Shown here: positions 1 to 37,082 of the stretch, in pieces
How the letters are laid out: every line of letters starts with the position of its first letter
How positions within the stretch are numbered: the stretch's first letter is position 1
Source: Thiomicrorhabdus sp.
GTDB lineage: Bacteria; Pseudomonadota; Gammaproteobacteria; Thiomicrospirales; Thiomicrospiraceae
Reading direction: 5' to 3'
DNA: 37,082 bases
NCBI GenBank assembly: GCA_015488565.1
Contig: WFNQ01000231.1
Span: 1 to 37,082 of the forward strand
Program-made: the position numbers and the translations under genes
Notes under the pieces: generated by a model
Seen by the model: the letters and a program-made list of their open reading frames with translations, nothing else
Database searches by the model: none
What the model was told of the DNA's origin: nothing

Positions 1-104
1 AAACAAAACGAATATCCAAAAACTTAAATCGATTTTTAACTCACGTTAAAACTCACTTAACAATTTAATCTTTAAACAACTTAGCTTTAAAAAGGGATAA
101 TAAA

Positions 105-1910
105 ATGAAAATTCTAAAACATTTAATCGCTTTTGCCTTCATATTAGGCATAAGCTCAATGGCATCGGCCGCTATACCGCCGCCGCCAGTAAACCAAAAC
201 TTGGGTATTCCTGATACCTCATTCTCAAACTTTGATCAAACGCTTTGTCAAGCCTGTCACTGGGCTTCCTATAGAGGCATTCCTACATTAAGTGGTGCAC
301 CTGTTAAAAAGGGATACAACCCAAACAGACACCATTTAGCAGTCGGCACTGAAATTGATGGAAAACCTGAGTTTCCTCCCTTTCGTGATTCTGATGGAGA
401 TGGTCAAAATGATACACATTTTAACTGCTTAAACTGTCATATCGTTGTTACTGAAGGTGTTGATATCGAAACAGCCATCCTTTCCGATGTTATTGTATAC
501 AACTACCGTAACTGCTTAAACTGCCACTCAAGAGACGCAGGACCGCTTACCGTTCACCATGCAACAGACCTAGCTCAAACAGGTTTTTGTTTCCGCTGTC
601 ACGGTGGATTAGTGCGTGGTATTGATGTTGATACCGTAACAGGTAAAAAGCCAGATCCAGATAATGTTGGTGAAACCGTTCCTGTAGACATACCAACCTA
701 CTCTCCCAGCATAATCACCCCTTGGCGTAGTGCCAAGCCGAATGGTGATGGTTCTCAAAAAAACCATGCTAACACATCACCTGGAAACTGTAATTTCTGT
801 CATAACACCGCAGAAGGTGCGCCAGACGGAGGCAACGGTGCAGGAACGATTCTTGGTGATGAAGGAGGTACGATGCAAGTTGTTAACCTACCTGATGGCA
901 GTACCTTCAATGCACCTATCTTGACGAACGCACAAAACCACCACAACACTGGTTTCTTTGAAGATAACAGATGTACATGGTGTCACATCATTGATGGTTC
1001 ATTTCAAACTGGTGGATATGCGATTCGTGCATGTCAGCGTTGTCATGATAGAACCACTCTTCACAACATTGAGTTTGATAAAGATGGTGATGGTGTAGTC
1101 GCTGGTGGCGAAGAAGCTTATTACGGTCACATTGGTAACCAAAAGAACTGTTGGGGTTGTCACGGTAACAACAAAAAAGTACAAGACGAAAATGGTGACT
1201 GGGTTGATGCCAGAGATACTCTAGGCGTTGATATCTACAGCCAAGGTGTTGTTGTTTCGGATGAAGACAATGCTCGAATATCTTCTGTGGTTAAAGCACT
1301 CATTCCAACTATTAATTCGTTAAGTACGCAAACTGTTTCTTCTGGTGTTGAAGCTACCATCACGATTGATGGAATGAACATGGTTAACTCCAGCTTAAGC
1401 AAAGAGTACGAATATGGTGAAGATGGAGCAATCCTTCTTGATGAAAATAGAAAACCTATTTCTCAAACGATTACAAATACCTGGACTTCAGAAGTTGTAG
1501 TAACGGATAAAAACAACAATAATGTTGTTATTGTTCCTGATTACCAAGATACCAATAAACTAGAGTTTACACTTCCAGCAACCTTGGCTCCTGGATTCTA
1601 TCAAGTTTCATTGAAAAAAGAAGGGCATGTTTCTAACCCGATTGGTCTGACAGTTACTCCTGCAATAGCAGTTCGACAAGCAGTTGTTTTTACTCCTTAT
1701 GGCGGTCTTGTAATTATGTCTGGATTAAACTTCATGGATGCTCTTCCTAATGGAATGACTTATAAACTTATTGATCAAGATGGAAACGCTCCAAAGCGCA
1801 TCTATCTATGGAGAGATGACTTTATTATTGCTCTATTTGACAACATCCCTGAAAGCGTCACTGTTGACAACCTTTACAATGAAAAAACAATACCTTTAAC
1901 ACGGTATTAA
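105..1910 (+). CDS. Secreted octaheme c-type cytochrome with C-terminal IPT/TIG-like region
   Basis: Signal peptide MKILKHLIAFAFILGISSMASA; eight CxxCH motifs (CQACH, CLNCH, CLNCH, CFRCH, CNFCH, CTWCH, CQRCH, CWGCH) in the N-terminal two thirds; C-terminal 'IPTINSLSTQTVSSGVEATITIDGMNM' resembles an IPT/TIG fold. Confidence 0.9.
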   Translation: MKILKHLIAFAFILGISSMASAAIPPPPVNQNLGIPDTSFSNFDQTLCQACHWASYRGIPTLSGAPVKKGYNPNRHHLAVGTEIDGKPEFPPFRDSDGDGQNDTHFNCLNCHIVVTEGVDIETAILSDVIVYNYRNCLNCHSRDAGPLTVHHATDLAQTGFCFRCHGGLVRGIDVDTVTGKKPDPDNVGETVPVDIPTYSPSIITPWRSAKPNGDGSQKNHANTSPGNCNFCHNTAEGAPDGGNGAGTILGDEGGTMQVVNLPDGSTFNAPILTNAQNHHNTGFFEDNRCTWCHIIDGSFQTGGYAIRACQRCHDRTTLHNIEFDKDGDGVVAGGEEAYYGHIGNQKNCWGCHGNNKKVQDENGDWVDARDTLGVDIYSQGVVVSDEDNARISSVVKALIPTINSLSTQTVSSGVEATITIDGMNMVNSSLSKEYEYGEDGAILLDENRKPISQTITNTWTSEVVVTDKNNNNVVIVPDYQDTNKLEFTLPATLAPGFYQVSLKKEGHVSNPIGLTVTPAIAVRQAVVFTPYGGLVIMSGLNFMDALPNGMTYKLIDQDGNAPKRIYLWRDDFIIALFDNIPESVTVDNLYNEKTIPLTRY

Positions 1911-1918
1911 TTAAAAAA

Positions 1919-1946
1919 ACAGATACGCACTAAACCACGTATCTGT
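1919..1946. other. Hairpin after cytochrome gene (ACAGATACG...CGTATCTGT)
   Basis: Perfect 9-bp inverted repeat with 10-nt loop directly after the stop codon. Confidence 0.6.
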
Positions 1947-1953
1947 TCATATT

Positions 1954-1990
1954 AAAAAAGCGGAACTCACTCTGTGGCTTCCGCTTTTTT
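1954..1990. terminator. Bidirectional Rho-independent terminator
   Basis: AAAAAAGCGGAA-ctcactctgtggc-TTCCGCTTTTTT, 12-bp stem with A/T tracts on both sides. Confidence 0.85.
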
Positions 1991-2054
1991 AATACATAAA
2001 TTTTAGTAACAACCCAATGTGGTTATAAATATGATTAAAAAAGAGCTAAATATC

Positions 2055-3008
2055 ATGAAGCTATATAAAAAAACACTAGCAACAACCCTTATCATTGCCA
2101 GTACAGCATTCTCCATTCAATCAACAGCCTCTACCTCAAATACAAATACTCAAACAAAAGAGCAGCCCCCCTCTTCTAAAATTATGTTAGCCAAAGTCAA
2201 CGACCACCCCATTTACCTATACCAACTAGAATCACAAATCCAAGCTGAGCTCAAAAAATATCAAAAACTAACTTCTAAAAAACTCTCTTCAGAACTAAAA
2301 TCTAGAGCCAGAACTAAAATTTTACAGCAATACATTAATGCAGAGCTAATCCTTCAAGACAGCCAAAAACACCCTGTTAACAACATTGAAGAAAAAGTTA
2401 CACAATACATAGAAAAAGCAAAAGAAAACAACCTCCCTATTAAAGATGAAACCTCCATAAAGCGCCAGATTCACATTAATGAATACCTTAAAGCACACGA
2501 CTTAACCTCACCTCAACCATCAGAGGCCGATATTAAGGCCTTTTATGAACAAGGAAAAAAACAATTTATTTCCACCGAAGATAAAGTTCATGTTCAGCAT
2601 ATCTTTGTAACAAAAGAGAATAAAGAGCAAATAAACAAAGCAAAAAAATTACTTGAAAATGGACAATCTTTTGAAAACGTTGCAAAGGAGTATTCTGAAG
2701 ATGAAAACACCAAAGAGAAAAGCGGTGATTTAGGTTTTATTATCAAAGACTACATGCCAAAAGAATTTGAAAACATTGCTTTTACGATTCAAAAGGCAAC
2801 GCTCAGCGACATTATAGAAACAGAAGAAGGTTACCATATCCTAAAAGTACTTGAAGCCAAGCCTGCTGGAACCCCCATACCGTATGAAAAAATGAAGGAT
2901 TTTTTAGCTCGTGGACTCGCCTCAAAAATCAAGGAAGAAAAAATAAAAGCTCACCTAAAAAAATTACAAAATAACGCTAAAATTGAAATTTTTAACCTTC
3001 AAAAATAA
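2055..3008 (+). CDS. Parvulin-type peptidyl-prolyl cis-trans isomerase, exported (PpiC/SurA-like)
   Basis: ORF track begins at 2019, but ATG 2055 (MKLYKKTLATTLIIASTAFS) gives a clean signal peptide. Rotamase motifs 'HVQHIFV', 'FENVAKEYSEDENTKEKSGDLGFI', 'EEGYHILKV'. Confidence 0.85.
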   Translation: MKLYKKTLATTLIIASTAFSIQSTASTSNTNTQTKEQPPSSKIMLAKVNDHPIYLYQLESQIQAELKKYQKLTSKKLSSELKSRARTKILQQYINAELILQDSQKHPVNNIEEKVTQYIEKAKENNLPIKDETSIKRQIHINEYLKAHDLTSPQPSEADIKAFYEQGKKQFISTEDKVHVQHIFVTKENKEQINKAKKLLENGQSFENVAKEYSEDENTKEKSGDLGFIIKDYMPKEFENIAFTIQKATLSDIIETEEGYHILKVLEAKPAGTPIPYEKMKDFLARGLASKIKEEKIKAHLKKLQNNAKIEIFNLQK

Positions 3009-3222
3009 CTAAGCATAAGCTAAAAATAGCGTTTTTACTTAATAAAAGGTATAATCCTGAGTTAAGTTTTTACAAGAAGCTTAATCTGTAAAATAAACAC
3101 AACGTCTGCTTGTTGATTTTTGAATACAAATTTAAAAATCAACTTAAGATTGCACTAGTTAATCTTTTTAAGTCCTTGGGGGAGGAGCTAGGTAGACACT
3201 CTCAAAACTGGAGTACTAAAAA

Positions 3223-3870
3223 ATGAATTACCAAAAACAACTTATTGCTACTGTGTTGCTAGCCATTGCAACGTCTTCAGCACAAGCACTTGAAACCACA
3301 ATTGACTTTGAAAATCAAACATCTACTGGAGTACTCAACAATGTGCCAAACTTAACAATAGGGGATGTTACCTTTGATGCGAGCGGTGGTGACTCTACTT
3401 TATTTATTGATAATTTAGGTAGCGATTTAGGTGGTGACTTCTCTGGCAACTATATAACAAACGGATTTTTAGGATTTTCAACATTAACTTTCTCATTTGC
3501 GACTCCTGTAAGCCAGTTTTCATTTAACCTTGGTAATAACCAAAATGATTGGGAACTAACCGCTTTTGATACTTCAGATATGACAATAGGCGACTCTTTA
3601 CTCATTAATAGAATCCCCCCAAATTCTTCTAACAATGGTGCACTATTTGGCATATCGTCAACTAATTATGATATATCTTACGCCACTTTAGTAATGGGTT
3701 CAGGACCTCCAAGCCCATTTCCTATAACAGATGAAATTGAGTTTGACAACCTTAAATACACAACGGCAGTCTCACCAGTCCCTGAACCTTCTACCTATGC
3801 TCTAATGTTAGGTGGACTAGGCATGGTTGCTTTTATGGCGTATCGTCGACGTAAAACAGAAAATTCTTAA
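3223..3870 (+). CDS. PEP-CTERM sorting-domain protein
   Basis: N-terminal signal peptide and C-terminal 'VPEPSTYALMLGGLGMVAFMAYRRRKTENS', a canonical PEP-CTERM tripartite signal. Confidence 0.92.
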   Translation: MNYQKQLIATVLLAIATSSAQALETTIDFENQTSTGVLNNVPNLTIGDVTFDASGGDSTLFIDNLGSDLGGDFSGNYITNGFLGFSTLTFSFATPVSQFSFNLGNNQNDWELTAFDTSDMTIGDSLLINRIPPNSSNNGALFGISSTNYDISYATLVMGSGPPSPFPITDEIEFDNLKYTTAVSPVPEPSTYALMLGGLGMVAFMAYRRRKTENS

Positions 3871-3898
3871 TATTCAGATTGCATTATGTTAAGTAAAT

Positions 3899-3927
3899 AA
3901 AAAGGCAACATTGGTTGCCTTTTTTTA
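3899..3927 (+). terminator. Rho-independent terminator
   Basis: AAAGGCAAC-attg-GTTGCCTTTTTTT. Confidence 0.85.
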
Positions 3928-4071
3928 TGCCTAAAACTCACGGACAAAATAAAGTATAATACTATTCTCAAGAGTACTTCAATGATTTCTTAATAGTCTG
4001 CGTGTAATTAAGAACGACTGCTTCTAACCCAAACACATTAATAACACAATGTATAAAAAAGGACCTTATTT

Positions 4072-4623
4072 ATGAAACACCTTAAAAAGAGCTTATTTAT
4101 ACTCTATATACTTACCCTGGCAAGCATTACAACAACCACTCACAGTAGAGGAATGAAAATATTCGATGGTCCGCCTACCGCTCCCCAATGCCGTAACTGC
4201 CATTACGACTTAGAACGATTTCCCTTACTTGGGCTCTACTTAGGGTTAAGAAATCCAGATCGACACCATCTTTTAATCGGAACAACCATTCCCCCTAGAT
4301 CTCGCTCAAAGGCGCCCGATGCGATAGGCGCGACAAATGAAGGGGGACGTTATAACTGTTTTTCATGCCATTTAATGATGCCAGAAAAAGCCGCCCCCCT
4401 TGAAGAAAATTTTAACATTGTCGAGCCCTTTAGAGACTGTCTACAATGCCATCCTGCCTGGATTGTAACGGGACCACCGGGTGGAATGGGAGGCCGTCGT
4501 GGAAGTAGCACTGAAAGTGAAATAAGCAACGTACACATGACCAGCGAATCCACGCTATTTAACCAACGTCAATGTCGTGCTTGCCATACTGGTGGAATGG
4601 GTGGAGGTGGAATGGGTAGATGA
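4072..4623 (+). CDS. Small secreted tetraheme c-type cytochrome
   Basis: Signal peptide; four CxxCH (CRNCH, CFSCH, CLQCH, CRACH); Gly/Met-rich C-terminus GGMGGGGMGR; sequence pattern shared with the N-terminus of the 105..1910 product. Confidence 0.85.
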   Translation: MKHLKKSLFILYILTLASITTTTHSRGMKIFDGPPTAPQCRNCHYDLERFPLLGLYLGLRNPDRHHLLIGTTIPPRSRSKAPDAIGATNEGGRYNCFSCHLMMPEKAAPLEENFNIVEPFRDCLQCHPAWIVTGPPGGMGGRRGSSTESEISNVHMTSESTLFNQRQCRACHTGGMGGGGMGR

Positions 4624-4673
4624 TAACCTTCTTCTACTTAATGCCAATCTTTACTCGCTCTTAGCTCAAAAAT

Positions 4674-4705
4674 AAATTAAGCCCCTGAAAAAAGGGGCTT
4701 AATTT
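4674..4705. terminator. Rho-independent terminator, likely bidirectional
   Basis: AAATTAAGCCCCT-gaaaaa-AGGGGCTTAATTT inverted repeat (13-bp arms) between convergent genes. Confidence 0.75.
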
Positions 4706-4737
4706 ATTAAAATATTTATTTGAAAATAAACATCAAG

Positions 4738-4807
4738 CTCTAACCCCCTATTAGAAACACGAATTAGAGTGTAAGTAATTGACGGACTTTCTATTAGGGG
4801 ATTAGGG
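4738..4807. repeat. Inverted-repeat element, related to those at 15469-15629 and 33994-34041
   Basis: CTCTAACCCCCTATTAGAAAC (4738-4758) versus CTTTCTATTAGGGGATTAGGG (4787-4807), about 17/21 complementary; contains TAGAAACACGAAT (4752-4764), identical to 34010-34022. Confidence 0.6.
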
Positions 4808-4818
4808 CAATAAAAAAA

Positions 4819-5193
4819 TTACTGAGCACGATCAGCTTCAATTTTTTGAAACACATTTTTTAAGTCTTGTTCCAGCTTTACGGCTTCTTCTTTCGACATA
4901 TCTGAGTTTTCAGAGATTTTTGCAACCAACCCTTTTACTTCAGAATCCAGTTTTTCAGGTGGAATCCCTTCTGCAGAACTCAGAGCCTCTTTAATGGCCG
5001 TTTTTTGCTCAGGCGTTTGAACTCTTTCAATCGCTCCTTTTACTTTTTCGACTGTTTTAATCTCTTCCGTTTGAACTTCTGATGCGGTAGCCGCATCAGA
5101 AGCCACTTTATTATTCGACTCTTGCTCTGACTCACTACAGCCAGCTGAAAAAACCGTCATTACTGCAACCAAACTCATCCACTTCATATTCAT
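4819..5193 (-). CDS. Small putative lipoprotein of unknown function
   Basis: Lipobox-like 'LVAVMTVFSAGCSE'; acidic, helical low-complexity remainder; no family recognised. Confidence 0.65.
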   Translation of the reverse strand: MNMKWMSLVAVMTVFSAGCSESEQESNNKVASDAATASEVQTEEIKTVEKVKGAIERVQTPEQKTAIKEALSSAEGIPPEKLDSEVKGLVAKISENSDMSKEEAVKLEQDLKNVFQKIEADRAQ

Positions 5194-5296
5194 AATGTTT
5201 ACTCTTTATTCCATTAAAAAAAATAATATTAAATATTATTGCCCCCCTTTTAAATGGGTATTTTACCTTATTAAAAAGCGAGTCACCACATACGAT

Positions 5297-7585
5297 TTAC
5301 ATCATTTCTTGCGGGTCGATATCCATACTCCATCGTACCTTACGTGACAACGGACTTTTATAGATATAAGGCACCATTTCAGCCATTAATTGATGCAAGA
5401 CCTTTCGCTTAGTTGCTTGAATCAATAACTGAAAACGATAGCGCCCTTGGCGACGTAACATGGGGGCCGATACAGGCCCCCAAAACTCAATTTGGGCTTT
5501 ATTATCCTGCATTTTACTCAGCGTGTGGCTTATTTTTTGTAGATTTAATTCTAAGCCTGCTTTAAGGGAAAGCAAGAAGTCCATGGCATCTTGTGCATTA
5601 TTGGCTTCCGCTCGAATGAGGATTTGATAACAGAGGGGGGGTAAATTTGCCTCAATGCGCTCTTGTAAGGTTTTTTGTGCAAAGGCATCATACCCTTGCA
5701 TAATCAACTGGGTAAAAAGTGGGTGGTCAGGTTGATGGGTTTGAATCAGTACTTGACCTTTTTTTTCGGCTCGTCCTGCTCGTCCTGCCACTTGCATAAT
5801 AAGTTGCGCCATGCGCTCAGGCGCTCGGTAATCGGCACTGAATAGCCCTTGGTCAATGTCTAAAATGCCGACTAATGTGACATTGGGGAAGTGATGTCCT
5901 TTGGCCAGCATTTGTGTGCCTATTAAAATATCGGCTTCTCCGCGTTGCGCCTTGCTGGTTAATTCGGCCATTTGGCCTTTTAAACGCGTGGTATCGCGAT
6001 CAATTCTTAACACCGAGTGATTAGGAAACCAGTTTTGTATGGCTTCATGCAATCGCTCAGTGCCTTGGCCGACGTTAATAAACGCTTCTTGATGACCACA
6101 ACTTGGACAACATTTGGGTTCTGGTTGTTGTTCTCCACAGTGGTGACATTGTAAGTAGTGGTAATTTTTTCCTGAATGCAGTGTCATATTCGCATCGCAA
6201 CTTGGGCAGCTCGCTTGCCAACCACACTCATGGCACATTAAAATGGGCGCAAAGCCACGGCGATTTAAGAACAATAAAATTTGCCCCCCCTGCTCCAAAC
6301 TGGCTTCCATAGCCTTTTTTAAAAGGCGTGATACGCCTTCTTGAATTTTCTCCCCCCTTATATCCAACAATTTTATACTGGGTAACGTGGCATTGCCCGC
6401 ACGTTGTTTTAATTGCAGAAGGTGATAGCGCCCTTCATTGACGTTGTATAAACTCTCTAACGATGGGGTTGCAGACCCCAACACCACGGGAATACCCTCT
6501 TGATAAGCACGTTGCACCAAGACATCTCGCGCAGAGTAACGAAACCCCTCTTGTTGTTTATAAGAGAGATCGTGCTCTTCGTCAATAATACACAACCCTA
6601 AATTTTGAAACGGGGTAAACACCGCCGACCGTGTGCCAAGCAATACCTTTACCTGCCCTGTGCGAATTGAGTGCCAAGCACAATGACGCTCCGAATCATT
6701 TAAACCCGAATGCAAACAGGCGACTTGAATTTGCAGTTGCGCTTCAAATCGCGCCACCATTTGGGGGGTTAAGCCAATTTCGGGCACCAGCACCAGTACC
6801 TGTTTTCCTTGAGCAATTGCGGCCTCAATCATCCCAAGATAGACTTCGGTTTTACCACTGCCGGTAATGCCTTGCAGCAAAAAGGCTTCAAACAAGGCTG
6901 GCTGCTGCAAACTGCTTACCACTCGATCAACGGCCAGCTGCTGTTCTTCATTTAAACAGTGATTAGGGGGGGGGGAAAATTTCGATTGTCGAAAACAGCT
7001 CCCCTCTTTTTCTTCAATCCAACCCAGCTGAATCAATTTTTTGAGCGCAGGTCGCCAACCTTCAAGCGCACTGGATAGCTCTGTCGCACAGAGTGCGTTC
7101 TGCTCGGTTAAACGTGCCTGTACAAAAAACTCAAACACCGCATGTTGCCGAGAAGCATTTTTAGCCAAGCTATCAACTGAGGCGTGTTGCCCTAGCTCGG
7201 TCAACGACCAATAGGGTACGCCTGTTACACGCGCTGGTTCACCCTGCCTTAATCGTTTAGGCAGTACCGCAGCAATCACCTCACCAATCGGTTCATGATA
7301 ATATTGACTCGCCCAGTGAAACAATCTCATTTGAGCCTTGCTAAACAGTGGTTCGCTGTCAATAACTTCCTCAATAGGCTTAATTTTTGTGCTCTCAAAA
7401 TCCGAAGCATCGCTCAAGCCCATCACCAACCCCACTATTTTTTTAGTGCGAAACGGCACCCAAACACGACCGCCCACCACAGGGCGTTGCTCAGATTCAA
7501 TATAGCCGTAATCTAATGGCGATAAAAAAGGCCCGGGAACTGCGACGTTGACAATACATAACTGGGACAAAATAAATCCATTCAC
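5297..7585 (-). CDS. priA: Primosomal protein N' (replication restart helicase PriA)
   Basis: 'LLQGITGSGKTEVYL' Walker A, 'CIIDEEHDLSYKQQEGFRYSARDV', zinc-binding cysteines 'CHECGWQASCPSCDANMTLH...CHHCGEQQPEPKCCPSCG', 'GTQMLAKGHHFPNVTLVGILDID'. Confidence 0.97.
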   Translation of the reverse strand: MNGFILSQLCIVNVAVPGPFLSPLDYGYIESEQRPVVGGRVWVPFRTKKIVGLVMGLSDASDFESTKIKPIEEVIDSEPLFSKAQMRLFHWASQYYHEPIGEVIAAVLPKRLRQGEPARVTGVPYWSLTELGQHASVDSLAKNASRQHAVFEFFVQARLTEQNALCATELSSALEGWRPALKKLIQLGWIEEKEGSCFRQSKFSPPPNHCLNEEQQLAVDRVVSSLQQPALFEAFLLQGITGSGKTEVYLGMIEAAIAQGKQVLVLVPEIGLTPQMVARFEAQLQIQVACLHSGLNDSERHCAWHSIRTGQVKVLLGTRSAVFTPFQNLGLCIIDEEHDLSYKQQEGFRYSARDVLVQRAYQEGIPVVLGSATPSLESLYNVNEGRYHLLQLKQRAGNATLPSIKLLDIRGEKIQEGVSRLLKKAMEASLEQGGQILLFLNRRGFAPILMCHECGWQASCPSCDANMTLHSGKNYHYLQCHHCGEQQPEPKCCPSCGHQEAFINVGQGTERLHEAIQNWFPNHSVLRIDRDTTRLKGQMAELTSKAQRGEADILIGTQMLAKGHHFPNVTLVGILDIDQGLFSADYRAPERMAQLIMQVAGRAGRAEKKGQVLIQTHQPDHPLFTQLIMQGYDAFAQKTLQERIEANLPPLCYQILIRAEANNAQDAMDFLLSLKAGLELNLQKISHTLSKMQDNKAQIEFWGPVSAPMLRRQGRYRFQLLIQATKRKVLHQLMAEMVPYIYKSPLSRKVRWSMDIDPQEMM

Positions 7586-7684
7586 TTTTTTAAGTTAAGT
7601 AAGGGGGGGGGAGAAAATTTAAAAACAAAATTAAAACACGTTAAAATAGCGGGTTAATCTCCTAACAAACCATAAATACAAAAC

Positions 7685-8245
7685 ATGCCTTTCACAACGT
7701 TATTAAGCCATTTTATTCGCACTCAAAACCACCTACAAAACCAAATTGGTCATAGTATCGCATGGGCAAGCCTATTATTGGTCGGCATTACCGCACTGGT
7801 GGTTATGCTACGCTATGGCTTTGATACTGGCTCCATTGCATTGCAAGAAAGTATTATGTATGCCCATGCGTTTCTTTTTATGCTGGGCATGGCTTACACT
7901 TACCAGCAAGACAAGCACGTTCGTGTGGATGTATTTTACACGCATTATTCCATCAAAAAACGCGCTTGGGTCAATTTATTAGGCACGCTATTCATGACGT
8001 TGCCCACCATGGTTTTTATTCTTTGGGTAAGCTGGGACTACGTTGCCATTAGCTGGAAAATAGGCGAAACCTCTGCGGAATCAAACGGTATCGCTTATCT
8101 GTACCTGTTAAAAAGTTTAATTCTCGTTATGGCGGTATTGATGCTCTCTCAAGCACTCTCTGTCGCGGCACAATCTTGGTTAACCATTTCAACTAACGAA
8201 AATAACCTACCCGAAGAGAATGATCACCTTGAGGGCAAGCTCTAA
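7685..8245 (+). CDS. TRAP transporter small permease (DctQ family)
   Basis: Four-helix membrane protein with 'YAHAFLFMLGMAYTYQQDKHVRVDVFY'; coupled directly to a DctM gene. Confidence 0.9.
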   Translation: MPFTTLLSHFIRTQNHLQNQIGHSIAWASLLLVGITALVVMLRYGFDTGSIALQESIMYAHAFLFMLGMAYTYQQDKHVRVDVFYTHYSIKKRAWVNLLGTLFMTLPTMVFILWVSWDYVAISWKIGETSAESNGIAYLYLLKSLILVMAVLMLSQALSVAAQSWLTISTNENNLPEENDHLEGKL

Positions 8246-9609
8246 TGGAATGGTTAGCCTTAGTTTTATTCGCCGTTATCTTTATCGCCTTATTAATTGG
8301 CTTTCCCGTTGCGCTTACCCTAGCAGGCACATCCCTATTATTTGCACTCATCGCCAATGCCTTTGGTGCATTCGACATGGCCTTTTTGCACAGCATACCC
8401 AGCCGAATTTTTGGCATAATGAGCAATGAAATATTGATTGCCGTACCGCTGTTTATTTTTATGGGCGTGATGCTCGAAAAATCTAAAATCGCCGAAAACC
8501 TACTGCACACCATGGACGAAGTCATGCGTGGCATTAAAGGTGGATTAGGCATTGCCGTAATTATTGTTGGCATGTTACTCGCCGCCAGCACGGGCATTGT
8601 GGGCGCGACCGTGGTTACAATGGGGTTATTGGCATTGCCCACCATGCTCAAACAAGGCTACTGCCCTAAAATCGCGAGTGGAACGATTTGTGCCTCGGGC
8701 ACGCTTGGACAAATTATCCCCCCCTCCATTGTGCTGATTTTGCTAGGTGATGTGCTCTCATCGTCTTATCAGCAAGCCCAATTGAATCAAGGTATTTTCT
8801 CGCCCGAAGCCCTCTCCGTTGGCGACCTATTTATTGGTGCGCTGCTGCCAGGAATGATTTTAGTGGTTCTGTACATGCTCTATATTTTTTATAAGGCCAT
8901 GACCCAACCCGATCTCATCCCCAATAATATTGGTGAACCCGTTGCGCCAGGCCTGGCTAAAAGAGTATTAACCAGTTTACTCCCCCCCTTGGCTCTGATT
9001 TTATTGGTACTCGGCTCTATTTTAGGCGGCTTTGCGACCCCTACCGAAGCCGCCTCATTAGGCGCATTAGGTGCTTTGCTGTTGGCAACCATAAATAAAC
9101 AACTCTCTTTTGCCACCTTAAATCACGTCATGCGTAACACCTTGCAAGTGACCAGTATGATCTTTTTAATTTTCATAGGCGCCGCTTTCTTTGCGCTGGT
9201 TTTTAAAGGCCTTGGCGGAGATGACCTCATCACAGAACTGCTTACCGACTTACCGGGCGGTGTATTTACCGCAATGCTCATCGTGATGGCACTCTTATTT
9301 ATTCTTGGCTTTTTCTTAGACTTTATTGAAATCACCTATGTGGTGGTTCCCGTTGTTGCCCCTGTACTATTAATGATGGGCGTTGACCCCATTTGGCTTG
9401 GTATTATGATTGCCATTAACTTACAAACGGCTTTTTTAACCCCCCCCTTTGGCTTTGCACTATTTTATTTAAAGGGTATCGCAAGCCACTTAAAAACCAC
9501 CGATTTATATAAAGGGGTCATCCCCTTTATTATGATTCAGCTCAGCGTACTGGTGCTCATTGCTATTTTTCCTGAACTGGTCACATGGCTACCTAGCTTA
9601 ATTTATTAG
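8245..9609 (+). CDS. TRAP transporter large permease (DctM family)
   Basis: 'GTLGQIIPPSIVLILLGDV', 'GGFATPTEAASLGALGALLL', 'TPPFGFALFYLKGIA'; overlaps the upstream stop (TAATG). Confidence 0.95.
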   Translation: MEWLALVLFAVIFIALLIGFPVALTLAGTSLLFALIANAFGAFDMAFLHSIPSRIFGIMSNEILIAVPLFIFMGVMLEKSKIAENLLHTMDEVMRGIKGGLGIAVIIVGMLLAASTGIVGATVVTMGLLALPTMLKQGYCPKIASGTICASGTLGQIIPPSIVLILLGDVLSSSYQQAQLNQGIFSPEALSVGDLFIGALLPGMILVVLYMLYIFYKAMTQPDLIPNNIGEPVAPGLAKRVLTSLLPPLALILLVLGSILGGFATPTEAASLGALGALLLATINKQLSFATLNHVMRNTLQVTSMIFLIFIGAAFFALVFKGLGGDDLITELLTDLPGGVFTAMLIVMALLFILGFFLDFIEITYVVVPVVAPVLLMMGVDPIWLGIMIAINLQTAFLTPPFGFALFYLKGIASHLKTTDLYKGVIPFIMIQLSVLVLIAIFPELVTWLPSLIY

Positions 9610-9750
9610 CCTACTAACAACCCAAAAACCTAAGAGAAAACACTTACCCCCTCTTACTTAAAGGCAAGAGTAATACGATTTTCTACTCTTTGAACTGATT
9701 TTCATTTACTGTATTATCAGTATCAATTGATTTAATAGAAAAGAAGTCAA

Positions 9751-11922
9751 GTGACTCCCATTCATTTTAAACACCGCCTGCCCACGGCAGACTTTACTTG
9801 TTCACACCAACAAATTGCGGATCACAGCAATGATGGTTTGATCGTGCTGTCTGCAACATTAGAGCCTCTGTTAATCAACCAAATCGCTCGCCAATATCTT
9901 GGGGAAGCGGAGTTACCAAATGATATTTTTAAACGCCTACTGATTTACACTCAAAAACGGAAACATATTCAATTTAATTTAAAAGAGTGGGTTCAATCAA
10001 ACACCCCTATAATCCAAAATGCACCGATACAAACGGAACTACTTTGGATGAAAACGGAACAACAAAAATCCCTTATTCCAGTTATTTTTCAGCTATCCAA
10101 TATAAACAGTTCATCCCGCCAAACAATTAACACTCTCCTGCTCATTCAAGACCAATCCTCTAAAATTGAAGCTGAAGCCAAAGTCTGTCTGATGAAAACC
10201 AGTGATGCAGGGCAGTTTATTACCGATTCGCTTGGACTCATTACCGAACCGAATCCAGCGTTTATTCAACACACGCATCTGTCAGCACTCAAACTTAAAA
10301 AAATGACCTATATTGACTGGCTTAAAGCACAAGTTGTTTTTAAAGTACCATTTGACTTAGTCATGGAGTCACTATTAAAAATAGGAAACTGGAGTGGAGA
10401 AATACAATTAACCGTTCCTCAGAAAAAAGCCATGCCAGCCATCTTAACCCTCTCGATGCTGACCGATGAAAACCGCAATATAGAACATTTTGTTGGCGTC
10501 ATTCAAGACTTGTCTGAAATTCATGATGCGCACCATAAAATAGAACAGCTGGCTTATTATGACTCCTTAACTGGTCTGGCTAACCGTACTTTACTACACA
10601 ACCATCTTGAGCAGCTGTTAATCAAATACCAACAAAAACCCTGCTATTCAGCACTCATTTTGCTCGATTTAGACAACTTCAAAATAATAAATGATACTCT
10701 TGGCTATCCCGTAGGGGATGAGCTACTCATTTTAGTCGCTCAAAAACTGCAGTGCCTTGCCCACTCAAATGACGTAGTTATTCGAATGGAAGGGGATGAG
10801 TTTGCTCTGCTCTATCAAGACATCAGCCAAGATACCAGTGAAGCACTGACCCAAGCCCTTGGCCTAGCGTATAAAATACAAGATGCTCTGGATGACCGAT
10901 ATACTTTAGAAAACCGCTCTCTGCATTGCAGTGCCAGTGTGGGCGTTTATCTCTTTAGCAAACCGCCTCAAGAGGGCTATTCAGATGAACTGATTCGCTA
11001 TGCCAATATGGCCATGCATGAAGCCAAAAAATTAGGTGGAAACCAAGTTTATCTCTTTGAAGATCGATTGTGTAATCTTGCAAAACAACGACTGGAAATG
11101 CTACAAGCCTTAAACCATTCTGAACTGGATGATGAATTTCAACTCTACTTTCAGGCTCAAATTAATGCTCAAGGCCAAATTGTATCCGCAGAAACCCTCC
11201 TTCGCTGGTTTCATCCAACCTTGGGGCTTGTTCCCCCCAATGAATTTATTCCCGTCGCCGAAGAGGGACGACAAATCATCAAAATTGGACTTTGGGTGAT
11301 GCACAAAGCCTTTATCCAGGCCAAGGTCTGGCATAAAAAACATAAAAAATTACGTGTTGCCATTAATATTAGTCCCATTCAATTTCATGAACAAAGCTTT
11401 ATTGAGCTGGTTATTGGCCTCATTAAATTTACCCAAGTCAATCCAAATTACATTACCCTTGAACTCACCGAAGGTGTGCTCATTCGTAATACCACACTGG
11501 CCTTACAAAAAATACAGCACTTGGTTAGCTTAGGATTTCACATCTCAATTGATGACTTTGGTACAGGCTACTCCTCTTTAAGCTACTTACAAAAGCTACC
11601 CATCCACGAACTTAAAATTGATCGAAGCTTTATTCAACATATCCCAGACAATCAAGATGATGTCGCGATTGTGAATACCATCTTAAAACTCGCTGAAAAC
11701 AAGCAGCTTACGATTGTCGCTGAAGGCGTCGAAACCGAAAGACAAGCCAATTTCTTACGCCAGCAATCGGACTCTCTTCTCATACAAGGCTACTTCTTTA
11801 GTAAGCCTGTTCCCGCTGAGCAGTTTGAACAACAATTTTTAAATCCACCAGAGGCTTACCCTGAAAACAAACAAACGAATACCCTGTCTTCTCAAGCCCC
11901 AATATCCCTAACAACACATTAA
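9751..11922 (+). CDS. PAS-like/GGDEF/EAL protein with variant signature motifs; GTG start
   Basis: GGDEF-domain sequence 'YDSLTGLANRTLLHNHLEQ' with 'RMEGDEFALLYQD'; EAL-domain sequence 'SAETLLRWFHP', 'ELTEGVLI', 'IDDFGTGYSSLSYLQKLPIHELKIDRSFI', 'VAEGVET'. Confidence 0.93.
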   Translation: MTPIHFKHRLPTADFTCSHQQIADHSNDGLIVLSATLEPLLINQIARQYLGEAELPNDIFKRLLIYTQKRKHIQFNLKEWVQSNTPIIQNAPIQTELLWMKTEQQKSLIPVIFQLSNINSSSRQTINTLLLIQDQSSKIEAEAKVCLMKTSDAGQFITDSLGLITEPNPAFIQHTHLSALKLKKMTYIDWLKAQVVFKVPFDLVMESLLKIGNWSGEIQLTVPQKKAMPAILTLSMLTDENRNIEHFVGVIQDLSEIHDAHHKIEQLAYYDSLTGLANRTLLHNHLEQLLIKYQQKPCYSALILLDLDNFKIINDTLGYPVGDELLILVAQKLQCLAHSNDVVIRMEGDEFALLYQDISQDTSEALTQALGLAYKIQDALDDRYTLENRSLHCSASVGVYLFSKPPQEGYSDELIRYANMAMHEAKKLGGNQVYLFEDRLCNLAKQRLEMLQALNHSELDDEFQLYFQAQINAQGQIVSAETLLRWFHPTLGLVPPNEFIPVAEEGRQIIKIGLWVMHKAFIQAKVWHKKHKKLRVAINISPIQFHEQSFIELVIGLIKFTQVNPNYITLELTEGVLIRNTTLALQKIQHLVSLGFHISIDDFGTGYSSLSYLQKLPIHELKIDRSFIQHIPDNQDDVAIVNTILKLAENKQLTIVAEGVETERQANFLRQQSDSLLIQGYFFSKPVPAEQFEQQFLNPPEAYPENKQTNTLSSQAPISLTTH

Positions 11923-11934
11923 CAAAAACTACCC

Positions 11935-11963
11935 TTGCATAAAATGCATAACTCAAGTAAAAT
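11935..11963 (+). promoter_or_regulatory. Putative sigma-70 promoter for the DEAD-box helicase gene
   Basis: TTGCAT - 17 nt - TAAAAT; implies a 5' leader of about 350 nt. Confidence 0.5.
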
Positions 11964-12318
11964 CCGCACCCTGCAGAATTATTAACAGCGACGAATATCT
12001 TAATTTAACGTCGGACTATGACACGATTCTGCTTTTGCAGAGCCATTTGCGAACACATCAAAGAACCGTTTTATCTACTATTATTGTAACTAGATAATCT
12101 CTTCTACTTATTCTGATGCAAAGGTGCTCTAACTAAGAACACAATATTGCCCCAGAATAACGAATCCACTCTTTCGTTTAAACTCACCAAACTAAGAATC
12201 ACCTTCTTATTGATGAGCATCATTAAACGCATGTTGAGTACAGCATTGTCAAAAATACTGCTTATATTTTCATGTTATTCATGGGCACAACACCTCTCAC
12301 AATGAGAAAGGACCCAAA

Positions 12319-14088
12319 ATGACAGTTGAAGTAACCTTCAAAGACCTAAAACTTTCCGAAGACGTATTAAAAGCCATTACCGATATTGGCTATGAAACCC
12401 CTTCACCAATCCAAGCCCAAGCGATTCCAGCCCTATTAGATGGCCAAGACATTTTAGGCATGGCGCAAACAGGAACGGGGAAAACCGCTGCGTTTGCCCT
12501 ACCTGCATTAAGTAATGCCGACTTTAAACAAAAAGATCCTCAAGTATTGGTGCTTGCGCCAACCCGTGAGCTTGCGATTCAAGTGGCCGAAGCCTTTCAA
12601 GGCTTTGCACACCACATGAAAGGCTTTCACGTACTGCCTATTTATGGTGGCGCTGATTACGGCACGCAAATCCGCGCCTTAAAACGTGGCGTTCACGTTG
12701 TGGTTGGTACACCTGGTCGCGTCATGGATCATATCCGTAAAGGCACACTTAAATTAGATGGCTTAAAACTGATGGTACTCGATGAAGCTGATGAAATGCT
12801 TCGTATGGGATTCATTGATGATGTTGAATGGATTTTAGAGCAAACCCCTAAAACACGCCAAATTGCACTGTTTTCGGCCACGATGCCAAAAGAAGTTCAC
12901 CGCATTGCCACACGCTATCTTAATAATCCAACCGAAGTGATTATTAAGCAAAAAACAGCCACAGCCACCACGATTAAACAAAAATACCTGATGGTCAGTG
13001 GTGGGCATAAACTGGATGCACTGACCCGAATTTTAGAAGCCGAAGAAAAAATGGATGGCTCTATTATTTTCGTACGCACCAAAACAGCCACGGTTGATTT
13101 AGCGGAACGTTTAGAAGCACGTGGCTACGCCGCTGCCGCTCTTAACGGAGACATTGCCCAAAACCAACGTGAACGTATTGTAGATCAATTGAAAAAAGGA
13201 AAAATTGATATTCTCGTGGCCACCGATGTGGTTGCACGTGGACTGGATGTTCCCCGTATTAGCCATGTATTTAACTACGATATTCCACAAGATAACGAAG
13301 CGTATGTACACCGTATTGGTCGTACAGGTCGCGCAGGACGTGAAGGAAACGCCATACTGTTTGTTACTCCTCGTGAACGTCGTCTATTAAGCTCCATTGA
13401 ACGCACAACGAAAAGTAAAATTCCTGAAATGCACTTGCCTTCAACGCAAGATATTAACAATAGCCGTGTTGATCGCTTTAAAGCACGTATTGTCGAAGCG
13501 ATGCAACAAGATGATACCGCCTTTTACCAAGGACTTATTGAGCAACTGGAAACCGAACAAAATATCCCAGCGGTTGAAATTGCGGCAGGGCTGGCACGTT
13601 TACTGCAAGGAGACATTCCTTTCTTTATGCCTGACAAACCAGTTCGTGAAGCACGTTCAGAGCGCAACAGCGGTAACGAAGGGCGTGGTCGTGAGCGCGG
13701 TGGAAGAGACCGTGGTGGACGCAATGAGCGCGGTGGCGAACGTGGCGGTAGAGACCGTAAACCACGTCGCAACCGTTCTGCAACGCCCGATGAAGGCATG
13801 ACCCGCTTTCGTATTGAAGTGGGGAACCAACACGGAGTAAGACCCGGTAACATCGTTGGTTGTATTGCAAACGAAGCAGGATTAGATAGCGAATTTATTC
13901 GCCAATTAAATATTGAGGATACTTTTAGTACCGTAGACCTGCCTGCTGATATGCCTAAAAAAGCCCAAGATGATTTACGTAAAGCGTGGGTCTGTGGTCA
14001 ACAACTTAAAATCAGTGAAGTGAAAGGCGGTGGCAGTGCACCACGCAAACGTCTTTCTCGCAACACGAGTTCCAAAGGCAAGTCATAA
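12319..14088 (+). CDS. deaD: DEAD-box ATP-dependent RNA helicase (DeaD/CsdA-like)
   Basis: 'AQTGTGKTAAF', 'PTRELAIQ', 'VLDEADEMLRMGF', 'SATMP', 'HRIGRTGRAGREG'; Arg/Gly-rich linker and C-terminal DbpA-like RNA-binding domain. Confidence 0.93.
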   Translation: MTVEVTFKDLKLSEDVLKAITDIGYETPSPIQAQAIPALLDGQDILGMAQTGTGKTAAFALPALSNADFKQKDPQVLVLAPTRELAIQVAEAFQGFAHHMKGFHVLPIYGGADYGTQIRALKRGVHVVVGTPGRVMDHIRKGTLKLDGLKLMVLDEADEMLRMGFIDDVEWILEQTPKTRQIALFSATMPKEVHRIATRYLNNPTEVIIKQKTATATTIKQKYLMVSGGHKLDALTRILEAEEKMDGSIIFVRTKTATVDLAERLEARGYAAAALNGDIAQNQRERIVDQLKKGKIDILVATDVVARGLDVPRISHVFNYDIPQDNEAYVHRIGRTGRAGREGNAILFVTPRERRLLSSIERTTKSKIPEMHLPSTQDINNSRVDRFKARIVEAMQQDDTAFYQGLIEQLETEQNIPAVEIAAGLARLLQGDIPFFMPDKPVREARSERNSGNEGRGRERGGRDRGGRNERGGERGGRDRKPRRNRSATPDEGMTRFRIEVGNQHGVRPGNIVGCIANEAGLDSEFIRQLNIEDTFSTVDLPADMPKKAQDDLRKAWVCGQQLKISEVKGGGSAPRKRLSRNTSSKGKS

Positions 14089-14114
14089 TATGTAAAAGTT
14101 AAGACTTGCTCTTT

Positions 14115-14155
14115 AGCCCCTCCCCTGACAAGGGGAGGGCTGGGGTTTCTTTTTA
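14115..14155 (+). terminator. Rho-independent terminator
   Basis: CCCTCCCC-tgacaa-GGGGAGGG followed by ctggggtttcttttt. Confidence 0.7.
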
Positions 14156-14190
14156 CGAGTGAGACCCCTTTCCCTCTCTTTATCTCCTTT

Positions 14191-15435
14191 TTAAAACTCA
14201 GTCGATAACTGATTACGTCCTAACTCTTTTGAACGATACAACGCGGTATCGGCCTTAAACACGCCTTCTCCCAAAGACGCTCCAGAATACGTTAATCCTA
14301 AACTCACTGTAAAATCCACCCCCGTTTTATCGCCCGACATTGTCTCAATACACACTCTCAATGTTTCACACAATGCTTCAATTTCAGTCGCATCTTCTAC
14401 CTCGCCTAACACACAGAACTCTTCCCCGCCAAAGCGAGCCACTAAGTGCCCTGCAAATACGTCCTGTACTTGATGTGCTGCATACACGAGCGCTTCATCG
14501 CCTTTTTGGTGTCCATGAGTATCATTGACCTTTTTAAAGAAATCAATATCCACCATCACCACAAAAAAGTATTTTTGAGAAGCCATTAATTCAATAAATA
14601 ATTCCTCCCCCCTCTTAAAAAAATGACCACGGTTAAACAACCCCGTTAAGGCATCGGTTTGAGAAATACGCTCAATCTCTCTAAACGATTCCGCTTGCTC
14701 AATATTTTGATTGACTCGGGCATAAAATTCTTCTGCCGTAAAGCGTGTATTAAAAAAGTCATTCACCCCATATTTCATCAGCTTAATCGCCGACCCAATA
14801 TGCTCGCTTGACTCGCATGAAATAATAGGCAGTGAGTTTGCTGAAAACTCTTGGCGAACTTCATTCACAAAACCATAAAGTTCATGCTCTTCAAACAGCT
14901 CCGTACTGTCTAATAAAATCAGTTCGGGCGTTGACTGCTGCAATTCCATTTGTAACTCATGAAAATTTTCATACACCGCCACTTGATAACAGTGAATACG
15001 CAACAAGCCTTGCAATTTAGAAGCGTCTTTAGAGCCATGACTCAATATAAATACATGACGCTGTCTATTTTTATAGAGTTTATTCAGTGTTTGTACCGCA
15101 TATCGAATGGAGGCTGGCCCATCTTTAATCACATAATCGGCTACCTTTTGTTTGAACATCTCTTGTCGGGTTTTTTCATTATAAGATCCTGTTAAAACAA
15201 CCGTAGTAATATGCTGACGTTGAAGCAGTGCAACCGCCTCACCTCGTGGTGCATCGGGTAAAGTTAAATCGCTCAAACACGCCACAACATCCACGCCACT
15301 TTCTAAAAAAGCTTGCGTTTCAGCCAGTGATTGACACACATAAACAGGCAAATGAGTCAGCTTTTGCAGTTCATTTTGCAACAACAATCCCATGGATTTT
15401 TGGTCTTCAATGATTAAAAATGCTTCGTTTGACAT
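14191..15435 (-). CDS. Response regulator with two receiver-like domains and a C-terminal diguanylate cyclase (GGEEF)
   Basis: Receiver-like N-terminus (ACLSDLTLPDA), second receiver-like segment (PELILLDS), then 'QTDALTGLFNRGHFFKRG' and 'VARFGGEEFCVL'. Confidence 0.9.
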   Translation of the reverse strand: MSNEAFLIIEDQKSMGLLLQNELQKLTHLPVYVCQSLAETQAFLESGVDVVACLSDLTLPDAPRGEAVALLQRQHITTVVLTGSYNEKTRQEMFKQKVADYVIKDGPASIRYAVQTLNKLYKNRQRHVFILSHGSKDASKLQGLLRIHCYQVAVYENFHELQMELQQSTPELILLDSTELFEEHELYGFVNEVRQEFSANSLPIISCESSEHIGSAIKLMKYGVNDFFNTRFTAEEFYARVNQNIEQAESFREIERISQTDALTGLFNRGHFFKRGEELFIELMASQKYFFVVMVDIDFFKKVNDTHGHQKGDEALVYAAHQVQDVFAGHLVARFGGEEFCVLGEVEDATEIEALCETLRVCIETMSGDKTGVDFTVSLGLTYSGASLGEGVFKADTALYRSKELGRNQLSTEF

Positions 15436-15468
15436 CGTGCCACAACCTTATGAAATGATTTAATTCTA

Positions 15469-15629
15469 CCTAAATCCTTACATAGAAACGTAAAAAATAG
15501 TGCAAGTATTTGGAAAACCTAGGATTTTTAAATATGCAGTCGCACCCATAGATTCGGCGTAATGTTTTAAAACCCTAGGTTTTACAAAGGGTTGCGCTAG
15601 ATTCCTGTTTCTATGCAAGGATTTGGGTT
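15469..15629. repeat. About 160-bp long imperfect inverted-repeat (MITE/hairpin-like) element
   Basis: Outer arms CCTAAATCCTTACATAGAAAC (15469-15489) / GTTTCTATGCAAGGATTTGGG (15607-15627), 19/21 complementary; inner arms 15512-15532 / 15565-15585 around AAAACCTAGG, about 18/21. Confidence 0.75.
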
Positions 15630-15772
15630 CTATCAGTATACGCAATTCAACAAACCTCTGATTAGGGAATCTTTGAATATATGAAGTCTTTTAAAATTTC
15701 TCCCCCCCCTCCTACAACCTCCTTGAATCCCGTAATTTTGCTATAATACCTCACTTTTACCATACACCTTAT

Positions 15773-16876
15773 TTGCTTGGATACCCTATGCTCTGTCAAG
15801 TTTTTCCCGAACGCTATCAAGCGCAATTAGACGAAAAAGTTTCACGCTTACACCACTTGATACCCTCCCTTTCTGACTTAACCGTTTTTCCCTCCAGCCC
15901 AAAACACTACCGTGCACGTTCCGAATTTCGAATTTGGCACGAAGGTGATACCTCTGATTACATTATGTTTAATCAAGAAACCAAAGAAAAAGTTAAGATT
16001 AAACAGTGCCCTATGGCCTCCAAGAGCATTGATGAACTCATGCCAAAATTAATGGCTGAAATCATCCGCACACCCGAACTACGTCAACGACTATTTCAAA
16101 TCGATTTTCTTTCAACCCTAAGTGGTGAAATGTTGGTCACGCTCATCTACCGACGAAGCATTGAAGGCGATCAAACATGGTTAGATGCCGCAACACACAT
16201 AAAAACAATCTTACCCATCACTCATATTATTGGACGCGCACGCAAACAAAAGATTTGTTTAGACCAAGATTATGTAATGGAAAAATTACGCGTAGATAAC
16301 AAAACGTTTCACTATCAACAAATTGAGAACTCGTTTACCCAACCCAATGCCGAAGTAGCGCAAAAGATGTTGCATTGGGCGCGTAAGGTCTCGCACAAGG
16401 CGCAAGGCGATCTAATTGAACTCTACTGTGGCAACGGCCACTTTTCCATTGCCCTTGCTGAATTTTACCATCAAGTCTTAGCGACTGAGATTTCTAAAAC
16501 CTCGGTTAAGTCGGCACAGTTTAATATTGAAGCCAACCAAATTGACAATGTTACCGTGGTTAAAATGGCTGCAGAAGAGATCTCTCAAGCACTGCAAGGC
16601 CAATCGTTTAACCGCTTAAAAGACATTGACTTAACCGCTTACCAGTTCAATACTATTTTTGTTGATCCACCACGCTCAGGGCTGGATGATCTAACCCGTA
16701 AAATGGTCTGTGAATTTGAGCGCATTATCTATATTTCTTGCAATCCAGAGACCTTAGCCCGTGATTTAATTGAGATTGAAAAAACACACAATCTCATCGA
16801 ATCGGCCTTATTTGACCAATTCCCCTACACCCAACACATTGAAAGTGGTGTCTTTTTAGTTCGGAAGCCTGCATGA
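15773..16876 (+). CDS. trmA: tRNA (uracil-5-)-methyltransferase TrmA; true start may be ATG 15788
   Basis: '[12 protein letters not shown]', '[17 protein letters not shown]', '[11 protein letters not shown]', '[15 protein letters not shown]'. ORF begins at a TTG; the next ATG ([17 protein letters not shown]) is a better start. Confidence 0.95.
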
Positions 16877-17640
16877 TTTTAGCTTGGATAGGGGCCATTT
16901 TAATTGGTGTTACTCTTGGGCTATTAGGATCTGGTGGGTCGATATTAACCGTACCCATTCTAACCTACGTGGTAGGGCAAGAGACGAAATTAGCCATTGC
17001 CAGCTCACTGATTATTGTGAGCTTCATCAGCCTATTTTCAGCCCTATTTTATGCCTATAACAAACTGGTTAAATGGCGAACCGTGCTGTTATTTGGTCTC
17101 CCTGGCATCATCGGTGCCGTAACCGGTGCATGGAGTGCACACTTTGTAAGCGATGCATTTCAAATGCTCATTTTCTCAATACTGCTATTGATTGCCGCTT
17201 TTTTTCTATTTACCCCCCCTACCTTAAAAGAGGATAAGAGTGAACACGCTGAAAGAGCCATGCATCAAATCATTATTGATGGCTTTTTAGTCGGTCTGGT
17301 AACGGGCTTAGTCGGCGTAGGCGGTGGGTTTTTAATTATTCCTGCCTTGGTACTCTTAGGCGGGCTATCCATGCGTCTGGCCATTGGAACCAGTTTAGTC
17401 ATTGTCACCGTGCAATCTTTCGCTGGGTTTATTGGCTATATGCCTCTCTTAAATACATTAAGCTTAACCATCGACTGGTCTATTATTGCCCTGTTCTCCG
17501 TCCTTGGTATATTAGGCAGTTGGTTTGGGCATAAACTTGGAAAGAGAATACATCAACAACACCTAAAAAAAGGGTTTTCCATTCTGCTAGTGTTCATGGG
17601 CTTAATAATGTTGTATAAATATATGTCAACACTCATTTAG
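16873..17640 (+). CDS. TauE/SafE-family sulfite exporter-like permease
   Basis: Two repeats '[17 protein letters not shown]' and '[34 protein letters not shown]'; overlaps the trmA stop (GCATGA). Confidence 0.92.
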
Positions 17641-17646
17641 GACACG

Positions 17647-18309
17647 ATGAAGATGAAAATACTTTCCGTTAATATGGGACAAGTCATCACCTACCCTTGG
17701 CGTAACGGCACGCCCAGCGCCTTGCATAAAACGCCCTCAAAAGAGGCGGTTTTTATCAATACACTCGGCTTATCGGGCGATGAACAAGCCGATCGAAAAA
17801 ACCATGGGGGGGAAGATAAAGCAGTATTTATTCTACCCGCCAGTCATTATGAACGCTTTCAAATTCAACAACCCTTTGGTTTTTTAGGCGAAAATCTAAC
17901 CCTTTCAGGCTTGGATGAAAGTCAAATTTGCTTAGGTGATCGTTTGCAAATAGGCGATGTCCTCTTAGAAGTGACTCAACCCCGCTCTCCCTGTTGGAAA
18001 TTAGGGGAGCGTGCCAGCATTCAAGAGAACTGGACAATGGCCTCTTTTTTACAGGCTTACACCAAAGAGGGGTATGTTGGGTTTTACTGTCGAGTCATTC
18101 AATCAGGCTTTGTTCAGGCAGAGGATAGCGTTCATTGGTTGCCCGAAAAAAATGAACGTCACAAACTGACCATTCAAACGCTCTTTATCGCCAAACAATG
18201 CCATAAGACACCAGAACAGATCCAACAATTAAACATCGCAATAAAACACCCTGCGCTCTCCGATGCATGGAGAACAAGCATTCAAACACTACTCACACAA
18301 TACCAATAA
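17647..18309 (+). CDS. MOSC domain-containing protein (YiiM-like)
   Basis: 'GLSGDEQADRKNHGGEDKAVFILPASHYERF', 'LGENLTLSGLDE', 'CWKLGER'. Confidence 0.88.
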   Translation: MKMKILSVNMGQVITYPWRNGTPSALHKTPSKEAVFINTLGLSGDEQADRKNHGGEDKAVFILPASHYERFQIQQPFGFLGENLTLSGLDESQICLGDRLQIGDVLLEVTQPRSPCWKLGERASIQENWTMASFLQAYTKEGYVGFYCRVIQSGFVQAEDSVHWLPEKNERHKLTIQTLFIAKQCHKTPEQIQQLNIAIKHPALSDAWRTSIQTLLTQYQ

Positions 18310-18333
18310 CACTCGCTGGAACCCGATAACACC

Positions 18334-19251
18334 ATGACACCAGAAACCACCAATAACGACACTTACCCCTTTAACAAACTCCGTAAAAAAATACGCGGAT
18401 GCGTCGGCAAAGCGGTCGCCGATTACAATATGATTGAAGAAGGTGATGTCATCATGGCTTGTGCCAGTGGCGGAAAAGACTCCCATGTGATGATTGACAT
18501 GTTGCTTCACCTACAAAAAACCGCTCCTATTACCTTTAAAGTCGTAGTGGTCAATCTTGACCAAAAACAGCCCGATTTTCCCGCTCATATTTTGCCCGAC
18601 TATTTTGAAGCCCTTGGTGTGCCTTACTACATCATCGACAAAGACACCTTTAGCGTAGTGCAAGCCAAAATACCTGAGGGCAAAACCACCTGTGGACTCT
18701 GCTCTCGCCTAAGAAGAGGGACGTTATACGCCTTTGCTGAAAAAATTGGTGCCACTAAAATTGCGTTAGGCCATCACATGGATGATATTGTTGAAACGCT
18801 TTTTTTAAGCCTATTTTTTAATGGCAAACTAAAAGCCATGCCACCCAAACTACTAAGCGATGATCAGCGTAACATTGTCATCCGACCACTTTCTTACTGC
18901 CGAGAGAAGGATATTTTGCAGTACGCGAATCTCAAAGAATACCCCATTATTCCCTGTAATCTCTGTGGCTCTCAAGAAAACCTACAACGGCAAAATATCA
19001 AAGCGATGCTCAACGAGTGGGACACCAACACCCCTGGCCGAGTTGAAAATATATTTAACGGACTGAAAGAAATTGCCCCCAGCCAATTGTGTGACGCCAA
19101 TCTCTTTAACTTTACCGACTTAGCCATAGATCGAACCAGTGAGGCCAAGCCCTACGCATTTGAAGCGGCTGAAATTTCTTCCACCAATCTCAATCAAGCG
19201 GTCGAAATTACCTTTGACCCCAACCCCTTTGTAAAAAACGATGTCGAATAA
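18334..19251 (+). CDS. ttcA: tRNA 2-thiocytidine(32) synthetase TtcA
   Basis: PP-loop '[20 protein letters not shown]', '[15 protein letters not shown]', '[14 protein letters not shown]', '[16 protein letters not shown]'. Confidence 0.96.
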
Positions 19252-20170
19252 AAGCGTAAAAAAACACAAAATAAAAGAGCAGGTTTGGGCTGGACGTCTG
19301 CTAAAAAGTCTAATTATTCTCTTTAGCTGGATGCCCTATCGTCTTACGCAATGGGTGGGAGCGGGTATCGGTCGCCTACTCTTTTGGTTACCCAATAGCA
19401 ATAAACGCATTGTGCAAGCCAATCTAGCGGCTGTTTACCCAAATTTATCCCCCCCTGAACAACAACAAAAAGTAAAAAAAACACTCATCGAACTGGGAAA
19501 AGTCACCGCAGAACTAGGCGCCGCATGGTGCTGGCCTTATCAACGCCTTACCCCACTGTTAAAAGAAGTAAAAGGACAAGCACTGCTAGACAAAGCCAAT
19601 ACACAAAACAAAGGCATCATTTTTTTAGCCCCCCATATGGGAAATTGGGAACTGATTGGCCCCATTGTCTCGGCACAACACACCGCCACATTTTTATACC
19701 GCCCACCCAATGTACCTTCGGTAGAATCCTTTATGGTTCATGCTCGCGCACGATTTGGAGCCACCCTCGCTCCCACCAATATACGCGGGGTTCGTATCCT
19801 TATTAAAGCCCTTAAAAACCAAGAAGCCACCGTCATTTTACCCGATCAAGATCCCGGCGAATCAGGCGGTGTTTACGCCCCCTTTTATGGTCGTCCAGCA
19901 CGAACCATGACCCTTGTTAGCAAACTCATTCAAAAAACCGACTGCATCGCGCTATTTATCGTGCTTGAACGCCTACCCAATGCTCAAGGATTTTGCCTAC
20001 ACTACCTTCCTGCTAATCCCAAAATAGCCTCTACCAATGAACAAGAAGCCACCACCGCTTTAAATCAAGGAATTGAACAGTGCATTCAAATTGCACCCGA
20101 ACAATACCTGTGGGGCTATAAACGCTATCGTAAACCCCCTAAAAGCATGATTGATATTTATAAGTCTTAA
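19241..20170 (+). CDS. Lipid A biosynthesis-type (LpxL/HtrB-like) lysophospholipid acyltransferase
   Basis: '[18 protein letters not shown]' (HxxxxE type), '[19 protein letters not shown]'; overlaps the ttcA end. Confidence 0.88.
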
Positions 20171-20180
20171 ATTTTAAACA

Positions 20181-20215
20181 AAAAAAAGCACCATATTCAT
20201 CACGAATACGGTGCT
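20181..20215 (-). terminator. Rho-independent terminator on the minus strand
   Basis: Minus strand: AGCACCGTATTC-gtgat-GAATATGGTGCTTTTTTTT. Confidence 0.8.
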
Positions 20216-20306
20216 AATCAACTTAGGGGTAATAAACTTTAAAACAACTTACAAAAGACTTTTGGGGAAAGTCTAACTTTAGATAAATAGGGGATTTATT
20301 TAAGTT
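20181..20306 (-). ncRNA. Candidate intergenic small RNA with C-rich loops (hypothesis)
   Basis: On the minus strand: TTGACC-17 nt-TAAACT promoter-like pair (20336-20341 / 20313-20318), about 126 nt, then hairpin AGCACC(g)..GGTGCT followed by TTTTTTT. Three CCCC motifs lie between; no ORF of length. Confidence 0.45.
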
Positions 20307-20488
20307 GGTTCTAGTTTACGATGCTAAGCCGTATGGGTCAATTACCAAAGATTGAAGAAACCTTAAGACACAATTAAGATGTATTTTATTTGCATTTGCC
20401 TGTTTAACAATTCAACAAACCCCCTACAAATTCAAGTGGCGTATTAATCCTTATTCGCTTAATCCCAACATATTTCAGTCGTAATCGC

Positions 20489-21412
20489 CTACTTTTTAAA
20501 CATCAGCAACGCAACACCGCTAATAACCAGCGTCATACCAATGGCATGCCAATAAGTAAAAGCTTCATTAAGTACATAAATGGCCAGCCCCATGGTAACA
20601 ATGGGGCCTAAAATACCAACAATACCCGTTTGTGCGGGGCCAATTCTCGCAATAGCCTCACTAATCATAAAGCTGGGAATGACGGTACTGAAAATGGCTA
20701 ACAGCACCAACCATAACCACGCTAAAGGGGTAATGTGTAAGGTGCTAAAGTCTCCAATGATGGCAAAGTGCATTAACACAAAAATGCTGGAAATCGCCAT
20801 GGCAAGACTGGTAAACCATAGGCTTCCAACTTCATGAATCACTTTTTTGCCGAATAACACATAAAATGAAAAACTCAGAGCCGCTAAAAAAACGAAGAGC
20901 GTCCCTAAAAAAATCGGCTCTCCTGACACGCTCAATTCTTGGAAAAAAACCAGCCACAGTCCGCCATAAGAAATGATTAAGGCTAAAATAATTTTACGCG
21001 TTAATGGGGTTTTAAAAAACAGTGCGCCCAGTATCGCGACCAGAAAAGGGTAGGTAAACAAAGTAAGACGCTCTAGGGAAGCGCTGATCATTTCCAATCC
21101 TTTTAAATCCAGCCATGAGGAGAGGTAGTAACCAATAAAGCCTAAAAAGGTAATGTTAAGCAAACGATTTGATAAGATAGCCGGCCGTGTTTTATAACGC
21201 ATTAACCATGCTAAAATCACCAAATAAATCGGCAATGCAAGCGCCATCCGTAGCATGAGTACACTATCGGAATTGAGTCCTTCAATATACGCCAGTTTAA
21301 TAAAAATAGACTTAAGAGAAAAAAGAGCCGTACCAACAATAGCCAGTATAAACCCGATCATGGCCGGACTTAATTTGAGCGATCTCACTAAGGTTTTCGA
21401 CCCACATACCAA
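20489..21412 (-). CDS. EamA/DMT-family transporter; start may be 21361
   Basis: About ten hydrophobic helices; 'MIGFILAIVGTALFSLKSIFIKLAY', 'LGPIVTMGLAIYVLNEAFTYWHAIGMTLVISGV'. Confidence 0.88.
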   Translation of the reverse strand: MVCGSKTLVRSLKLSPAMIGFILAIVGTALFSLKSIFIKLAYIEGLNSDSVLMLRMALALPIYLVILAWLMRYKTRPAILSNRLLNITFLGFIGYYLSSWLDLKGLEMISASLERLTLFTYPFLVAILGALFFKTPLTRKIILALIISYGGLWLVFFQELSVSGEPIFLGTLFVFLAALSFSFYVLFGKKVIHEVGSLWFTSLAMAISSIFVLMHFAIIGDFSTLHITPLAWLWLVLLAIFSTVIPSFMISEAIARIGPAQTGIVGILGPIVTMGLAIYVLNEAFTYWHAIGMTLVISGVALLMFKK

Positions 21413-21981
21413 GCGTAACGCTGTTTAAACTCAGGAGCATCCATCTCTTGATTTTCAGGTGCGAGCCACCCTTCGCCATACACCTCCGTGACCAAGCTTG
21501 GCCATGCCTGGTTCAGCTCGCCCGAGTGTACATAAAAGCTTGGATTTTGAGGGGAATTTTCATGAGGAGGGACTAAAAATGTTTGATAAAACAGTAAACC
21601 ATTTGGTTTTAACGCTTGTTCAATGCCTGCAAATAAATCACGATCTAAATAACGACTGATCACAATCACATCGTATTGTTGATAGGGCAAAATCATCTGT
21701 TCTAAATCGGTAATTAATGGCTCAATTGGCAACTGATTTAAATTCGCCCAATTATTTAATAAGGTCAACGCGGTATCTGAAATATCCCATGCATGGGTTT
21801 GCAAACCGCACTGAGCCAAAAATCGGGCATTGCCCCCCAAGCCACACGCTAGCTCTAACGCTTGACCATAAAAGGGCAGTAGATGACTGTGCTGTTTTAA
21901 GACATAGCAGGGATTTGCACGACTTTGTAAATTGGCTGTCTGGTATTTTTCATCCCACTTTTTTGCACTGTTATTCTTCAT
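21388..21981 (-). CDS. Class I SAM-dependent methyltransferase (TehB-like)
   Basis: 'KKWDEKYQ', 'ALELACGLGGNARFLAQCGLQTHAWDISDTAL', 'LKPNGLLFYQTFL'. Confidence 0.85.
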   Translation of the reverse strand: MKNNSAKKWDEKYQTANLQSRANPCYVLKQHSHLLPFYGQALELACGLGGNARFLAQCGLQTHAWDISDTALTLLNNWANLNQLPIEPLITDLEQMILPYQQYDVIVISRYLDRDLFAGIEQALKPNGLLFYQTFLVPPHENSPQNPSFYVHSGELNQAWPSLVTEVYGEGWLAPENQEMDAPEFKQRYAWYVGRKP

Positions 21982-22001
21982 TTTTTATCCAAAATTTCTC
22001 T

Positions 22002-23456
22002 TTATTTTCGCCAAAAGGCGGCTGTAAACAGCACCAATAAAGTGAAAATTTCTAGGCGTCCGAGCAACATCGCAAAGGTTAAAATCCATTTAACCGGGTC
22101 ACTCATAGACTGAAAGTTATCTGATACATCGCCCAATCCAGGGCCTAAATTATTCATCATCGCAGCCATGGAGGAAAAGGCCGTGACTTCATCCACCCCC
22201 AGTGCCATAATTGCTAACATTAACACAGTAAAGGTAAATACATACACGGCAAAGAAACCCCAAACGGCGGTCATCACTTTTTCAGGAATAGTTTTACCAC
22301 TGAGCTTAACGGGCAAAATGGCATTGGGGTGTAATAATCCTTTAATCTCCCTCATGCCTTGCTTAAAGAGCAGGACAAAACGAATCATTTTCATCCCCCC
22401 TGCTGTTGACCCTGCACACCCACCAATAAAACTCATAAAAATCAGCATAAAGGGTAAAAAAGCAGGCCAAGCAGAAAAATCAGCATTGGCAAACCCTGTT
22501 GTGGTGGCAATAGAAACCGTTTGAAACACGCCATAACGCACCGCCTCTTCAAACGTGGGGTACACCTGTTGATAATACAAATACAGCGTGACGATTAATA
22601 TGCCTGCAAGCAAAATGCCTAAATACGCCTTAAACTCGGGGTCTCGAAAATAAGCAAAGCCATTCATTTGCCTAAATGCACTGAAATGTAAGGCAAAATT
22701 GATGCCGGCTAAAAACATAAAAAAGATCGCTACCCCTTCAATTGCCACACTATCAAAGTAACCAATGCTACTATCATGTGTGGAAAAACCACCAATGGCC
22801 ACGGTTGAAAAACTATGGCCAAAAGCATCAAACCAGTCCATTCCTGCCACCCAATAGGCCGCCGCACAGGCCAGTGTTAATCCCGCATAGATATACCAAA
22901 GCGCTTTGGCGGTTTCGGATATTCGAGGAGCAATTTTAGAGTCTTTCATCGGGCCAGGGGTTTCGGCTCGGTAGAGCTGCATTCCTCCAACCCCCAGCAT
23001 AGGTAAGATAGCAACGGCCAATACAATAATCCCCATACCGCCCATCCATTGCAGTTGCTGGCGATACCACAAGATAGCATGAGGCAAACTATCGAGTCCT
23101 GTAATAACGGTCGCACCTGTCGTAGTCAACCCCGAAAAAGACTCAAAAATGGCATCGGTTAAACTCAATGGCCCCAGCTCTTCTAATAGATAAAAAGGCA
23201 AAGCACCAACAAAGCCTAATACTGTCCAGAACATCACCACAATTAAAAAGCCATCTCGAATTTTTAAATCACGATTGTGATTATGAACGGGATACCAAAG
23301 CAGTAGCCCTAGAATAAGAACGGTAATTAACACCTTTAAAAACTCGGTTAACGCGCCATCTTGATAGATCAAAGCCACCAAAATAGGTGGCACAAGGCTT
23401 AAACTGAATAACATCAGCAATAAGCCCAATACTTTTAAAATCATTTTAGAGTGCAT
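22002..23456 (-). CDS. trkH: Trk system potassium uptake protein TrkH
   Basis: 'SFSGLTTTGATVITGLDSLPHAILWYRQQLQWMGGMGIIVL', 'GFSTHDSSIGYF', 'TTTGFANADFSAWP', 'FIGGCAGSTAGGMKMIR'. Confidence 0.96.
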   Translation of the reverse strand: MHSKMILKVLGLLLMLFSLSLVPPILVALIYQDGALTEFLKVLITVLILGLLLWYPVHNHNRDLKIRDGFLIVVMFWTVLGFVGALPFYLLEELGPLSLTDAIFESFSGLTTTGATVITGLDSLPHAILWYRQQLQWMGGMGIIVLAVAILPMLGVGGMQLYRAETPGPMKDSKIAPRISETAKALWYIYAGLTLACAAAYWVAGMDWFDAFGHSFSTVAIGGFSTHDSSIGYFDSVAIEGVAIFFMFLAGINFALHFSAFRQMNGFAYFRDPEFKAYLGILLAGILIVTLYLYYQQVYPTFEEAVRYGVFQTVSIATTTGFANADFSAWPAFLPFMLIFMSFIGGCAGSTAGGMKMIRFVLLFKQGMREIKGLLHPNAILPVKLSGKTIPEKVMTAVWGFFAVYVFTFTVLMLAIMALGVDEVTAFSSMAAMMNNLGPGLGDVSDNFQSMSDPVKWILTFAMLLGRLEIFTLLVLFTAAFWRK

Positions 23457-23459
23457 GAA

Positions 23460-24857
23460 TTAAAACCAACTTTTTTTCACTTCAGGGGAGAACATCGTTA
23501 ACACTTCAGCGGCACTGTCGGTGTTTGAAATAAAAATAATAGCGTGGTCTTCTGCTTCAATGATTAAATTTCGATGAGCAATCAGCACGTTACCTTCTCG
23601 AATAATGCAACCAATCGTAATGTCCTGAGGCCAAGGAATATCGCCAATTTTTTTCCCGATAATCTCAGAGCTATTTTCACTACCATGCGCAATCACCTCC
23701 ATCGCTTCGGCAGTACCACGGCGTAAGGTCGCCACCTTAACCGTATCCCCTTTTCGCATATAATGCAGTAAATGGCTGGTGGTAATACTGTCTGCTGAAA
23801 TGGCAATATCAATACTATTACGTTGAATCAATTCAACATACGACTGGTTATTCACCAACGCAATGACACGTTTTACACCGAGTTTTTTAGCCAACATGCC
23901 TGAAATAATATTGGCTTCATCGTTATTAGTGACTGCAATAAAAAGATCAATTTCATCAATATTCTCTTCCAGCAACAAATCTTTATCCGAAACGTCGCCA
24001 TGAATAATAATGGCTTTTTCTAAAATCTCTGCATTTTGTCGTGCCTGCTGAATACTGCGATCAATTAACTTTACTTGGTGATCTTTTTCAAGTGCCTGCG
24101 CCAAACTAAATCCAATATTACCCCCCCCTCCAATCATAATATTACGAGAAGGGCGGGCTTTTCGTTGTCTTAACTCCGACACAATGGTTGAAATATGCGC
24201 CGATTCTGCCAAGAAAAAGACCTCATCATCCTCTTTAATAATCACATCTGCGGTGGGCATCACAATTTCATTTTTACGATAGATGGCCACAATACGTGTT
24301 TTAATATTTTCAGGCAAATGCTCTTTAATTAGGCCTATCTTTTTATTCACCAAGAGGCCGCTCTCTTCTGCTCTAACAGCAACGAGTCGTACTTTTCCTT
24401 CGGCAAAGTTGATTACCTGCAATGAACCAGGGTATTCAATGAGTTGTAGAATATAGTCTTTTACTAAGCTTTCTGGGCTAATTAATACATCAATCGGCAC
24501 ACAGCCCGAATCCAAATCACGATTAAACAGCTCAGGATGATTTAAATACGATTGCGCTCGAACCCGTGCAATTTTAGTCACGGCTTTATGATTAATATGT
24601 GCAATTTGGCAAGCTAAGATATTGGTTTCATCATTTTGAGTCGCGGCAATCAATAAGTCAGCATCCTCTAGCCCTGTCTGCTCTAAAATATCTGGGTGTG
24701 AGGCATGGCCACAAATTGTTTGAATATCCAAACGGTCTTGCAGTCGCTGTAAACGTAGTCGATCTAAATCCACCACCGTGACACTATGATTTTCACACGC
24801 CAATAGCTCTGCTAAAGAAGAACCCACTTGCCCTGCGCCTAAAATAACAATATTCAT
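23460..24857 (-). CDS. trkA: Trk system potassium uptake regulator TrkA
   Basis: Two NAD-binding RCK units: 'MNIVILGAGQVGSSLAELLACENHSVTVVD' and 'IMIGGGGNIGFSLAQALEKDHQVKLIDR'. Confidence 0.96.
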   Translation of the reverse strand: MNIVILGAGQVGSSLAELLACENHSVTVVDLDRLRLQRLQDRLDIQTICGHASHPDILEQTGLEDADLLIAATQNDETNILACQIAHINHKAVTKIARVRAQSYLNHPELFNRDLDSGCVPIDVLISPESLVKDYILQLIEYPGSLQVINFAEGKVRLVAVRAEESGLLVNKKIGLIKEHLPENIKTRIVAIYRKNEIVMPTADVIIKEDDEVFFLAESAHISTIVSELRQRKARPSRNIMIGGGGNIGFSLAQALEKDHQVKLIDRSIQQARQNAEILEKAIIIHGDVSDKDLLLEENIDEIDLFIAVTNNDEANIISGMLAKKLGVKRVIALVNNQSYVELIQRNSIDIAISADSITTSHLLHYMRKGDTVKVATLRRGTAEAMEVIAHGSENSSEIIGKKIGDIPWPQDITIGCIIREGNVLIAHRNLIIEAEDHAIIFISNTDSAAEVLTMFSPEVKKSWF

Positions 24858-24872
24858 CCGTTTATGCTCTCA

Positions 24873-26216
24873 TTAAATCGGGTTTTTAGGATCAATCCCT
24901 AAGCTTTTTAATTTACGATATAAATTAGTACGATCCATCCCTGAACGTTTAGCCGTTTCGGATACATTACCGCCTGTTTCACGTAATAACTGACTTAAAT
25001 AAGAGGCTTCCAAGCGATCTTTAGCTTCTTTTAATAAGACAGAGGTATCAATTTCAGTCTCTTTTTTGGCCATTGGATTCATCGTTTTGACCAATATATT
25101 TTTAATTTCAATATCACTGACTTCACCGCTACCCAAAATCAAGAGTCGCTGAATTAGATTTTGTAACTCTTTTAAGTTACCTGGCCAACCATATTGCCGC
25201 AGTGCATTTTGTGCTGGAACAGAAAAGTGTCGGTATTCAAGTCCCTCACGCGTCACAAAATAATTCACAAAATAATCCACGAGTTCAGGAATATCTTCGG
25301 TGTGTTGGCGTAATGCCGGCACATCAATTGGCATCACTTTTAGACGCTGGTACAAATCCTCTCGAAACTGTCCATGTAGTACTTCATGCTCTAAAGCACC
25401 TTTGGAAAGTCCAATAAGACGAACGTCCATTAAAATTGGTTCTAATGTTGATGCTGGCTGATAGGTTTGGTGTTTAATTAAATCAGCCAATATCGTTTGT
25501 GATGCGACACTTAATTGTTCTAAATGAGACACCACCAATGTACCATTATCCACCTCTCGCATCAGCGTATTTAATTGAATAAAGTGCTTCTCTTGCACAT
25601 AACGATTGAAGTCAATTGCGGATATATCACGCAGTGTTAAGGCTTTTCGAGCACTGGTATGGTGTAGGGCTTTTGCAACGTGGTGTCGTCCACTACCAGA
25701 CTCGCCCGTAATCAATATTGGCATCGTAAATTTAGATAAGCGTTCAATGGTCTCTCTTAACTGTACCATCGCCTTACTTTTACCCACGGGTAAAATTTGG
25801 TCAGGCTGTTTTTGCTTCAGTTGACGATTCTCTTGGTGCAACCGTCCGTGTTCAATCGCTCGTTCTGCTGTCACAATCAATTTGGCTAACGAGAGCGGTT
25901 TCTCTAAAAAATCATACGCACCCAGTTTGGTCGCTTCAATCGCTGTTTCAATCGTACCATGACCCGACATCATTACGACTTTAGCGTGTTCCAGTACATG
26001 CTCTTTTTGCATCTCTTTTAGCAGAGTAATGCCATCAATATCTGGCATCCAAACATCCAAAAAAATCACATCGGGCTGTCGTTGTCGCCATGCTTTCTGT
26101 GCTTGTACGCCATTGGCTGCTGTTTCAACCTGATAACCTTCCTCTTCAAAAATTTCTTGCATTAAGTTTCGGATGTCTTTTTCATCATCCACAATGAGTA
26201 ACTTGCCTGGTTTCAT
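24873..26216 (-). CDS. ntrX: NtrX-like response regulator with degenerate AAA+ domain
   Basis: REC with 'DVIFLDVWMPDIDG'; AAA+ remnant 'GESGSGRHHVAKALHH', 'FREDLYQRLKVMPIDVPALRQHTEDIPELVDYF'; Fis-type HTH 'NVSETAKRSGMDRTNLYRKLKSLGI'; next to ntrY. Confidence 0.9.
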   Translation of the reverse strand: MKPGKLLIVDDEKDIRNLMQEIFEEEGYQVETAANGVQAQKAWRQRQPDVIFLDVWMPDIDGITLLKEMQKEHVLEHAKVVMMSGHGTIETAIEATKLGAYDFLEKPLSLAKLIVTAERAIEHGRLHQENRQLKQKQPDQILPVGKSKAMVQLRETIERLSKFTMPILITGESGSGRHHVAKALHHTSARKALTLRDISAIDFNRYVQEKHFIQLNTLMREVDNGTLVVSHLEQLSVASQTILADLIKHQTYQPASTLEPILMDVRLIGLSKGALEHEVLHGQFREDLYQRLKVMPIDVPALRQHTEDIPELVDYFVNYFVTREGLEYRHFSVPAQNALRQYGWPGNLKELQNLIQRLLILGSGEVSDIEIKNILVKTMNPMAKKETEIDTSVLLKEAKDRLEASYLSQLLRETGGNVSETAKRSGMDRTNLYRKLKSLGIDPKNPI

Positions 26217-28414
26217 TCATGCGCCTTAGAAGAGGTTATATTATTTAGAATTGGAATTTTAATTATAAAGCAGGTATCCATTTCTGGCGATGACTTCAAT
26301 GAAATTTGCCCGTGATGCTCTTCAACAATTTTACGAACAATCGCCAAACCTAAGCCCGAACCTTTGGGTTTATCGCTCGCATAAGGTTCAAAAATCCAGT
26401 TTTGAGCCTCTTCGGCAATCCCAGGTCCATTATCCCGTATTTCTATCACAAATTGCTCCTGTTCATTACAATAGGTTCGAATTTGAATTTTAGGTAAAAT
26501 GGTATCTTCAGTCGCTTCAATCGCGTTTTTAACTAAATTATGAAACAGTTGTCGTAAGCGGGCCTTATCTGCCAAGACCACTGGGCAATCTTCCATCAAC
26601 GCCAACGTTAAATCCCATTTTGCCATGGGGTCTTGGTACATAACTGCAATATCAATAATCAACTGATTAATATCCGTCTCTTCTAATAAAACCTCAGGGG
26701 TATTTGCATAATCGGAAAACGCTTGCACCAAGGTTTTCATCGTTGTAACCTGTTCAATAATGGTATGGGTCATTCGATTTAATAGGGCTTTACTTTGTCC
26801 TCCCAGCTCTTTTTCTAGCTTAAACTGCAGACGCTCTGCAGAGAGCTGAATCGGCGTTAATGGATTTTTAATCTCATGCGCCAAACGACGTGCCACATCA
26901 CTCCACGCTGCATTTAACTGAGCTTGAACCAGTGCGGTAATATCATCAATTACAATGACATAGCCCCCTATTTTTTTATCCATACTCGGTAAAGTTGAGC
27001 CATGAATCATCAATATTTTTTGCCCATATTGGGAGGCAAATTCATATTGCAAATGCCACGGTTTTTCGCTCTGTTTTAGCAAGGGAGAAATGTGGGTAAA
27101 AAATTCAACCAGCTGCGGTAAATTATCATCTCGATACAATAAGTGCTCAAAGTGCTGTCCAATATAGTTCGAAAACTCCACATTAAAAATATTATTGGCC
27201 ACATCATTACTGGTTCGCAACCGTAAGTTCATATCCAGCGTCAACACGCCGCTGGTTAAGTTTTTAATAATCGCCTGTAAGTATAGTTTTTGAACTTCGG
27301 TTTGCTGATGCCCAAGCTTAATTTCATTACGAGCCTGTGCAATGCGCTGAATCATGTCATTAAAAGATTGGGTTAAATCACCAAACTCATCGTTCTCTTT
27401 AATGGGCATTTTAATACTGTAGTCCCCTTTTGAAACCGCTCGCGTTCCTCGTGCTAGGGTTCGAATGGGGGTGGTAAAGTTTTGGACGGCCTGAATCGTA
27501 AACAGCACCGCCGTCGCCAAGGTTAACAGCAAGACCATAGAGAGAATTAAAGTAAAACTGGTAATCAATGGACCTTTTAAATAGGACAACTCCTGATACT
27601 GTGCCGACGCGGCAGCAACAGACTCGGCCAATGCCGTCATAGATTGCGGAATCAAAAAGATGGCTTGCAATGCATAAGTGCCTGAAACCCCAAAATCAGA
27701 AAAAGGAATAATGACTCGAATAAATTGATCATCCGATGTTAACCCTGGACGGGTTTCAACGGCGGCATAGGTCTTTTTTTGACGAATTTGTTGAAAAAGA
27801 TTGTCTCCAGGTGGCTCAGGTAAAATAGTGGTATTTTCTTGACTGCTGAAGGCAATCAACTGTTGGTTGGAGTGGTACAAAGCCAGCTCTTGCGCCCCCA
27901 ATAAACTGCGTAATCGATTAACTTCAATCACAGGTGACATCGCTAATAAACTTCCCTTTTCCTCCACAATCGCTTGTGTCAATTTCAAACGATCTCGCGT
28001 GCTGTTATCCAAAGACAACCGAACAAGTGCGGATGCATTTTCTAATGCCGTTTCAGTTTTTACATCAAACCACTGGTTGATTCCTTGTTGAATAAACATT
28101 AATGAAAAGTAAAAAATAATCGCTGTTGGGATGCCTATCATCAGCGTTGAAGCCAGTGTTAAACGAATGGTGATTTTAATGCCAGGGGTTCTTTTTTTAT
28201 ACTGTACTCGAAGCATCCAAAGTGCTTTAAGTAAGACAAACAGTACCACCCCGATCCCAGCCAAAGTGAAAAACAATAATGAAGAGTAAGTATCAGCAAA
28301 GCTCGATGCGTTTTGCAAAATCTGGCTCATAATCACCAAAGAGAGCATTAATACACTCGAAATCAGTGTAATCCAACCGTATTGCTTCAAAAATGTCCAA
28401 AAACCAGAATACAT
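26213..28414 (-). CDS. ntrY: NtrY-like sensor histidine kinase
   Basis: Multiple N-terminal TM helices, HAMP, PAS, 'WSDVARRLAHEIKNPLTPIQLSAERLQ', 'LFHNLVKNAIEA', 'DNGPGI', 'GSGLGLAIV'. Confidence 0.94.
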   Translation of the reverse strand: MYSGFWTFLKQYGWITLISSVLMLSLVIMSQILQNASSFADTYSSLLFFTLAGIGVVLFVLLKALWMLRVQYKKRTPGIKITIRLTLASTLMIGIPTAIIFYFSLMFIQQGINQWFDVKTETALENASALVRLSLDNSTRDRLKLTQAIVEEKGSLLAMSPVIEVNRLRSLLGAQELALYHSNQQLIAFSSQENTTILPEPPGDNLFQQIRQKKTYAAVETRPGLTSDDQFIRVIIPFSDFGVSGTYALQAIFLIPQSMTALAESVAAASAQYQELSYLKGPLITSFTLILSMVLLLTLATAVLFTIQAVQNFTTPIRTLARGTRAVSKGDYSIKMPIKENDEFGDLTQSFNDMIQRIAQARNEIKLGHQQTEVQKLYLQAIIKNLTSGVLTLDMNLRLRTSNDVANNIFNVEFSNYIGQHFEHLLYRDDNLPQLVEFFTHISPLLKQSEKPWHLQYEFASQYGQKILMIHGSTLPSMDKKIGGYVIVIDDITALVQAQLNAAWSDVARRLAHEIKNPLTPIQLSAERLQFKLEKELGGQSKALLNRMTHTIIEQVTTMKTLVQAFSDYANTPEVLLEETDINQLIIDIAVMYQDPMAKWDLTLALMEDCPVVLADKARLRQLFHNLVKNAIEATEDTILPKIQIRTYCNEQEQFVIEIRDNGPGIAEEAQNWIFEPYASDKPKGSGLGLAIVRKIVEEHHGQISLKSSPEMDTCFIIKIPILNNITSSKAHE

Positions 28415-28417
28415 AAT

Positions 28418-29026
28418 TTATCGCCAACTTTTTGGGGTGCGAATTTTAAATGACTGCCAACCACTGTCTAACTGCCAGTAAGGCTCAAGCAAGGAGTCAA
28501 TCAATAATGGTGGCGGAAGTCGCCATTTATTCAATGAAACTCGTATTTTCAAAAAATACGTCTGCTCTGGGTGTAACTCCACCAAATTTATCAGCGGAAG
28601 TGCTTGTAATGTGCCTAATGTCTGTAGTGCTTCTTTTAAGGTTTGAAATGTTTGGCGTTTATGATTTCGATGGTTATAAAGCACATAGTAACGATTTACG
28701 CCATACGCATACAGTTCAGTGTGATACTCAATGGATTTTCGAACCCGCTCAAAAGTCATGCCTAATAATGGCTTCTCTTCAAGCAAGATAATTTCCGTTT
28801 TAAATAGAATTGAAATATCATGATGAATCGCCGAGACAACTTCCTCTGGAAGCGTAAAATCAATCTCCGCATTCAGCACCAATTTTTGATCTTGAATAAC
28901 CTCTTTTAGCTCAGAAAAATGAATCGCTCCCTTTGCCCAAACAAGACTGGTTTGAGCGCAGAAAAAAAGAAACATCAATAAGAAAAAACGCAATGAGAGT
29001 AAGAAGCTATCCTGCGTTTTTTTCAC
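28418..29026 (-). CDS. DUF4390 domain-containing protein
   Basis: ORF track runs to 29131 and overlaps rsmB; a GTG at 29026 (VKKTQDSFLLSLRFFLLMFLFFCAQTSLVWA) gives a signal peptide and no overlap. Position between rsmB and ntrY matches the usual neighbourhood. Confidence 0.75.
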   Translation of the reverse strand: MKKTQDSFLLSLRFFLLMFLFFCAQTSLVWAKGAIHFSELKEVIQDQKLVLNAEIDFTLPEEVVSAIHHDISILFKTEIILLEEKPLLGMTFERVRKSIEYHTELYAYGVNRYYVLYNHRNHKRQTFQTLKEALQTLGTLQALPLINLVELHPEQTYFLKIRVSLNKWRLPPPLLIDSLLEPYWQLDSGWQSFKIRTPKSWR

Positions 29027-29027
29027 C

Positions 29028-30359
29028 TTAACGCTTCTCAAGTAGGCCGTAAAAAAAACCGTCCATGCCATCCGTATTCGGTAAAATTTGTCGGCCTGAA
29101 CCATCAAAACTTGCTCCCCACTTCGCATCAATCACAATCTCTTTCGCACTGGGTTCAGAATCTAAAAAGTGCTTTATTTGCATTCGGTTCTCTTGAGGCA
29201 GCACAGAGCATGTTGCATATAATAAGCGCCCCCCCTGTTTTAATAAGGGCCAAAGTGCTTCTAAAATTTCTCTCTGAATCAAGACCAGTTCATCAATATC
29301 CTCTTCGGTTCGATGCCACTTAATATCAGGATGACGACGAATAATTCCCGTTGCTGAACAGGGTGCATCCAATAAAATTTTATCAAACAACTCACCATCC
29401 CACCATGAATTGGGTTGCGAAGCATCACCCACCTGATACTCCGCATCCAAATCCAAGCGATATAAGTTTTCAGCAAGTCGCTCCAAGCGTTCTGGCTCTT
29501 TTTCAAGTGCAAACACCCGTGCTTGGTTATTCGAATATTCCAGCAAATGCGTGGTTTTTCCGCCGGGCGCAGCACAGGCATCTAAAATACGCTCTTCTGG
29601 CAAAGGGGCTAATATCGTTGCCGCCAACTGTGCGGCTGGGTCCTGTACACTAAAGCCCCCTTCGTTATAAGTAGGCAAGCTGGTCACATCAACACTCTGT
29701 TGCAACACAATTCCTTGTGGTGCAATCGGGTGTGGCACGGCTTGAATATCCGCTTGAGCTAATTTGTCCAGTAAGGTGTCGCGTGTTTGTTGCAGTACAT
29801 TCACTCGTAATGTTAGGGAAGCAATTTGATTATTCGCAGCCAGTACCGCTTCCCAATCATTCGGGTATCCTTTGCGTAACAACCGAACCATCCATTGAGG
29901 ATGCGCATAACGATAGGCTGGCTTTAAATCGACCTCAGCACAAATGGCCTCTTTTTTACGTAAGAAATTACGTAACACGCCATTGACCAACCCCTTTGCC
30001 CAAGGTTTTTTCAATTTAGGTAAGACGGCAACGGTTTCCGAAACGGCCGCATGTTCTGGTGTTTCCATATACAAAATCTGATACAAACCCAATAAAATTA
30101 ACTGGTTAATGTCTTCATCTTTCGCTTTCAGTTTCTTTTTAAGCAATTGTGCTCGAATGGCTTCTAAACGCACTTGCCAACGTAACGTGCCTAACACCAT
30201 GTTTTGGGTAAAATTGCGTTCACGACGATCAGAAAACTGTGCTAGCCCTTCGGGCAAGGCTTGGCTCAATGAGCGTCCCTTTTCAATCACGGTTAAACAG
30301 ATTTTAAGTGCAATAAAGCGCGTGTTTAAAAGGGATGGCTGAGCTGAAGAGCCACTCAT
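29028..30359 (-). CDS. rsmB: 16S rRNA (cytosine(967)-C(5))-methyltransferase RsmB
   Basis: NusB-like N-terminus; 'FSVQDPAAQLAA', 'ILDACAAPGGKTTHLLEY', 'LLDAPCSATGIIRRHPDIKW', 'LLYATCSVLPQEN'. Confidence 0.96.
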   Translation of the reverse strand: MSGSSAQPSLLNTRFIALKICLTVIEKGRSLSQALPEGLAQFSDRRERNFTQNMVLGTLRWQVRLEAIRAQLLKKKLKAKDEDINQLILLGLYQILYMETPEHAAVSETVAVLPKLKKPWAKGLVNGVLRNFLRKKEAICAEVDLKPAYRYAHPQWMVRLLRKGYPNDWEAVLAANNQIASLTLRVNVLQQTRDTLLDKLAQADIQAVPHPIAPQGIVLQQSVDVTSLPTYNEGGFSVQDPAAQLAATILAPLPEERILDACAAPGGKTTHLLEYSNNQARVFALEKEPERLERLAENLYRLDLDAEYQVGDASQPNSWWDGELFDKILLDAPCSATGIIRRHPDIKWHRTEEDIDELVLIQREILEALWPLLKQGGRLLYATCSVLPQENRMQIKHFLDSEPSAKEIVIDAKWGASFDGSGRQILPNTDGMDGFFYGLLEKR

Positions 30360-31333
30360 AAAAACCGGTGTCCAAGTAACTGTCTTGATTGTGCGAAATC
30401 GTACGCTGACATCATTTTTTTACCTGAAGGTTGTACCTGCTGAATCAAAATGGGCATGCTACCTGTCACAACCACCATCCCTGATTTTTCAATCGCCAAC
30501 ACCGTTCCAAAATTTCTCCCCCCCCCTTGATACGCTTGAGCCTCTTCTGCTGAAAGTAATCGAGCCTGCCCTACACGCAGTGGTTTCTCTTGAAAATGGG
30601 TAAAAGCAACCGGCCATGGATTAAAGGCTTGTATTTTTCGTACCAAACGCTCGGCTGACTCACTCCATTGAATTTCAGCTTCTGCTTTGCTCAATTTTTT
30701 TGCATAAGTCGCTAGCGCGTTATCTTGTTGTTCAGGCTTAAGTTGCTGTGCTTGTAATTGTGTTAAGGTTGCCGTTAAGGCCGTCGCCCCCAACAGGCTT
30801 AAACGATCATGCAAGCTACCACTATTGTCCTCTACGGTAATGGTGGTATTGACTTTATTCAGCATATCACCGGTATCCAAACCAATGTCCATCTGCATAA
30901 TGGTCACACCCGTTTCAGCGTCTCCAGCTTCAATCGCTCGCTGAATCGGGGCGGCACCACGCCAACGTGGCAACAAAGAGGCATGAATATTTAAGCAACC
31001 ATAAGTAGGCGCATCCAACACGGCTTTGGGCAATAACAAACCATAAGCCACCACAACCATTAAATCGGCTTTTAAATCCACTAGCGTTTTCTGTGCCTCC
31101 GCGGTCTTTAAACTATCTGGTTGAAAAACAGGCAAATCATGCGCTAAAGCTAGCGTTTTAACAGGACTGGCCGTTAATTTTCGCCCACGCCCTGCTGGGC
31201 GATCTGGCTGTGTATAAACGGCAATCACCTCATGCTCTGAATCCAACAAGGCCTGTAAAGCAGGTACAGAAAACTCAGGTGTACCCGCAAAAATAATTCG
31301 TAACGAAGGGGGGGGGGATTTTTTTGACATCAA
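30356..31333 (-). CDS. fmt: Methionyl-tRNA formyltransferase
   Basis: 'LRIIFAGTPEFSVPALQALL', 'NIHASLLPRWRGAAPIQRAIEAGDAETGVTIMQMDIGLDTGDML'. Confidence 0.97.
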   Translation of the reverse strand: MMSKKSPPPSLRIIFAGTPEFSVPALQALLDSEHEVIAVYTQPDRPAGRGRKLTASPVKTLALAHDLPVFQPDSLKTAEAQKTLVDLKADLMVVVAYGLLLPKAVLDAPTYGCLNIHASLLPRWRGAAPIQRAIEAGDAETGVTIMQMDIGLDTGDMLNKVNTTITVEDNSGSLHDRLSLLGATALTATLTQLQAQQLKPEQQDNALATYAKKLSKAEAEIQWSESAERLVRKIQAFNPWPVAFTHFQEKPLRVGQARLLSAEEAQAYQGGGRNFGTVLAIEKSGMVVVTGSMPILIQQVQPSGKKMMSAYDFAQSRQLLGHRFL

Positions 31334-31336
31334 ATC

Positions 31337-31843
31337 TTAAGACTCTTTTTGTTCCATCAATTTACGAAACTGTTGCAAGGCACGAGTGCGCTTTAATCCT
31401 GATAGATGATCAATAAACATTTTGCCATCTAAGTGATCAATTTCATGCTGAATACATACCGCCAATAACTCATTGGCTTCAAACTCAATCTGCTTACCAT
31501 CACGATCCATGCCTCGTACTAAAATATCACTAGGACGCTTAATGGTCGCATAGATACCCGGCATAGACAGACACCCCTCTTCCCAGCTGATTTTACCAGC
31601 ACTTTGTACGATTTCAGGGTTCATTAATATAATCGGTTGATCGCCCTTTTCAGAGACGTCCAACACAATTAAACGTTGTTGAACCGCCACTTGCGGTGCC
31701 GCCAAACCAATGCCTGGTGCGTCATACATGGTATACAGCATGTCATCAATTAATTTATCCAATGCGTCATTCATCTCAGGAATGGGCGCACACACTTCTC
31801 TTAATCCCGCTTCGGGGTAGAGAACAATATCGAGTTTTTCCAT
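31337..31843 (-). CDS. def: Peptide deformylase
   Basis: 'GIGLAAPQVAVQQR', 'WEEGCLSMPGIYA', 'CIQHEIDHLDGKMFIDHLS'. Confidence 0.97.
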   Translation of the reverse strand: MEKLDIVLYPEAGLREVCAPIPEMNDALDKLIDDMLYTMYDAPGIGLAAPQVAVQQRLIVLDVSEKGDQPIILMNPEIVQSAGKISWEEGCLSMPGIYATIKRPSDILVRGMDRDGKQIEFEANELLAVCIQHEIDHLDGKMFIDHLSGLKRTRALQQFRKLMEQKES

Positions 31844-31902
31844 AGTTATTTTTATGCTTCAGTTATACTTAATCTAATCAATTTTTTATATTATAGCGAA
31901 CT

Positions 31903-33042
31903 ATGTCTATTTTTTCTGATTTACCCAGCCTACTAGCACTGCATGTAAACCATATTCCCTTAAAACAGGCGCTAGAACTGCAAGCCCATTTTGGTAGCCT
32001 TAAAAACACCTTACAAGCCTCTCAAAAAGCACTTGCTGACACTCAAATACTCAAACCCTCTCAACTTGCCCGACTGCTTGATAAAAAAGAAACGCAACAA
32101 CAAGTGGCGCAAGCGATCCGTTGGGGTGAACAAGAGAATCAAAATTGGTTGCCCTTTGGCAGTGAACACTACCCCGATTTACTGCAAAGTATCGACGATG
32201 CGCCTCTACTGCTCGCAACCCGAGGTCGATTCGAGCTTTTACAAGACCCGCAACTGGCGATTGTGGGCAGTCGACATGCCTCAAAACAAGGCCTCATGAT
32301 TGCCAAAGATTTTGCACAACACCTATCCAGCCAGGGCTTAGGTATTACCAGTGGTCTGGCACTTGGAATTGATGCTGCCGCCCACCAAGGCGGACTTCAA
32401 GGCATGGGTAAGACCATCGCGGTCGTCGCAACGGGACTGGATAGAATCTACCCTGCGGCCAATCAGGCCCTAGGCCGTCAAATTGCCGAAGAGGGTGTGA
32501 TGGTGTCTGAATTTCCATTAGGAACGAAGCCATTAACCTATCACTTTCCGAAACGAAATCGAATCATAAGCGGACTCAGTGTTGGCACCTTAGTCGTGGA
32601 AGCCGCACTAAAAAGTGGGTCATTAATCACCGCAAAAACGGCAATGAATCAAGGAAGAGAGGTGTTTGCTGTACCAGGTTCTATTAATAACCCGCAAGCG
32701 AAAGGATGTCATCAACTGATTAAACAAGGCGCAAAACTAGTAGAGTCTGGACAAGATATTTTAGAGGAACTTTCTGCGTTACTGCAACACGCTTTAACCC
32801 CTCAAGCCGATGACCTCTTTGCCACTGAAGCGTCACCAAAATCAACTGACAAAAATTTTTCTCCCCCCTCTTCTCACCAACCGGCTATTTTAGAACACAT
32901 TGGTTACGAACCCATAGGCATGGATGAACTGATCGTATTAAGCAAAAGTCCTGTTTATGATATTCAAAGTCAATTAATGCTATTGGAGCTATCTGGAGAG
33001 GTAGAGAAGCTGTCAGCAGGACGCTGGCGTAGACTTAATTAA
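31903..33042 (+). CDS. dprA: DNA-processing protein DprA
   Basis: 'LAIVGSRHASKQGLMIAKDFAQHLSSQGLGITSGLALGIDAAAHQGGL', 'AVVATGLDRIYPAANQAL', 'FPKRNRIISGLS', 'TAKTAMNQGREVFAVPG'. Confidence 0.96.
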   Translation: MSIFSDLPSLLALHVNHIPLKQALELQAHFGSLKNTLQASQKALADTQILKPSQLARLLDKKETQQQVAQAIRWGEQENQNWLPFGSEHYPDLLQSIDDAPLLLATRGRFELLQDPQLAIVGSRHASKQGLMIAKDFAQHLSSQGLGITSGLALGIDAAAHQGGLQGMGKTIAVVATGLDRIYPAANQALGRQIAEEGVMVSEFPLGTKPLTYHFPKRNRIISGLSVGTLVVEAALKSGSLITAKTAMNQGREVFAVPGSINNPQAKGCHQLIKQGAKLVESGQDILEELSALLQHALTPQADDLFATEASPKSTDKNFSPPSSHQPAILEHIGYEPIGMDELIVLSKSPVYDIQSQLMLLELSGEVEKLSAGRWRRLN

Positions 33043-33940
33043 AAACACGGCCAATCGCAGTACGACCGTTATCTTCATAATGCAAGGAGTCAAAACTCAG
33101 TTTATTGGCAATCATCACCCCGCGGCCATGACTGTGCATTGCTCGTTCTGGCGAAAAATCTAAATATGAGGCATAGTTAAAACCTTGCCCCATATCCCGA
33201 ATGGTAAACTGCAATTCCTTTGGCTTACGTTCAAACTCAATTGAGACTAATTTATCCCTATTTTCAGGGAGTTTTTGACGGTATTCAATCTCAGCTTGAA
33301 GTTGATCGGTCAAAATAAGCGTCGTTTTTTCTTCATAGGTAATGTTTAAATTGCCATGCTCAATCGCATTGGTCATCAATTCAAACAACCCAATAACAAC
33401 CTCTTGAGGCTTAGGGGTAATAAACGCTAAAGCACACGCCAAATTTCTCGCGTCCTCAATCGTTTTAATTTGAAAGTGCGCCACTTGAAGCTTAGACTCT
33501 AATCGTGCTGACTGATCCTTGACAGCAATTAAGCTCTGACTCAACACTTGCTGATGATCAAAACCAATAACGGCGGCCTTTAATACCGAGAGTAATAATG
33601 TTTGAGTATAAGGTTTGACCAGATAAAAATAGACACCGTGCTGTAGACTCTGCTCAATTTTATCTGGCTCTTCTAAATCCGCCTGAAAAATAACAGGGAC
33701 TACCGAGTACTGTCCATTTTTTTTAAGCGCTTTTAATAAAGCTAAATTTTCAACATAACGATCATTGTTATCAAATAAATACGCGTCATAAAGGGAAGAA
33801 ACATCTTGAAGAATGCACTGCTTTGCCTCATAAACGTTGTCCACAAAGGTAAGTTTAACAGGTTGACCAGCTAACTTTGCACGCAAGGCACGCTCTGAGC
33901 TATCATTTGCACCAATGATCAGCACTGAAATCGATTGCAT
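33035..33940 (-). CDS. Response regulator with C-terminal HATPase (RsbW/anti-sigma kinase-like)
   Basis: Receiver-like N-terminus 'MQSISVLIIGANDSSERALRAKL'; HATPase motifs 'LFELMTNAIEHGNL', 'IRDMGQGFNY', 'HGRGVMIANKLSFDSLHYEDNGR'. The 34018 start in the ORF track overlaps the palindrome; ATG 33940 is preferred. Confidence 0.8.
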   Translation of the reverse strand: MQSISVLIIGANDSSERALRAKLAGQPVKLTFVDNVYEAKQCILQDVSSLYDAYLFDNNDRYVENLALLKALKKNGQYSVVPVIFQADLEEPDKIEQSLQHGVYFYLVKPYTQTLLLSVLKAAVIGFDHQQVLSQSLIAVKDQSARLESKLQVAHFQIKTIEDARNLACALAFITPKPQEVVIGLFELMTNAIEHGNLNITYEEKTTLILTDQLQAEIEYRQKLPENRDKLVSIEFERKPKELQFTIRDMGQGFNYASYLDFSPERAMHSHGRGVMIANKLSFDSLHYEDNGRTAIGRVFN

Positions 33941-33993
33941 ACTAACATTATGAGAACTAAGCACACGCTTCCTTATTTTTATAACATCTCTTA

Positions 33994-34041
33994 AACCCAA
34001 ATCCTTACCTAGAAACACGAATCTAGGTAAGGATTTGGGTT
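33994..34041. repeat. Perfect 19-bp palindromic repeat with 10-nt loop
   Basis: AACCCAAATCCTTACCTAG-aaacacgaat-CTAGGTAAGGATTTGGGTT; its first 33 nt match the reverse complement of 15597-15629 with 3 differences. Confidence 0.9.
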
Positions 34042-34339
34042 AAATATCTACTTCTGGAAGTGAAAACCTTCTGTCTCTTTCTCAGACGGGCTCACTAGTG
34101 GGTATTCTACCGACAACACGCATGCAGTTTAATCTAAAATAAGTCTTAACGTTAGTACTTATAGGTAAAAATATAAAATAAATACGTAATTACATTGGTT
34201 TTAATCGACTTAAAATACTTTTTAAGAAAAAAATGCATTAAGTATTTGCAAAATACAAAAAAATTTTGCACCCTTAAAAAAGGGTCGAACTTTTTTTCAG
34301 CCATTCCAAACAAATTAAATTAAGCAAGGCAAAACACCT

Positions 34340-36892
34340 ATGACAAACTTGGTAATCGTGGAGTCTCCAGCAAAAGCTAAGACCATTGAAAAATATTTAG
34401 GCAAGGACTTTACCGTATTATCCAGTTATGGCCATATTCGGGATATGCAAAAAAAAGGCATGGGCATTGATTTAGCCAATCGCTTTGAACCCACTTACGA
34501 AATATCGCCCGATAAAAAGAAAACCGTGGCAGAACTAAGAAAAGTAGCCAAAACTGCCGAGGCCGTATGGTTGGCAACGGATGAGGATCGCGAGGGAGAA
34601 GCCATTGCATGGCATCTTGCTGAAGCCTTAAAATTAGACATTAAAACCACCAAACGCATCGTATTTCACGAGATTACCAAACCTGCCATTCAAAAAGCCG
34701 TTGCCGAACCCCGTACCGTCAATATGGACGTAGTAGATGCCCAACAAGCCCGCCGTGTACTTGATCGAATTGTTGGGTTTGAACTCTCCCCTATTTTATG
34801 GAAAAAGATTCGTTCAGGCCTTTCTGCTGGGCGTGTACAGTCGGTTGCAGTTCGTTTGATTGTTGAGCGTGAACGCGAAGTCGATGCCTTTGAATCCAAT
34901 TTTGTTTTTCGAGTCCAAGGTATATTAAACTTACTGGATAAGACTCAAAAAACTGTCGGAAAACTGGATGTAAAGCGCACCGCAACCTTTAAAACTGAAG
35001 AAGAGGCCACCGCCTTTTTAGACGCCGTTGCCAAAGCCAATTTATCCGTTATTTCTCTGGAAGAAAAGCCAGCAAAAAGAAGCCCAAAAGCACCCTTTAC
35101 TACCTCAACACTACAACAAGAAGCGGCGTCAAAATTAGGGTTTTCAGTCAAGCAAACCATGGTGGTTGCTCAACGCTTATACGAAGCTGGAAAAATCACC
35201 TACATGCGAACAGACTCTCTCAACTTGTCTGAAACCGCCATCGAGCAAGCCAAACAAACTATTATCAAAAACTACGGTTCAGAATTCAGTCACGTTCAGC
35301 GTTACAAAACCAAAAAAGCCGATGCACAAGAAGCGCATGAAGCGATTCGCCCAACCGACTTTAATGTCGATCAAGTCACGGGGGAGCGTAATGAACAACG
35401 CCTATACCAACTGATTTGGCGCAGAGCCATTGCCTCACAAATGTCCGATGCCCAATTAAAACGCACCACGGTAGATATTGGCATTGACACGCTCCCCAAC
35501 GATAAATTCACCGCGAAAGGCGAAGTGGTTACCTTTGAAGGTTTTCTAAAAGTCTACAACTTTGGTTCTGGAGATGATTCAGGCTTACTGCCACCCATGA
35601 CCGTAGGCCAAGCACTCAGTGTAGAGCAACTCAGCGCCCGACAAAGCTTTAGCCGTGCGCCAGCCCGTTACAATGAAGCCAGCCTAGTACGTACCCTAGA
35701 AGAGATGGGCATTGGCCGTCCCTCCACCTACGCCCCGACCATTGATACCGTGCAACAGCGAGGTTACGTTGTCAAAGAGGACCGCGAAGGAAAGCCACGT
35801 GAGTATCGTCAAATCACCTTAGAAAATGGCACGGTTGCTGCCGAAAGCTTGACTGAGATGGCTGGCAGTGAAAAAAACAAACTATTCCCAACCGATATTG
35901 CAGGCATTGTCACCAACTTTTTAACCAAACACTTTGGCGATGTACTTGACTATCAATTTACCGCCAAAGTAGAAGAAAAATTTGATGTCATTGCCCAAGG
36001 AAAATTGCAATGGCAAGACATGCTCGATGAATTTTATACAAAATTCCACCCAAAAGTCGAAGCCGCCGAAGAAGTCTCTCGTGAAGAAGCAGGGCAATCC
36101 CGACTATTGGGCAACCACCCTGAAAGTGGCAAACCGATGTTTGTTAAAATTGGACGATTTGGCCCCTATGTGCAAGCAGGTGATGGTGAAAACGATGAAA
36201 AGCCCGTTTTTGCCAGCCTCATGCCTGGGCAAAAAATGGACTTACTCAAATTAGAAGATGCATTAGAGTTGTTCAAACTGCCTAGGGAAGTCGGTGAAAT
36301 GCCTGAATCCTTTAAAGCCACCGCTGTAGACGGCTCCGTTTTTGAAGTCGAAAAAGGTCAAATCATCATTGCTAAGCAAGGGCCTTTTGGCCCCTACTTA
36401 GAATACGGCGTCAAAAAATACTGCCCTATGAAAGGCTTTAATCCACTCGAAATTACGATGGAAGAAGCAATAGCCCTCATTGAAGCCAAAATTCAGGCCG
36501 ATGCCGATAAAATCATCAAAACCTTTACAGGCACCGATGTCAAAATTCTAAAAGGTCGCTGGGGGCCTTATATCACCGACATTACCACCAAAAAGAATGC
36601 CAAAATTGCCAAAGACGAAGAGGCGTTAGAACTCAGTCTTGAAGAGTGTCAAAAGCGCCTAGACGAAGCGCCTGAGCCTAAGAAACGCGGGCGAGCTGGT
36701 GCGAAGAAAAAAGCCCCTGCTAAGAAGGCGACGGCGAAAAAAGCCATCACTAAGAAAAAGACAACAAAAAAAGCACCCGTAAAAAAGGCCTCGACCAAAA
36801 AAACCACGGTCAAGAAGCCTGCGGCAAAAAAGAAAGTCGTTAAAAAACCCGCCGCTAAAAAAGTAACGACCACGGCTAAGAAAAAAAGCTAA
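34340..36892 (+). CDS. topA: DNA topoisomerase I with TopoI C-terminal repeats and Lys/Ala-rich tail
   Basis: 'TNLVIVESPAKAKTIEKYLG', 'ATDEDREGEAIAWHL', 'ITYMRTDS', repeats 'GRFGPYVQAG', 'GPFGPYLEYG', 'GRWGPYITD'; basic tail from about KKRGRAGAKKK onward. Confidence 0.97.
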   Translation: MTNLVIVESPAKAKTIEKYLGKDFTVLSSYGHIRDMQKKGMGIDLANRFEPTYEISPDKKKTVAELRKVAKTAEAVWLATDEDREGEAIAWHLAEALKLDIKTTKRIVFHEITKPAIQKAVAEPRTVNMDVVDAQQARRVLDRIVGFELSPILWKKIRSGLSAGRVQSVAVRLIVEREREVDAFESNFVFRVQGILNLLDKTQKTVGKLDVKRTATFKTEEEATAFLDAVAKANLSVISLEEKPAKRSPKAPFTTSTLQQEAASKLGFSVKQTMVVAQRLYEAGKITYMRTDSLNLSETAIEQAKQTIIKNYGSEFSHVQRYKTKKADAQEAHEAIRPTDFNVDQVTGERNEQRLYQLIWRRAIASQMSDAQLKRTTVDIGIDTLPNDKFTAKGEVVTFEGFLKVYNFGSGDDSGLLPPMTVGQALSVEQLSARQSFSRAPARYNEASLVRTLEEMGIGRPSTYAPTIDTVQQRGYVVKEDREGKPREYRQITLENGTVAAESLTEMAGSEKNKLFPTDIAGIVTNFLTKHFGDVLDYQFTAKVEEKFDVIAQGKLQWQDMLDEFYTKFHPKVEAAEEVSREEAGQSRLLGNHPESGKPMFVKIGRFGPYVQAGDGENDEKPVFASLMPGQKMDLLKLEDALELFKLPREVGEMPESFKATAVDGSVFEVEKGQIIIAKQGPFGPYLEYGVKKYCPMKGFNPLEITMEEAIALIEAKIQADADKIIKTFTGTDVKILKGRWGPYITDITTKKNAKIAKDEEALELSLEECQKRLDEAPEPKKRGRAGAKKKAPAKKATAKKAITKKKTTKKAPVKKASTKKTTVKKPAAKKKVVKKPAAKKVTTTAKKKS

Positions 36893-36979
36893 CATGAAGA
36901 GAAGAAAAAGAGGGGGGTAAAAACCGGAGTGTTAAGCCCTTCATAACGAACAAGATTGCAACCGTTTGCATCATTTCGT

Positions 36980-37082
36980 TTAAAAATGTGCCACCAACGC
37001 TTCTTTATCCGCTTTAAGCATCTTTTTAATTACTGCTTCACGTTTTGCGGCATCACTTCGGGTTTGGGTGGTTTCAGAGTAG
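36980..37082 (-). CDS. Partial CDS (C-terminal end only), running off the window edge
   Basis: Minus-strand reading frame ...SETTQTRSDAAKREAVIKKMLKADKEALVAHF* open to the edge; below the ORF-track cutoff. Confidence 0.45.
   Translation of the reverse strand, partial: YSETTQTRSDAAKREAVIKKMLKADKEALVAHF

Follow-up and report, generated by a model that had tools for sequence, protein, structure and literature searches.

A candidate small RNA family with a conserved C-rich seed in Thiomicrorhabdus and related genera

Results

A putative small RNA gene between the acyltransferase and EamA genes

The window (the whole stretch of DNA analysed here, 37,082 nt) is contig C231 of a Thiomicrorhabdus MAG that is 80% complete. 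Between the genes for an EamA transporter and a lipid-A-type acyltransferase it carries a putative small RNA (sRNA) gene (Table 1). A sequence-only reading of the window had proposed a minus-strand promoter, TTGACC-N17-TAAACT, followed by about 126 nt that end in a hairpin and U-tract, and the sequence from 20341 to 20181 bears this out.

Table 1. Features of the sRNA locus in the window
Feature	Position	Strand	Support
EamA transporter gene	20489-21412	minus	
Lipid-A-type acyltransferase gene, convergent with the small RNA	19241-20170	plus	
Three tandem 11-bp direct repeats, CTTAATTGTGT CTTAAGGTTTC TTCAATCTTTG	20346-20378	minus	Kept in 30 of 32 genomes of the genus
-35 element, TTGACC	20336-20341	minus	TTGAyC/TTGCtc kept in position across the family
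-10 element, TAAACT, 17-nt spacer	20313-20318	minus	T, A, A, C and T invariant in 27 aligned promoters
Small RNA gene, ~126 nt	20181-20306	minus	Covariance models R1/R3 and helix covariation
Stem-loop 1, AACUU...AAGUU with inner hairpin and CCCCU loop	20275-20306	minus	96% of cells paired in nine close relatives
Stem-loop 2, AGACUUU-CCCC-AAAAGUCU	20256-20274	minus	Sequence; C-rich loop kept in close relatives
Candidate unpaired seed UUACCCCUAAG (anti-Shine-Dalgarno), matching the family-wide UGCUCCUCAG	20222-20232	minus	Most conserved RNA segment of the family
Intrinsic terminator hairpin and U-tract	20181-20215	minus	Compensatory changes; pairing in alignments

The terminator hairpin of the window copy has 12 bp, and its U-tract stops near 20181. 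The RNA contains no open reading frame, its only ATG triplets sitting in the terminator hairpin, and its folding energy is -29.6 kcal/mol (z = -5.6), a stability reached by none of 200 shuffled sequences. The features by which an sRNA gene is recognized, namely a promoter of its own, an intrinsic terminator, the lack of a reading frame and a conserved structure, are all present. GGA is missing from the RNA, which is thus not CsrB-like on the minus strand.

The three CCCC motifs noted in the earlier reading lie at 20293-20290, 20267-20264 and 20229-20226 on the minus strand. Measured against the window's own CCCC density, three in 126 nt have a probability of about 0.002, and the minus strand of the window holds no second cluster as dense. 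The first motif had been assigned to a hairpin loop; in close relatives hairpin 1 with its CCCC loop is often the MFE structure, whereas in the MFE structure of the window copy alone this motif takes part in long-range pairing rather than in a hairpin of its own. The third, described as lying in a probably open stretch, falls within the unpaired seed.

Conservation and covariation

When a 310-nt query was run with BLAST against relatives, the alignments began at or near the promoter region and stopped at or before the terminator region. Identity at orthologous loci is 65-86% in the promoter, 67-83% in the RNA and 71-78% in the 3' part of the acyltransferase gene, as against 38-49% in the 100 nt immediately upstream of the repeats (shuffled DNA, 46%). 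That promoter and RNA are kept next to a spacer no more similar than random sequence is decisive support for a real gene. The sequence-only reading had stated that it would fall if loops and promoter were not conserved while the flanking genes were; promoter and loops proved to be kept and the spacer not. Its three CCCC loops survive in relatives as C-rich loops, but the literal set of three CCCC is peculiar to the window's paralog.

A first covariance model, built from nine sequences, finds the RNA in 26 of the 32 Thiomicrorhabdus genomes, mostly as one strong full-length match each. A model of the promoter region (78 nt) matches 30 of the 32, and the next best matches have E ~0.004. The two genomes without a promoter match (G001 and G009) are incomplete MAGs, and two of the 30 promoter-positive genomes look decayed, G002 having lost the seed and G018 being rearranged. 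With a second covariance model the RNA is found in three further genera, one of them g18, and the sequence upstream of F1 (a protein gene described below) adds seven g18 members and the genera g20 and g21, which the model had missed. As read from the sequence upstream of F1, the RNA is absent there in G068, G076 and genus g17.

The helices covary. Among the nine relatives, 8 pairs have changed on both sides, compared with 3.0 in shuffles (0 of 500 reaching 8); the 17-sequence alignment, which overlaps partly with the first, has 16 such pairs compared with 10.0 (0 of 500 reaching 16). Within the terminator, six pairs have compensatory changes among the nine relatives, and 100% of the cells are paired in the 17-sequence alignment. 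Judged by this comparative evidence, including its own promoter, terminator and C-rich loops, the RNA appears to be what the sequence-only reading took it for, an independent and real small RNA gene, which occurs across the sulfur oxidisers of the genus Thiomicrorhabdus and in related genera.

Gene context and duplication

F1 (a 150-aa gene) follows the sRNA in most genomes; then come trxC, which encodes thioredoxin 2, and a small membrane-protein-like gene. In almost all genomes with this ancestral arrangement, the sRNA shares its strand with F1-trxC and is separated from these genes by roughly 25-100 nt, and the relatives in other genera also precede F1-trxC, with CUCCUCA before the terminator. 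F1 (~150 aa; ...RSWDPLF...CHDxTLHGFV...) has no match in Pfam, NCBIfam or PDB. Throughout the bacterial family, the genes of the F1 protein family (L085, L168, L096 and others) keep their synteny with trxC.

F1 no longer stands at trxC in the window's subclade, and the trxC-linked copy of the sRNA is in most cases found between a cation-efflux gene and trxC. A second copy is located between the EamA and acyltransferase genes in the window and in G016, G022 and G045; G011, which lacks EamA there, has it at the corresponding position. The tree joins both copy types in one group, with support of 100/100 for the subclade and 99/99 for the monophyly of the trxC-linked copies, and thereby supports the duplication; the window copy is the subclade duplicate and the trxC-linked type the ancestral one. 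No trxC-linked copy was found in the window genome itself, a MAG that is 80% complete. G043 has three model matches: C50 is of the trxC-linked type, judged by the downstream sequence, C29 has surroundings that resemble those of neither known copy, and C106 scores weakly (E 0.004).

Position relative to neighbouring genes bears on two alternatives. The window copy follows EamA and shares its strand, as would a mere 3' UTR or terminator region of that gene, or a non-functional remnant; we consider this very improbable, because the RNA has a conserved promoter and repeats of its own, the spacer between EamA and that promoter is unconserved, family members adjoin other genes and the helices covary. 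The earlier reading had likewise doubted that this was just the EamA 3' UTR, and in fact most members are not beside EamA, while G011 keeps the RNA in its absence. The second alternative is that the RNA is a terminator-bearing 5' leader (attenuator or riboswitch) of F1 and trxC, with the window copy as a stranded duplicate, as the close, same-strand placement of the ancestral RNA before F1-trxC in nearly every genome would suggest. An attenuator or riboswitch would have a co-directional gene downstream, yet the window copy ends against the convergent acyltransferase gene and so cannot serve as a leader, although its promoter, box, loops and terminator are kept in several species. Moreover, the second copy of G043 sits in another context, and the most conserved element of the RNA is a single-stranded anti-Shine-Dalgarno motif and not a ligand pocket or alternative antiterminator stem. 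We regard a leader as unlikely.

Promoter, upstream repeats and regulator

The sequence-only reading overlooked the three 11-bp repeats, which have the consensus YTYAA-N6 and span about -72 to -40, just upstream of the -35 element. Tandem 11-bp direct repeats are the layout typical of OmpR/PhoB-family response regulators, and we predict that those at the sRNA promoter are probably the binding site of such a regulator.

PhoB itself is unlikely and was rejected: the pst/pstS promoters of the same genus have canonical Pho boxes (TGTCATA type), unlike the sRNA repeats, and no Pho box of the form TGTCATA-N4-TGTCA was found at the sRNA promoter. A PmrA/QseB-type regulator (L072, a PmrA/PhoP-like response regulator) had been suggested by YTTAAK-like repeats. 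It was dropped because the complete genome G002 keeps the repeats, with PhoB and an L073-type regulator as its only OmpR-type proteins.

By elimination, the L073-type regulator becomes the candidate for the sRNA promoter, since the only other OmpR-type protein of G002 is PhoB and since L073-type proteins occur in 32 of 32 Thiomicrorhabdus genomes (74-90% identical to the protein of the window genome). L073 (1009-1731) resembles the marine-sortase-system regulator TIGR03787, with 187 bits against a cut-off of 335.7. A scan of response-regulator loci with a PWM of the box gave no convincing autoregulatory site. The regulator could possibly belong to a class other than the OmpR type.

The seed and ccoO

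The most conserved element of the family is an unpaired GCUCCUCAG before the terminator. Across the genus, UGCUCCUCAG is near-invariant and unpaired directly ahead of the terminator, and some members in other genera carry CUCCUCAG again in a hairpin loop. This unpaired C-rich stretch complements the Shine-Dalgarno sequence and is a candidate anti-Shine-Dalgarno seed.

Eight Thiomicrorhabdus genomes were searched for TGAGGAGC near ATG. A single site complementary to the seed, TTGAGGAGCACAAACTCATG, recurs in each of the eight; wherever it was read it proved to be the ccoO start (cbb3 oxidase subunit II), the gene being identified by eye from its protein sequence. We examined the ccoO start regions L181, L187, L189, L191, L199 and L203-L227. 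By inspection, this region can fold into a hairpin whose loop holds the Shine-Dalgarno sequence. Duplexes between the seed region and the ccoO leader of the same genome mostly have energies of -13 to -24 kcal/mol (-8.8 in G002), and ccoO outscores 43 of 43 background leaders in G014, 25 of 25 in G019 and 20 of 21 in G004.

Where the seed reads GCUCC, the leader base opposite its G is C in 19 of 19 genomes compared. Six genomes that lack the sRNA or the seed (G002, G068, G076, G047, G048 and G050), representing about three independent lineages, have a base other than C there. The leader C is also retained in genomes with a ACUCCUCAG seed (an A variant; G018, G055, G070 and G071) and in G075, a complete genome in which no sRNA was found. 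In G058, ACUCCUCAAA faces TTTGAGGAGT, so that seed and leader differ together; this covariation is weak, because the seed of G056 forms a pairing with the G058 leader that is no weaker than the one formed by the seed of G058 itself. The sRNA of G059 carries ACUCCUCAAAA, and ccoO was not found in G010 (97% complete), which has the sRNA.

A ccoO RBS hairpin with the AUG at the stem occurs through almost the whole family, genomes without the sRNA included, and is missing in g17. The idea that this hairpin is specific to the sRNA was dropped, and its conservation is explained by the sRNA only in part, since it also occurs without it. In the sequences compared, only the letters of the ccoO loop appear to track the sRNA, and not in every genome. 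On balance, we slightly favour ccoO as a target of the ancestral-type sRNA.

Identical motifs repeated in loops and an unpaired stretch also recall titrating RNAs, so that the RNA might instead bind protein or act as a sponge, titrating a factor through its C-rich motifs with no mRNA pairing. Its complementarity to the ccoO leader, and the partly correlated change between the two, make this quite unlikely in our judgement.

A different seed in the window copy

In the window copy the seed is CCCCUAAG, in place of CUCCUCAG/GCUCCUCAG, and inspection showed no match to ccoO comparable with that of the ancestral seed. The loops and seed of this copy share CCCCUA and CCCCAA, which would fit AGGGG-type ribosome-binding sites. 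With the seed changed to CCCCUAAG, the window copy probably serves other mRNAs with ribosome-binding sites of this type.

In a screen of sites near ATG, TTAGGGG was not clearly more frequent than a reversed-pattern control. The pairing with G-rich ribosome-binding regions proposed in the earlier reading finds a counterpart in the ancestral seed and ccoO, but not in this screen for the window seed. Among 20 screen stretches that were read, three sites open long frames, putatively those of cytochrome c peroxidase-like, sensor-kinase-like and nucleotidyltransferase-like genes, and another lies in the apparent interior of a nuoL-like gene. The cytochrome c peroxidase-like gene L280 (G000:C36) has an AGGGG RBS, TTAGGGGTTATTAATG, with ~8 nt complementary to the window seed, and is a weak lead to a target of the window copy.

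Discussion

We think it likely that the locus encodes a trans-acting sRNA of a new family, which is activated by a response regulator and blocks Shine-Dalgarno sequences with its seed, the ancestral copy acting on ccoO and the window copy having switched its seed. The anatomy of the gene, its conservation, covariation and duplication and the complementarity to ccoO are observed; that the gene is transcribed, that a response regulator activates it, that the RNA represses and which mRNAs it targets are inferred. In this scenario, an OmpR-family response regulator would bind the three 11-bp repeats and activate transcription of an RNA that would stop at the intrinsic terminator. Base pairing with G-rich Shine-Dalgarno regions of mRNAs, mainly by the unpaired seed but also by the C-rich loops, would then prevent translation from starting. 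For the ancestral copy, upstream of F1 and trxC, the most probable target would be ccoO, reached via GCUCCUCAG, and the subclade duplicate in the window, its seed now CCCCUAAG, would probably act on other mRNAs, with AGGGG-type ribosome-binding sites.

A more specific proposal is that the response-regulator-dependent sRNA controls the cbb3 oxidase through the loop of the ccoO RBS hairpin, and that the duplicate, in switching from GCUCCUCAG to CCCCUAAG, acquired a new regulon. We offer this tentatively, as an idea that is possible but rather doubtful.

No family in Rfam 15 reaches its gathering threshold with this RNA; the only matches are sub-threshold ones to VrrA (RF01456) and the Betaproteobacteria toxic sRNA (RF02278), with 23.3 and 23.9 bits and gathering scores of 50. 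A literature search found nothing that treats an sRNA in Thiomicrorhabdus. On both grounds we regard the RNA as a new family of a known kind of sRNA, previously undescribed and absent from Rfam.

With its defined promoter element, a seed that hardly varies, a candidate respiratory target that can be tested and a natural duplicate whose seed has switched, this family-wide sRNA may be of use in two ways. It would provide a handle on the post-transcriptional control of respiration in sulfur-oxidising autotrophs, and its duplicate a handle on how duplicated sRNAs change their targets.

By analogy, and with no claim of homology, the sRNA may work like RoxS/RsaE, sX13 or LhrC. RoxS/RsaE of the Firmicutes is under the OmpR-family regulator ResD/SrrA. 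It is, like the RNA described here, a C-rich sRNA tied to redox genes (PMC4409812), but it differs in seed and lineage, and in Thiomicrorhabdus it is the complementarity to ccoO that suggests the respiratory link. The sX13 RNA of Xanthomonas is about 115 nt long and has CCCC loops, and repression by it needs G-rich motifs near start codons (PMC3771888). The Thiomicrorhabdus RNA is similar in size and also has CCCC loops, but sX13 has three stable stem-loops and acts via its loops (PMC3771888), whereas here a candidate unpaired seed precedes the terminator. LhrC1-5 of Listeria monocytogenes are multicopy, LisR-dependent sRNAs with three C-rich motifs, in loops and an unpaired stretch, that pair with the Shine-Dalgarno sequence (PMC4132741). 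Compared by its published description, LhrC differs in phylum, seed and structure, and also uses its terminator loop (PMC4132741). The likeness lies in the several copies, the predicted response-regulator promoter and, as in LhrC, the repeated C-rich anti-Shine-Dalgarno motifs in loops and an unpaired stretch (PMC4132741).
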